This document shows, piece after piece, positions 1 through 64,000 of a DNA stretch of 64,000 bases (positions are counted from its first letter, which is position 1; the number at the start of each line of letters is the position of its first letter). The DNA is taken from assembly GCA_019915135.1 (NCBI GenBank), contig JAHLMK010000033.1:142923-206922 (forward strand). The letters are read 5' to 3'. A program made the translations under genes and the position numbers. Below the pieces are notes generated by a model that was given only the letters and a program-made list of their open reading frames with translations, searched no databases and was not told the origin of the DNA. Origin of the DNA: Strobilurus pachycystidiatus. Its lineage: Eukaryota > Basidiomycota > Agaricomycetes > Agaricales > Physalacriaceae.

Positions 1-63
1 AAGATTTAAAAAATTTATAATTATATAAATCTAAATATGAATAGATTTAATTTTTAAATTTAT

Positions 64-117
64 ACCCCCCCACCCTCCCCATTAATGGGCGGCCCTCCGG
101 AGGGTGGGAGGGGGTCA
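64..117. repeat. G/C cluster with inverted repeat
   Basis: A C-run and a G-run flank CCATTAATGG and the palindromic CCCTCCGGAGGG inside otherwise A/T-only DNA, so the segment can fold into hairpins. It is the first of many similar G/C clusters in the window. No gene is seen at 1-340 apart from this element. Confidence 0.7.
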
Positions 118-340
118 AAAATTTATAATTAAATTAAAAATTATAATTAAAAAAAAAATTAAAATTAATATTAAAATTTTATTTTTCTGCACTTTTAAAC
201 TTAAAAGGTAAAAAAGGTTTTGTATTTTATTAAAAATAAGACTACATTAAACACAAACTAAGTCTACTAAAAGTAACCACATTTAGCTAGATCGGTTAGC
301 GGGGAGGTTCTATTTTTTAAGTAAGATGGAAAAGTTGGAT

Positions 341-2052
341 TTAAAAAGGAATATTTATTCCGCTTCCGGCTTCCGCTTCCGATTCCCCTAACGGAAAGGA
401 AGGCATAGAAGATTTGCAGGAGTATCTCTCAGCTTTAATCTTACTTTTTTTTTTCTCACGATCCTTGGTAAAAAAAAAAGATTTAGCTATTTCGCTATAA
501 ATATTACCATCTAAAAAATATCCTTCAAATTGAATGGGGGAACCGACAGGCATATAACTAGTGACATGGCATATGGGTAAAGAGAATTAACATCATATCT
601 GTAAACTTTCTCATTATTAATGTGATCATTAGTATGATGACTAAGATCCATATGTCCTCCTGTATATCCATTAGAAATAAACTTATGAATATTTCCGTTA
701 ATAATAGGTATATTTCATTCATCCTTTGAAAAGTTAGCCCTATATTTACCAAAAGCCAAGGGAGGTAAAGTTGGATATTTAAATAAGTCTGTATGAAATT
801 TTTTAAAAATAAATTTAGTAAATTTAGTAATAACATCAAATAGTAAACCACATCACTTTCACAATATTTAATAGTTTCATATTTAAGATATCAAATATTA
901 ATCTTATTTTTATATTCAGAATATAATTTTTCATTCTTAATATTAAAATATTTTATATAAGGCACTTCACCAATATAATCTAAATTATTTTCATTAAAAA
1001 AATCATAAGTAAATAATTCCTTATCTTTATTTAAAAAATTTTTTCCTAATGAGTCTAATGATGAAGGCTTTAATAAATAAGAGTCTCTAAATGTTACTTT
1101 AATTTTGTTTTTTCTATCTGAATTAAAATTAAAATCAATTTCTATAAGTATTCCATCTCTAAGTTTAACTTGTAATTCACCTATTTTGTATAAATTATTA
1201 AGAATAAATACAGAATCAAATAATGCAAAATTATGTAAATAAATTTTGTAACCTTGATATTTAGGTCTATTAATAAAATTAAGAGCTGATAAAATCATTT
1301 CATCACTAGATTTAAAAATTTTAATTCAAAAAGACTCTAATATTTTACCGCCATATAAACAAATAGGTTGTAATTTTCCATTAATAACTTTAGTTTCAAA
1401 ATCCATCATAATTAATTTTCTATTGATTTAAGAACTTTTATTAATTTTTTTAATAGTTTGAATATTATGGTTTTTAGCTCTAGCTAATATAACTTTATCC
1501 TATAAATATAAACTCTAGATATTTGTTTATCATTGAACAAATAGACCTCTCTGTTGAAATGTAACAAATTACTAGAATATAATAATGTATCTTTAAAACT
1601 TATGATAACTGTACCACCTATAGTTATCTTCTTACAAATATAATAATTTGTTTCTAGTTTGAAAGTATAGTAAAATTGCTCTCCCCTCCCCTCCCCTCCC
1701 CAAAGGGGAGGGGAGGGGAGGGGAGGGGAGGGGAGGGGAGGGGAGGGAAGGGGAGGGGTGGGGTGGGGTGGGGTGGGGTGGGGTGGGGTGGGGGGGGGGG
1801 GGGGAGTATTTTACCTTCTGAGAAATCATTATTAAATTCTATATTTCCTCATGTATAAAGATCCATAGTAAATGGGATGTTTACATTAGAAACATTATGA
1901 TCATATAATTTAATTTTAAATTTTATATGATCTTCCACTTTATGAGTTTTTTATTTATGTTGTGGTATGAAATCTCCACTTAAAATTATAAAACAAAAAG
2001 ATAAACTATCAAAATCTATCTCGTAATAATTCTCTTCTCTTCTCTTCTCTTC
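341..2052 (-). pseudogene. dpo: Broken type B DNA polymerase of mitochondrial-plasmid type (dpo)
   Basis: This is the remnant of a protein-primed family B DNA polymerase, the enzyme of fungal linear mitochondrial plasmids. Reading leftward with UGA as Trp, there is an exonuclease I motif MDFETK near 1410. It continues, through an in-frame TGA, into 1298-891 (135 codons), which contains the YLHNFALFDS exonuclease II region. A different frame (about 851-540) carries GGHMD and the polymerase A motif YDVNSLYPYAM. A third frame (553-341) starts MPVGSPIQFEG, which normally follows directly. So one gene is split by at least two frameshifts. It ends at 341 without the palm motifs B and C, and the G-rich array at 1678-1806 interrupts it upstream. 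The segment around 1860-2050 (EIDFDSLSF...ILSGDF) resembles the fragment at 43803-43970. I infer an integrated, dead plasmid gene. Confidence 0.85.
1678..1806. repeat. Polypurine/polypyrimidine G/C array (GGGGA)n inside dpo
   Basis: A 20-nt C-rich arm is followed by its G-rich complement and then about 110 nt of GGGGA and GGGTG units ending in a long G run. It separates two recognisable parts of the polymerase remnant, so it arrived after the gene did. It can form a hairpin or a G-quadruplex. The reading frames across it on both strands are by-products of the repeat. Confidence 0.85.
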
Positions 2053-2066
2053 TCTTCTCTTCTCTA
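2033..2066. repeat. TCTCT pentanucleotide tandem repeat
   Basis: About seven copies of a TTCTC unit lie at the upstream edge of the dpo remnant. It is a simple microsatellite. From here to about 2540 I see only scattered short frames and a G run near 2478-2490. Confidence 0.8.
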
Positions 2067-2540
2067 TTAAGAAAGTAAAATAATGCTGAGTCCTATTATT
2101 TCCAATTGATTTATATCTTTAATTTTAGAAGTATATAGCGGTGATAAACTTATATAAAATCACCTTTTTCACCTTTAATAATTACAGATATCAACATTTC
2201 CTCATTGATTGATCCATTCTTTAATAAGGGGGGATATAACTGTTTCTTTAAAATAATGGGCAGCCGGCTGTAACATATCTTTGGTAAAATTTTTTCTGCT
2301 GGTTGGAAGATGTTTTTGGACCAATGATTTAGAATAAAATACTGTTTGTTGAGTGTTGTCATGTTGTAAAAAAATATAAAAAAAAATGTAATAGTAATAA
2401 GCACTTCTAAAGCGTATGAACACCTTTATAAACACAATATAAATCTGTAAAGATTTAAAGAGCGTTTTAAATGTGTGGGGGGGGGGAGGGATAGCGATAA
2501 AAAAAAAAATAGAATAAATAAAACTATGACAGCAGCATTT

Positions 2541-3345
2541 CAAAAACGTCGTTAATAACCCTTAAATTAGCTAATCCTGTATCGTTAAATAATGTAATCA
2601 CATCACATAGAGACAAATTCATTTGAAATGAAATTCAAAGAAGATGTGAAAGCTGGATAGAAAAATGACCTAACATTAACGTAGATTTTAGACCTTTAGC
2701 TAAGTTTGTAAATCCATCGAAAGGAACATTAGTTTCAATATCTGAAGAAATATTGTCTAAAATAATTGGACACAATTCTTCTAAATGACGTATAGTTTCT
2801 ACTCTAAGACCTTCTAAGACTATAGTAATTAACCTAAATGCATTGATCCTTTCAGATGGGTCTGCTAAATTTTGTAAACCATTGGTTATAATGTTTAAAA
2901 GAGCTTAACCATCTGCGGTTAAGCATAAGATAATGTGTCATGATTTTTATCTAAAGTGTGAGCTAAAGAAATATCATTCTCTGTAGAGACTTAAATAAAA
3001 AGTTGAATATCGATAATGTTAATATTTAAATCATTCATGATATTAATTCCTAAATTATGAATAGCAATAACATTTTCTATAACTGCCATAGGTTAAGTTA
3101 GATTTTATATTAGATTCTAAAGAGAAATAACAAGGTAATGACATACCCATATTATTAACTAAATCTATAATAATATTTCTAATATAAAGTGCTTCAGAAT
3201 CAAAAAATGTAATTAAACCATCGCTATTGTTGACGTAGTTGTTGATGATGTTGTTGATGTTGTCATCACCGTAATCGTTGTCGTCGTCGTCGTTGTAGTT
3301 GATAAAGTCCTCCTGCTCATTATCATCGTTGTTGTGCTTAAAAAA
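2541..3345 (-). pseudogene. Decayed ORF of unknown family
   Basis: I do not recognise this protein. Reading leftward from about 3345, an acidic Asn/Asp-rich start (codons GAC/AAC in a row) leads into FFDSEALYIRNIIIDLV and NMGMSLPCYFSLESN. After a frameshift comes MAVIENVIAIHNLGIN, then two in-frame stops. A long alpha-helical stretch follows (NLADPSERINAF, LEGLRVETIRHLEELCP, DGFTNLAKGLKSTLML) and ends near 2560. The codons look protein-like, but the frame is broken at least once by an indel and at least twice by TAA/TAG. It sits directly upstream of the dpo remnant in the same orientation, so it may derive from the same integrated plasmid. Confidence 0.5.
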
Positions 3346-4330
3346 ATTGTATGCCTAAATTAATTATTAAAAACAAAACCAAACCAAACCAAAAATAAAG
3401 GTATAATTCCAAATAAAAGTACGTGTAAGAAAAATAAATAAAAAAGTGTAAAATAAAACATAAAAATAAAAATAAAAAAAAAATAATATTAAAATAAAAA
3501 AAAAAAATGGCAACAGAAGGGCCGGGTGTTCGGCTACGTGAAAAAAAAAAGAAAAGAATGCATGGATTAGTTTAACGTGCAAATTGCATTTTTTTTTAAG
3601 TGCGTAAGCGCAATACCTTTTGTTTAGTATGGATACGTGAAAAAAAAAAAATTGGTCCAAAATGCTTATCGCTCCACTGATGCAGATCAATTTTTTCCAC
3701 TAAGTTAGGCAGGAGAGTGACCTATTATGTTGAACGGCCGGAAAAATGGAGGAATTGTAGGTTGAGAGGATAAGGTGTGGGTAATTAAAATTTAACGTAG
3801 TAACAGTCACATTAACAAAGAAAAAATTTATCTTTTTTTTTTTCAACCGTAAGGTGTTAACGTTAATAAGGTTGGAAAAAACTGTCACCTTTTACATAAA
3901 TCCTACAAATTTATTGAAGGCTAACCTATTCTTGAAGGTGCTAATTTAACTAAAATTTATAAACAAAGTTAGTGGTTTATAGTGAGAAACCTCTTCATAT
4001 TAAGAGGGTTTAGTATTTAAAAGGGGAAAAAAAAAATAAATAAAGTTAGAATCATTATTTATAACACGAGTTTGGTGTGATCAAAGTAAAATAAAAAGAA
4101 AAAAGGAAAAGGGTTTTCCTTTTACAATCTGAACTGATTTTTCTCTAAAAAATTAATATGCTTTATATAGGTATTTTAAACTATCTAATTTTTTTTTTTA
4201 TATAGTTTTTTTTCATAACTAACTTATGGGATTCAGCAAATTAAACACCCTCTAGTCTCCCTCCTGAGCCGTACGGTAAAAATAAATGGAGGGGGATTTG
4301 GATTGGGATTGGGAGCCGTACTAAAAGAAA

Positions 4331-4370
4331 AAAAATTTTAATTGAAAATGCATTTTCAATTAAAATTTTT
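4331..4370. repeat. Perfect 40-nt A/T palindrome
   Basis: Two 20-nt arms are exact reverse complements with no loop; the centre is AAAATGCATTTT. It can extrude as a cruciform or act as a bidirectional hairpin in RNA. Confidence 0.9.
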
Positions 4371-4780
4371 GGGAGAAGGGGGTGGTTTGTCGTTGTAGTT
4401 GTGGTTGTGGTTTTGATTGTGGTTTTTTTTTCCAAATACACGCTCAAAAAAAAAAACGCTTATTTTTCTTCTTCTTTAATCCATGCATGCATTCTTTTAT
4501 CCTTTCTTCTTTTATAGTTATTGGAAGACCTTTGAAAGATTAACAGCTATTAAGATTCAGATTAAGATTAAAATTAACATTTAAATTAAGATTAAGATAA
4601 ATTTTTCGCTTTTTAATTCTCAATTTAATAAATCACGTAAAGGACCACGTGATATTTAACGTGGAAAAATTAAAAAAAAAAAGTGTGGTGTGTAACCACC
4701 ACTCCACCCAATTTTTCGGCCCCGTTATAGAAAGGGCAGGAATTTACCGGGAGTAAGGGTTTTTTCCCCCCCTGTCGTAC

Positions 4781-4823
4781 TAAAAAAAAATTGAATCACA
4801 ATTAGTGATTCAATTTTTTTTTA
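4781..4823. repeat. Hairpin with 19-nt perfect arms
   Basis: The core TTGAATCAC pairs with GTGATTCAA across a 5-nt loop, and an A run and a T run extend the stem to 19 bp. It is of the same general kind as the palindromes at 4331 and 8148. Confidence 0.85.
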
Positions 4824-6440
4824 ATCCCACCCATAAATGGGCCAAGGGGATCTCCATCCCAAAATGGGCCGGAGAAGGGGGGGGGGGCCACACACCATTA
4901 TAAACGCATTAATATTGCCGATCAAAATTTTATTTTTAATTTAAAACTAAAAAAAATAATAAAAATAACAAACTAAAGTGTTAGATCTAATTATATTTAA
5001 AGTGAAAATTTTCTCGAGATTTAACCAAAAAATTAATTTAATAATTTATATAATATTTAGCATCGTATTTTCCTACATTAGATAATTATTAATACCAGCT
5101 TTAAATATCTAACTCTTTATTTATATAAAAATTTCCCCCTCATTACTCTTCCCTGCTGTATTTTCCGCTTTCGCTTTTGCTTCCGCTTCCGCTACAGTTA
5201 CCTCTTCCAAATTTTTTTTTCATATTCCATATGAAAAAAAAAATAAAGGGCCGACCTCCCATTAAAATTTTGAACGCCTCCCCCTGACCTCGACCACGAA
5301 AAAAAAAACATAGGCCCCCTCCAAATTACAAAATTACAAATTAACTCTCTTCCGCTTAATTCTAATTATAAATAAGGGCGAGGCAACTTGAGGAAATTAA
5401 CTCACTAATTAAAAAAGAATTGGGAGGGGGGGGGGAAATGGGTGGGACCCGTTCTGTCTACATAATAGACTAAAAAAAAAAAAAAAAAAAAAATGATCAA
5501 TAATAAAATTTAGGGTTTATTCTAAACTACCGTACGGATAAAAAAATTTAAATTTATAAAATGGTTAATTTTAATCGATAATTTTATTAGTACGGCGCTG
5601 CCGGCACGCAGGCAGTGGGGGATTATTCCACTATCACCCACTTAATCCTAATCAACTCCATCCTGCCGTACGGCTTAAAAAAAAAAAATTTTTTTTATTA
5701 ATTATAATAAATTTAGCCGGGTTTTGTCACACTCCCCTTAAGGTTGGATGGGCTGTCCGGCTCCCCATTTGTACTTAAGGAGGGCCATGGGTCGTTATAA
5801 ATAAGTCGGATCAAATATGGTTGATTAATTAGAGGGGTTTTTATTTATACAGTTTTTTTAATTTTAGATCCATTTTTTTAATTTATTTGAATTTAAGATA
5901 AAGGGTTATCGTATTAAAAAAAAAAATAATCCTAATTTCTTTTAATAAAAGTTTATTTTTAATTAGAGATAAAGGGTTATCGTATTAAAAAAAAAAATAA
6001 CCCTAATTCCTTTTAATTAAATTTTATTCTTTTAATTAAATTTTATTTTAATTATTTTTTTAAGTATCAGAGTGACCAATGGCGAAATAATAAACATATT
6101 CAAGATCAAAATTGTTACAGTTTTTAAGGTTTAAAGTTCATCTAATATGTCTTAAATCATCCTTTTCTGCCGGAAGTCAACTACAGCTTTTTATTGTGAG
6201 ACTTGGCCTGACCCTCTTAATACAAATACAAATAAAAATACTCGGTTGAACCTTTCGTTGTATTGTTTCAATCGTCAAGTGCTTTATTTTCAAATGAGAT
6301 GACGGCGCTCCATCTCAGATTCTGCTGCTTTAATCTGACCACAAATAAAAATAATACAAATAAAGTAATAAAAATTATAAAAAGTAATAATTTAATCTAT
6401 TTTCTTTATGGACTTTTTTTTTTTAATAATTAAACCCAGA

Positions 6441-6508
6441 CCCACCCCTCCCCCCCACCCTTTTAGGGGAGTAGGGGTGGGGAGGGTGGGGAGGGGTGGG
6501 GGGTAGGG
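6441..6508. repeat. G/C cluster hairpin
   Basis: C-rich CCCACCCCTCCCC is followed by its G-rich complement, separated by a short linker, in A/T-rich surroundings. Confidence 0.7.
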
Positions 6509-6708
6509 ACGCGGATAAACACAAAGGTTAACACATAGCATAAAAAAGGAATATTACTAAAGATATTACAATTAATAAATGATTATTAACTAATAATTTA
6601 GGGATGTTAGTTTTACTGGTTCTACGATTCATGATTAAAATTAATTAAAAACAATAAATTAAAAACCTAAAAGAAAAAAAAAATAAAACTTTAATTTGAA
6701 ATTTTAAT

Positions 6709-7332
6709 TTATTCTTTTTTTGGTTTTTTATCTTTGTGATTGTCATTATCAATCTCAAAAGAAGAATCTATATCTTCTCTTTGTCTTTTACTTGTAGGAT
6801 TTGCAGTGTTAGAGGTAGAAGCGGTAGAAGATTCTGAGGAAACATTAAAAGGATTAACATCGGATGGTTCAGGGTTTATGTTTTCTGATCCAGCATACCC
6901 CCAATTAGAAGAGTTATAATAATAATAAAAGCCAGCCTCTCCGAGTTCGCCAGTCACCTCTGAAGAAGAATTATTTGAAGTATTTTGACTATTCGTCTGG
7001 GTATTATTATGTTCCTCCCCTGTGGGAGGGATAGATATAGCCTCATCCATTTCAATATCTTCAGAACTACTATAACAGATATTTAAATTATATTTATTAT
7101 CTGTACCCATAGTTAAATTAGAATTATCTAAATCACAAATATAAAAAAAGAAATTTTCAGGACAAAAATAATAAAAAATACTGTCTATATTAAAAAAAAC
7201 TGAATTTTGAATTAAAAAAAAAATATTAAATTTAAAAATAATAAATCAAAAAATATTTCAAATGAGAGGAGACAAATATATATATATATATATTTTTTTG
7301 TAATATATATAATAAAAATCTAAAACCTTCAT
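6709..7332 (-). CDS. orf207, membrane-anchored low-complexity protein
   Basis: Family unknown. In code 4 the frame is open from an ATG at 7332 to a TAA at 6709 (207 codons, with UGA at 7260 and 7248 read as Trp). In the standard code only the last 133 codons would be seen. About residues 10-55 are strongly hydrophobic and aromatic (IWNIFWFIIFKFNIFF), so one or two membrane segments are likely. The rest is Ser/Asn/Thr/Glu-rich and ends in a Lys-rich tail (DNDNHKDKKPKKE). A hydrophobic start with a polar low-complexity tail is also the design of the ORF at 24794-26188. Whether it is expressed is unknown; the long open frame in A/T-rich DNA argues that it is real. Confidence 0.55.
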
Positions 7333-7587
7333 ATAAAATATAATTGAACTATTATATAGTTTTTTTTTAATAATTAACTTAAAGAAAAAAATTAAAAATA
7401 TTAAATTAAAAATTAATATTAATAGTAATAGTCAAATAGTCACTCCAAATTGTGACATTGGTGATAACACTAAAAAAACCTTGTTCATGTTTATGATAAG
7501 CTCGGAAATATAGTATAATTTTTTTGTTATATGTAGGTTAGTTTGTGTAGATTAGTACTACCCTATATATAAAAAGAGAAGTGATTT

Positions 7588-7766
7588 AACACTCCTCCCC
7601 CCCAGTTAAGGGTTCCTCCCCACCCCCACCCCCTCCCCTCCCCCAAAGGGGAGGGGAGAGGGAGGGTGGGACCCTCCTGCCCATAACTGGGATAATGGGA
7701 GAAGGGGGTCCTCCCCTCCACCTCCAGCCCTTAAAAGGGATAATGGGGAAGGTGGGGGAGGAAAAA
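7588..7766. repeat. Run of G/C clusters
   Basis: Several C-rich/G-rich inverted repeats stand in tandem, including CCCCTCCCC with GGGGAGGGG and repeats of TCCCCACCC. They lie between orf207 and tRNA-Ser. Nothing else is seen between 7333 and 7810 except A/T-rich spacer. Confidence 0.75.
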
Positions 7767-7810
7767 TTTAAATTAATTATAATTAACTAATTATTAAATT
7801 TATTTAACTA

Positions 7811-7893
7811 CGGGCACTGTGAGATTTGAACTCACGACTATTTAGTACTCATTTTCAAAATGAGCGCGATAAACCAGACTCCGCCAAATGCCC
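7811..7893 (-). tRNA. trnS: tRNA-Ser(UGA)
   Basis: An 83-nt cloverleaf: acceptor GGGCATT pairs with AGTGCCC; anticodon stem CTCAT/ATGAG with loop TTTGAAA gives anticodon TGA; a long class II variable arm; T-arm loop TTCAAAT. It decodes UCN. Confidence 0.95.
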
Positions 7894-8147
7894 TTGTAAT
7901 TAAAAAAATTAAATTAATTAATTCTACAATTTAAATTTTTATTTTTTTTTTAATTAACTAACCAACTCCTTTCTTTAATAAATTAATATTATATTAATTT
8001 AATTTAATTAAGAGTGGTTAGATAAAAAAAGGGGGAACACCTTAACTGGTAGTATTTTTACTACCTCCCGTACGGTCTTACTTTCGCCAAAAAAAAAAGG
8101 GGTGGAGCGTTAGCCCTACCCTTATTAATTTGGGGTCTTCCACGTAC

Positions 8148-8181
8148 AAAATTGATCACAAATGCATTTGTGATCAATTTT
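8148..8181. repeat. Perfect 34-nt A/T palindrome
   Basis: Arms centred on AAATGCATTT with TTGATCAC/GTGATCAA are exact reverse complements. A decayed relative (GATCACAAATGC...GTAATCAATT) lies at about 43299-43325, so the element is dispersed. The rest of 7894-8310 is spacer with a CCGTACGG palindrome at 8069. Confidence 0.9.
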
Positions 8182-8310
8182 TTTAACACGTACGGTTGGG
8201 GGGTGTGTGGTTGTTAATGAAGAGTGGTAAAAAAAATTAAAATTAAATTTAATTTCTTTAATTAAACTCTTTTTTTTACGTTGATTTTTATTTTTATATT
8301 ATTTTTTTTT

Positions 8311-8383
8311 TACTGATAAACGGGCTCGAACCATTATACCACCTTTCTTAAAAAAGTAGTTTTACCAATTAATGTATATTAGC
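8311..8383 (-). tRNA. tRNA-like sequence with UAA anticodon (probably degenerate)
   Basis: A 73-nt near-cloverleaf: GCTAATA pairs with TATCAGT (one A-C mismatch); T-arm AATGG/CCGTT with loop TTCGAGC; anticodon arm ACTTT/AAGGT with loop TTTAAGA, hence UAA. The D arm is very weak, and the long variable arm expected for a leucine tRNA is missing. A proper tRNA-Leu(UAA) exists at 19717-19800, so this is more likely a decayed or recruited tRNA than a working second copy. Confidence 0.4.
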
Positions 8384-8395
8384 AATAAAATAAGT

Positions 8396-8469
8396 TAAGA
8401 CCTAAAGGACTCGAACCTTTATTTGATCCATTATGAGCGAATGACATTATCCTGTTATGCTAAAGTCTC
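8396..8469 (-). tRNA. trnM: tRNA-Met(CAU)
   Basis: Acceptor GAGACTT/AGGTCTT, D stem GCAT/ATGT, anticodon loop CTCATAA (CAT), T arm AAAGG/CCTTT with loop TTCGAGT. It is one of two tRNA-Met genes in the window; which is the initiator cannot be told from sequence alone. Confidence 0.9.
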
Positions 8470-8502
8470 TACATTTTCAATTATGCTAAGGTCACTTATT
8501 AA

Positions 8503-8722
8503 ATTAAAATTAAAATTAAAATTAAAATTAAAATTAAAATTAAAATTAAAATTAATTTAAATTAAAATTAATTAAAATATAAAAAAAAAAAGAATATTAT
8601 TCTTTTCTTTTAATCTTTTTTTGTTTGTAAAAAATATAAATATTATTCTTTTAAAAATTTAATTAAAAATTAAAAATTAAAAATTAAAAATTAAAAATTA
8701 AAAATTAAAAATTAAAAATTAA
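8503..8722. repeat. A/T tandem repeats (AAAATT)n and (ATTAAAA)n
   Basis: Two short-period arrays at 8503-8560 and about 8660-8722 are separated by an A/T hairpin. They carry no gene. Confidence 0.8.
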
Positions 8723-9302
8723 ATAAGTACGAAAAACTAATTAATATAGGGAAAGGGTGAATGTAAAAAAAAAAATCATTTTATACTTTTTTAATCAACT
8801 GCCTCTGCTTTTGAGATCCAGCCGTACTTTAAATCCCTGCGTATGCGTGAATAAAAAAGCACCCTTCCGTATCTTGCCGTTTCATCCCTCCAAATAAAAA
8901 CTCCGCGTTAGCGCGTTAGCGCGTTAGCACGTTAGCCCTCACATTAGGGGGATGGGCTACACCGCCCCCTCCCCTCCCCCCTACTCCCATAAATGGGTGG
9001 GAGGGGAGTGCCGGCAGGGGTGGAGAGGGCGGCTTCTCCCATTATGCCCGGCCGTTCCAGTACCAGTTCCAGTACCAGTTCCAGTACCAGTTCCAGTTCC
9101 CGGTATCAGTTCCAGTACCAGTTCAACAAATACGGGTTGCGCAGAAGAGGGGTGGGACCCCATTATCGGGAAGGAAAAAAGGGGTGTGCGCCTCCTCCGT
9201 CGCAATGGGCGGCAGGAAAAATTAAATTTTATGACGTATTACGTATAAAAATATAAATTTTAGACTGAAATTGTTAAGAGTGTAAAAAAATTAATATAAA
9301 TA
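8723..9302. other. Spacer downstream of rps3 with G/C clusters and a 12-nt tandem repeat
   Basis: It contains GCGTTAGC repeats near 8905-8932, G/C clusters at 8963-9010, and about six copies of a 12-nt AGTTCCAGTACC-like unit at 9053-9123. Short frames here in both directions come from the repeats. It would be the 3' region of the rps3 transcript. Confidence 0.6.
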
Positions 9303-12300
9303 TTAATATTTATTAAAAAAACTTTGTGAAGAATTAATAGAGATAGAAAAAATACCTCTTTTATTTTTAGTTGTAAATCTAGCAAAATCTTTATAATTTA
9401 ATTTACTATGAGCATACACCCCTTTGTTAAAAAATTTAATAGTTTTTCTAGGTCTAATTTTATCTCTTAATAATCTACCGGCAATTTTAATATTCATACC
9501 AGTTAAGAAAGCAGGTAAAATAAAATCTTTATTATTTTTACCTTTATTATTAAAACTACTAATTCCAAATTTATTTTTAACAATATTTTTAAAAATAGCG
9601 TTATTAAATAATTTTTGAACAAATCTAATAACTTTAACTTTATTAACAAATAAAGCAAAAAAGTTCACTAAAATATTAGAATTACTATAAGGATAATGAA
9701 CTCTAATTAAATTTAATTCCACTGGTTTATTAAAAAACTTACTTAAAATAAAACATAAAGCTTTAAATTTAGCAGGATAAATTTTAGTTAAAGGCTTATT
9801 AACTAATTTATTATAATAAAATTTAATAAACTTTTTTTTAAATTTATAATTTCTAAAAATTTTTTTATTTCTTTTTAACTCTTTAATTTCATTAAAATTA
9901 AGTTTTTTATTCAGATTATCTCCAATATTCGTAACTGTCTTAAAATAAGATTTATTCTTATTTATAAATTTAATTTTCCTTAATAATAACATATTAATAC
10001 CAATCAAATTAGGAGATCTCTTAAATTTAGCCTTTCTACGTCTAAGTGATGGTGAAGAAATTAACAATTTATTAAATAAACTTTTATACCTAAAAAAATT
10101 TTTATATTTATTATTTAAAAATTTCTTTTCCGGCGAAACGGTCACGGAAGGGGTGTGTGTATTTCCGTGATGGTAATTATGATTAGGTTTAATATTAAGA
10201 TTAGGTTTAGGATTAACCTTAAGATTAGGATTAGTATTATTATAATAATTAAGACGTGAATTTTGACCTATACCTCTACCTCTACCTCTTTTGTACGTGT
10301 TTTTATTCTTCCTATGTGACTGTGAACCTTTAACTAGTCACCTTCCCCCAAAACTATTAGAACGTCGACTCGTCTTTTTCTTTTTTTTTTGAGTGTTCGA
10401 AAGTGACTTCCGTAAAGGTCTATTAAATTTTAAAAAAGCAGGACTAATCAAAAAATAAAATAAATGAATAATAATTTTATCCGTTTTAAAACTAAAAACA
10501 GGTTTACTAATTAAACAAGACATAGATTTAAAAGCAAAAAATAAAATATCATAAATTTCTTTAATTAATTTATTTCTATTATGATTAAAATTAAAAGCAA
10601 TAAATCTATTAAAATAAAGAAATGTACCTTGAATATCTAAATTATAAATACTCATAAATTTTAAAAATCGATGTATTAAGATTTGTTGTTTTCTAACAGT
10701 AACAGTCTTTCTAATTGTAGTATTTATAGGTGAAAGTGAATTTTTAAAATTTAATGTTAATTTATTATGTATTTTTTTATTATTATTAATCTTCAATTTA
10801 AAATTATTTAACTTAAATTTATTAAACCGTTTATGATTATTAATATTCAATTTAAAATTATTTGACTTAAATTTATTAAACCGTTTATGATTATAAATAT
10901 TTTTTTTTCCATCTCCACCTCCACGAACAGAAAGGAAGGATGTAGCAACAAAAAGACGTAAACGTTTATCCAAGTAGAATTTGATAATTTGACATTTAGT
11001 ATTAATTTTGTTAATATTTCACTGATACTGAGACTGAAACAAATATTTAATAATAAATTTAGACTTATTAATATTAAAATTCATCTTTTCTGTATCTCCC
11101 TCATAAATATAACTAGGGCAATAATTTTCCAAATATAAATTATTGATATAATTAATAACCCTTGGCTTATTAATAAAATTTTTTCAATAATATTTAAAAT
11201 TATTAAACTTATTAGTATCATTAGACTTAATAATAATTTTATTATTCTTTTTAAAAATAATCACATTATTTTTTTTTAAAGTAAAAATAGAAGTTAAATT
11301 AGAAGTTCCACGTATAAATTTATTAATTTTATTATGATAATTAATTACATTATTTTTTTTATTTTTACGTAAAATATTCTTTTTATACGTAGAATTAATA
11401 AAAAAATAATCTTTTTTTTCATTTACATTTTCATTAACGTGTACATTAAGTAAACAATTAAAAAAATTATAACAATTATTGTTTCTTTTACTTAAGATAT
11501 TTTGTTTTATTAAGGATAAGTGTCTTTTTTTATTAATGTTTTTAAAATTATTATTAACATCCAAATTAAAATTATTCTTATTAGTAATAATAAGACGTGG
11601 ATAAATCATATTAATAGGATTAGAAAAATAATTATTAATAATAAAATTATTATTATTATTAAAACTTATATTTTTTTGACGTAATTCTAAATTTAAATTA
11701 AATAAATTTTTAAAAGTTTCATTAATTTTCATTTTATTTTCCTCTATATTATTATTAAATTTAAAAAATTTATTATTTTTTTCCCCTCCCCATAATAGGG
11801 TGGACTGGGCTGGGTTGTTATTACTAATAGTAGCTGTTAAGGATGCCGTTGCCGTGCCGGTAGCATTAAAATAAAATTTAAAATTATTTGTAATAACAAA
11901 ATAATTAAATAATCATTGATTAATATAATTATTAAAAAAATAATTAAAAAGATAAATATCAAAATTAGAATCCAAATCTATTTTATTTTCTTTATTTTTA
12001 TCAGTATTACTATTAATATAAGTATTATTATTAATATTAGTATTACTATTAATATTAGTATTATTATTATTATTATTAATATTATTATTATTATTATTAT
12101 AATTATTATTAATATTATTATTCTTTAAATTATTATTAATATTAAAATTAATGTTTTTATTAATCTTATTAAATTTATTAATTATTGGATTTAAAACTTC
12201 TTCCACAAAAAGAATAAATTGATTTAATTTAAAAATTTTAAATTTAAAAAAATATAATTGTTTGATATCTTTATTATTAAAACTAAATCATTTACTTATT

Positions 12301-15300
12301 ACTTTTAATTGTCTTTTAGAATAAATTTTTTCCATAAAATTTAAATATCATAAAGAATTTAAATTATAATTATTTTTACTATTAATAAGATTGTTGTTGA
12401 GGTTCAGAAAGGATTTAAATTTAGATTTTAATTTATTAGTTTTATTATAATTACGCCTTACATTAATATTTAATAAATTGTTAAGTTTTTTAATATTATT
12501 TTTTCTTCATTTATTATTTAATTTAAAATTTAATTCATTGAAAGTAACATTGTGTTTTCTAATTCAATAATACATTCGACTAATTTTTTTTGTTGGTCTC
12601 AATTGAAATAAATGTAATGCGGCATTTAATTTCCCTTTATAATTAAAGTTATTATTATTATTTAAATTATTATTAATATTAGAATTTTTAAAACTTAAAC
12701 TTTTAAAGTATTCCCTTAAATTATAATTATAGTTTGTCTTAATATTTTTATTTTTTTCAGTACGTGGTACGTGGATTTTTTTATTTTTATTATTATTAAT
12801 ATTTAAATTTAAACTTAAAATTTTTGGAGTCATTTGTATTAAATTTTTTTGTTTTTGATTTGGATTATTACGTGGATTTTTTGTTTTTTTTTTAATTGAG
12901 AGGATTGGTAATTTTGAAATAATATGAAAATTAACATTAGAATTATTCTTAGTCTGAGTCTTAGTTAAAGTATTAGTCTTAGTATTATTTATAGTTTTAG
13001 TCTTAGTCTTAGTCTGAGTATTAGTCTTAGATTTAGTCTTATTCTTAGTCTTAGTTTTATTATTAGCATTCACAATAGAATTAACATTAAACGCTTTAAC
13101 AATAGCATTAGAATTATAATAACAAATAAAATTAGAATAAGAATTAGCAAACAAAAATCCTGGTAAATAAAATTTAGAAATAGGTAAATTAAAATTATTA
13201 ATTTTAATATTTTTTTTATTTTTATATAAATATTTAAAAAAACTATAAATTTTTTTAATCCTTAAGTGTAAAATGGCTGCCAATTTAATATTAAATTGAT
13301 TTTTTTTATTTTTTACGTGAAATGAAAATAGTTGTTTGTTTGTTGTTTTGTTTGTAAACTTTTTAACCGTTTCGTTCTCGTCATGTGAATTGTTATCGGT
13401 TTTCACCGTAAGTATATTTTGATTATGATAAAAAGATAAAAAGTTATTATTTAAATCTTTAATAGTGTTCAAAGATAAAAAAGCAAATAATTTTCAATTT
13501 TTAGGTTTAAATAAAATTAAATAAACTTTATCTTTATTATTAAGACTATTATTAAATGAAAAAAAAATATTTAAATTAAATTTATTAATTAAAATTAAAA
13601 AAAACAAGAAATTTTTCATTTTTATAATGTTTGTATTTTTATCTCAAAAAGATATTTTTTTTAAAAGGTTATAAAGATGTAAATTAAGTTTATATAATTT
13701 TAAATTATTAATAACATTTGTTGTTGGTCCCTTCTTTTTATTTTTATTAATAAAAAAAATTAAATCAAAATTTTTTGATTTTAATTTTGATTTAACCTTA
13801 TGATTAATAAAAGAAGATTTATATTTAGAAGACACTTTAACATTTAAGTTTTTGTTATAATAAAATAATTTCTGATTATAATTATTTAAAAAATTTAAAT
13901 TAATATTACTTAAATATTTATTTTTATCTTTATCAGATTTTTTTAATAAATTTTTTTTAAACATTTGTCCTATTTGATTTAAATTATTATTTTTTAATAT
14001 TTCTTTATTTAAATTTAATTCAATATTTTTTTTTAATCTTAATTTTAAATTAAATAATCGGGAATTTAAAGCTATTTTTCCCTTATTAACATTTGTACGT
14101 GAAATTTCTTTATCTTTCAAATTATTATTATTAATTACTGTTGTGTATTTGTTGACTATTTTTTTTTTTAATTTATTATGTTTAATATTTGTATTAATTT
14201 TTATTTTTGAAAATTTAATTTTTTTTGGTTTGTTTCGTTTGTCCATTAATCAAAAAATGGTTGCCAATTTAAGTTTAATTTTTTGTAGTTTGAGTGGTAA
14301 CAAAAGATTTCCTCCAGGAGCCGTGGCAGTTAGAATATACCGAGGTTCAGATTTGAGATTAGGACTCAACCACGTAGAAGGAAATGATAGTTTACCTCCC
14401 TTAATATTATTCTTAATAAACCCAGGTTTTTTTTTATTTTTATTAAGATTAAGGAAGGGGAGAATATTTGTATTTATGGGTAACCTAGAAGAAGTTGTCC
14501 TTGAATTTAATTTTGAAATTAAAGATGAGTTATTATAAAAATTTAAAGTTGAATATTTATGTTTACTATTAGTATGACATGTTTTATTGATATTAATAAT
14601 ATTATTAAACTTATTAATCTTATTAATCAAATTTAAAATAATAAAAAGTCACATGTTTTTTTTATTAGTAATAGGAAGAAATCAATTTATAATTTTGTTA
14701 TGAATTTCAGATTTATTTAGTTTATTAATCATATTTGCATATTTTAATTTTTTAATTATTTTCATTATCAAATATTTACGTTTAGAAGATTGAGATTGAG
14801 AATAAGATAATAGTGATATGAAATTTTTTATACTAGATTTTTGAGGATAATCTCTTAATTCATATGGAATTCTAATTTTATGTTTATATTTTTCATTTTT
14901 ATTAGTATGTGAAAAAAAAAATAAAAATTTAACGTGAATATTTCAAGTATTTAAATACTTGAAATATTCGTCGAGTGGTATAACATTACGAATATAAAGA
15001 ATTCTTAGATACGATTTTAACTTTAACTCATTTAAAAAATGTTTTTTTCGGTAATTTTTTATTTTAATAAATTTAGGTAAATATTTAAATCTTCGTTTAC
15101 GTCGACCTCCTATTCCTAAAGGACCTCTACCTAATAAAGATCGACTTAATTTTAATTTATTTACGTGGATTTTTTGACTTTTACGTATATTTTGATTTAT
15201 CATTGAATGTGATCAAGAAGAAAAAGACACACTATTTGTTAAAGTAGATGCAGTAGAAGTTGAAGAAGAAGTAGAAGTAGAAATAGAAGTAGAAGTAAAA

Positions 15301-15401
15301 TATTTCTTATCTATCATAGGTAATTTTATATCTTCAGAAACATGCTTATTACTAATTAAAGTAAGATATTGTTTGTTTATGTTTAATTTATATAATTTCA
15401 T
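9303..15401 (-). CDS. rps3: Giant mitochondrial ribosomal protein S3 (about 2032 aa)
   Basis: Mitochondrial small-subunit protein uS3 (var1/S3 family), needed for small-subunit assembly. The frame is open from ATG at 15401 (a TAA sits immediately upstream) to TAA at 9303: 2032 codons with many UGA-Trp codons. I checked the spacers 10146-10337, 10974-11183, 11733-11912, 12207-12563 and 14631-14942 codon by codon and found no TAA or TAG. Family identity comes from the C-terminus: IRVHYPYSNSNIL (about residue 1895), then LTGMNIKIAGRLLRDKIRPR (about 1965-1985) and ARFTTKNKRGIFS. The N-terminal part has a Ser/Thr run (residues 36-62) and a basic GIGGRRKRRFKYLP stretch. The middle is Asn/Lys/Ile-rich with an Asn-only-like run near residues 1080-1130, and an in-frame G/C cluster lies at 11782-11870. 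Known fungal homologues are roughly 300-600 aa, so this is several-fold oversized. It is free-standing, not inside an rnl intron. Confidence 0.9.
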
Positions 15402-16426
15402 TTATTTTAATTTATTTTATTTTATTATTTATATTTTAGTTATTATTATTCTTCTATAAGAGTTATTAATATAATCTAATTTAATTTAATTTAATTTAAT
15501 TTAATTTAATTAATTTAATTAATTTTAGGATACAACCAAGATATCTTGTCAAGGTGGATTTTATAACAGATTATTATATAATAATATCTACTTAATATTT
15601 AATAATTAATATTTAATATTTTTTCACTGTGTATCTGTACCTCCCCCCCCCTCCTACCCATTTATGGGTGTAGGGGGGGGGAGGGGAGTGCCGGCAGCCC
15701 ACCCATTTATGGGGGTAGTTTTTATTTGGCCGGGAGAAGGGGAGTAGTGGTTTTTTTATTTATCCCAATATTAATTTAATTAAAAAAGAATTAAAGTATA
15801 ACTGCTTAACTTGAAAAGAATAAATTTAAGGTAAATATATGATAGATTAAAAAAGTTATTTTTGTATATTAAATTTTAAAATTAATTGTGAAATTTTTAT
15901 TTTTTAATGTACAAAAAATATCTATTATTATAGTACATTAAAAAATTTTTAAAATGACAACTATTTATATTATAACTAATTAAATATAAAAATTGTAATT
16001 TAGCTGTTAATACTTTATATTATTTGATATTTTTATAGATATAATTAATACAGTATTTAATAAATAAGTTAATTAGATAAAAATTAACAATAAAAAACTA
16101 ATTAACCATCTATGACATTAATCGTTGTTTGTTTAATTTATTAATTTATGGTTACTTATACCTAGGCTGTACAACGTAGACAATGAAATTTTTTTCTTTA
16201 CATAGATTTTTATTATTTATACGTGGAAAATTTTAAATTTTTTTCCCTTACCATTCCTCCATATTATTATATATAATTATATTTATATTATATTTATAGA
16301 AGTATGGATAGGGTTGTCAACGAAGGGAGTATGAAAAGTTATCTTCCACCATAAAAAAATAAATTTATTAAATTTAGTCTGTTATTATTAATAAAAAATG
16401 AGGACTAATACAGGTAAATTTAAATT
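15402..16426. other. Spacer upstream of rps3
   Basis: No gene is seen. It has a TTTAA tandem at about 15479-15520 and a G/C cluster with CCCATTTATGGG hairpins at 15641-15735. A stem formed by TATTTTTTAATGTACA and its near-complement lies at 15898-15940. Any rps3 promoter should lie here, but I recognise no promoter motif. Confidence 0.5.
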
Positions 16427-16499
16427 TGAAGACATCTGGGCTCGAACCAGAACCCTTTTTATTAAAAGTAAAACACTCTACCTATCGAGTTCTGTCTCC
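16427..16499 (-). tRNA. trnK: tRNA-Lys(UUU)
   Basis: Acceptor GGAGACA/TGTCTTC, D arm ACTC/GAGT, anticodon stem TTTTA/TAAAA with loop CTTTTAA (TTT), T arm TCTGG/CCAGA with loop TTCGAGC. Confidence 0.95.
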
Positions 16500-17164
16500 A
16501 ATAATAATCATAAATTTGGCCAATTTATAAAATAACTAAAACCTTACATTAAACCCTTCCAAATTGTTTTATTTAACCCCCCCCCCCTACTCCCATAAAT
16601 GGGAGTAGGGGAGGAAAATTCCACTGAGAAGGGCCCTCAAAAAAAGGCCTTCCCATTTGACATGTATAAATATTAAGGGCCGGAAAAAAGGGGTGGCTCT
16701 TTTTTTAGATTAATTAACGCAGGGAGGGTGGGTGTGCGGGAGCGATACACTAATGTTAGGGAAAAAATAAAATAACTACACCCTAAATTAAAAAAATCCT
16801 GCCAAATCTTGGCCCTTTTAATTAAATTTAATTACACCACTGCACCCATTTAAGAGTGTACGGAAGACCTTCCACGTGATAAAGTTACAAAGCCAAAAAT
16901 AAAATTCACCACGTAATTAAAACCCCTAGTTTATATTTAAGATTAAAATTTAAGTTAAAAAAGGCCATTAATGAAAAAAAGTTAAAAGTTAACGTAGACC
17001 CTTACAAAAAAAAAGGATGGTATTTATACTGCACTACCAAATATTAATAAAAAAAAAATTTTTTTTTACCACAGTAAGTGGAAGTAAAAGTGACAGTGCT
17101 AGTGATTTTTTTGGTTGGATGCTGCGATCCGCAGCAGGAAAGGGACAACAAAGTCAACTAAAAA
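16500..17164. other. Spacer with G/C cluster
   Basis: A G/C cluster with a CCCATAAATGGG hairpin sits at 16578-16615. The rest is A/T-rich with ACGTGG/CCACGT pairs near 16873 and 16908. No gene is seen. Confidence 0.5.
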
Positions 17165-17238
17165 ATGAGTTGATCAGATTCGAACTAATATAAACCATTA
17201 CCAAAAAATGGTGTTTTCCCTAATTAAACTACAACTCA
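17165..17238 (-). tRNA. trnQ: tRNA-Gln(UUG)
   Basis: Acceptor TGAGTTG/CAACTCA, anticodon stem CCATT/AATGG with loop TTTTGGT (TTG), T arm ATTAG/CTGAT with loop TTCGAAT. Confidence 0.9.
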
Positions 17239-17269
17239 AAAAAAAAAATTTTAATTTTGTTTTCTCCAC

Positions 17270-17560
17270 CACCCACCCTCCCACCCTGAAATGGGGAAAG
17301 GGGGTCCGTCCCACCCCCACCCGCAAATGGGAACGGGAGGGCCGGGAGGAAATCTTCTGTTCCGTGCGAATGGGAGTATTATCGCGCACAAACCGCACGG
17401 CAGGAAAATTTTTCACGAATAAAAGGAAACCTAATAACGCCTATTATTGTTGTGAAAATTAAATTCAAATTAAAATTCCACCGCCAAATCCTCCTCACCC
17501 TCCCCCCCCTACTCCCATAAATGGGTGGGAGGGGAGGGGGAGGGTGGGGAGTAGGGGTAA
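17270..17560. repeat. G/C clusters between trnQ and trnT
   Basis: Two clusters (17270-17350 and 17501-17557) are built from CCCACCC/GGGTGGG arms around CCCATAAATGGG. They generate short open frames on both strands that have no protein-like character. Confidence 0.7.
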
Positions 17561-17587
17561 ATGGAGAGAAAAAAAAAAGATGAATTA

Positions 17588-17660
17588 AGCCGAAAAATGG
17601 AATTGAACCATTATCTAAATCTTACAAGGATATTGTTTTAACCAATTAAACTATGCCGAC
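17588..17660 (-). tRNA. trnT: tRNA-Thr(UGU)
   Basis: Acceptor GTCGGCA/TTTCGGC (one C-T mismatch), anticodon stem ATATC/GATTT with loop CTTGTAA (TGT), T arm AATGG/CCATT with loop TTCAATT. Confidence 0.85.
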
Positions 17661-18346
17661 TTTATTTATTACACTTTTAATACCACTTTCACAAAAAATT
17701 AAACATAAAACAGTTAAGGAAGATTTGTTATTTCCCTACAATCCGACTAAATTTATCCTTTTTCAGTTCTTACTACTATTAAGAAAAAAAGAAGAAGCGG
17801 GACTTTGACGATCCTCCGCCGGTAGGGGTAGACAATTTGGAGTAAACCAAAAATTAAATACAATGAAAATAAATTAATTTAAATTTAAATAAATAAAAAA
17901 TGTAGCTTAAAAAGCTAAAATTATTTTTTCACCTTCGGTTCTTTATATAAAAAATTTAATATAGATAAATCAATATAAAAATTTTATATACCACACCTCA
18001 GTGGTCCGTTATTAATTTGGAGCCCTCCCATTTATGGGAGAATGGGCAAATGGGATTATGGGTTAATGGGAGAATGGGAGAAGGGGGGCCCTTCCATTTA
18101 TGGGGTTATGGGGTTATGGGATTATGGGATTATGGGACCCTCCAACTCAAAAAAATAAATGGGTGGGTGCCGTACATCCATCGACTAAAAGGGTGGGACA
18201 CGTAAAAAAACACCTCCGCCGGCATTCAAGGGGTGCTGCAGCAGGGAGGTTTTACCTTACATATAAAAATACATAGGATATCTATTTTTTATATTTTTTA
18301 TATTATATATTTATTATTATTTTATTTATTTTTATTAAAGGTATTT
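17661..18346. other. Spacer with GGGATTATGGG-type repeats
   Basis: At 18028-18140, CCCATTTATGGG hairpins and tandem GGGATTAT/GGGGTTAT units form a G/C cluster; the small plus-strand frame across it is repeat-derived. No gene is seen. Confidence 0.55.
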
Positions 18347-18418
18347 TGCCTCGGGAAAGACTTGAACTTCCATATTTATAGCTTCAATATAACGCTTTTA
18401 CCCCTAAGCAACCGAGGC
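18347..18418 (-). tRNA. trnF: tRNA-Phe(GAA)
   Basis: Acceptor GCCTCGG/CCGAGGC is perfect; anticodon stem TTATA/TATAA with loop TTGAAGC (GAA); T loop TTCAAGT. Confidence 0.95.
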
Positions 18419-18929
18419 TTTGGCTTTATATAACATAAAATTTAAATTTATTTAATTTATTTATTTATTTTTAATTACGTGGAATTTAATTTTTTATTTT
18501 ATTTATTTTTATTAATATTAAATAATAAAATTTATTTACGGAAGTCCACTAGTCCTCTGTTAGTAAAATTGTCCCCCCCATTTATGGGTCCCATAAATGG
18601 GGAGTATTACCGTAAACCGTAGTGAACTACCAAAAAAAAGGGGAGAGTAACCCACTTATGTTATATTTAATTTATACAATTTTTATTAAATTAACTATCC
18701 TTTTTATTATCGCCGTAAACTAAGGATATTCTAATATCCAAATCCAAAATTAAATCCATCCAATTACTAATAAAAAATGAAAATACCTTAAATCAAATAA
18801 ATAAAAAAATTTTTCCCTTTATATTTAAGTGAGTAAAAAAAATTTAAATTAAAAATTAAATTTAATTAAATAACCATTAAAAAAAGGGGGGGGTTAAATC
18901 TAAACGGAAGGGTTATAAATTTATATTAC
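18419..18929. other. Spacer with one G/C hairpin
   Basis: A CCCATTTATGGG/CCCATAAATGGG hairpin lies at 18577-18601; otherwise A/T-rich DNA. No gene is seen. Confidence 0.5.
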
Positions 18930-19000
18930 TGATCCTTACCAGAATCGAACTGATGCGGGCTCTTCGAAAAGGAGCTGTTCTACCACTATACTAAAGGACC
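18930..19000 (-). tRNA. trnE: tRNA-Glu(UUC)
   Basis: Acceptor GGTCCTT/AAGGATC, anticodon stem GCTCC/AGAGC (C-A closing mismatch) with loop TTTTCGA (TTC), T arm ATCAG/CTGGT with loop TTCGATT. Confidence 0.85.
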
Positions 19001-19093
19001 TGCTTTATTATTAATTTTATACTTACTAATTAATAATTTAAAAATAAAATTAAATTATAAATATAAAAAGAAATAAAAATTAATAAAAAGTTA

Positions 19094-19165
19094 TAGCGAA
19101 ATTAGGAGTTGAACCTAAACTGAAAGATCATGAGCCTTACGTGCAAACCGTTACACTTTCTCGCT
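19094..19165 (-). tRNA. trnM: tRNA-Met(CAU), second copy
   Basis: Acceptor AGCGAGA/TTTCGCT, D stem GTGT/GCAC, anticodon loop CTCATGA (CAT), T arm TTAGG/CCTAA. It is clearly different in sequence from the tRNA-Met at 8396, so the pair probably comprises initiator and elongator. Confidence 0.9.
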
Positions 19166-19716
19166 TTCTTAATTTAAATTTTAATATTATTTAATTAATT
19201 TATGGTATTTTTTTTTTTTTATATTAGTTAAGATAGCCACCGGACCTTTTCATATAAATTTAATTTATTTTTATTATATGATGACGTTTACGTAAAACAA
19301 CTGCAACTTTTGAATTTAGGGCCATTAGTAAACGATGTCCTTAAAATAAATACTAATTACACTTATCCCATATGGATATAAATACCTCTTATTTATTTTT
19401 ATTTTTTTTCCCAATTTATCTTCCTTACCACTTCATCACTCCAAATTTGGGGCGGGCGGGGGGAGGGTAGTAAACATTTTTTTTTTTTCTTTAGTGACAG
19501 CAGGATTTGGATTTTACGGTGAATATTTTATGTAGTATTGACAGTGATAGCAAAAGTAATTTAATTTTATTATATACGTATTTATAAAAGTTAAATTTAA
19601 TTTAATAAAAAATACACTATATAATAAAAATAAAAAATAAAAAATATAAAGGGTTATCGTATTTATAATAAATAATTATAAATGGATTCACCCATAAACT
19701 AACTTTGAAGAAAAAG
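19166..19716. other. Spacer
   Basis: It holds a GGGCGGGCGGGGGGAGGG run near 19452 and one copy of the AAAGGGTTATCGTATT motif at about 19648. No gene is seen. Confidence 0.5.
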
Positions 19717-19800
19717 TACGAACAAAGAGACTCGAACTCCTAAGGAATTTCTTCCACTTCTGCTTAAGAGAAGATTGTTTACCAATTTCAACACGTTCGT
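19717..19800 (-). tRNA. trnL: tRNA-Leu(UAA)
   Basis: Acceptor ACGAACG/TGTTCGT, anticodon stem CTTCT/AGAAG with loop CTTAAGC (TAA), a long class II variable arm, T arm AGGAG/CTCTT with loop TTCGAGT; 84 nt. Confidence 0.95.
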
Positions 19801-20166
19801 TATATTTTGTTCTCCATAAGCTAACCCACACTACCAAAACAAGAAAATTTAACTCAGTTTTAAGCATAGGTGTGGTTCAGATATAAAACCCACTACACGT
19901 ATTAATCATTTAATTAAAAATTTTTTTAGTGAATTATTAAATTAAATTTAATTTAATTTAATTTTATTAAATTAATTTAATTAAAAGCAAATTCTAATTC
20001 TCTTCTTATAATTAAAATAAATTAATTAATTCTTTATTTAATTTTTATTTTAATAAAAAAAAGAAATAAAATTTGTTTCTTTTAAGTTTTTTTAATTTAT
20101 TTTTTTTTTAATTTAATTAAAAAAAATTTCTTTAAAATTTTCACTACATATTGGCAATTTTTATTT
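19801..20166. other. A/T-rich spacer
   Basis: TTTAA-type tandem near 19938-19980 and long A and T runs; nothing else is seen. Confidence 0.5.
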
Positions 20167-20239
20167 AGGCCTTAAGAGGATTTGAACCTCTGTAAAAAGT
20201 ATTAACAGTACTTCGCTTAAACCCCTCAGCCATAAGACC
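20167..20239 (-). tRNA. trnN: tRNA-Asn(GUU)
   Basis: Acceptor GGTCTTA/TAAGGCC, anticodon stem AAGTA/TACTT with loop CTGTTAA (GTT), T arm AGAGG/CCTCT with loop TTCAAAT. Confidence 0.95.
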
Positions 20240-20348
20240 TTTTAAATAAAAATAAATTAAAAAAACCACTCTACCCATTTTACCTGGCCCTTAATATAAA
20301 TACACGTCAAATTTTTAGGAGTGTCACGGCAGAAATTTGGAGGGCCGG

Positions 20349-20473
20349 CTCCCTCCCCCCCCCCCCACCCCACATTTATGGGATGCGCAAGCCCATTTAT
20401 GGGTCCCATTTATGGGACCCATTTACGGGTGGGAGGAGGGTTGGTCGGGTGGGAGTAGGGGAGGGGAGGAGGT
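20349..20473. repeat. G/C cluster with stacked CCCATTTATGGG hairpins
   Basis: Three CCCATTTATGGG/CCCATTTACGGG units stand between a C run and a GGGAGTAGGGGAGGGG tail. It is the densest example of the dispersed hairpin family. Confidence 0.75.
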
Positions 20474-20588
20474 ATAGACTAGACCTTCGCTTACCCTATA
20501 AAAGTGACGTAATATAAAAATAAGAAGTGAATCGGCAAAAAATTAAAAGTTGTCATTATAATTAAAATTATTTCTAAAAACATCCAGT

Positions 20589-20712
20589 ACTCCCCTCCCC
20601 TCCCCTCCCCTTTGGGGAGGGGAGGGGAGGGGAGGGGAGGGGGAGGGGAGGGGGAGGGGGAGGGGGAGGGGGAGGGGGAGGGGGAGGGGGAGGGGGAGGG
20701 GGAGGGGGAGCA
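20589..20712. repeat. Long (GGGGGA)n polypurine array with hairpin head
   Basis: A CTCCCCTCCCC arm folds onto GGGGAGGGGAG, followed by some 13 GGGGGA units with almost no interruption. It is strongly G-quadruplex-capable and is close in design to 1678-1806. The three long frames across it are repeat artefacts. Confidence 0.85.
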
Positions 20713-20819
20713 CCCTGCCGTACGGCACCACCATAAAAAAAAAATAGGGTTATTTAAACAGGACATGACCAGTATACGTAAATGTGATTATGGTAATAAT
20801 ATAATTTATTTTTATTATT

Positions 20820-21110
20820 TAAATTTATATTTATATTTATATTTATATTTATATTTATATTTATAAAATACTGTTTTTAACCATTTCCGTATAACACCGT
20901 ATTTGTATTTGTTTAGTAAGGTTGCGTACGGTTAAAAAAAATGAAAATGAATTTTTAATTTGCCGGCATAAAAATAAAGGGAGGATTTTTTTATTCGCTA
21001 TTCTCTATTCTCTATTCTCTATTCTCTTCCAAAATTAACTTAATTAAATTAAATTAAATTAAATTAAATTAAGTTAATACGGCTTTGCTTTATTTCCGTT
21101 GTTGTTTTTA
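20820..21110. other. Spacer with (ATTTAT)n and (TTCTCTA)n repeats
   Basis: ATTTAT units at 20820-20866, TTCTCTA units at 20999-21026 and an AATTA tandem at 21039-21074. No gene is seen. Confidence 0.6.
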
Positions 21111-21183
21111 CGTGGTAGGCGCGATTCGAACACGCACAAGCTCCTACCCAAAAAGAGTAACCAACCAATTAGTCGTCTACCAC
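21111..21183 (-). tRNA. trnP: tRNA-Pro(UGG)
   Basis: Acceptor GTGGTAG/CTACCAC is perfect; anticodon stem CTCTT/AGGAG with loop TTTGGGT (TGG); T arm GCGTG/CGCGC with loop TTCGAAT. Confidence 0.95.
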
Positions 21184-22439
21184 TCAATTAAAAATATAAA
21201 TATATTTAAATTATAGCTTATTGCATTTTATAATTTAACTTCAACTTTACGAAAATAATAGAAATTTATAAATTTCTATTTTTTTAGCCGTACGGCAGAG
21301 ACCCATTTGACCCAGTCGTTCCACATAAATGGCGACGATTAATTTTTTTTTATTATTTAGACTGGAGTACAGGCAAAAATAAAAATAAAAATAAAAATAA
21401 AAATAAAAATAAAAATAAAAATAAAAATAAAAATTTAAATTAAAATTAAATACCCCTTCATAATTAATACAGGGAGTACGTGCGGTGATGAGGGGGCAGT
21501 TTTTATTTGGGCGGGGGCGATGGGGGGGGGAGTTTTTATTTGGGCGGGGGAGACATATTAGATAATCCTTTCTTTGCCGGTATCCCTTTTATCTCTGCCT
21601 GCATCAGTGGAGCTGCGGAGGAAAATGGATGTAAAAAAAAAGAGGGTGATTAATTAAATATGATATAAAAAATCCACGTATTTAAATATAATAATAACAA
21701 TCTTTAACATCAAATGTTTTTATAAATTAGTACTGCTAAACTATAAAAAAAAGTCAAAATTTTAAATTTTAAATTTTTTTCCCTTCATACCTCATAGTAT
21801 TTACATTTGCAGCCTATCTAGAAATGTTCTATTTCTTAATTACGACATTAAACTACCCTCTCCACCCTTTATTAAATTTTTAATTAAAAGGTTTTTTTTC
21901 ACCTCCCATTCCATTAATGGGAGATCCGGAGAGGTCCCTTATATTTTAAGGATTAATTTAATAATAAAACCAAAGGCAGACCTCCTAAATAAAAATTAAA
22001 AAAGTATAAATATTTTTAATTAATTACTTAGAACAAATAATTATTCTCCAACATAAATTGTCTTAACCATACCCCTTTTTTAAGATCTAAAAAAAAAATA
22101 TAAACGCAATTTTTATTTTTAACTCCGTAAGTGTGAAATGAAAGGTATTAGGGTGATTAATCCAGAGTAGTTGATTAAAAAAATTTTTAATTTTTTTCTC
22201 CAGATAGATAAAAAAATGTTGGGAAACATACTTTTTTTTATTTTTATATTAATATCGGTGTCGACTAATAAAAATAAAAAAGGTATGAGTAAAAATAAAT
22301 TATAAGTTTAATAAGAAGCAATTGAATATAATCCAACCTTTTAACTCCTATTCTTAAAAAAAAATTAAAGAAGTTGCCTCTTTACCAAAGGGAAGTAATG
22401 TAATGGTGACACATTATGGAAAAAAATCTGCCAAGATTA
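21184..22439. other. Spacer between trnP and the 3' end of rnl
   Basis: AAAATAA tandem at 21375-21433, a direct repeat of an AGTTTTTATTTGGGCGGGGG segment near 21499 and 21531, and G/C hairpins. No gene is seen. The exact rnl 3' end within or beside this stretch is not fixed. Confidence 0.5.
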
Positions 22440-22759
22440 TCCTATTTAACCTAAAAGGCCTCGTTTATCGAATAGGAAAAGTCTTTAATTCTCTATTAAA
22501 ATTAAAAGCTTCATTCGTTTTTAGTATCTAGAGGTTAGATTCTTGCTTTATATACTTTCAGCATTTATCTATTATGTTTGTGGCTACCCAACTATGCTAA
22601 AAAATAAAAAATTTTTTTTTAATATATAAATTTCTTTCTTTCAACAATTGGTACACTAGAGAAACACAGCCTATTGATCCTTTCGTACTAGAAGGTCTGC
22701 CCCTTTTTACTATATTTTTCTTCAGAAGATAGGGACCATACTGACTCACGTCGTATTAA

Positions 22760-24109
22760 CAATTTTGTTATCGTAGGGACTCTTTATTCTCTACTTCAGT
22801 AACTCACGCTACTGTTCAGACTATGTCTTCACCAATAAATTAATTACTAGTGCCGGATTTTCGTGGCAGGGTTATTATTAGTGCTATTCACCTGCTAGTC
22901 GTTGAACCTTCATAACCTTAAATTTTTATTTTTCTCCTTAAGTCGCATAGCAGGTAAGGCTTCTTACTACTTCAACAAAAGCTTCTTCTCTCATTCCCCG
23001 CTTTACTACTCCATTTTTAGCCTTTGCAGCTACAAAAGTACGAATACGGTTGCGGGTACTTAAAAAATTTATTGAAAATATATTTTCAATAAAATTTTTT
23101 ATCGGAGAGAAAACGAAGATTAAATAAGAATTTACACTCAGTTATGCTTGGCTGCAAATTGTCTACCTTTATTACTAAGTAATAGACTTCCTTGCAATTT
23201 ATCCAGTTTTACTTAGGCTCTTAAAAAAACTGGTACCCTTGAAATATTTAGATAAAAAAAATATTAACTCAACTTAAACTACTCTTTATTTTTTTTATAT
23301 TATTAAAGCGGAAGCCGTGTGCGTTTGTGCTTGAATATCGCTGTTAAAGCAGAACAAGTTTTATAAATTTGTTATAAACCAATTCTATACACCATAGAAG
23401 AATGAAAATATGGTGAAACGGTATTTCTTAATAATTCTAAATTCTTTTGTCCTATTGTTAGTATTCATTGATCTTTTCGATCATATAATACTCCAGTATA
23501 TATTCCTAGATTATTATTAATAGATAAAGCTAGTTCTTCTACTTCTTGTTTTGTAAAACTATTTGTATAAATACGTACGCGACTTCTACCTTTATCAAAG
23601 TTACCATCTCCCATAATTAAATATGCTAAAACAATAGGATCCATTAGCTCCTTAATAATTTCAGGTACAATCTTAATATATTTACCTGAATTTGGATCTA
23701 GCTTATAAAACATATCAAAATAGTAATTGAAAAAAGGTAGAGTTTTTGTTTTAATTCTATAATTAGTATAAACTTTATCTTTAACTTTAATATCTACTGA
23801 TCTAACCGGATTGGACATATAAGGACAAAGTAGTTCACCTATAAAATAAGCAAATTCTTTATAGGATTGACCAAAACTCATTTCTAATCTAGAATTAGAA
23901 GTGTGTGATGATCGATATAATCCTGCATCACTTAATATAAGTCCAATTAAAATAGAATGAAGTTCTTTAGAAGGTAAAGAACCGTTGCTGAAGGAGTTAT
24001 TATTAGCAAGGCTGCTAAAGCTCCTCAAATAATACTTGAAAAATTTATTTTTATATTGCTTTAATATTATATTTTTATTAAATACCAGTGGGCATACCAG
24101 TTTTAACGA
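22760..24109 (-). ncRNA. rnl intron 11 (group I at L2584)
   Basis: Exon UGGGU pairs with the guide GCCCA; the intron ends in G before TTAATACGACGTGAG, placing it after E. coli U2584. R GTTCAACGACTAGC (about 22897), S GAAGACATAGTCTG (about 22818). A 26-nt A/T palindrome (23068-23093) lies between ORF and core. Confidence 0.88.
23372..24109 (-). CDS. LAGLIDADG homing endonuclease (rnl intron 11)
   Basis: The frame runs from inside rnl exon 11 (open from about 24157) through the splice site to TAA at 23372, about 245 intron codons plus possible exon-derived ones. Motif 1 [16 protein letters not shown], motif 2 [15 protein letters not shown]: the LAGLIDADG_2 type. The last 31 codons follow a UGA-Trp (DQWILTIGQ). 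Probably a maturase/endonuclease for its own intron. Confidence 0.88.
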
Positions 24110-24589
24110 ACCCAACTCGCGTACCCTTTTAATCGGCGAACAGCCGAACCCTTCCAAGCTTCTGCCCCCGGAGGATAGGATGAGTCGACATCGCTATATA
24201 TATTAGTATGTCTTTTAATAAATCTTGAATTTTCGTCAAGGTAAGACTCTCTCGTCAACCAGTATAAAGAGTTCATTCTAGATTTATCTGGTTGTTAGCG
24301 TGAAGTCGTTGAGGGGTGATAATCCTTTTTTTTTACGTGTGTTCGTGATGATTAAATATTTTCCCTGCTGACACTCCAATCTAAATTATTCTAACTTAAA
24401 AGATAATAAGTAAATTAAGCCTAAGGAACTCCCAGCATACAGCTAACATCTAAATTAATATTCCTATTAAAATTCCCCGATGTCCTGAACTTTTTAAAAA
24501 TGAAATTTTTTTTTTTAATTTTTTAATTTTTAAATTTTTAAATTTTTAAATTTTTAAATTTATTAATTTATCAATTTATTAATTTGGTT

Positions 24590-24712
24590 TTTTTTAAAGG
24601 GTTATAGTATTATATTATATATTTGGTTTTTTTTAAAGGGTGATAGTATTATATTATATATTATTTTTTTTAAAGGGTGATAGTATTATATTATATATTA
24701 TTTTTTTTTCTG
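24590..24712. repeat. Three direct copies of an AAAGGG(T)GATAGTATTATATTA unit
   Basis: Each copy is about 38-40 nt: a T run, TTAAAGGGT(T/G)ATAGTATTA, then TATTATATATT. Single relatives (AAAGGGTTATCGTATTA) occur near 5900, 5970 and 19648, all in non-coding DNA. Confidence 0.8.
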
Positions 24713-24793
24713 CCGGCAGTAATTATTAATTTTAATTTTTAATTAATTATTTATTTTTCTTTTTACTTAGTATTTATTAATTTTAATTTTTAA

Positions 24794-26188
24794 TTATTTA
24801 TTTTTTTTATTTATTTTTATTTTCTTAAACTGTCATTCTTGGTTATGAATTGCATTTGCTTCTGCCTTATAACTAAATAATGATTGTCTTAAATTTTTCT
24901 TGGCTTGCCGATAATCATAGGATGATCTTAGTTTATCTTCAGCTTCTACCAATTCCAGTAAATCTTGTTTTTCTGAGGCTCTAACCACTTTGCCAACTTT
25001 ATTTTTAAGAGTGTTAGAATTAGCATTTAAATTAGTGATAACTTTATTATAATTTTTTTTTTCATTATATTCTCAATTTAATAATTTTTCTTTAAAATTT
25101 TCATAGCTTTCAATAGCTTGTTTTTTGTCATTATTATTAGAGTTCTTATCCAAACAAATATTTTGAGCTTTTTGAAATTCTACCTTTAATTTAGCCATAA
25201 TATTAGAGGGTACATTCGGATTTTGTCTCTCTCTTAAATCCGATTTTAAACCCTTTCTTAATTGACTTCTTTGGTTATATAAATAGTTAGCTAGATCTTT
25301 ATTTGTATCTTCTGAACCCATACCTTTTAGTTCAGCATCTATAGCCTTTTCAACCTTTTTTAAATGATCTTTACCCGTACTCATATTTAAACTAGTAGAA
25401 CTGACATTAACAGATTGAGGCAAAGAAGTATTACTTACGTTGCTATATAAAGATAAAGATTTGTCAGATTGCCCATCATTTTGATTAGGGAACTCCATTT
25501 GCACTTCACTGCCACTTTGAGTACTTAAATAACCACTGCTAGGAGTATCTAAACTAGAAGGGTTTAGAGGATGTGGATCAAAATCTTCATCAAAATAAGG
25601 GTTAATTTGATTTTTTAAAAAAGTTCTACGTGGCTGAGCTATATTTAGTTCACTTTGAGAGATTGGAGCTGAATGACTTTCGATTAAAGCTGATTGACTT
25701 TGAGTGTTATGAGAAATTTCTGGTTGTTGAATATTCGTAGAATTTTGATTAATATTTTGATTTTGATTTTGATTTTGACTATTATTTAATTCATATTCCT
25801 CTCTTTCTCTTAGTTGGAAAATTTCTTCTCTAACTTCCTTTATTAAAGTTTTAGAAGGTTTAAATTTAAAACAACAAAATATAGATGATTGCAATTGAAA
25901 AATTCTATTTGAAAAAATATTTTTAATTAAGTTAAAAATTCAAATAATACCGTTAAAAAAACTAGCAATTCACCTTAAAAAATAAATACAAGAACTAATA
26001 ATTCCTCTAAAAAATTTAAAAAAATTAAAAATAAAGCTAAAGTCAATTCCAATAAAACAATGGCTAAAAAAAGAAAAAATATCATTTAATGAAAAAATTT
26101 TATTAAAGACCTTAAAAACTGAAACAAAAAACTTAAATCATACGGATTTCTTATAATATTTATATTTATTAATACTAAAATTGATAAT
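24794..26188 (-). CDS. orf465, membrane N-terminus plus Ser/Asn/Gln-rich tail (rnl intron 10)
   Basis: The frame is open from the codon after the TAA at 26189 down to TAA at 24794 (up to 464 residues; start not defined, a TTG exists at 25894). The N-terminal 100 residues are Phe/Ile-rich membrane segments (FFSHCFIGIDFSFIFNFFKF). Then come a basic segment, a Gln/Asn repeat (NQNQNQNINQN) and a long Ser-rich linker. The C-terminus is helical and charged, with coiled-coil character (LKKVEKAIDAELKG, YRQAKKNLRQSL). No nuclease motif. Unknown; resembles orf207 in design only. Confidence 0.6.
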
Positions 26189-26665
26189 TTTTAACACATT
26201 AACATATGTAAAAATATTAAAACATTTCCTTATTGTTGTTGTTGTTTTCGTTTTCAGCAACAAAAAAAAATAGTTTATCTTTTTGATAATAAATTTAAAT
26301 ATAGTTATTATAGAATCTTTTTTTAAATAAATTTCAAAATAAAAAGATCTATTAATAGAAAAATATGAAAATAGTTCTTTTTGTAATCATTGTTTTACGT
26401 GGAGTTCTATAAATAAAAGGAGAATTAATCCTAGTAGTAATTTTATAACTTTATGTAAAAAAACTGGAGCTAGTTTAACCACAAATACTAAAAAAGTAAA
26501 ATTAAAAGCTAAATAAGGATAAATTAAATTACAAAATTTTTGTAAAAAATTTAAAAATTTATATGAGTAATAGCGTCGTATCAAGTGAGAAGTTAAAAAG
26601 TTGTTGTAAAGAAGATTCAGAATTAGTGTAACCATGATTATGTAACCTCTACGTAATTTTTTCAT
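26189..26665 (-). CDS. orf158, very hydrophobic protein (rnl intron 10)
   Basis: 158 codons, ATG at 26665 to TAA at 26189, one UGA-Trp. It is almost entirely membrane-like (MVTLILNLLYNNFL, KLLLGLILLLFIEL, NYFFLLL). It is in the same frame as the following ORF, separated only by this one TAA. So the two could be halves of one gene broken by a nonsense mutation, or two tandem genes. Family unknown. Confidence 0.5.
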
Positions 26666-26752
26666 AATTGTGTATAGTGGTTTACTTTTCTTTAAATAAT
26701 TATTTTATTAAATATAAAGATTATAAAATGCTTAACCTCAAAAATATTAAAA

Positions 26753-26870
26753 ATGCCACAAGTTGTCCCTTACTTTTTTCTTAATTATTTCATTAGTTTA
26801 TATTTTATATGTTTAGTTTAATTTTTTTCTGTTTACTTTTTACCTTTATTTACTTTACAACAAATAATTA
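26753..26870 (+). pseudogene. atp8-like fragment, copy B (antisense)
   Basis: The plus strand reads MPQVVPYFFLN from an ATG at 26753, then about 27-30 nt equivalent to copy A are missing, and the frame stops early. The DNA continues to match copy A (CTTTACAACAA segment near 26855). It fills the gap between the stop of orf340 and the next ORF in rnl intron 10. Confidence 0.55.
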
Positions 26871-26872
26871 GA

Positions 26873-27895
26873 TTAACCTTCTCAATCTCAATCATCGAAA
26901 TTATTATCATCATGAGCATCCTTTTTTTTTTCATTAGTATTTTTATTACTATCTGTGGGTTTAGAAAAATCCGGATTGGCCTTAGCCACTTCTGCGAGAA
27001 TACCTGCACCTGCTTCATCTCTATGTTGATCTACACCAGATTCATTTCTATTTTTAAATTCATGATTAAATGCATTGCTGTTAGATCTTCCTGCTAGTAC
27101 TTTGACTTCATAGGGACTAAAAGAGGTTTCAGTACTCTCAATATCGGGAAAATTTTCCTTTAATTGAGGTTTTAATGAGTTTCAAGTCTTTAAAAATTTT
27201 AAAGTATCTTGAATTCTATCTGTTTCTGTCATTTTTATTTCTTGAAGACGATATAAATGACTACTAACTTCACCTGCTAATTCGTCAAAAAGGATTCCAG
27301 CAGATCTTCCATATCTTTCTGTAACAGAATTAAACATATCTTCAAGTTCTTCATCCGATAGTTCAAAAAAAAAGGTCCGATAATCAGCTAAGCTAGTGAT
27401 ATGTCCATCACTTAATAAAACATGATTAAATATATTCAAGATTTCAGTATGAGCCTCCCAAAGAGTAGTCTTTTCTTCAAATTCTGCTAATTGTTCAGTG
27501 TTTACTGTTTCTTGTTCAATATTAGTTTGTTCTTGATTTGTTTCTTTTTTTTTTCTTCTTAAAACTCCTGTAGATTCATGAAAATTTTCTTTTGTTTTAT
27601 TAATAATATTTTTAAATCATCCATCCCTCGCTGAACTAGTAGAAAATTGTTTAGGTTTTCCTAATGAAAATAAAATAGGAACTGTAAACAATAATGTTAC
27701 ATGATATAATCCCCCATATATTCCAATTCCAGAAGTGACAGTAAACGTCAAATCAATAGTATTATAAATCAAAATACTAGAAGATATTAAAATTATGGTC
27801 GATACTCGAATGTAAAAGGTATAATTAAGATTTATTAGATTGAAGGCTTTACAAGTTAAAAATTTTAATGTATAATTGTTGAACATAAATTTCAT
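26873..27895 (-). CDS. orf340, membrane protein of unknown family (rnl intron 10)
   Basis: The ATG is the first three nucleotides of the intron and the frame stays open in code 4 to TAA at 26873 (340 codons). About residues 27-80 form two membrane helices (VSTIILISSSILIYN and GLYHVTLLFTVPILFSL). The rest is soluble and charged, with a coiled-coil-like Glu/Gln stretch and an alpha-helical ELSDEELEDMFNSVTERYGR segment. The tail is acidic (HDDNNFDDWDWEG). No LAGLIDADG, GIY-YIG, HNH or reverse-transcriptase motif is visible. Function unknown. The upstream exon is open in the same frame, so an exon-fused precursor is possible. Confidence 0.75.
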
Positions 27896-28274
27896 AGGTG
27901 CCAAACCACCGAGACAATGTGTACTCTCGTCGGTGATCAGCCTGTTATCCCTAGCGTCATAAAAATTTATTAAATCATAAATTTAAAGAAACTTTTATGG
28001 ACTATATCATCAACTATTTAATATGCTTAAATAGTGCTTTACGTGTAGTCTCTGGAACTAATATTTTAGTTTGCGAATTAATTTATTGTAACATAATTAG
28101 ATATTTTATAATATTCAATATTAAACCTAATTCTTTAAAATCTTCTCGACATATAGTAAATGTTCGAATTTTATTTTTATTAAAACCTTAATAATATAAA
28201 ATAAGGTCACGCCTTAATATAAGAGATTTTTCATGTAATAAAAATTAATCTTTCAATTAGATCACTAATTTAAA

Positions 28275-28979
28275 TTAATCTAATTCCTCCCGATCATATT
28301 TAAAAATATAAATTTGTTCTTTTTCTAAAATCTGTTTACGAATATTTCTTGCACATCTGCTAATTCTATTTCTAGAAATTCCTGTTGAATTAGAAGCATC
28401 CTCTATAGAATTAAATTTATCTAATATTTCGTTATTTTCATTTAACATTATAATTTTAGTAGCTTTTCCACTATTTTCCTTTAAAAGTTGTTTAGTTTCG
28501 TAAGATAATTTTGCTCCTTTTTTATTACCGGGTTTACCTTTTTTAGCTAAACTCATTTTTTTTCTAACTTCATCAGAGTAAACTCTTCCTAAATTTGAAC
28601 CAGCAATTTGATTGATATTATACTCTGGCTTTATTAACTCTAGAAAATGTTGTTCTCTAGCTAAAATAGTATTTTTTTTATCTAAATTAGATTGATTAAA
28701 ATTAAATTCAATATCTTCTAATATTCTAATTCCAAAATTAATATAACCATATTTTAAGAGAGCATTCATTATCTGACTATTCCCTTTTTTGAGGTTTCTA
28801 TCGATATATAAAGGATTTAAATATTCATTAATTCTTCTATGCAGATTTACTGTACTACCAACATAGGATTTTCCATTAATTAAATTAACTAATTGATATA
28901 TTCCTCCGGATTCATTTGAAAATTTATTTTTAAATTTATTTTTAACAGATTGTAAATTTTTATGTAAAGTATTGTTCAT
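28275..28979 (-). CDS. GIY-YIG homing endonuclease (rnl intron 9)
   Basis: 234 codons, ATG at 28979 to TAA at 28275, no UGA-Trp needed. GIY-YIG module GGIYQLVNLINGKSYVGST (about residues 25-45), catalytic Arg in HRRINEYL and Glu in REQHFLELIKPEYN. Then NUMOD3-like (SDEVRKKMSLAKKGKPG) and NUMOD1-like (NSIEDASNSTGISRNRIS) DNA-binding modules. Apparently intact. Confidence 0.93.
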   Translation of the reverse strand: MNNTLHKNLQSVKNKFKNKFSNESGGIYQLVNLINGKSYVGSTVNLHRRINEYLNPLYIDRNLKKGNSQIMNALLKYGYINFGIRILEDIEFNFNQSNLDKKNTILAREQHFLELIKPEYNINQIAGSNLGRVYSDEVRKKMSLAKKGKPGNKKGAKLSYETKQLLKENSGKATKIIMLNENNEILDKFNSIEDASNSTGISRNRISRCARNIRKQILEKEQIYIFKYDREELD

Positions 28980-29041
28980 TAGTTAATTGATATTTTTTTT
29001 GCACGTAGAGTTTACTTAACCAATTAATTAAAAAAAAACCT

Positions 29042-29175
29042 ATGCCACAAATAGTACCTTATTTTTTTCTTAATCAAATAGTTTCATCTTTTATAATCTT
29101 ATTTTCATTAATTTATATTTTATCTCTTTACTTTTTTTACCTTTATTAACTTTACAACAAGTAATTACATAACAA
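29042..29175 (+). pseudogene. atp8-like fragment, copy A (antisense to rnl)
   Basis: Read on the plus strand, an ATG gives MPQIVPYFFLNQIVSSFIIL and then LFSLIYILSLYF, the N-terminus and single membrane helix of fungal ATP synthase subunit 8. The zero frame stops early (TAA at 29150). A one-base shift in the T run would continue with FLPLLTLQQVIT. It lies inside rnl intron 9, between the 5' splice site and the endonuclease gene. Because it is short, frameshifted and antisense, I call it a pseudogene. Confidence 0.6.
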
Positions 29176-29605
29176 GATCAACTAAAAAGGAAGATTAAAT
29201 TTTATTACATTAGTTATTTCTTAGGGATAATTAAGTCAAAACTTTTATTTATTGATCCCCGTCTATTCCATACTATAGCGAGGGGTCACTATGCCCTACT
29301 TACGTATCTGGTCGACTTATAGGTCTTTCAGTTAAGCATGCTTACCGCCATTAAACTCTGCGCAACCCTTCATTGGTTGAGTTGTTCTCCATACAACCAT
29401 CTAGCCATACCTTTTATTTAATTTTATTTTAAAAATTGGATTAAATTAATTATTGTATCTTTAATTATAAATATAAAAAAGATTTAAAATTAAATAGGAT
29501 TTGGATTATTTTAATTATCGATCTTTAATTATAAAGATAAAAAGAATTTTTATTTTTATTTTTAATATACTATGAATATATTAATATTTTTTATATTATA
29601 CTACT

Positions 29606-29691
29606 CCACCCCATTTATGGGACCATTTCCTTCTCCTAATCCTAATCATAAAGGGTGGGAGAGGCTGTGCTGTCCGGCAGGGGTAAGGGGG
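29606..29691. repeat. G/C cluster within rnl exon 9
   Basis: CCCATTTATGGG hairpin and G-rich arms between the conserved segments ending GGTATGGCTAGATGG and beginning CAAAGTACAATCC, in a variable rRNA loop. Confidence 0.65.
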
Positions 29692-30203
29692 CTCTCTTTA
29701 TTCCTGGTATTGAAATATCTAAGTCTTGATAAGAGTTATTTATATTGCTTATAAAAATAAGAGTTATTTATATTGTTTATTTTTTTTATTTTTTTATTTT
29801 ATTTTTTTGTAGATTATTAATTATATTTACTAAACAAATAATACAATAATTTTATTTGAATAATATGTGAAAATATTTGGATTGTACTTTGCTACTCTAT
29901 TAAAGACGACCGCCCCAGTCAAACTGCCAATTAGTCAACTCTCCCTCTTTGTTTTATATTACAACATTACTTGTAAAACAAATAAGGTTAACGAATACCC
30001 AATCTTAATCATAAGGTTTACACAATTTTAGTCTATCGACAAATACCTATTCACTAACACTAAGACTGTTCTAGATACCCGTGATAACTAACTACAGTAG
30101 AAGCTGCATAGGGTCTTCCCGTCCCCCTGAAGATAACCCGCATCTTCACGGGTAATTCAATTTCACTGAGCAAGTTGTAGAGACAGTGAGGCCATCGTTA
30201 GCA

Positions 30204-31704
30204 CACTATTGTTAATAGATTAAAACTATTAAAAAATAGAGCGGACTATATCTTTACTAATATTTAATTAGATGTAATCCGTATAGTCTCTAAGAAAATT
30301 TGTTATTATTTTTTTTTAAGATTATTTTTACATTTTTATATTGGAAGAATTTTCCCTTATAAAAAACAGTTCTTAACCTTTTTGTGTTTCCATTTCCTAA
30401 TAAACTACGAAAATGAGGAAGAGCACGGTTTTAGGACTGATAAATTCGGGGGTTAAAAAACTTAATTAAAAGTTATTTTATTTATTTTTAAGTTTGTAAA
30501 CAAGAAACAAAACAAAGAGATCAATAAAATAAAACCCGCTAATTTTTTGGAGGTCTTTTTAAGACATTATCATTTAAAAGTACTTTTAATTCATCAGTAT
30601 TTGATAAAGGTTTATTATTTATACAAATGTATAAAGCTTTTTTAAACCGTAAGAAATCCATTTTTTTTATTGTTTGTAATTCATTAGATTCAAAAAAGGG
30701 TACTATTTTATTGGCTAAATCTTTTTTATTGTGCACACTATACCTGCCACCACCTGTATCATCAGTAAATACATTACCACAATCGAAAAATTTTTCTAAA
30801 TCATATAAAAATTTAATTTCCGATTTTTCTTGAGTAATAATAAAATTAAAGTTAACACTTGTATGTTTTAGGTTAGACTTAGACGGTACTATTGAGAATG
30901 AAAAATGGCCTTCAGCATCTGTGAAACCTAACACCCTTTCTTTATTTAATCCTGAGTCTTCACGTATTGGGTTAGGCAACTTAAGTTTATTATCTAAAGA
31001 GAGTTTACTAGATAAATTAGAAGCGATATCTCCTAATGTTTTTTGTCCTTCAATTAATGTGTGTTTATTATCTTTAACTAACAAACAAGCTTCAATAAAT
31101 AATTTTCGATCATTTTCACGTTTTTGAAGCATCATATTTTTTGATTGAAAAATAGGTAATAGAATATTTAAGATGTCAGTTTGTCTCGATATTCTTAATC
31201 TGTATACTCAAGAATCAGGTCTTCCTACTTTTCTACCTATTTCTACTTTACCACAATCAAGAAAAATAGAGATTGCCCTTAAAAAATCCACATCAATAAC
31301 ATGCTGATGAATTTCAAAAATTAAAACTACTTGTTTACCAGTTTTATGTGATAGGTTTTTTTTTAATTGAATAGTCAGAGAACCGTCTCCTTCTCACATT
31401 CCTAAAATATACTCCAAAGATAGTTTAAAAATTTTATTGTTTATAATTATTGTTCTCATTTGTTTTGTTTTTTATTCCTTTAGGTTGTTTAAGAATTGAT
31501 TTTTTGTTTTTTCCATTATTCTAATTATTCTTAGATAATTAGGATGTTAAAATAATAAAATTAATAATAGTTATTTTTTCTGTTGGTTACTTATCTTATA
31601 ATATTTTTACTTTAATATAAATTTGATTTTAAAAGTAATTATAAGATTAAATATAAGCTTTCCAATCATATAGGATTATTTTACAATAACATAACATTAT
31701 GTCT
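30204..31704 (-). ncRNA. rnl intron 8 (group I)
   Basis: P1 is perfect: exon CAAUAAU with guide GUUAUUG. The ORF comes before R (CTTAGAGACTATAC, about 30282) and S (AAAGATATAGTCC, about 30240). 3' end G before TGCTAACGATGG. It splits the loop just upstream of the GCGUAACGAUGG stretch of domain IV. Confidence 0.88.
30539..31459 (-). CDS. LAGLIDADG homing endonuclease (rnl intron 8)
   Basis: 306 codons, ATG at 31459 to TAG at 30539. Helix 1 EYILGMWEGDGSLTIQL, helix 2 ERVLGFTDAEGHFSFSIV. The first Trp is UGA, so with the standard code only the second half would be seen. The acidic catalytic residues (D, E) are in place. It ends in a Pro/Lys tail. Confidence 0.9.
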
Positions 31705-31755
31705 ATTATTGATACCGGACCACATTTAATGGCCAACTGATTTTGCTACCTTAGG

Positions 31756-31986
31756 CAAATATAAACATTTATTTGGTCGTAAAAAGTTTAACTAAAGTAA
31801 TTATTAGTAATTACCAAATTTAAATATGTTTATTTGGACTATATCATCAATAATTTTTATTAGAAAATATTGCTTAGCGTCTAGTCTCTGAGGGTATTAA
31901 TAACCCTTCTGATTATTTAATAAAATATAATTAATACTAAACTTCCAGAATATAGCTAAGTTTAATGAGGACCCTAGGTTTTATTG
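31756..31986 (-). ncRNA. rnl intron 7 (group I at site L1923, no ORF, 231 nt)
   Basis: P1 AUGAGGAU/GUCCUCAU with terminal U-G; P GCTATATTCTGGAAG (about 31950), Q AATCAGAAGG (about 31910), R CTCAGAGACTAGACG (about 31880), S GATGATATAGTCC (about 31836), 3' G before CCTAAGG. Insertion after E. coli U1923, a known fungal and algal intron site. Confidence 0.92.
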
Positions 31987-32001
31987 ATCCTCATGGTTAA
32001 G
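31987..32001 (-). rRNA. rnl: 15-nt rnl micro-exon (exon 7, helix 69)
   Basis: CTTAACCATGAGGAT corresponds to the helix 69 loop region of 23S rRNA (E. coli about 1909-1923), which contacts the decoding centre. It is bounded by a terminal G upstream and by an 8-bp P1 (AUGAGGAU with GUCCUCAU) downstream. Confidence 0.85.
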
Positions 32002-33484
32002 CGTTTACTTAAAAAATCAAAAAATAAGTTTATAAATATTAAACTATTCTTCTTTAACAGTTATTAGAAATTGCTCGCTAATAACACCGTTTCCAGAAGG
32101 GTCTCGTTTTAATATTTTAAATACTGTCTTATTTTTGATATATTTACGTAAAGTTGTTCTAGTAGTATTAAGAGATAATGCTGCTTCACTTAGAGAGATA
32201 TACTCAGATGAAACATTATTATCAATATTTGTTACAAGAACTATTTTTCCTTTATTTTTTTTTCTTTTTTTATCGAGTGAAAAGTTTTTATTTTCTTCAC
32301 CTTTTAACTCATTTAGTTGAGTAGACAAGGAAGAATCTAATTCTAATTTTCTTTCAGCTCATCTGTCTCTCATTTTTTCTAAGTTTTCAATAGAATGTTT
32401 TTTCTTAGTTTGAAACTTTTTTAATTTTTCTATTGTTTCCTCAGTATGTTTATAACCTAATAAATTTTGACGACCTTTCATTTTTTCAATGGTCTCATTG
32501 GTATGTTTATAACCTAAAGATGAACTAGCCTTTTTTAAAACGTTATAATCAAAATCAAAATGATCTAAATAATATTGTTCTCTTTGTATAGTATCTTTAG
32601 GTTCACAATATTCGACGATATCAAATATAAAATTTGAATGTCCATATATTAAAATAGCTTTATAAATGGGCATATTTATTGAATTTAAAGTGTAAAAATC
32701 AAAATATGTAGATAATCTGCTTTTAGCATTAGCTGTACTCCCTAAATAAGTTTTACCATTAATTTTATTAGTTCATCTATAAACAAAAGATTTATTTACA
32801 TTATCTAAAAAAATTAATTTTTTTTGCTCTGCAGCATTGTTATAACTTAAAATAGGTTTACTTGTTAGTGCAGGTAAATCTCTTGATAACTTTCTTGTAA
32901 ATGTGGTAATTGTAAATTGATTAATTAAATTAATCATTTTGCCATTAGGTCTTTGGTTTGTAGTAAAAATTGTATTTGTAGCTTTCTGTTTAAAAATTTT
33001 AAAAATTTTAAGGTGTTGTAGATTATCTTTTTTTTCACTATTTTAACCCGGTCTGGGGTGCTAGCCCTCCTGGTGACTCAGGGCTTACTTATCTTTTAAA
33101 TAATTGCCGGGCCAAACCAATAACCCTCTAGTTAGTTAAATTAATAATCAAAAGGATACTAACCTTGTTTTATCGTTCCTTTCTCGATATTGAAAAAAAA
33201 AAATTTGTAAAGGTACTTTAACGTACTATTAAGTAACAGACTATGTCTTTTTATATCACGTATAGTCGTTGAGGTTAAATATATTTATTATATTTTATAA
33301 ATATATGTTATAAACCTGCTAATTGTCTTTATTAAAACCTTATATTTTCACTATAATTATAATTAAATTTAAATAGTAATAAGTTTTAAAGATTTCTAGC
33401 AAATAGTGATTAGTTTAGAAAAAAAAATAAATTTTACCCTTTGGTTCCGCTTAAAAAATTTAAACTAAACAGGGCCTTATCCAG
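32002..33484 (-). ncRNA. rnl intron 6 (group I)
   Basis: It interrupts helix 69 of domain IV: exon ...TAATAGCGGT / CTTAACCATGAGGAT aligns with E. coli GGC-CGUAACUAUAACGGU. P CACTATTTGCTAG (about 33403), R CAACGACTATACG (about 33268), S AAAGACATAGTCTG (about 33236); a CTAGCC stem at about 33060; then the GIY-YIG ORF. Confidence 0.85.
32044..32937 (-). CDS. GIY-YIG homing endonuclease (rnl intron 6)
   Basis: About 297 codons, ATG at 32937 to TAA at 32044. Catalytic module FVYRWTNKINGKTYLGSTAN (residues about 50-70) with Arg in AKSRL and Glu in IQREQYYLDHF. After it come two NUMOD3-like DNA-binding repeats (LGYKHTNETIEKMKG and LGYKHTEETIEKLKK). A C-terminal helix-turn-helix of NUMOD1 type (YISLSEAALSLNTTRTTLRKYI) completes it. 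Domain order is complete. It depends on UGA-Trp (for example RDRWAERK). Confidence 0.9.
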
Positions 33485-34086
33485 ACCGCTATTAACCAGA
33501 TTTTCAAAAGATCACATATTTCAATGACCTTCCTTATATTAATGGCATCGGGCAAATGTCAGAAAAAATACTATCACTTTCGTGTTTGCTTTTTCTTGTG
33601 TTTTTAGTAAACAGTCGGGGCCTCCAATTTTCTTAACCTTACGCTTAATCTAGTAATAATTTTAATTTTGTAAAAAATTGACTTCGATTAAGAGTAGGCT
33701 TCTCTTATCGTTGAACTTATGAGAAAATTTTGCCGAGTTCCTTAACAACTTTTAGCTCTACGCCTTAGTATACTCTACCCACGAACCTGTGTCGGATTAA
33801 GGTACGGTAGTGATAATAAAAATCATTATTTGTTTAAAATTAAAAAATTTTTCAACTTTTATTTCTCTCTATATTTTCTTTGGTTACTTTAAATAAACCA
33901 TTTTTATTAAAATAATACACATTAAAATATATTGCTAATTTTATAATTTAAATATAAAACTATAATTTATAATTTTCTTCCTCTTTCTCTTCCGTTGCCG
34001 ACAGATTTAAAAAATTTATATAGTGGTAAATTAAATTAAATATAAAATTTAATATTTTATTTTATTTTATTTTATTTTATTAAAGG

Positions 34087-34133
34087 GCCCCCCCCCCTCC
34101 CCTCCCCCAAAGGGGAGGGGGAGGGGAGCCCTT
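34087..34133. repeat. G/C cluster within rnl exon 6
   Basis: CCCTCCCCTCCCCC followed by its complement, in a divergent expansion region between conserved rRNA helices. If retained in the mature rRNA it would form a stable hairpin. Confidence 0.7.
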
Positions 34134-34745
34134 CGGTGATAAATGGTTATTTTCTAAAATAAGGGATAAATCCAAACATTTAATTAAATTTTTAATTGTT
34201 TATTGTATAATTAAAAATAGATTTACTTATAATTAAAAATTGATCTACTTATTTTTTAATAAAATATCACTTATTTTATAGCCATGTCGGCAAAAAAAAA
34301 TTTTAAAATTAGAAATAAACATCATTACTTTTTAATTAAAAATTTTTAATAATAATGATTTAATATTAAATAATATTAATTTCTTGGTCCATTTAGGACT
34401 TTCTATTATATACTCATCAGCCATAACTTTGGTTATGGTCCTTAGAGGCCGCTATAATTCAGTCGAGATTTAATCTGTAAACTGAAACCCTTTCATTTAC
34501 GGCGAGAAGAATTAATATCTTCTTTTACGTTACTCATGTCAGCATTCTCTCTTCAGTTACCTAAAAATAATGAAACACTATTTTATGATTAGATTGACTG
34601 AATGTTCTACTACCTAGATAAAGATTATAAAAAAGATATAATCAATACCAACACGGTATCGGTTGATTGTTTAGACCCGTTAAATTTTCGGCGCAACAAA
34701 CCATACTGCTGATGCGTTGTTACATAACGATCATTATAAGTAGCG

Positions 34746-35040
34746 CAATAATTATTTATATTATATATTTTATTTGGTTATCCAAATTTGTAGATTATAA
34801 ATATTTACCGGACTATATCTCCATCTTTAGTTATTAAATTAAAGAGCAAAATGTATTAGTCTCTGAAAGATTAAAATTAATCTTTGCTGATTACTGTTTA
34901 AAATATATATTTTTTGACATCTAATGATGTAATATATATTTCCTTGCCAATTGTGGTGTTAGCTAGCTAAGTCAGACTTCCAGCATATAATTTTGTTTTT
35001 TTAACATTTATTTCTAAATGGGGTAGCAACTATATAATGT
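34746..35040 (-). ncRNA. rnl intron 5 (group I, no ORF, 295 nt)
   Basis: The 5' splice site follows GGGCAGU (guide GCUACCC, one mismatch, terminal U-G). P TTATATGCTGGAAG (about 34985), Q TAATCAGCAAAG (about 34885), R CTTTCAGAGACTAAT (about 34852), S GGAGATATAGTCC (about 34814), 3' G before CGCTACTT. A minimal core without an endonuclease gene. Confidence 0.9.
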
Positions 35041-35053
35041 ACTGCCCATAATA
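35041..35053 (-). rRNA. rnl: 13-nt rnl micro-exon (exon 5)
   Basis: TATTATGGGCAGT corresponds to E. coli UAAUAGCUCACU in domain II. It is bounded upstream by an intron-terminal G and downstream by a P1 helix, so both sides are supported independently. Confidence 0.8.
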
Positions 35054-36607
35054 CTTATAATGATAGTAAATTAAAATTAAAAAACTACATTAAATTGCGA
35101 AGGTTTTCTATATATTCTGATTTAGTCAACCTTCGTCTTTTTCCTTTTTTATTAGCATCATAAGCCAATTCTACTATTTTTAATTTTGTTTCCAATGTTA
35201 AAGGTTTTTCTTTATTTAATAATAAACTTACCTCTTTAAAGATAGAAAAATGATTAGCTCTTTCTGAATACAAAGGATTATTATCCATAAAGGGGATTAA
35301 AACATTAAATATGTCAGTTAGACCCACTATAAAATATACTGAAAAAGTATCTGTTTTATACTGAATATACCCTACATTATTAAATTGACTTTTTATGTTT
35401 TCTAAAAGCGGTAACGAAGAATTATCTACTGTAATACTAAAACCTGTTTTGATTCTTCCATCTTTTTGAAATGTTACTCAAAATGAACCATCACCATCTA
35501 TAATTCCTGATATATTATCATTAGTTACTGTAGTATTGATATTATTTAAAGTATTTTCAATTAAAGGAATATCTTCTGAGATATTTAAGCTAGAATAAAT
35601 TTGTTTTATTCTTTCTAATTTCCTTGTTTGAGTTTTAATATTCATAGATAAAGCCATTATAGCTAATTCTTTTCGACCCTCATTAGTTTTATGTTTATTA
35701 TCAATTAAATTGTAAACTATCTTTTTTAATAAATTATAAGAATGTAATTTAGAACAAAATAAAGGATGTTTATCAAAATGAGGAAAAATAATATCTATAA
35801 ATTCTCTTCTTGAAGATACAACTAAATTAGCTGTATTATCTTTAACATCTATATTTATTCTTCCACATTTAAAAAATTTAAGAATATCTTCTAAAACATA
35901 TTTAGAATCTAAATCTGTTGTTATGGTAAAATTAGGTATAAATTTGACTTGACCAGAAGATATAGATATTAAACAACTAAAGGATCCATCTGTTTGTGCC
36001 AGTCCAGTTATGTAACCCGGTGATAAGGTAAATTTTTGGTTCATTGTATTATTTGTTTTTGTAGCGTTATTGTATTTTAAATTTAAATTTTTTTTATATC
36101 TTGTAGTAAGTATTAACGTTTTTCGATACTACTAAAGGTTAGGGGGCTAGCCTTCTTTAGTGGAGATGAACCAATTAATCACCTAAATACTAATTAATAT
36201 TACAAAAGTAATACAAGATAAAATTGAAAATTAAATTAAAGCAATTTACTTTCTCTGCTTTAATTTAATTGTAAAGAATCAACTACTTTCATAGTTGGTA
36301 GACTATTTCATATTTCTAAATACAATTAAGTATTTAAAAATTAAAGTGTATAGTCGTTGAGGAAATAATTCCTGCAAGTTATCCATTAAATATATGTTTA
36401 CTTTTTCTGTTAAATCAACAACAAAACATCTTTAGGAACTTCTTGCATATGACTTAGTTTTTTCACCTGTACTTCTATATATAATTATTTTATTAATTAC
36501 CCCTTAATAAAGGGGGGTCTTGATTATAGTTAGGTATAAGAAGTGAATTTCCTTAATTAAAAGGTTAGTCGCAGGCAGTGAACCCAGCAGTTTTAAACCG
36601 TTAGGTT
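35054..36607 (-). ncRNA. rnl intron 4 (group I)
   Basis: The 5' splice site follows GUGAGCCU, which pairs over 8 bp with the guide GGGUUCAC (terminal U-G). The 3' end is ...AAG before TATTATGGGCAGT. R-like CTCAACGACTATAC lies at about 36347-36360, with the GGGGGCTAGCC stem near 36140 and the ORF after it. Confidence 0.85.
35085..36044 (-). CDS. LAGLIDADG homing endonuclease (rnl intron 4)
   Basis: 319 codons, ATG at 36044 to TAA at 35085. Helix 1 GYITGLAQTDGSFSCL, helix 2 NISGIIDGDGSFWVTF. There is a UGA-Trp in helix 2 and the C-terminal half is in the same frame. Intact by eye, with acidic catalytic residues retained. Confidence 0.9.
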
Positions 36608-37165
36608 AGGCTCACTTTACAACTGTATAAGAATTTGCCAACGTCCTTGAATTTCACTGAACAATCATTTGGGACCTTGAATCCGTGTTCTCGGCTGTTT
36701 CCGTCTTGACTACTCAACTTAGCATGAGTAGTCTGAATATCTACTATCAATTTATGTAATTTCGAGATTCGCTCCCAAAGGTAAGATTTTCATGTCCCCT
36801 CAACCTAAACGCCAAAAAGAAATTGATATTCTTTTTCTTGTTTGGAATTGCCTTTCTGTACCTCCATAAATCTTTTGGTAGATGTCATACTAAAATATGT
36901 TTCGGTAGAAAACCAGAAAGCACCCTATTGTGAAATAATTAAATAATTAAATAATTAAATAATTAAATAATTAAAAATAATAAACATACGAAAAAAAATT
37001 TATAAATCTTATTTGTTTTACCGGTTATAATACGTAGACGTAAACATAGTATTTATATTTTATATAAATAAAGGGGTGTTGTAGAAAAGTTAAAATAGCC
37101 GGGTATATATATAATTTTTTTTGTAACGGTTACATCCGTTATAATTAAATACATATAAATTACAA

Positions 37166-38332
37166 TTACAAATTATGCTCTTTTAAATAATCTTCTAATG
37201 TTAGTTTTCTAAGTTTTACAAAATGGCTACTATAAACTAGTTCAGCTATTTCTCGCAATCCTTTTTTTTCCATATGTCCTTTATTTAAAAAAATTGCCAT
37301 TACTTTTCTAAATATTTCGTATTTTTCAGATTTAGATCCTAAAAGCTTATCTCCAAAAGGACCAGCTTTTACTAATAACATTAATATATTTCTTAAATCT
37401 TTATTACCTTCTACGTCATATCTGCATCAAGTTTTAGCTTTTACAGATACACTCCCACAACCTAAAGTAAATTTGATATTATAAAGTAAAATTAAATTAT
37501 CAATACTAGTTCCAACTGAAAAACCAAATCTAACTTTTCCATTTTTTCTTAAACCAACATAAAATGAACCATCACCTTCTATCACTCCTAAAATAAAATA
37601 AGGAGATATAGACTGTAATCTAATTTCATTAAGGTTAAAAAAAATATTTAAGTTTTTAAATTTTTCATTTGTTTTTTTAATTTCTAGTTTTTCACATACA
37701 ATTTGTTTATAATTTTCTATGATTTTTGGAGAAATATTTTCGGAATTATCTAAATTATTAAAATTTATATCAGGTATTAATTTTTTTAACTTAATAAATA
37801 AATCTATTTCTTTTTTAACTGTTGTTTCTTCATTGATATATCAACCTATAAACATAGCTTGTGCTAACAATAATTTAGATTTAGATTTATTACGATAAGG
37901 ATAAATTAAAATAAGTACCTGTAAAAAAATATAAAAAGACTTATATTTAGATCCTTGTAAAGGATATTTTAAAAAATGTGGAATTAACAGATGTCAAAGA
38001 TCGTCCATATTAGAAATAGTAAAAGTACACATATTTCTATTTTCTCTAATGTATATATTACCACAACCTAAATATTTTTGTACTAATTTAAGTAGAGGTA
38101 ATGATTCCATAGTCAATTCTATACCTAAAACAAAAGTAATGTTCGTAGGAGAGTATTTTATATAAAATCAACCATCAGATTCAATTAAACCACTAATGAT
38201 TCAACCAAATTTATCTACATTATTAGGAGTATTTATTAGATTATATTTATAATTATTAGTTATATGTAATAATTTTTTAATTTCTTGGTTTGTTTGTATT
38301 GTTGTAATTGTAGCTTTAAATTTGTTTTTTTG
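37166..38332 (-). CDS. LAGLIDADG homing endonuclease (rnl intron 3)
   Basis: Open from two tandem TAA codons at 38333-38338 to TAA at 37166, about 388 codons, with UGA-Trp codons throughout. Helix 1 GWIISGLIESDGWFYI and helix 2 YFILGVIEGDGSFYV keep the acidic residues. It is a single-chain enzyme with two pseudo-symmetric halves (NMDDLWHLLIPHF and NKDLRNILM). No ATG lies near the start, so translation may depend on an unusual start codon. Confidence 0.88.
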
Positions 38333-38844
38333 TTATTATTTACATTATAACTATAACTATTGATTTAATATATTTTAACTAGGGTTAGGGGGCTAGCCTT
38401 CCAAGTGGCACCCTTACGGGAGGGTCTTAATTTCATGCCCTGGTTCAACCAAGAAACCGCCTATATCAAATTAAAAGTTAAAAAGGGATAGTTATTCTGT
38501 TACGTGGAAAAATCCACGTATTAATGGAGCCGTTCCTTTCTCGGCCCCGGTAAAATAGTTTATTATATTGCTCTTTACTTTTGTTATTATTTATTATTTC
38601 ACATAAGACTATTTCTCATTTTAAAAATTTAAATTAATAAAAATAAATAAATTTTAAAATTTTAGCATATTAGTCGTTGAAGTATAATTTTACTTGCAGA
38701 TTGTTATCACATAAATTTACATTTTGACCTTAAATTAGAGGTAATAAATTATGATTTAAATTAGTAATGATATAAGTTAATAGGTCACTAATATTAATTG
38801 ATACTTTCCTGCATACAGCTAAATTCACTTTAAATAAAGATACA

Positions 38845-38886
38845 CCCCTCCCCCCCTACTTCCATAAATGGGTGGGAGGGGGGGAG
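38845..38886. repeat. G/C cluster at the 5' end of rnl intron 3
   Basis: C run, CCATAAATGG, G run hairpin between the exon border and the P element of intron 3. Confidence 0.65.
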
Positions 38887-39033
38887 ATATCTATTCTATT
38901 TAATTAAGTCCCCGTGCTATTTTTCTGAGGTCAGATTGGTATTTCGCCGCTTACCTAAACTCATCGGAGAATATTGCAACATTCACCCGTTCGACCCATT
39001 ATAGTCTGGTCTAGGTAAGATCACCTGGCTTCC

Positions 39034-40324
39034 ATAGCTGTCAAATTTATCTTACAATTAATTAATTATTTTCTTTTTTTATTCATTCCATTTTTAATTT
39101 CACGGATTAAATTTAATCCTTCCATTGTTAAATGGGATCCTTCACTCATTAATTTAGATATTTTACACCAATCTTGAAAATCAAAATTTTTTTGACCCAT
39201 TAAGGGATATAATTCGAAAAAAGGTATTATTTTATCAACAATAATTGAATATTTAACTATTACTAAGTTAACTGCAGGATGTTTTGTATGTTTTTCTAAG
39301 ACACCATGACCAAAATAACTTATTAAAAGTTTTATTAAATTAGTGTCTCTTTCGTGTTGCGGTATTCTAAATCTCATTTGAACAGCATATCCTATTTTAT
39401 TTTTTGAACTATAAATTTTAGTATCAAAAGTTCCTTCACCATTTACAAAACCTGTGATTCAATAAGGAGAAGGAATAATTTCAGTATATATAATAGGCCT
39501 CAAAACTGGATTTATCTTATTAATTTCTGATTTATGAATATCGCCAAGACCCGAATTCATTGATGATTTAATATTAATTATTTTGTGTAACCCTTCAATA
39601 GATAAATGATCTTTAGTTTTAATGAGTTCTACTACATTTTTAAAAAGTATAAAATCTGCTTTTTTTTGAGTTAATAAAAAATATTTTTCAAAATGAGGTA
39701 AGATAATATTAGTTAAATCTTCAATACCGGATACTGAATAATAGGCCATGTTTCCACTTGTACCTATAGATCCAATACCACAAAAAAAATCTTGTAATTG
39801 TAACAATAAATCCAAATCACGGACATGAAGTCCCATTTGATATTTAGCTTGAACACGTCAACCTAATGAACGTTTATCATTTTTATCAATCATGATAGTA
39901 AACATTCCTTCAGCATCAGTAATTCCTGTTACAAATCAAGGATTTAAACTTTTAATGTTTAAAGGTTGTAAAGTTGAAAATTTATTTTTATTAATTAACT
40001 GTTTAGAAAGGATTTTGATTAAAAGGCCTCTTTCGAGACCCATTAGAGTACACCTTAACTCAGGATATTTACTATACCCCAAGTAACTACCGTCTACTCG
40101 TTGCTCTTTTACAAACTTATTTTTAACGTCATTAACGTAAAAGCCTGATTTAGATCCGCGATTGCCCATTAGAATTTCATCTATCTTATGGCTTGTTACC
40201 ATACATGAGTAATTAGTTCATCCACTTATTATCCTTCAATAATAGTTTGGTACCATAAATTTTAGGGGGTCCCCGGAATTTGGTAGTTTTACCCGTCTTA
40301 GCGTGTTCCCACAACGCTTGGCGG
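39034..40324 (-). ncRNA. rnl intron 2 (group I, I-OnuI-type)
   Basis: It lies between exon ...TTAGACCCG and exon GAAGCCAGGTGATC. The core overlaps the start of its ORF: the R-like AACGAGTAGACGG near 40090-40105 is read as codons. Boundaries were set from the rRNA alignment and may be off by a few bases. Confidence 0.75.
39066..40202 (-). CDS. LAGLIDADG homing endonuclease, I-OnuI/I-LtrI type (rnl intron 2)
   Basis: 378 codons, ATG at 40202 to TAA at 39066. N-terminus MGNRGSKSGF...VKEQRVDGSY...LRCTLMG is the extension seen on many fungal intron ORFs; here it is also the intron core (the VKEQRVDGS codons spell the R element). The two LAGLIDADG helices are PWFVTGITDAEGMFTI and YWITGFVNGEGTFDT, about 150 residues apart, as in single-chain endonucleases of the I-OnuI family. 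C-terminal signature IREIKNGMNKKRK. One Trp of the second helix is UGA. Both Asp/Glu catalytic positions are kept, so it could be active. Confidence 0.9.
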
Positions 40325-40420
40325 GTCTAATAAAAGTAACTAATCCAATACTACATTATATTAAGTAGTTTAGTCGCTTTCGCTAGGGCTTTTAACCTTG
40401 CTACTCCTATTAACTTGCTG

Positions 40421-41895
40421 CATTGATACCAGTACTTTCATACTGGATTAGACTATACCTTCTACTCAAAAAAACGTTAGGCTTTATAATTTTTTTTTTT
40501 TACTTTTCTTTTTCTTTTTTATTATAACATTTTCTGCATGGCTAATTTTAATTTATACCTTTTGAGGGGTGTTTTATTTTTTTATGTTAGTAAGTTTAAG
40601 CATTTATTTAGAATTATCTAATAAATCAAATTTATAATAAAAGTGACTTAACAAATAAGGTTTAATTAAATAAATTAACTTATCTTTAGACGAACTAAAT
40701 ATATATAATCTATAGCCATTTGTATGACTATGGTAATTACATTCTAATCCAAATTTACTTTTTAAAATATCAATTAAAAAGATTATCTCACTTAAACTAA
40801 AAGATTCAGTACAGAGATAAAATCCTTTTTCAGATCTATATCCGTCATCCATTATTCAATAAGCTAAACCTCTTTCTGTTAATAACTCTTTTAAATTTAA
40901 AGGTACTATTTTAAGACCATCCGAATTATAAAACATTTCTCTAAACTCATTAAAACAAGGTAAGCTTAATGTTTGAAATTTTATAGAATTGTAATCTTTC
41001 ATTTTATTAACTCTTTTATCAAAATAAGACATGGTTAAAGGTTTAGAGCCACAATATTCTTCAAAAAGAGATCAAAGATGATTAATGTATACTTCATTTT
41101 TAATAGATTGTTTAAATTGTAACCTTGCATTAGATTTAATACTTTTTCTTTCCGAAGATAAATCTCCTAACATACTACCTATTATTATTTCTTTAAGTTC
41201 AGAAGATAAAACTAAATGTGATTTAGGTGATGTTCTGTAAAAACGCTGATTTTTGAAAAATGATATTTGGTTATAAAATGTGTTATTAAAAATTGTAGCT
41301 TGCTTTTGTTATTGTAATTTTAAAGTTAAAAAAAAAAGTTTATTATGGTCAAATAGTAATCTCTATTTTAAATAGGTTTGGGGGGCTAGCCCTCCTAAGT
41401 GACTAAAGGCCGTACAAGTGTAGGCTGGTTTAACCAAGAACCATCTAGATACACCTATTTGACAAGAAATAATAATAAACAAAATAACATTTATTTCTCA
41501 TAATGACTTTAGGATCTTATACAAGTAATTATGGATAGAATAATCTCAACCACCTAAAGCTAATTATTTTTTTTTATTTTATTTTTTATAAAACCATAGT
41601 TTTATGGAATGTTTGAGTGCCAACGTGTTACAGTTATAATAAACTGTCTCTTCTTTCGAATCAGTCGTTACAGGGCTAAATAAAAAGCGAATAATTAAAA
41701 TTATTCTTCCTATTAATAATTATAATAAATAAAAAATTAATAGCATTCCTACGATTTATCAGCTTCCCACGGTATTGCCATAGATTTAATCCTTAGGGGT
41801 CCACCGTTAGCATTTTAAATAAATAGAATTAATCTAAAAATTAAAATACCGACCTTTTTAAGGTCATGAGTTGGTTTTAAATGGGCAAGCACTTC
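40421..41895 (-). ncRNA. rnl intron 1 (group I)
   Basis: The 5' splice site follows AATGGGU: exon AUGGGU pairs with the internal guide GCCCAU with a terminal U-G. The intron ends in G before CAGCAAGTTA. It carries the GGGGGGCTAGCC stem (about 41380) shared with introns 3, 4 and 6. The LAGLIDADG ORF lies between the guide region and the TATAGTC S-like element at 40446-40465. Confidence 0.85.
40604..41304 (-). CDS. LAGLIDADG homing endonuclease (rnl intron 1)
   Basis: A DNA endonuclease that would spread its intron by cutting intronless rnl. The frame is open from just after a TAA at 41305-41307 to TAA at 40604 (about 230 codons). It has no early ATG, so the start is uncertain. The first motif region is LKEIIIGSMLGDLS and the second AYWIMDDGYRSEKGFYL, the spacing and style of the LAGLIDADG_2 (DOD-type) proteins. 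The Trp in the second motif is a UGA codon. It appears intact. Confidence 0.85.
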
Positions 41896-42800
41896 ACCCA
41901 TTATGCAAAAGGTACGCCGTCATTTAATTAATTTGTTAAATTTCGACTGCTTATAGAGTTACTAATTCAAAGTTTATTTCATATTTTTATTGTAAACATA
42001 CTTTTCGATCTTTCATTTATTTTCCTTTACAGTACTATTCACTATCACTAAATTTATATATACTTAGCCTTAGAGGATGGTTCCCCTATATTCCAACAAG
42101 TTAACACTCATTGTACTTAAATATTACTTTTTTTAAATATAATAAATATAAAAAATATTAATTTCATTATAATAAAGAAAAAAATAATCATCAGGGAAAA
42201 TAAAATTTTTGTTTAGATTCCACTTAAATTATATTAATTTCTATTTATTTTTTCAGTTAAAATTAAATTATAAATCTACAGGACTTCATTTACCTTTTAT
42301 AATTCAATTTATAATTTAATATTAGGCTAATCCGATTTCACTCACCATTACTTTCGGAGTCTCGGTTGATTTCCTTTCCTTTCCTTAATAAAATGTTTTA
42401 CTTCAGGAAGTATTTATTATTTGTGGTTTACCTTAGGATTTTTTTCTAAAGAAACATGTAAGTTTAGTAAGTTATGTATTTTTTTTAATTAAATTAAAAT
42501 TAAATTAAAATTAAATTAAATTAAATTAAATTAAATTAAATTAAATTAAATTAAAATTAAATAACTTAAATATAATTAAAAAAAAAAGAGATAAAACTAA
42601 TTTACGTGTCGTCAATACAAATTAAATATAAGTAATTTATATTGACAAGAAAAAATATTTGGCCAATTATGGCCTCCTTTTATATAAATTTGTTGTAATT
42701 TTCCTTAATAACCCCTTTTATTTATTTTGATGTTATTTCAATATTGTCATCGATTCTTTTAAAGATTTAGGATTATTTAATTAACTAATTAAATCAGAAT

Positions 42801-43388
42801 TATTAATTAATTAAGTAATTAAATTAAAATTAAATTAATTGTTTTTTTTATATTTTTTTTTACTTGTCTCGACTTATAAAATAATTTTGTTATGTTTTTC
42901 TCAATAACGGAACGGCAGGAAGCGAACCGAACCGAACCGAAGCCGCCTGAACGCTCCACTCATTGATGTAAATCTTAATTTATATATAAATTAGGGTTTC
43001 GGGGTGCTTTTCTTTGCTTGCCACCCCCCTTTTTTCTACGTAGGGGGGAGTTTTTATTTGTTTTTATTTGTTTTTATTTGTTTTTATTTGTTTTTATTTG
43101 TTTTTATTTGTTTTTATTTGTTTTTATTTGTTTTTATTTGTTTTTATTTGTTTTTATTTGTTTTTATTTGTTTTTATTTGGGCGGGGGAAACAGGAAAAA
43201 TGTCAAATTTCCTACGTTTGGACGTGGACGTTGGACGTGGGACGTGGACGTGGAAATAATAACACGTAGTATTTGTATCCTACTACCGGCAAAAAATGGA
43301 TCACAAATGCTTTTCGTAATCAATTTTGTACCCATTTGGTTGTCCTCACATATATGGGTCGGGTAAAAAAATTTTTTTTTTTTTTTAA
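42801..43388. other. Spacer upstream of rnl
   Basis: It contains an A/T-rich start, CCGAACCGAACCGAA near 42926-42940, the decamer array (see 43051) and a decayed A/T palindrome at 43299-43325 related to 8148. The rnl promoter may be here; I recognise none. Confidence 0.5.
43051..43180. repeat. Thirteen exact copies of the decamer TTTTTATTTG
   Basis: Thirteen perfect head-to-tail decamers are followed by GGCGGGGG. Because 10 is not a multiple of 3, all plus frames are open and read as F/Y/L/V/I-rich peptides; these are not genes. The same TTTTTATTTGGGCGGGGG junction occurs near 21500. Confidence 0.95.
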
Positions 43389-43472
43389 TGAGTAGTTTGT
43401 GAATCGAACACAATACGGCTATTAACCAATTCTTTTACAGAGAATCACCATTACCAATCGGATCACCTACCC
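43389..43472 (-). tRNA. trnY: tRNA-Tyr(GUA)
   Basis: 84 nt: acceptor GGGTAGG/ACTACTC (last pair mismatched), anticodon stem ATTCT/AGAAT with loop CTGTAAA (GTA), a long variable arm as usual for tyrosine, T arm TTGTG/CACAA with loop TTCGATT. Confidence 0.92.
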
Positions 43473-43802
43473 TAATAATATTTAATATTATATTTATAAA
43501 ATATTAAAATTTTATTTATAAATTAATTATATTTAAAATTTAATTAATATTTATACTTATAGTTATAGCTATATTTATAGTTTTAATGATTTTTATAATA
43601 TTTTATTCTTTATTTATTAAATTTTCACATTGTATAAAACCAATTCTTTTATAGAACTAAAATTTAAATTGAAATGTGTGGCTTCATTTCCTTCTACTTC
43701 CTTCTACTTATACTACTACTTCTACTTCTTATTCTTCTACTGCTTCTACTTCTTCTTTGTGGATTTGTTTTATTTTTTTATATTTTTTAAATTTATATTA
43801 AT

Positions 43803-43985
43803 AGGTAAATTAACATTAGCAATTTGATGTTCATAAGTTTTAATTTTATTATTAAAATCGTTAACCATATAAAATTTACATTTAAATGGTTGTGGTTGAA
43901 ATTCACCAGATAAAATTCTAAAGTTAAAATTAACAGAATTGAAATCAATTTCATTAAATTTATCTGCCTATTTAAGTTGATAACA
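43803..43985 (-). pseudogene. Second fragment related to the dpo upstream region
   Basis: Reading leftward: EIDFNSVNFNFRILSGEF, then QPQPFKCKFYMVND and KIKTYEHQIANVNLPI. It parallels the segment at about 2040-1880 (EIDFDSLSF...ILSGDFIPQ, then KIKLYDHNVSNVNIPF) residue by residue. The two are diverged copies of one sequence, and this one is preceded by an in-frame TAG. Assignment to the polymerase rests on the position of the first copy upstream of the exonuclease motifs. Confidence 0.55.
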
Positions 43986-44159
43986 TCCAGTCATAACAGA
44001 TTAACATTAATTAATATACGCTATATCCTAAGTTTCTTCCGTCGCCGGCGTGTATATCCTTTTTACCGGTATCAGCCACGAGTAACAGTTGAAGGCTAAT
44101 TGTAGCTGTGATATTTGGAATTATTTTTGGTTTCATTTTAAGAACTTTAAATTTTTATT

Positions 44160-44890
44160 AAAAAGAGGCTTAATTTACAAGTCTTAAACACATTAAAAAG
44201 GTATACCCCCCCCCCTTTAAAAAGGGATACAATCTGCAAAGAAGTCTCTCTTCTACTTGGCCAGGCTAGGAAAGATCTTTTAATTGTGAGAGCTGAATTG
44301 TTAATAAAAATATTTAACCTTACCTCTAAATAGGGTTAAATAATACTTTTGGGACCCCCCCCTCAAAAAAAAAAAGGGGGGGGGGGTAGGGCTTTAAGTT
44401 TTTCTTCTCCCTTCTTTCTTACTTAAGGAGTGGTAGAGTCAGGATTAATTTAAATATTATATTAAATATCAAATTAGTTAACCGTCACTTGACGGTCTAA
44501 AATAAATCAAGGAAAAGATAACAAGGTAAAAAGTAAAATAAATCAAGGAAAAGATAACAAGGTAAAAAGTAAACATTTCAAGGAAAAGGTAATAATGATC
44601 GAGGGAGGCATCCCTTCTAATAAGTAGTTTAATAAAACAATTAAATTAAATTAAATTAAATTAATTTAATTTTTATAATATAGTTTCCTTAATTCTTAAG
44701 CTATAAGGATAAAACATACAAACCTATTGATAATATTAAATAAACAATTATAATTACTAAAAATTTCATCTTTGGGGTTGGCTGATTGGAGTTATTTTCC
44801 GATATAGGATACTGTCTCTTCTCTATTAAGGAATTCAGTGGCAGAAGCATGATAACGGGCATAATGCTACGCAGTAGTCAGACTATTTTT
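44160..44890. other. Spacer with G/C runs and a 36-nt direct repeat
   Basis: C run/G run hairpins at 44203-44227 and 44353-44390; two exact 36-nt units (AAAATAAATCAAGG...AAAAAGT) at 44499-44570. No gene is seen. Confidence 0.55.
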
Positions 44891-45631
44891 TTATTTGTCT
44901 TTGTCTTTGCCTCGAGATTTAACCTCTTTTTCATAGTCGTCATTAAGTTTTTTCATAAATTCCAGTTTTTCTGAAGGAGTCAAGTTTGTATAGCTATTAA
45001 TCATTTCTGTAACACTTTCTTTAGGAAGAACTTTTACAGTTGGGTTAGAAGCAACAGTAGTATCTATAACTTGTATAATCTTTTCTTTAGGATTTGTTGT
45101 TGGACCAAAAATTGATTTATACATTTCTCCCAGAAATGGTACAAAAACAGGTTCACGACCAGCAGCCTGTAATACTTGATCATAAGCAGCCCCACCACCT
45201 ATTAATCCAGCACCACCACCATCTACACCACAACCAATTTTAGCACAATAGATTGTTTTAGCAATCATTGTAGCATACCTGTCTAAAGGTGAATTTCTCA
45301 CTTCAAAATCTTTTTTTTTAAACATTATTGTATAAATTCCATAAAAAATTTTAATGATTCAAATTATTATCATTTGTGTAATTTGAATAGCACCGATTAT
45401 AATTATGAATAAATGAAAATTATCAGGTAAATATAAATAAATCTTAGTTATAACCATTACTAAACAAATTCCACCTATTACACGAAAAATTCTAAAAAAA
45501 ATATGTTTATAAATTTTATCCACCTTAACAGGTAATGTTGAAATACTATAACCCTTTTTTATTCCTTTAAAAAAAGATGACCGATCTAATTTATTTTTAA
45601 AATTAGTTTTAAATTTTTCTATGATTTTCAT
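44891..45631 (-). CDS. orf246, membrane protein with Gly-rich motif, unknown family
   Basis: 246 codons in code 4 from ATG at 45631 to TAA at 44891. An in-frame UGA-Trp at 45357-45359 joins what the standard code shows as two frames. Two membrane helices (IFRVIGGICLVMVITKIYLYL and FHLFIIIIGAIQITQMIIIW, residues about 45-95) are followed by a basic loop. Next is a conserved-looking Gly-rich segment (CGVDGGGAGLIGGGAAYD) and a charged helical C-terminus. No function recognised. Well-formed codon use suggests a real gene. Confidence 0.7.
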
Positions 45632-46572
45632 ATTGTTTTATAAATAAAAAAAAGAGTCTAATTTTTTTGTTTTAAATTAGTGTAACCACTAAAATATAAC
45701 AAATACACTAAAAAATAGCGAAACCTATTTTAATAAAATTAACCACCTTTTACTCTAAAAATTACAGTGGTTGACTATATCTAAAAAAAGATATAATAAA
45801 AAAGGCTTATTCTCTTCTCTAAAATAGAACTCCTGTAAAGGCTACGAGGGGAGAAGTAATAAACTACGGAGTGTTTAGAAGCATGTAGGGATTTTGAGTA
45901 CATACATCTATTCTTTTATTTGTAAAAATAAAAATAAAAATATTTTTTAATTTTTATTTTTTATTTAAATACATCTTTTTTTACGAACTTTACACTGGCT
46001 GGAGTAAAATAAGACATATTTTTTATACATTTATTATACACTTATTATACATTTATTAGAATAATTATCAGATCTAGCATACCTAAATTATATTTTAGTG
46101 GAGTAAGAGGGATATTCTATTTTAATTTAAATTTTTAATTGAAACTAAACTATAAAAACCGTAAATTGCCTAGCGCTTTTGTTTAAGTCGGCGTATCTTC
46201 CTTAAATTATAAGTGGTTACTTATTATACTATGTCATAGCTAATATTATTTAAAGATAAGGATAGGCTATATTTCAACCTTTTAAATTTTGCGAGGTCTA
46301 AGAATACAATAATAGTTGGAGTCATATAGGTTTTATCCTCCCCTTTCCCAAACTATAAATAAGTTCACTAAATTTACATAAAGGTTAAAAAAAAGGATAT
46401 TAGAGTCCTTAACAAAAGAGTAAATCTGAGTAAATCTGAGTAAATCTGAGTAATACTAGGTTTTTGTTATGAAGAGATATTTATATACTTTCTTTTCGAA
46501 CTCATAAAGAAACAGATCTTTTATGGCCCTTTAAACACTTCGCAACCTCTATGTAAAACAAAGCAGGGTTGA
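45632..46572. other. Spacer between orf357 and orf246
   Basis: A/T-rich, with three GTAAATCTGA decamers at 46421-46452 and a GACTATATCT element near 45772 that resembles an isolated group I S element. No gene is seen. Confidence 0.5.
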
Positions 46573-47646
46573 CTATTCGGAGGGCTTGTTAATATTGGTA
46601 TTCTGAGAGTGATTTTTTATTCTAGCTCTAGCTTTTTCTTCGGCCTCAAGTTCTTCAGATATATCCAGGTTAAATCTTTTTGTTAATTTTGTGGAGTTCA
46701 CTTTAATCTCTTTATCTAGGTCTTCACAACTAATAAATCTTTTATCAAGAGGGTGATATTTTAAATCAAAAGCTAATAAGGGTTGATGGAAATTTTTGTC
46801 ATTTAAAATATGGATTTCAGGACTTATACTCGCCATTTTTATTAATCTATCTAGTAAGGAAATATCCACTTCAATATGAACTATTTTGGCAAATATTACG
46901 GCTATTGCTACAGGATTACTTTTACTAATAATATATAATAATTTATTGAATAAGTCGTAATATTTGAGTACTTGTGAGAATCTTATTTTTTCTCTTATTA
47001 ATCAAATTTTTTTATTTTTAGAAAAGTTTTCAATCAAATTTTTTTTGTGCATAGTGTTACTTAACCTAAAAGATTCTTGTGTAAGGTTATGAGAATCTAT
47101 CAAACCTTCGGTTCCTAGTATAAATCTGGCCATATTAAGGTGAAGTGTTGAGAAGTTTTGACGTTTAACAACAGAACCACCACTGAGGGTTATACCTATT
47201 GATCTAAATTGAGCCACCAGCCCCTTCCAATTACAGTTTATAAAAATAAAAATAGTTTTATTTAAATTGTTTCTATTAGCAAATATGTGCCTTTCAACAA
47301 ATCAAGGGGTGAAAAAATCATGATCGTGTACTTTTACGGAAGTTGAAAAGGATGAAGTTTGGTTACCAAAAAAAACATCGCTGTCCTTCTTCTCAAATTC
47401 TGTTTCTTTAAGATAATCACGGTATTTCTTTTCCCCTTTTACGATCCAAATGATTTTTGTTTCTCTTCCTAATCGCAATTTGTCGTCCAGGGGAAAATTT
47501 AATTCATTTAAACGATTAAAAGGTGCTATATTATGTAGGTAAGTATGGAAGATTGTACCGATTAAAGATCTTGGGGCATATTCCTTTTTTTTTTCACTTG
47601 AAAGAGCAAATACAGCGATAAGATTAAGCGTTTTTAAGTGACTCAT
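46573..47646 (-). CDS. orf357 downstream of cox1, unknown family
   Basis: 357 codons in code 4, ATG at 47646 to TAG at 46573; UGA-Trp at 47302 and 47002 link three sub-frames, and I checked both joins for stops. It starts about 55 nt after the cox1 stop on the same strand, so it is probably cotranscribed. Composition is that of a soluble protein with helical, charged segments (LDDKLRLGRETKIIWIVKG, EDLDKEIKVNSTKLTKRF) and an Arg/Glu-rich tail. No endonuclease, polymerase or respiratory-chain signature seen. Confidence 0.75.
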
Positions 47647-47701
47647 TAGATTTTTATTTTTAATTTGAATTTGGAAAGGGGTGTTGTATTATTTTATGTT
47701 A

Positions 47702-50700
47702 TTAAGATTGTACAGCTAAATTATCAAAAGCATGTAAAGGGATAGGACTAGATAATGTTCATTCTATAGTATTTGCAAAATTTCCTTCTTCACTTTCATC
47801 TTCATTAAAAAAGTAAGAAATAATTTTTCAAGGATTTTTTGAACTATAATTATCATTTATAAATATGTTATAGATAATATATATAAAGATTAATGTCGCT
47901 ACTAAAGATACTAATGATCCAAAACTTGATACACTATTTCATCCACTATAAGCATCTGGATAATCTGGCACTCTTCTTGGCATCAATTTTGTTAATTCTA
48001 GGATATTCTCCTAGGTTCCTTTCCTTACGGTACTTTATTTTAACAATAAAATAGATTATTTATTTTTAATAGATAATCAAAGGTTCAGACTATGTCTTTC
48101 AATATTTAAATTAATCTAATAAAAAAAAAAATATTGATTGGGCGCTTGTACAGGGTTATTGTTAATACTACTCACCTGTTAGTCGTTGAACGTTTTTATT
48201 CCGAAACTAATAAACAAAAATTAGCTGTATTGAAATAAACTTCGCTGCAAATTTTCCTATATTAATAAAAAAATCCACGTAAAAAAATAAAATTAATAAA
48301 TATAGGACTTCCTTGCAATTCACCCAATTTTCTAATAGAAATTTTAAAGAATCTATAGAGGCAAAAGAAATTAATGTCATTTAATTCTCGAAAATAATTT
48401 ATTTTTAAATGGTAATCCATTATTTAAATACTTAGTTAAAGTATCTTTACCCATTTTAAATTCTTTAGAACATTGTATTGTAGGATAAGCTCCTATAAAT
48501 TTTGTAGTTTCAGACTCATATACATAAATTAACTTTTGTAATTTAATTAATGTTTCAGCTGATTTTTTTATACCGAACATTGGATTATTTATTCCCCTTT
48601 TATCTTTAATTTGATGGCTTAAAAATTCAGAAGAAAAAATTTTTCCGTACATTGGATTTAATTTTCCTGTTCTATTTAATTTAAAATTTTTTGAATGTTT
48701 AAACCCTAAAGTTGTACCAGCACTAGGAGATAAATTTAATTTTAAGCATAACTCATTATTAAAAATAATGTCAAGATAAAATTGTTCTCGCTGTAACATA
48801 TTAATTTTAGAAACTGAATCAGTTGTACCTAAATCTTCTAATATAGCTAAACAAAAATTATTATGACCATAAAAATTAATACTGTTATAAATAGGTAAAT
48901 TCCTTTTTAAAACACTTGGTGTTCAATATGATAATAATCTAGTTGAACCATTTCAAGCGCTTCCTACGTATATATAACCATTAATTAAATTAATTCATTG
49001 ATAAATAATTGTTCTTTTTTTATTTTCTACTCCTATTAAATTTCGATTTAAATTAGGTTTATAGATTCTAATAGGATTATTTAAAAACTCAGGTTTTAAT
49101 AGAGGTCCATATGTTATAGAAGCTAAATTAAAAATAAAATCCATATTATTATTTAAATTATTAAGAGTTAAATTTGATGCAATTTCAGACATACCGGCCA
49201 ATCCTAAGAAGTGTTGCACTCTCTTCTCTTTTTTATGAAGATTCAAAAATTTATTTTTTTTTTTTTCAAAACCCTTTAAAATTTTATTCAAAAAAATTAA
49301 AGGCACACATGTTTATTATTGAAAGCTAAAGTTATATTTAATATTTAAGGCCTTATTGTTTAAATCTCTCCCCCCAACTTCACTTTTAATAAAATTTTTA
49401 ATCACTAACTAATATTATTATTATAGCTATAAATTTTTCCATTATGAGATTTTTTTTCATTTATTAAAATTTTTAAATTGTAAAAATTAACTTTTGCATA
49501 TTTCATAGCTAAAGTTAATTTTTCAAATTCACTAATTAAATTTAAGCTTTTCTCATCAAAAACATATACTTTTTTACGGTAGGGTACTTCTTTAGTGACA
49601 AGAATATAAATTAAAAAAGAACCTTCAACCATAGCTTTTCTAATTATTTTCGGATCTAAATTAAAAAATCTTGCCATTTCACGTTGAGATTGAAATTCAA
49701 ACATTAACTCTGTATTCATATTGAAAAGTAAAATATTTTTTCTTATTAAATGATCAGTTTGAGGTTTACTATTATAATCTTTAAAGTTTTATAATAACAA
49801 TGGCTCAAAAGATAGAATCAAGTTATTATATAGATACTTGTTATTTACACACTCTAATAAGTGACCATATGAAATAGATAAAGATTTTAGAGCCTTATTT
49901 ATAGAAGTATAAATCAGAGGTTCTTCCCCTCCCCCCCCCCCTCTACGGGGCCCCCTACGGGGCCCCCTACAGGGAGAGGGGAGCGAGCGCCCCACCCTTT
50001 TATGGGAGGGGTTTGTTTATAAACAAAAACAAATATATTATAATTAAAATCTTCTAGTTCTAAAGAATTAAGTTTTAAGTTTTTAGCTATTTCAAATGTT
50101 TTTGAAAATTTAATAAATCTAGAATAAGCAAAAGAATCTTTATCATAAATTGTTAAATAATAATTTATAATACTTATTGCCTCATCTAAATCTTTTCATT
50201 GTTTATTTACTTTAGGAACAACACTAAAATACTTGTTAATTGTTGGTTTTTTAGTAATTAAATAATGTTGTTCTTTAATTAGACATAGTTGAGCTGTGGT
50301 TATCTCCAAAATAATTAATTCCCAATCAGAAGCTGATGTTTGTGATACTTCCTTTTCGGTTAGGGATTGACAAGGACGTACCCCATTAATAACTGAAATA
50401 TACTCATACATACGACGTGAAATATTATTAGAACTACCAATATAAAACCGTTCTTTATTAATAGAATTGACAAGCATATAAATACCAGATACACCTAATA
50501 AACTTTTTTTAATTATTTCATATCCTTCAGATAAATAATTGAATTTTAAAGGAAAGCTATAGTTAAGATTAGAGTTATTAGAAATATTATTTAAATTAGA
50601 GCCGGACAGAGAATTATATTTCCTATTAGTGTTTGTCTCTCCCCCTTCCATAAAAAGGGACTACGTGAACGTGAAAAAAAAATTTGATTTTCGACCATCA

Positions 50701-53700
50701 TTCGAAAAGGAAATTTCAATAAATTATAGTCTGTGATACTCTTCTTAAATATAAAAGGTAAATATGTTTTTGGTTTAACCTTAAGTTGAGTAGTAAAAAA
50801 AAAAAAAATAAATAGCATTTTCTTCAAAATTTAAATTTAACTTAGTAGTTAAAAATAAGAAGAAAGTAGATCATATCATTATCCTTTATTATTTTAAGGA
50901 TATTTGGCGTTTGATCGTTGAGGGCCACCTCACTTAACATTAGTAGTTCCCTGCTGATTGTAATTATAACGCTAACTTTGTTTTTAAATTTCCCACTTTA
51001 ACCGAATTCGGTTATGATCGTGGATTTGAAATTAGCGTTAGCGAGCGAGTTTTTAAATCTGAATTATTTCCAGCATATAGCCAAATTGAAAGAATATTAT
51101 TTCTAATATTAAACCCCTGTGTTAGCCTCCGTAATTAAAAGGACTGCCGGCAGAAACTTTTAATTTAGGAGGTTTTTTTGAGGAAAAAATGTAAGATTAC
51201 TAATTAATTAAGTTAAGAAAATATTACACCACTACTTCACTTCTCAATTAAGACAATATTTTTATTTTGTTAAATCTTACACAATTAGATTGCATATGAT
51301 TGGTGGTTAAAGGTTTAGGTAAAAGTGTTTAACTTAATTAATAAGGACTATATCTTAAATTAAAGATTTTATTTGTTATTTCTTTTAGATTTTTAATTTT
51401 CTTTCATTTAGTCTCTAAGAATAATAATAAGAATAATTTTTATTTTATTTTATGTTTTCTGCTGATTATCTAGATATACTTAAGATTTTTACTATATAAA
51501 TGACGTAGTACTTAAGCCTTATGAGAACTTCCAGCATATAGAAAGATTAAGTGAAGCTAATCTATTTTTACAGTGATTAAATTAATCCAGGTTTCTAGGT
51601 TTAGATTGTATAATTCATTCTTCACCTTGAAAAATGATTCAATTTTTAGAATCTAAATTTTTATTAATAGTTTGCCAAGTGACTTTAAAATGGTTTCTAG
51701 CACCGTTTATCGAGGGGAAAATAACTTCTTTTCCTGTCTTATTATAACAAAACACAAACGTTCCTCCAATACCATATTGGTGAGCCAGTACTCCTTTTTT
51801 ACCCTTAGATGAGTGAACATGCTTACGATAAAATTCTTTAATACCTTTGCTAATAGCTAAATTTGTTTCAACAGAGTTTTTGCTACCAAATTTAGGATGA
51901 TTTTCTTTTTTGAATAATTCCTTTAGTTTATTAATAGTTTCAATAGAATGACGAAAACCTAAAGAACTACCAGGAATTTTTAACGTATTAGTATTATAAG
52001 CAGGATTATAATAATTTATTCATTTTTCTTCTAATTTAGCACAAGAAAGTACATCAGAATCACAAAATTCTAAAATAGCTAAAGAAAAATTTTCTAATTT
52101 ATATTTTCTCATAGCTCTATATAATTGAATATTAGTTTCTTTATTAGAGTTCGCATGAAAAAAATGACTACCCATTCTTTTTTTTAAAGAAACACTACTT
52201 CCAACATATAATTTTTTATTTAAATTATTAATAAAAATATAAATTCCAGATTTGTTTTTTAATTTAAGATAAATATCTTTTTTTTTTAATAAAACATTTT
52301 CAAAGAATAATACTGAATTAATTTGTATTTCTTTGGGCAAAGGATTTGAAGGAGATGTAGAATATAATCTCTTGATATTTAAAGAACCTCTAGTGTTTGT
52401 TGAATAAGTTCTCCTTTTTTTCACGTAGAGTGAGTAATTTATCTTTCCTGATAACATCTTATACTTATATAATTTAGATAATTGCAAATTGAATAAAAAT
52501 AAAAAACCAAGATTAATTTTTTTTCCCATAAGATTAACCCCAACGAAAAGAGTTCAGAAATGAACTTTTCCATAGTATTCATTAAAGATTTTTCCTACTA
52601 TTTTAGGTGTTCAAAAGTAAAATCCGGCGAAAAGACCAAATACTGCTCCCATACTTAAAACGTAGTGGAAATGCCTAAAATAAATTCATTATTAAATTTA
52701 AAAATATTTTAGCGGACTATATCTTTATCTGTTTATTTTTTTTATAATAACTGGTAAATTAGTTCATAAAGGAATTTTATCTGATATTCAAAAATATTCC
52801 AGCAAATACAAAAATGATCTGTATCTGGTAGAAGAATATATTTTTAATGAGGGATCCCTGCGTGAGGGATAACCAAGAATAAGCAAAAAATTTGGTGGTG
52901 CTCCAGTTTATGCTTCGCATATATTATTTAAAATTCAGATAGCTGACGTATAGTCTCTGAGAATACTGTACAGTATTCTGCTGATTATATATTAGTACAT
53001 CCTAAAAATGAATATATAATTATTATTTTCACTATTAGCTACTAATTAGTAAATAATTACAACTTAATATAATTCCAGCATATAGTCAATTTTCAGAACA
53101 ATAAAAATTATTCTGGCCCATTAAGAGCGACGACGTAGTAAGTTAATACTTTGAGGAACTCCTTTCACAAAGAGGATCGGACTATAATTTCTTATTATTA
53201 ATTAAGTAAATTTATTTTAATAAAAAAGTATCGCGTTTAGTCTCTACGGATCCTACTATTATCTTTACTTTCTATTTCTGCCGGCTCCCCCCCCACCCTC
53301 CCATTTATGGGCTTATGGGAGTCCACCCCCCCCCCCTACGGGGAGGGGAGGGGAGGGGGAGGGAAAGAAATACTGAAAAAAATAAATTGGTTTCCACGGT
53401 ATTGTCTTTATACCACAAATTTATTAAGCAATTTTTTAATAAAATATAAAGATTTCACCGTTAGCAAAATTTTAGCCCCTCCCGTTACCGAAATAAATTT
53501 TATTTAAAAAATACAATTTTTTTAACCCTCCCATTCCATTCCATTAATGGGGAAATGGGGTGAAGGGTTTGGGGGGAGGATGAAAAAGTTACCGTTCTTA
53601 TTAAAACTTTTTATATTGTTTTAAAAATAAGAACATGGCGATATTACCTCAAGACACTTATTTTTAGATAGAATCCTTTCAGATATTAAATGATAAAAGT

Positions 53701-56700
53701 TTATTACCTATTAAAGGGTAATTAATAAAATGATTTTTAATTAAAGTTAGACAAGGTTTACCTGACATAGATATTCTATAGTGTATCTTTTCCCTTCTTA
53801 AATCTTTATGAATACCTAATTTATGATGAGAATTAAAAAATGCTTTAATGACATTCAAAATATAATAATCATCATTTTGAGAAATATAAAACGAACTTGC
53901 TTTATTATTTCTACTTCTAAAACTACCTTCAGCTTCTATAAATCCAGATATTCATTCATTAAAATAAGGAGGAATTAAATAAGGATTCTTATCTCTATTA
54001 ATCAAATTAAGGCTATTCAATAAATCATATCTATTATCTCTAGTTTTTAAATGAAAAGATCATTCCTTATTTTCATAACAATTTTTCAAATGCTCAAATT
54101 GACATAATTTTCTAGTAGTTAATAAAGGATATTTATTAAGAATATTCAAACAATTATTGACATCTTTTTTAGAAAGAGCTATCCATTTAACAGTTATTAT
54201 TTCCTTATTTTTTTTTTCATAATAGATTCTACCTCCTATTTTTTCAGCAATTATATTTAACATAAATACATTCTGACTTAAATATTTTAAACCTATTTCA
54301 AATGAGGCGTAGGTTTTATCTTGTTTATTTCTTCTAATAACCATAGAACCATCTCCTTCAAATAAACCTACCCAATATTTTTCTATGTAATCTTTAGATA
54401 AATTAACTTTACTTACAGTAATTAAATTTGACATTATTATCATTTTATACCCAATGAAATTCACTAAATCTACATCATGCATCGCGACGTCCAATGAAGC
54501 ATTAGACAGGATAACTCCGGTTACAAAAATAAAAAGTTATTATAAATTAAATTAATCTAATAGTCTATGGTAGCTAAATATATAATTATTGTAGGGTAAT
54601 TTAGAAATAGCATGTTTTTTTATAATTTCATGTCTTATACCTAATTCTGACTCGGTCAATAATATACCGTCAAATTTACAAATAAAATTTTTATCTTTAT
54701 CAAATACAAAAATTGGTTGTTTAATTGAAATATTAATTTTTATATCCTCTATTAAAATAGAACAATTAAGATAAGATGAGTATTTTGGTGTATCTTCTAA
54801 TAAAATTTTATTAGTTTTAATGTATCATTTACCTCTAAATAATAAATTATTTTTAATGACCTTATTAAGAGTAGAATTATTAGATTTAATTAATTTAGCA
54901 AAGGTAGTTACAGAAGGGAATATCACAAGTAAATTTTTAAATAAATCATAAATAAAAACTTCATTAGTGGATTTACTTGTAATTATTTTTTTAATGCTTT
55001 CAGCACTATGGTTTTTACGAAAAAAGAATTCAGTTTCCCCACCCCTACGGGGCCCCTACGGGGCCCCTACGGGGAGTAAGGTTTTTGAGATTAAAGCCTT
55101 AGTCTCATCTGATAGTTTTCTATTTTTAGCTAATTTTGATAACATTAATTTAACCTTAGAAGAGTGTGTATATCCTTTAGAAGAACCACCAAACTGTAAA
55201 ATATTATAATATGGTTTTAATTGATTGATCCAAAATGTTTCTTTGTTAAAAACATCTTTTAAACTACAATACTCAATAATAATTAAAGCAAAATTAGAAT
55301 AGTCATATTTAAGTAAAGCTTTTACAATGGGCTGATTATTATTTTTTTTTTCTTCTAAAAATTTTTTATTAAGATAATTTCTCAAGCGGTTAGCTAAATT
55401 AGAAGAACTACCTATGTAAAAATGACCATTAATTAAATTAATTAAACAATATACACCTGATACTTTACCTCTATGTTCACTAAGTATTTGAACTCTATCC
55501 AATTTTAAATTTAAATAAGTTTTAATTGGAAATTTTGAATTTACTGCCTGATTATTGGCAAGGCTCGGGTCAATATTTACCTTTGTGGAGATATCATTGT
55601 GGGTAGAGTCAACCACTCCACCTTTTTTACTCGACCGTTCCACATTTAAGGAAGGGCCGGGGGCATGGGCTAGCCCTTTTTCAGCCGCTGAATGACCTTC
55701 CCCCAACAATCCTAACGGGGTCAGAGAAGTAGAATCATATTTAAAAGGTGTGAATAATAGTGAGTTCTGTGTTTCTTCACCCTCTACCTCTCCCTCTCTA
55801 TCTCCACGAGGAATATTTGTTTTGGCCGGTAGAAAGTAAATAGAGGAAATTTTTTTTTTTAATATTATTAATAATTATAAAAGCATCAAGTCTTATTATT
55901 AAATAAAAATTATCGTTAATAAAACTAAAATCTGTTCCAGTTATATATTTGATTATATATAATAATTTTTTATATTTGGACTATATATTAAACTATATAT
56001 AATTATAAAAACCTATACATATAATAATTGAGGATTATATTTTGTATCTAGTTAAGGATTTAATATAGAAGTATAACGTATAATCTCTGAAGAGTTTTAT
56101 TATTTCTTGCTGGTTATTTTTATTATTATAAATAGTTTACAATTAGAATAATTTAATATTTTTATTTTAACTAAATTATCTGGTCCTTCCGTTTCAACCC
56201 TAGATAAAAAAAATGAAATTCACATGTTATTAAAATTAAAAATAAGGGAAAAGATTTGGACGGAAATTGGGCCAAATATCCTCCTACAGCCTTTATTTTT
56301 TTGTAATATTTCATATTACAAAAAAATTAGGCATAAATTTGTTAAATCACAATTTAAGTTAACATTTTTTTTTTATTCTAGCGTCTAGGGGTTTGCAAGT
56401 ATAATTGCCTCACCCCGTCCCCCCCCCCATAAATGGGAGGGCCCTCTCCCATTTATGGGTGGGATCCTGAAGGGTAGGGGCAAAAAAGATTATAGTAAAA
56501 AATATTATTAAAATTTTTCCAGCATATGGTTATATTTAACGAGAGCTAACTGATAGCAACCCTCCAATTGTAAAAAGAGCTAAGACTACAAAGTATCAAG
56601 TTTTTTTTTTTGTGGTAGTGGGAAATTATTCTATTATTTCACAAATTTTTCAATATTTCCTGTATAATTTATCAGAATTAATATATTTTCTAATAGTAGC

Positions 56701-59700
56701 TTTATCGCATTTACCATCAATATTTTTAATATAAAGAGTTGCAGAATTTAAAGATTCAAAAGTTTGAGAGAGATCAGGATTTACTGTGTTAATTAATTTA
56801 ATTTTTCTAGGCTTAACTTTCATGTTTTCATTATAAAACCCATCTTTTTGATATTTTGTTACTGATTTTATACCTTCATTAATAATAGATTTACGATTTA
56901 TATCATTAATTTTTTTGTCCAGTGGTACTAACGAAAAGATATTATCTTTAAAGGGAATTCCTTGATAGATACACTTATACAATGTTTTATGGTGTAATTT
57001 AATATCATAAGCTTTTTTAAGTCTTAAAATACTAGAATAAGTATTTATTAAAGAACCTGATAAATTATACACATAAACTGTAAAACCCGATCGTTTAGAT
57101 TGTTCATCTCTTTGTTCTTTGCTAAATTCACGAGTTCGATTAAATTTGTTTAATCTCTCTATTTGTTCAATAGAAGGAAAAAAATGAGGTCGTGGTCCTC
57201 TCATTTTTTCTAAACTTGTTGAAGAATGTTTATATTCTAAACTACTTTTAACAAATTTTAAAATATTGTATTTAGGTTCTAATAAGTTTATTCAAAATTG
57301 TTCTCGCTCATCCAATAATTCTATTGGACAATATTCTAAAATAAGAACAGAAAAATTTAGATGTTTATATTTTTTTAAAGATTTAATTAACAAGCTTTTA
57401 CCTATATTTGTTGAACTTAAGTAACTATTGTGAAAATATCTAGCCAATCTTCCTCTTTTGACACTTCCAAGCTCTTTGGATTGACCGATATAATAAAGTT
57501 TAGTTATGTTATTATATCATAAATATATTCCACTTTTACCGCTATTTTCCTTTAAAATTTTTTTATGATCAGTTTTAGCATTTTTATAAACTTTAACAGT
57601 ATATAAATCTCAATCTTTGAAAAATTCTTCTTTAGTTTTAGGGTAAATAGTAACAATTAAATTATTAAATTCTATACCTTGATTTAAACAGTCCAATCCT
57701 TCAACTAAGCCAGTGCAGGTTTCACAATATCAGTAATTAAAAATTATGAAATCTTCTATCTTTAAGTCAATTGTAAATAAATTATTGATATAGTATTGAA
57801 ATGTAAAAAAAAAATATAATATTGAAGAAATAATAGCTATAATTTTGACTACTGCTCAAAGTTTATTGACCGTATAAACATTGATACTATTCTTATCCTT
57901 TAAGATAAGATAGGATTATATCTTATCGTTTATTTCTACTTAGCCTTATGTGTTATTACATTAGCCTTCCTCCGTTTTATTTTTGTCATAAGCTTTTTAG
58001 TTATAAGCTGTGCTCTTCACACGCAGGGTTGACGTGGAAAAATAATTAGTATATACTTCCATCCCTACGGTAGGGTCGAAGGGTTACTGTATTATTAAAA
58101 CTTTTTTTTTTAACTCTCTCCTAACCTTAAACTGAGGGTTTGTTTGTGAACGTCAACCCCCCTACTTCCTAGCCCCCATTTATGGGCAAATGGGTAATGG
58201 GTATGGGTCGGGTGGGAGGGGTGGGGTGGGGATAAAAACAGTAAACCTACACCGTACTGAAAAAAAAAGAGTCTTTTTGGATCAATTTTTTCTTTTATCC
58301 TTCCGTATTAGGGTTTTTAAGAAAGCAGAAAGTCGAAAAGTCTGCCAACCTTACTTTTTTAAATACTTTTAATAGTTTGGAAGTAATAGTAAAAAAAGGA
58401 AAGCCTTGTAATAAAAAACGATCTGTACGTATAATCTCTGAAGAAAAAATAAACTTCTTGCTGGTTAACCATTATAAAATTATTTTAATTTTTACTACTT
58501 TATAGTATAAAATACTTTAGATACTTCCAGACATATAGTACAGTTATATTAGTAATAAATATTACTAATTTGGAACTCTTAGCTAGTTAATCCCATAGTA
58601 AACACAAGTGGAGTATTAAATTTTAAACTTCCTCCATATAAAGTTGCTCAAGGTTCAGCCTTTAACCATTTCAGGTATAGTTAGCTTATATATCTCAAAA
58701 ATATAAATAAAGTTAATTAAATTTATAATTTTTTTATTAGAGTTTTGCTCTAAGCCGTTACCGGTGATTTTGGACTATTCCTTATAATTTCATATAAAAA
58801 AGAATAAATTTACTTAGAAATTATGGGGCGTCTAGTCTCTACGCTTTTACATAATAGTTTCCTGATTATGACTTAGTTCGACGATTATCCTCCTTATATT
58901 ACTAATTCTATAATAAGGACTTCCCTCGAGTTTGCCCCTTTACTAAAATATTATGAATTTAATAATAATTTATAACGGAATTTATATAGCATACTAGGTA
59001 TAATATACTTTTGTATGTGAGGATAAATTAATTTTATAGATCTTACACTTAAATATAAAACAGGTAAACCCCTTTGATAATGTATAGTAGTAATAATACC
59101 AAATTTTATATAAAAAACATTAATTATAAATACACATTCTTTAATAGTAAAGCTTTGTGTTTGTAAATATAAACCTCCTCCTTTAACAAAAGAACCATCA
59201 CCCATTATCCAATGAGCTAAACCTTCGTAAGTAATTAAATCATAAAAATCTAAAGGAACAATTTTTTTACCTTTAAAATAAAATTTATGGTATAAAACTA
59301 AAAAACAAGGTAAACTACGACTGACAATCTCTATAGCTAAAAAATCTTTTCTATTTACTCTAGCTTTAACTAAAAATGGATAAGAAATACAATAATGAGA
59401 AATAAGTGAAAACACATGGAAAAGATAATCTGATCTTTTTATAGTTTGTTTAAATCTAAATCTAGCTCCTACTGTTTTTGGATATTTTTCAACCCTTAAC
59501 AATTTACTGCTATTATTAATAGTAATACATCCATCTGATAATAAAATTCCTATTAAAGGAAATAAAATATTATTAGGTATTCCTACCATATATTTTACAA
59601 TACTAGAATATTTTGGATAATTAACAGAAGAAGAAAGATTAGTACCATATAACACTAAACTTTTACAATGTGTATTTTCTGGTAAATAAAATTTATTTGA

Positions 59701-62700
59701 TCTTGGAAAAACAGTTAATAAATTTGCATTATAAAAATTAAAATTTTCTAAAACATTTAAGTATATTTGATTGGCCATATTATTCTTACTAAAGGAATAT
59801 GACAGCCATGAGAATATTTTGATTCCTGTTGGAACCGCAATCACCATTGTGAAATAGAAGATTAACCCTTTCAAACCTAAAAGATACCTCAAATTAGTAG
59901 TATCTTAGATAAGAACTTAGTTAAAAGTCCTTTCCCAAACCGTACGTGATAGTTTCCCATCATACGGCTTTCCAAAGAAAAAGTATAAGGATAAAAATTT
60001 TTCTTCTGTTCCCCTTCAATTAATTAATTCCACGTAGTCAAATCAATTAATCTAATACGAGAACTCCGTCCCCTCAACTATTCCGAGTTTCAGGGGATCC
60101 CCAGTTCTTCAATAAACCGCATAAATATCCCCTTAGGCCCCCTGTAATTTAAAATGGTCCTTTAGAATTCAGTCTGCAACTTCTGAATTCCATTTAAAAA
60201 AAAATATACTAAAAAGGGTTCGTGAACCTAGCCATAGGGATCGTAGCTCGAGGGTGAAATAACTTTAAAAAGTTTAAACCCCCTTTTAGAACATGCTGTT
60301 GTCAGTGAAAAGTTAGCCTTTTCTACCTAAGTTCCATGCTTTACATCGCTAATTCAATTTATATAAGAAATGATCTACAAAAAAAGGTAAAACATGAGGT
60401 TTAATCTTTATTTTATCTTTTTTTCCAATAAAAATTCTAAATTTATCTTTATCCTTTTGGATAGTAGGAGAGATATCAAATGTTAATATTAATATATTAA
60501 CCAGTATAGTTATTTCTTGAATGCTAAAGTTATCTGTACATAAAACTAATCCTCCTTTCCTATTACTACCATCTCCCATAATTCAATGGGCTAAGATAAT
60601 ATAGTCCATATATAAGGCTAATTCAGGTTTAATTGTTTTTATAATTAGATTTTTGTTTTTTATATAAAACAAGTTATAAATTTCCATTAAACAATCTAAT
60701 TGTCTAGTTTGTAAGCTCAGGCTAAAAAAAAATTTTCCTCTTTTTAAATGTTTAGCTCACATAGGTAGTCCTGAACATAAATAACCTAATTCACTATAAA
60801 TCTCTCAAAAATAAGGAAAATTAATTGTTGATTGTTTAAACCCCATTCTAGGATTTCAGTTATTTCTTTTTTGCATTCAACCATCTGATAATATAATCCC
60901 TATTAAAATACTTTTTACTTTTGGTGTTAATTGAATTAAATTTCTTTCAATAATTGTTAATCTTTTATTTAAAAACATAGAAGTCATTCCTAATTTTTTA
61001 TCTCATAAAGTTAATTGATTAACATTATAATTCTTATTTGTAGAGTAATATCTTTTTTGAAAGTTAGAAAAGGACAACGATGAGGAAGTTACTCCTAACG
61101 ACTTATTCAATGAAAGGGCGCACGTTGCAGCGGTGAAATATGCTCTTGTCTGATTTTTTTTTTTTTTATTAAATTTAAAATAAAAAATTTGGACAGTATC
61201 ATAGATAAATAAAAATTAAAATTTATTAATCTTCTTGCGTGCTTGTCTCTGAGGATCCTTTAGTTTTAATACTGGTAATTTTTTTAATCCCTTTAATCTC
61301 TAAATGTTGTCCTTTAGTGATCATAATATAAACTTTTCTAAATTTAATAAAATTGACATATTTTCCTGCAAAAACATTAAATTTATCAAAATAATTAATT
61401 AGCAAAAAAGCTGTTTTGAATCCTGAACTTTTATAACATCAGATATTACTGTTATAGTGAGAAAGATTACCCATTTTTACTGTTTCGTATAATAGTTTTA
61501 AAGGAACATCATCCTTTTGTTTAATAGAAAATTCTAATCTGACACTGTGTCCACAATTAAGGCTTTTACTTTTTATAACACTAATATGAAAACAACCGTC
61601 TGCTTGAGAAAAACCTGCTAATCAATAATTATCTAGAGTAACATTATATGAAGGAGGTAAAATATCAAAATTAAAATCTGAAGAATAGTTATGTTTAATT
61701 AATTGTTCATATTTAGGATTACTTACCAATTTACCATTAATAAAAGATAAAATAATTTTTAATCCATCACTCTTTTTACAAATATATCTTACCGCTTTTT
61801 TATTTTTAATTTTATAAATGGAACCATATCCTATTCGTTTTTTTATGAAATAAGCTAGAGATATATCGTCTTCAGAGAAAATAATATGAAGTTCTTTTTT
61901 ACCAAATCAGCCATCTCCTTCAATTAAACCAGCCAAGAAATAACCAAATTCAATATCTGTGAGATGAGTTTTATGTTTAGGAACATGATCGGAAATTAAA
62001 GATAATTGGGTGTATCTAGTACAAGTATTTATAGTTACTGCCGGAGCTTTTGAACTAAAACTAAAGTTTCCTACTGATTGTCCTGTAATTATTTTATTTT
62101 TTAAGTAAATTTTTCCTAACATAGTCAATATGAGTGGACTACTTAAACAGGAGTTTCCAGAATATAGCAAGATTTTTTCCCTTTTTATATCCTCTAAATA
62201 ATACAAAATAGAATTTAAGGAATTAAAAAGTTCTGTGGACACAAATTTATCCACATCTAAACCAACAGAGAACATGTGATGAGACCATACTAATAGTCCT
62301 AAGATTCCAATTGAAAACATAGCATAACAACTAAAAATTAAAATTTATTTAGTTATATAATTAATCGTATTTACGTTTAGAGTTCATGTTTGAAATAATT
62401 TGTTGAATTATTTCTATATTTTTTTTATTACCTGTTTCATATAAGTCTGCTGCTTTTTTAAAATCTAAAAAATCTAAAGTTTTAGTATTATAAAGAGGAT
62501 ATTTGTAAAAATGAGGTATGATTGTATCATAGATTTTTGAGAAATCTTGTACATAGTAATCACAACGATTAGAGCGTAAATTTACTTTACCAAAACCAAA
62601 AATTTAATGAATAACTCCATTAATAAGATATCTCGTGAATGCTGAGTAATATAAAATCTAAAATATATTTGTTTTGTTTCTTTACGAATACCAATAGAAA

Positions 62701-63828
62701 ACCCTCCATCTCCTGCTGTAAACCCTGATACTCAATTAGGATTTAGATTCTCAGGAAGATTAGGTTTTAACCTGTTTACCCCTTTAATATTCGGATATGA
62801 AGATAATACTGCAGAGGACAACCCCCTATTAATAGATGCATAATAACTTAAAACAGTTATAAAACCTGTAGATTCTAAATGCTCTTTTTTATTAATTAAC
62901 TCTATTACTTTAGATCATAAAATAAAGTCACTATATTTCTGTGTTAGCAAAGGAAATTTAATAAAATGAGGTATTATAACATTAATAAGATTATCAATTT
63001 TTGTTACACGATATACACAAATATTTCTATTAATTCTAGATGTGACAGACCCTACTCCAAAATATTTTTGTATTTGAAATAAAATAGCAATATCTTTAAT
63101 ATGTAAATTTATTTCAAAACTAGCTGTAACTCGTCAACTTAAATTAGTTCGTTTACTAATAATAATACTAAAACAAGATTCAGCGTCTGAAAATCCAGTT
63201 ATTCAATTAGGGTTTAATTTTACTTCAGCTTCAGTTATGTGGAGAGATCTTTTTTCACGTTGAAATTTGTTTAAAACAACTTTGCGAGATGCAGTAGAAG
63301 AAGAAGAAGAAGCAGAAGCAGAAGCAGAAGCAGAAGCAGAAGCAGAAGAGCAAGAAAAAAAAAGTCTTTTAATTTTGAAGAAAAACTAAACAATAAACAT
63401 AATACAAAAAATAAGCAACTTTAAATAATATTAATTTAAAGTCGGACTTTATCTTATTTTTTTTTTTCACCCACATTTTTTGTGGTTGCGGTAAAAAATA
63501 GAACATTTATAATATAAAAGTTCTATTTTTTTTAGCGAAGCTTTTTTGTATGTGGTATTTGAGATTTAGGGGTGAAAAAAAAAATCTTTACGTAGAGTCT
63601 CTGAAGCTTATAAGCTTGCTGATTAGAAATTCAATAATTATCGTAATTTTAATATTGTAACTAATAAATTGTAGTAATTAAAATTTTAAAAACCTTTCAG
63701 CATATAGTAAAGTTTTTAAGTAGGAAGGCCTAGCTATAAGTTTGACCATCCCAATGTAACCGAATACATTTTTACCTGAAAATGTAGAAACAATATGACT
63801 AACAATACCAAAAGCTGGTAAATTAAAA
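47702..63828 (-). CDS. cox1: Cytochrome c oxidase subunit 1 (3' part, 12 exons in window)
   Basis: Catalytic subunit of complex IV, mitochondrial inner membrane. Exons: 63828-63745 ([16 protein letters not shown]), 62327-62249 ([20 protein letters not shown]), 61149-61124 (TRAYFTAA), about 59849-59804 ([13 protein letters not shown]), 58648-58590 ([19 protein letters not shown]), about 56592-56559 ([10 protein letters not shown]), 54533-54474 ([16 protein letters not shown]), 53143-53126 (TYYVVA), 52673-52536 ([20 protein letters not shown]), 51199-51181 (NLTFFP), 49216-49193 (QHFLGLAG) and 47983-47702 ([15 protein letters not shown] to FDNLAVQS stop). The heme/Cu His ligands HH (helix VII) and HFH (helix X) are present. 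The 5' half lies beyond the window. Confidence 0.95.
47984..49192 (-). ncRNA. Last cox1 intron (between LAG and MPRRVPDY)
   Basis: The ORF precedes the core: P GAATTGCAAGGAAG (about 48310), Q GCAGCGAAG (about 48240), R GTTCAACGACTAACAG (about 48180), S GAAAGACATAGTCTG (about 48085); terminal G before ATGCCAAGA. Confidence 0.85.
48377..49192 (-). CDS. GIY-YIG homing endonuclease fused to cox1 exon
   Basis: Continues the HFLGLAGM exon in frame to TAA at 48377, about 271 intron codons. GIY-YIG module [19 protein letters not shown] (residues about 60-80), Arg in STRLLSYW, Glu in [11 protein letters not shown]. Then NUMOD3-like [20 protein letters not shown] and NUMOD1-like [21 protein letters not shown]-Trp in the catalytic segment. 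Intact. Confidence 0.9.
49193..49216 (-). CDS. cox1: 24-nt cox1 micro-exon QHFLGLAG
   Basis: Eight codons encode QHFLGLAG of helix XI; an intron-terminal G precedes it and the next exon starts ATGCCAAGAAG (MPRR) after an intron-terminal G. Confidence 0.9.
49405..50827 (-). pseudogene. Decayed GIY-YIG homing endonuclease with G/C cluster
   Basis: An upstream frame (from about 50651) carries GIY-YIG module [20 protein letters not shown], Arg in ISRRMYEYI, and Glu in [18 protein letters not shown]. It then runs through a UGA-Trp ([11 protein letters not shown]) to about 50010, where a G/C cluster lies. Beyond the cluster the protein continues in another frame ([20 protein letters not shown]). 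It is then cut by a single TAA at about 49789, after which the same frame goes on with a NUMOD1-like [19 protein letters not shown] to TAG at 49405. So it has at least one frameshift and one nonsense codon. Confidence 0.82.
49926..50012. repeat. G/C cluster inside a GIY-YIG gene
   Basis: CCCCCTACGGGG units in tandem plus CCCATAAAAGGG-type arms and a run of ten C. It coincides with the frame change in the surrounding endonuclease gene. The same unit family occurs at 55037-55075. Confidence 0.85.
51181..51199 (-). CDS. cox1: 19-nt cox1 micro-exon NLTFFP
   Basis: TAATCTTACATTTTTTCCT supplies NLTFFP; with the flanking exons it rebuilds [16 protein letters not shown], the usual helix XI start. 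Preceded by an intron-terminal G. Confidence 0.88.
51200..52535 (-). ncRNA. cox1 intron (between FVGV and NLTFFP)
   Basis: The ORF precedes the core. P CTATATGCTGGAAG (about 51533), Q ATAATCAGCAG (about 51466), R CTTAGAGACTAAATG (about 51410), S TTAAGATATAGTCC (about 51346), terminal G before TAATCTTACATT. 1336 nt. Confidence 0.9.
51592..52535 (-). CDS. GIY-YIG homing endonuclease fused to cox1 exon
   Basis: Open from the [14 protein letters not shown] exon through the splice site to TAA at 51592, about 314 intron codons. GIY-YIG module [20 protein letters not shown], Arg in LKKRMGSHF, Glu in [15 protein letters not shown]. Then NUMOD3-like [16 protein letters not shown] and NUMOD1-like [19 protein letters not shown]-Trp is required at the junction of the two halves. 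Intact. Confidence 0.9.
52674..53125 (-). ncRNA. cox1 intron (between TYYVVA and HFHYV), no ORF, 452 nt
   Basis: P ACTATATGCTGGAATT (about 53080), Q TAATCAGCAG (about 52980), R CTCAGAGACTATACG (about 52945), S GATAAAGATATAGTCC (about 52714), terminal G before CATTTCC. A group I core with a long A/T loop and no endonuclease gene. Confidence 0.9.
53126..53143 (-). CDS. cox1: 18-nt cox1 micro-exon TYYVVA
   Basis: Six codons ACT TAC TAC GTC GTC GCT encode TYYVVA, the strictly conserved link between helices IX and X of Cox1. The 3' side is supported because the next exon resumes CATTTCCAC (HFH) right after an intron-terminal G. Confidence 0.85.
53285..53365. repeat. G/C cluster in a cox1 intron
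   Basis: A CCCATTTATGGG hairpin and one CCCCTACGGGG unit followed by GGGGA repeats: it combines both kinds of cluster unit seen elsewhere in the window. Confidence 0.75.
53664..54473 (-). CDS. LAGLIDADG homing endonuclease fused to cox1 exon
   Basis: Continues the exon [10 protein letters not shown] in frame to TAA at 53664 (about 269 intron codons). Helix 1 [16 protein letters not shown], helix 2 [16 protein letters not shown], with acidic residues; a UGA-Trp precedes the second half. Intact. Confidence 0.88.
54552..55860 (-). pseudogene. GIY-YIG homing endonuclease disrupted by a G/C cluster
   Basis: N-terminal extension, then GIY-YIG module [20 protein letters not shown], Arg in ANRLRNYL, Glu in [15 protein letters not shown], and NUMOD3-like [14 protein letters not shown]. 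Right after ALISKTL the G/C cluster at 55037-55075 brings a TAG. Beyond it, a different frame continues the protein ([17 protein letters not shown], then NUMOD1-like [18 protein letters not shown]) to TAA at 54552. So the insertion cut an otherwise complete gene. Confidence 0.87.
55037..55075. repeat. G/C cluster, three CCCCTACGGGG units
   Basis: Three head-to-tail CCCCTACGGGG palindromes lie within the GIY-YIG gene. The same unit, with extra C, forms the cluster at 49926-49985 and a single copy lies at 53331-53345. Its boundaries against the coding frame make it a clear insertion. Confidence 0.9.
56411..56483. repeat. G/C cluster in a cox1 intron core
   Basis: A C run, two CCCATAAATGGG/CCCATTTATGGG hairpins and GGGTGGG arms lie between the P and Q elements of the cox1 intron at 54534-56558. 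The intron must tolerate it in a loop. Confidence 0.75.
56626..57870 (-). CDS. GIY-YIG homing endonuclease (cox1 intron)
   Basis: About 415 codons to TAA at 56626; the start lies near 57870 but no unique ATG was chosen. The N-terminus is hydrophobic ([15 protein letters not shown]), unusual for this family. GIY-YIG module [20 protein letters not shown], Arg in KRGRLARYF, Glu in [16 protein letters not shown]. Then a NUMOD3-like region ([14 protein letters not shown]), two NUMOD1-like segments ([15 protein letters not shown] and [20 protein letters not shown]) and a basic linker. Uses UGA-Trp. Confidence 0.85.
58157..58235. repeat. G/C cluster in a cox1 intron
   Basis: CCCATTTATGGG hairpin plus GGGTGGG/GGGGTGGGG arms in the intron at 56593-58589. 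The plus-strand frame starting at 58190 is a by-product. Confidence 0.75.
58649..59803 (-). ncRNA. cox1 intron (between FSWL and ATLYGG)
   Basis: P1: UGGCU with guide GGCCA (terminal U-G). The ORF precedes the core: Q CATAATCAGGAA (about 58858), R CGTAGAGACTAGACG (about 58830), S AAGGAATAGTCC (about 58775). Terminal G before AGCAACTT. 1155 nt. Confidence 0.87.
58951..59803 (-). CDS. LAGLIDADG homing endonuclease fused to cox1 exon
   Basis: Open from the [13 protein letters not shown] exon into the intron, TAA at 58951, about 283 intron codons, no UGA-Trp required. Motif 1 [15 protein letters not shown], motif 2 [19 protein letters not shown]. Full-length by comparison with the other LAGLIDADG_2 ORFs here. 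Confidence 0.9.
59850..61123 (-). ncRNA. cox1 intron (between TRAYFTAA and MVIAVPTG)
   Basis: Placed by the two flanking exons. The ORF occupies the 5' two thirds. The 59900-60340 stretch has several G/C-containing stems but I could not assign P, Q, R and S with confidence, and neither border shows a clean U-G P1 or terminal G. Borders approximate. Confidence 0.65.
60349..61123 (-). CDS. LAGLIDADG homing endonuclease fused to cox1 exon
   Basis: In frame with the TRAYFTAAT exon down to TAA at 60349 (about 257 intron codons). It has a YYSTNKN linker, motif 1 [16 protein letters not shown] and motif 2 [18 protein letters not shown] (LAGLIDADG_2 type). Several Trp residues are UGA. Intact. Confidence 0.87.
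61150..62248 (-). ncRNA. cox1 intron (between GLDVD and TRAYF)
   Basis: P1 is perfect: UGUGGAU with GUCCACA. P GCTATATTCTGGAAAC at about 62160; R-like CCTCAGAGACAAGCACG (about 61238) doubles as the last codons of the ORF; terminal G before ACAAGAGC. 1099 nt. Confidence 0.9.
61226..62248 (-). CDS. LAGLIDADG homing endonuclease fused to cox1 exon
   Basis: Read through from the cox1 exon (VGLDVD) in frame to TAA at 61226, about 340 intron codons. Helix 1 [16 protein letters not shown], helix 2 [17 protein letters not shown], both with acidic residues. Its last residues SSETSTQED are encoded by the intron R element. Such exon fusions are matured by cleavage in other fungi. Confidence 0.88.
62361..63381 (-). 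pseudogene. LAGLIDADG homing endonuclease with a one-base frameshift
   Basis: Opens after a TAG near 63390. An Ala/Ser repeat (from the AGAAGC microsatellite) leads into helix 1 [16 protein letters not shown] and helix 2 [17 protein letters not shown]. The frame then stops shortly after a run of five A on the plus strand (598-602 of 62xxx), while the next frame continues [10 protein letters not shown] to a C-terminal NMNSKRKYD with TAA at 62361. One missing base in the run explains it. It is either a true pseudogene or a sequencing indel. Confidence 0.8.
63297..63351. repeat. AGAAGC hexanucleotide microsatellite
   Basis: AGAAGA then about eight AGAAGC units at the start of a LAGLIDADG frame, read on the minus strand as alternating Ala and Ser. 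The neighbouring endonuclease domain does not need it. Confidence 0.8.
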
Positions 63829-64000
63829 CATAACAAAATTTTGATTAATCAAATAGTTAATAAAAATCTATTTAAATTTACTCAAGATTTACATCCTTGT
63901 TAGACTTTATCTTAAACTGCAGTATCACTTAATCTGTTCATTTAATTTATTAATTTAATAAATTTTCAATACATTATTATTTAAATGATCTTTATTTAGA
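63829..64000 (-). ncRNA. 3' end of a further cox1 group I intron
   Basis: The S-like AAGATAAAGTCTAAC at about 63905 and a terminal G before TTTTAATTTACCAGC mark the end of an intron whose body is outside the window. Confidence 0.65.

Follow-up and report, generated by a model that had tools for sequence, protein, structure and literature searches.

The window analysed here, a 64,000-nucleotide stretch of DNA, belongs to a circular mitogenome, about 180.57 kb in size, whose source is a fungus as judged from genome size, code 4 and gene content. The window contains a free-standing rps3 open frame located between the genes for tRNA-Lys and tRNA-Met. The features of this locus are as follows.

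16426..16500, minus strand: tRNA-Lys, upstream neighbour of rps3
9303..15401, minus strand: rps3 open frame, ATG at 15401 and TAA at 9303, 2032 codons in code 4
10734..15401, minus strand: Asn/Lys-rich N-terminal extension, residues 1-1556, no credible domain match
14936..14969, no strand: perfect palindrome of 34 bp within the frame
14291..14400, minus strand: GC-rich patch of the extension, 44% GC
12943..13059, minus strand: in-frame array of hexamers over 117 bp, coding for a Thr-Lys tract (TRF, period 6, 19.5 copies)
11992..12171, minus strand: in-frame array of hexamers over 180 bp, coding for an Asn-rich tract (TRF, period 6, 30 copies)
11774..11876, minus strand: GC-rich patch, 43% GC, coding for NATGTATASLTATISNNNPAQSTLLWGG, possibly an in-frame GC cluster
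10776..10901, minus strand: tandem repeat of 54 bp (18 codons), 2.3 copies, 94% matches (TRF)
10416..10733, minus strand: longest non-low-complexity stretch of the frame, residues 1557-1662 (complexity scan)
9828..10415, minus strand: spacer separating the two uS3 parts, variable and basic, residues 1663-1858 (composition and complexity)
9336..9827, minus strand: mitochondrial uS3/VAR1 C-terminal domain, residues 1859-2022 (Pfam PF05316)
8396..8469, minus strand: tRNA-Met, downstream neighbour of rps3

An initial sequence-only reading had proposed a frame at 9303-15401 that is free of TAA and TAG in code 4, and this matches exactly, with the minus strand now added. There are no TAA or TAG codons before the final TAA, and 15 of the 2032 codons are TGA, which is read as Trp. 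The codon directly 5ˊ of the ATG is a stop, and therefore the ATG-to-TAA frame is a complete stop-to-stop frame. In order-1 Markov sequences of matched composition (100 simulations per part), the portion coding for residues 1-1560 acquires a mean of 135 stops (lowest 107, with a longest open run of 122 codons), and the portion after residue 1560 acquires a mean of 40.5 (lowest 26), whereas none is observed in either part before the terminal TAA. The remaining five frames across the locus carry 58 to 469 TAA/TAG codons. With about 176 stops expected over the whole frame and none inside, an open frame arising by chance, already judged not credible from the letters alone, is excluded. The proposed abnormal length also holds, because 2032 codons fall outside the 1,131-2,526 bp of the published rps3 genes consulted. 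The family range of 300-600 amino acids given with it is slightly narrow at its upper end, and length is in any case typical of the family rather than defining.

The contig ends are duplicated over 26 kb, but the rps3 frame is not part of this overlap and thus has no second copy to serve as an assembly check. The two copies of those ends differ by 17 gap columns and no mismatches in 26,359 columns, mostly at homopolymers. The rps3 frame contains 39 homopolymers of 7 or more, and none of them interrupts it. An indel error of this kind could have fused two truly separate frames, but we regard this as very improbable. Such errors should break long frames far more often than make them, and even if one joint were false, a frame of about a thousand codons or longer would be present on one side of it.

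The identity of the gene is established by its C-terminal region. The sequence-only reading had placed an S3 C-terminus at about residues 1890-2032, and PF05316 indeed matches at residues 1859-2022 above its curated cut-off (E 2.1e-21 with a 453-residue piece and 3.9e-25 with a 168-residue piece), although a Pfam search with the full 2032-residue query returned no match. The only match reported for the VAR1 profile in the 51.8-Mb genome is this frame, on the mitochondrial contig. The frame is therefore the only rps3 (uS3m/VAR1) found in the genome, and it is encoded in mitochondrial DNA. Residues 1557-1662 are probably the N-terminal domain of fungal uS3m. Within this stretch, residues 1595-1654 resemble a fungal uS3m consensus (E 1.5e-9 with an approximate consensus), and searches of the stretch against Pfam and PDB gave no match for such a domain. 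A normal uS3m core would thus comprise about residues 1557-1662 and 1859-2032. Single-sequence AlphaFold2 modelling gave no usable fold for residues 1545-2032, and mean pLDDT values of 42.9 and 54.6 for models of rps3 pieces are of low confidence.

The extension that precedes this core has an overall GC content of 17%, and 68% of it is of low complexity (counted over residues 1-1545). Asn makes up 20.7% of residues 1-1560 compared to 11-12% in simulated sequence, and the same residues hold 18.7% K+R and 3.5% D+E. In stop-free Markov simulations of orders 1, 2 and 3 (200 simulations), the D+E share is at or below the observed value in 98, 85 and 127, and the K+R share is at or above it in 53, 21 and 17. 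We consequently dropped charge as a sign of selection, there being at most a weak K+R excess, and A-rich DNA by itself would give a charge close to that of the extension. The suggestion that the added protein is rRNA-like filler likewise finds no support, since the SSU rRNA, matched in two pieces of 901 and 1006 nt, appears to be full length and the charge is not clearly beyond that of stop-free sequence with matched composition.

Searches for domains and relatives of the extension were similarly unproductive. The best Pfam matches of extension pieces (CDC37_M, E 0.0073; MFA1_2, 0.076; YppF, 0.18) are all below cut-offs and are taken as chance. PDB sequence searches with the frame or its pieces yielded nothing, or chance-level matches at E 0.24 and 0.53. 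No relatives were found in IMG/VR (rps3 queries) or in GTDB contigs, a weak negative given the few short patterns and few fungi involved, and an IMG/VR scan with another mitochondrial ORF found no relative either. A DNA motif (ACGT/CCACGT) across the frame was rejected, with 19 occurrences in residues 1-1560 against 16.2 expected when neighbouring bases are allowed for. In one AlphaFold2 model, residues 98-200 form a locally confident helix pair, which raised the idea of a uS4-uS3 fusion. This candidate was also rejected, as the piece gave neither an S4 match nor, at E<=0.001, a fold match. The genome also has a nuclear gene (contig C16) that is uS4m-like, carries an S4 domain and, in our view, resembles Nam9, and its presence counts against such a fusion. 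Low complexity, the lack of a credible domain, and charge near the A-rich expectation all argue against a special function for the extension.

Several signals that do not depend on stop codons bear on whether the extension is read as protein. At fourfold sites, T/(A+T) is 0.641 in the extension, compared to 0.619 in other mitochondrial ORFs and 0.771 in the uS3 part, whereas the extension read out of frame gives 0.379 and 0.487. With tandem arrays masked, the T:A counts are 143:101 in frame against 63:97 (P 1.7e-4) and, in frame 2, 70:76 (P only 0.046). The signal appears in each third of the extension, with two of the eight fourfold boxes showing the opposite trend (CCN, 14 T to 16 A; GGN, 5 to 15). 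Codon-position asymmetry exceeds all 200 stop-free simulations in nine of ten windows of 200 codons, the exception being codons 401-600, where 21 of 200 simulations reach the observed value. Local repetition of tripeptides is 1.64 times that of block-shuffled sequence (z 6.3), and other ORFs are also above their shuffles (1.33 times, z 4.9, first 20,000 residues).

The tandem repeats of the frame respect its codons. At a TRF score of at least 50, the period is a multiple of 3 in all 10 arrays of the frame compared to 62 of 129 elsewhere (P 0.0015), and at a score of at least 30 in 30 of 35 compared to 199 of 440 (P 2.3e-6). Repeats in whole-codon units are a feature of expandable rps3/VAR1 genes. 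Together, fourfold sites, repeat periods, and codon-position asymmetry indicate that the extension has been under coding constraint. Its codons show signs of having been read as protein over a long time, and the extension looks translated rather than accidental. Of the two options offered earlier, selection or very recent origin, the second is the weaker in view of these stop-independent signals.

One or more introns that are open by chance could be hidden in the frame, the mitogenome being rich in ORFs and introns. The region 8480-16400 matches no group I or group II intron model even at E<=5, which is weak evidence because a search of 184,000 bases with Rfam recognised no more than a single group I intron together with three group II domains. 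In addition, no homing endonuclease domain was found in ten overlapping pieces of residues 1-1680, whereas another ORF of the window, used as a control, matches LAGLIDADG_1 at 8.9e-27. Coding signals in nine of ten windows also speak against open introns, as does the overlong Erysiphe necator rps3, described as intronless by cDNA (PMC8260586), and we consider this explanation highly unlikely.

The extension might instead be an unrelated free-standing ORF that became fused in frame to rps3 and gained its repeats later. AGR codons account for 18 of 43 Arg codons in residues 1-1560, compared to 25 of 31 in the uS3 part and 560 of 826 in other ORFs (P about 0.001 each), a hint that at least part of the extension has another origin. 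The mitogenome also carries several unknown ORFs with no Pfam match over cut-off and a plasmid-type DNA polymerase piece. However, tblastn of the protein against the mitogenome finds nothing else except its own palindrome (E 0.84), and the extension has no domain match. At the DNA level, all 10 genomic matches of the frame fall on the mitochondrial contig, and the ones away from the frame itself are short and weak, spanning about 50-135 columns with 70-86% identity and E values of 8e-9 to 6e-4. On balance, we view an origin by fusion as quite doubtful.

A further alternative is that uS3m works as a short product, translated from an internal start or cleaved from the precursor, the upstream part being a separate or discarded polypeptide. 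For example, in-frame ATGs at window positions 11084 and 10655 correspond to Met1440 (593 residues) and Met1583 (450 residues), and such products would fit the family size, as judged from Hypocreales (1,131-1,584 bp) and E. necator (2,526 bp). An extension without a domain of assigned function is also in keeping with this alternative. Yet the frame is stop-free from the first ATG to the core, which a separate upstream gene would not require, and the fourfold signal is present in every third of the extension. We consider a short product unlikely.

Known rps3 genes offer precedents for growth. The rps3 of Sphaeronaemella carries an in-frame microsatellite. Yeast VAR1, which is about 400 codons long, varies by small insertions, whereas the extension here, from one genome, is about 1,550 codons. 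The yeast rps3/VAR1 gene is hypervariable and, like the present gene, is AT-rich and belongs to the PF05316 family, its size shifting through in-frame insertions that include GC clusters (PMC4464245). The GC content of the present extension reaches 0.517 in 60 nt (maximum anywhere in the extension), compared to no more than 0.433 in 200 codon shuffles. Exact words that it has in common with other places are, among the matches listed, 16-17 nt long at most and in some cases AT-rich. The longest rps3 that we found in the literature is the cDNA-verified intronless gene of E. necator. Like the giant rps3, it is over-long and resides in a large, intron-rich mitogenome, but it comprises 841 codons plus stop within an rnl intron rather than 2032 free-standing codons, and its expression is verified (PMC8260586). 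In Ophiostoma, P. nodorum, and O. sinensis, the frame is likewise enlarged by inserted sequence, with rps3 fused to homing endonucleases or carrying foreign pieces (PMC5626475 and PMC5529405), whereas pieces of the extension match neither LAGLIDADG nor GIY-YIG domains. In Pyronema, a filamentous ascomycete, rps3 is free-standing as well. The mitogenome there measures 191 kb and includes truncated gene copies as well as a gene for a family B DNA polymerase, but the paper gives no rps3 length and mentions no giant frame (PMC4866847). Finally, the mitochondrial rps3 frame of Balamuthia mandrillaris far exceeds its S3 homology and its in-frame stretch varies by strain, for which the authors propose an intron or intergenic stretch. 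This organism is an amoeba and not a fungus, and its frame of 1,290-1,425 bp is far shorter (PMC4665321).

The best reading of the giant frame is that it takes to an extreme the expandability already known for rps3/VAR1. Specifically, we favour, with a probability of roughly 0.6, a normal uS3m core preceded by an Asn/Lys-rich N-terminal extension of about 1,550 residues that was grown by slippage and insertions, in the only rps3 found in the genome, carried by a circular mitogenome. The identity of the C-terminus, the single copy, the open frame, the stop-independent coding signals, and the period-three repeats are the observed part of this reading. Growth presumably combined in-frame slippage during replication with tandem duplication and the gain of short inserted elements, processes that rps3/VAR1 genes are known to undergo on a smaller scale. 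We propose that the extension has been kept open because an upstream stop or frameshift would abolish the sole uS3m. Extension and core are read in one frame, and translation today may be full length. In Morchella crassipes, however, rps3 is the sole conserved mitochondrial gene without definite expression by RNA-seq (PMC7014384), and expression of the giant rps3 is thus not to be assumed.

Were the full-length protein to be incorporated into the mitoribosome, its extension would begin at the mRNA-entry side of the small subunit. In a fungal mitoribosome, presumably that of Neurospora crassa, uS3m extensions help form an mRNA loading platform. That the whole 2032-residue protein resides in the mitoribosome, with its basic Asn-rich arm of 1,550 residues forming a platform that docks or condenses mRNA where the channel opens, is a speculative and rather improbable proposal. 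If it is true, the arm would hold long AU-rich messages near the small subunit, and this uS3 would be far larger than any that we found in the literature.

Annotation that assumes 300-600 residues may miss or truncate a giant rps3, as the empty result of the full-length Pfam query illustrates. Here, a presumably essential ribosomal protein gene is about four times as long as usual and is still open. The giant rps3 is thus a natural experiment on the tolerance of ribosomes for unfolded polypeptide and on how a reading frame filters slippage, and it allows testing whether uS3 extensions at the mRNA entry have a function.

The mitogenome's longest open frame is a genuine, though extreme, rps3, the gene for the mitochondrial ribosomal protein uS3m. 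The frame runs on the minus strand from an ATG at 15401 to a TAA at 9303. Read in code 4 it has 2032 codons, of which 15 are TGA for tryptophan; the second longest frame has 938 codons. The sequence-only reading had proposed a frame of this length, free of TAA and TAG, with a mitochondrial S3 C-terminus, and both points are confirmed. Specifically, PF05316 (VAR1, mitochondrial uS3) matches residues 1859-2022 when searched with a 453-residue piece (E 2.1e-21) or a 168-residue piece (E 3.9e-25). The whole 2032-residue query has no match in Pfam, NCBIfam or PDB, and therefore the gene may be missed by routine annotation. The longest stretch that is not of low complexity, residues 1557-1662, resembles what we take to be the fungal uS3m N-domain. 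The extension, from residue 1 to about 1556, carries no credible Pfam domain when searched as two large pieces or as ten overlapping pieces reaching residue 1680. A uS4-uS3 fusion was considered and then rejected. No second VAR1 was found in a whole-genome search, and the frame's 10 DNA matches in the genome are confined to its own contig, in a search that skips simple repeats.

The genome consists of 51.8 Mb in 61 contigs. The contig carrying the gene (C33, JAHLMK010000033.1; the window is C33:142923-206922) is 206,922 bp long. Its two ends share 26.35 kb with 99.94% identity (C33:1-26353 versus 180575-206922), which indicates that the mitogenome is circular, has a size of about 180.57 kb and was written with a 26-kb overlap. 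That this is a large fungal mitogenome is apparent from rRNA and tRNA genes of mitochondrial type, introns of groups I and II, and a LAGLIDADG ORF. GC content is 27.6%, and 39 of the 40 longest stop-to-stop frames lie on the minus strand. The rps3 frame is free-standing, with these neighbours:

16426-16500, tRNA-Lys
8396-8469, tRNA-Met

By eye, GC-rich hairpin-like clusters occur on both sides of the gene (8870-9200 and 15630-15740) in AT-rich surroundings. Elsewhere, 558-1409 (minus) encodes part of a family B DNA polymerase of the organellar/viral type (PF03175, E 6.6e-23), for which we infer a plasmid origin. The ORF at 26873-27982 (minus) has no Pfam match above cut-off; it includes 176 bp (C33:170614-170789) that are 97.7% identical to C33:73886-74061, probably a duplicated exon of a gene we take to be nad2. 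For the ORFs at 24794-26704, 44891-45637, 46573-47688 and 6709-7551 (minus), of 248-636 aa, Pfam matches are absent or below cut-off.

Within residues 1-1560 there are 0 in-frame stops against 135 expected, which upholds the earlier judgement that a chance open frame is not credible. In principle, selection acting only on the C-terminal protein might also account for the missing stops. Three further tests are independent of stops: fourfold sites, tandem-repeat periods and codon-position asymmetry. The strand is richer in A (0.458) than in T (0.369), giving T/(A+T) of 0.446. At fourfold-degenerate codons of the extension this ratio is 0.641, versus 0.379 and 0.487 for the same dinucleotides in the other two frames; it is 0.619 in other mitochondrial ORFs and 0.771 in the uS3 part. 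The ratio is similarly high in each third of the extension (0.607, 0.656 and 0.681), and two of the eight codon boxes (CCN and GGN) run in the opposite direction. With tandem arrays masked, the value is 0.586 versus 0.394 (P 1.7e-4) and 0.479 (P 0.046). Among non-redundant arrays of period >3, with those crossing the frame ends (1 and 2 arrays) excluded from both groups, periods divisible by 3 account for 10/10 in the frame versus 62/129 elsewhere in the mitogenome at score >=50 (P 0.0015), and for 30/35 versus 199/440 at score >=30 (P 2.3e-6). In nine of ten 200-codon windows, codon-position asymmetry is higher than in any of 200 stop-free order-2 simulations; for codons 401-600 it was reached by 21/200 simulations and is thus not above the null. 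Values in the frame (0.024-0.110) fall inside the span of 0.005-0.166 (median 0.038) given by 67 windows of other ORFs. We regard these sequence signals as good evidence that the extension has been translated for a long time.

It is very improbable that the frame hides one or more introns. No Rfam intron model matches the region at E<=5, and the extension contains coding signals and no endonuclease domain, which is the stronger point because Rfam detects few of them in this mitogenome's sequence. That an assembly error joined two frames is a remote possibility, as the contig's own overlap copies differ by 17 gap columns (0 mismatches), mostly at homopolymers; however, such an error would account for one joint only. 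Translation from a candidate internal start at Met1440 or Met1583, or processing of the product, appears unlikely. Regarding expression, rps3 of Erysiphe necator is reported as cDNA-confirmed (PMC8260586), and RNA-seq of Morchella crassipes is described as leaving rps3 the one conserved mitochondrial gene without definite expression (PMC7014384).

Low complexity covers 68% of the extension versus 8% of other minus-strand ORFs of at least 250 codons. Local tripeptide recurrence relative to block shuffles is 1.64-fold (z 6.3), compared with 1.11-fold (z 0.3) in the uS3 core and 1.33-fold (z 4.9) in other ORFs. Among the in-frame arrays are an Asn-rich hexamer tract of 180 bp and a tandem repeat with a 54-bp unit, and the GC peak of the extension is higher than in any of 200 codon shuffles. 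The mitogenome has five perfect palindromes of at least 34 bp (34-44 bp, sequences all different), one of them within the rps3 frame:

C33:113050, perfect palindrome
C33:147253, perfect palindrome
C33:47907, perfect palindrome
C33:151070, perfect palindrome
C33:157858, perfect palindrome

The Arg codon choice of the extension departs from the rest, so that a fusion with another ORF at some earlier stage, though unlikely, is conceivable.

Within the small subunit, the uS3m core presumably has its normal role. One described fungal mitoribosome, which we take to be that of Neurospora crassa, is relevant to the arm. There, uS3m and uS5m have extensions that mS35 and mS46 hold in place and that together build an elongated structure, which its authors propose to be a platform for loading mRNA ahead of the channel entry (PMC7560712). 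By analogy, the N-terminal arm might project from the mRNA-platform side of the small subunit. Nothing we found points to an activity of the arm that has been selected for, and its charge is about that given by base composition. The suggestion that it is rRNA-like filler is not supported: replacement of rRNA is disfavoured because the SSU rRNA is not visibly shortened: RF00177 matches it in two pieces, of 901 and 1006 nt, and the latter match overlaps the domain-5 match of a group II intron. In another stretch of the contig (L003 6543-9827; C33:139465-142749), the rns gene is interrupted by what appears to be a group II intron, and it is the match to the 3' piece of rns that overlaps the domain-5 model of this intron.

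Reported rps3 lengths are 1,140-1,545 bp in one study of 20 fungi, 1,131-1,584 bp in Hypocreales, 490 aa in Stemphylium and 2,526 bp in Erysiphe necator (PMC8260586). No rps3 near 2032 codons was found in the open-licence papers searched. Because gene lengths are often given only in tables or supplementary files, we do not claim the longest known. A review covers rps3 genes that contain in-frame microsatellites or cox1 pieces or are fused to endonucleases (PMC5626475), and yeast rps3/VAR1 is described as varying in size and carrying GC clusters (PMC4464245). Replication slippage and short insertions, if only frame-preserving events survived upstream of an essential gene, would produce the repeats, GC peak and palindrome seen in the extension. 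We regard the extension as a tolerated, frame-filtered expansion, one in which a known kind of growth has been taken to more than twice the longest rps3 found, that of E. necator.
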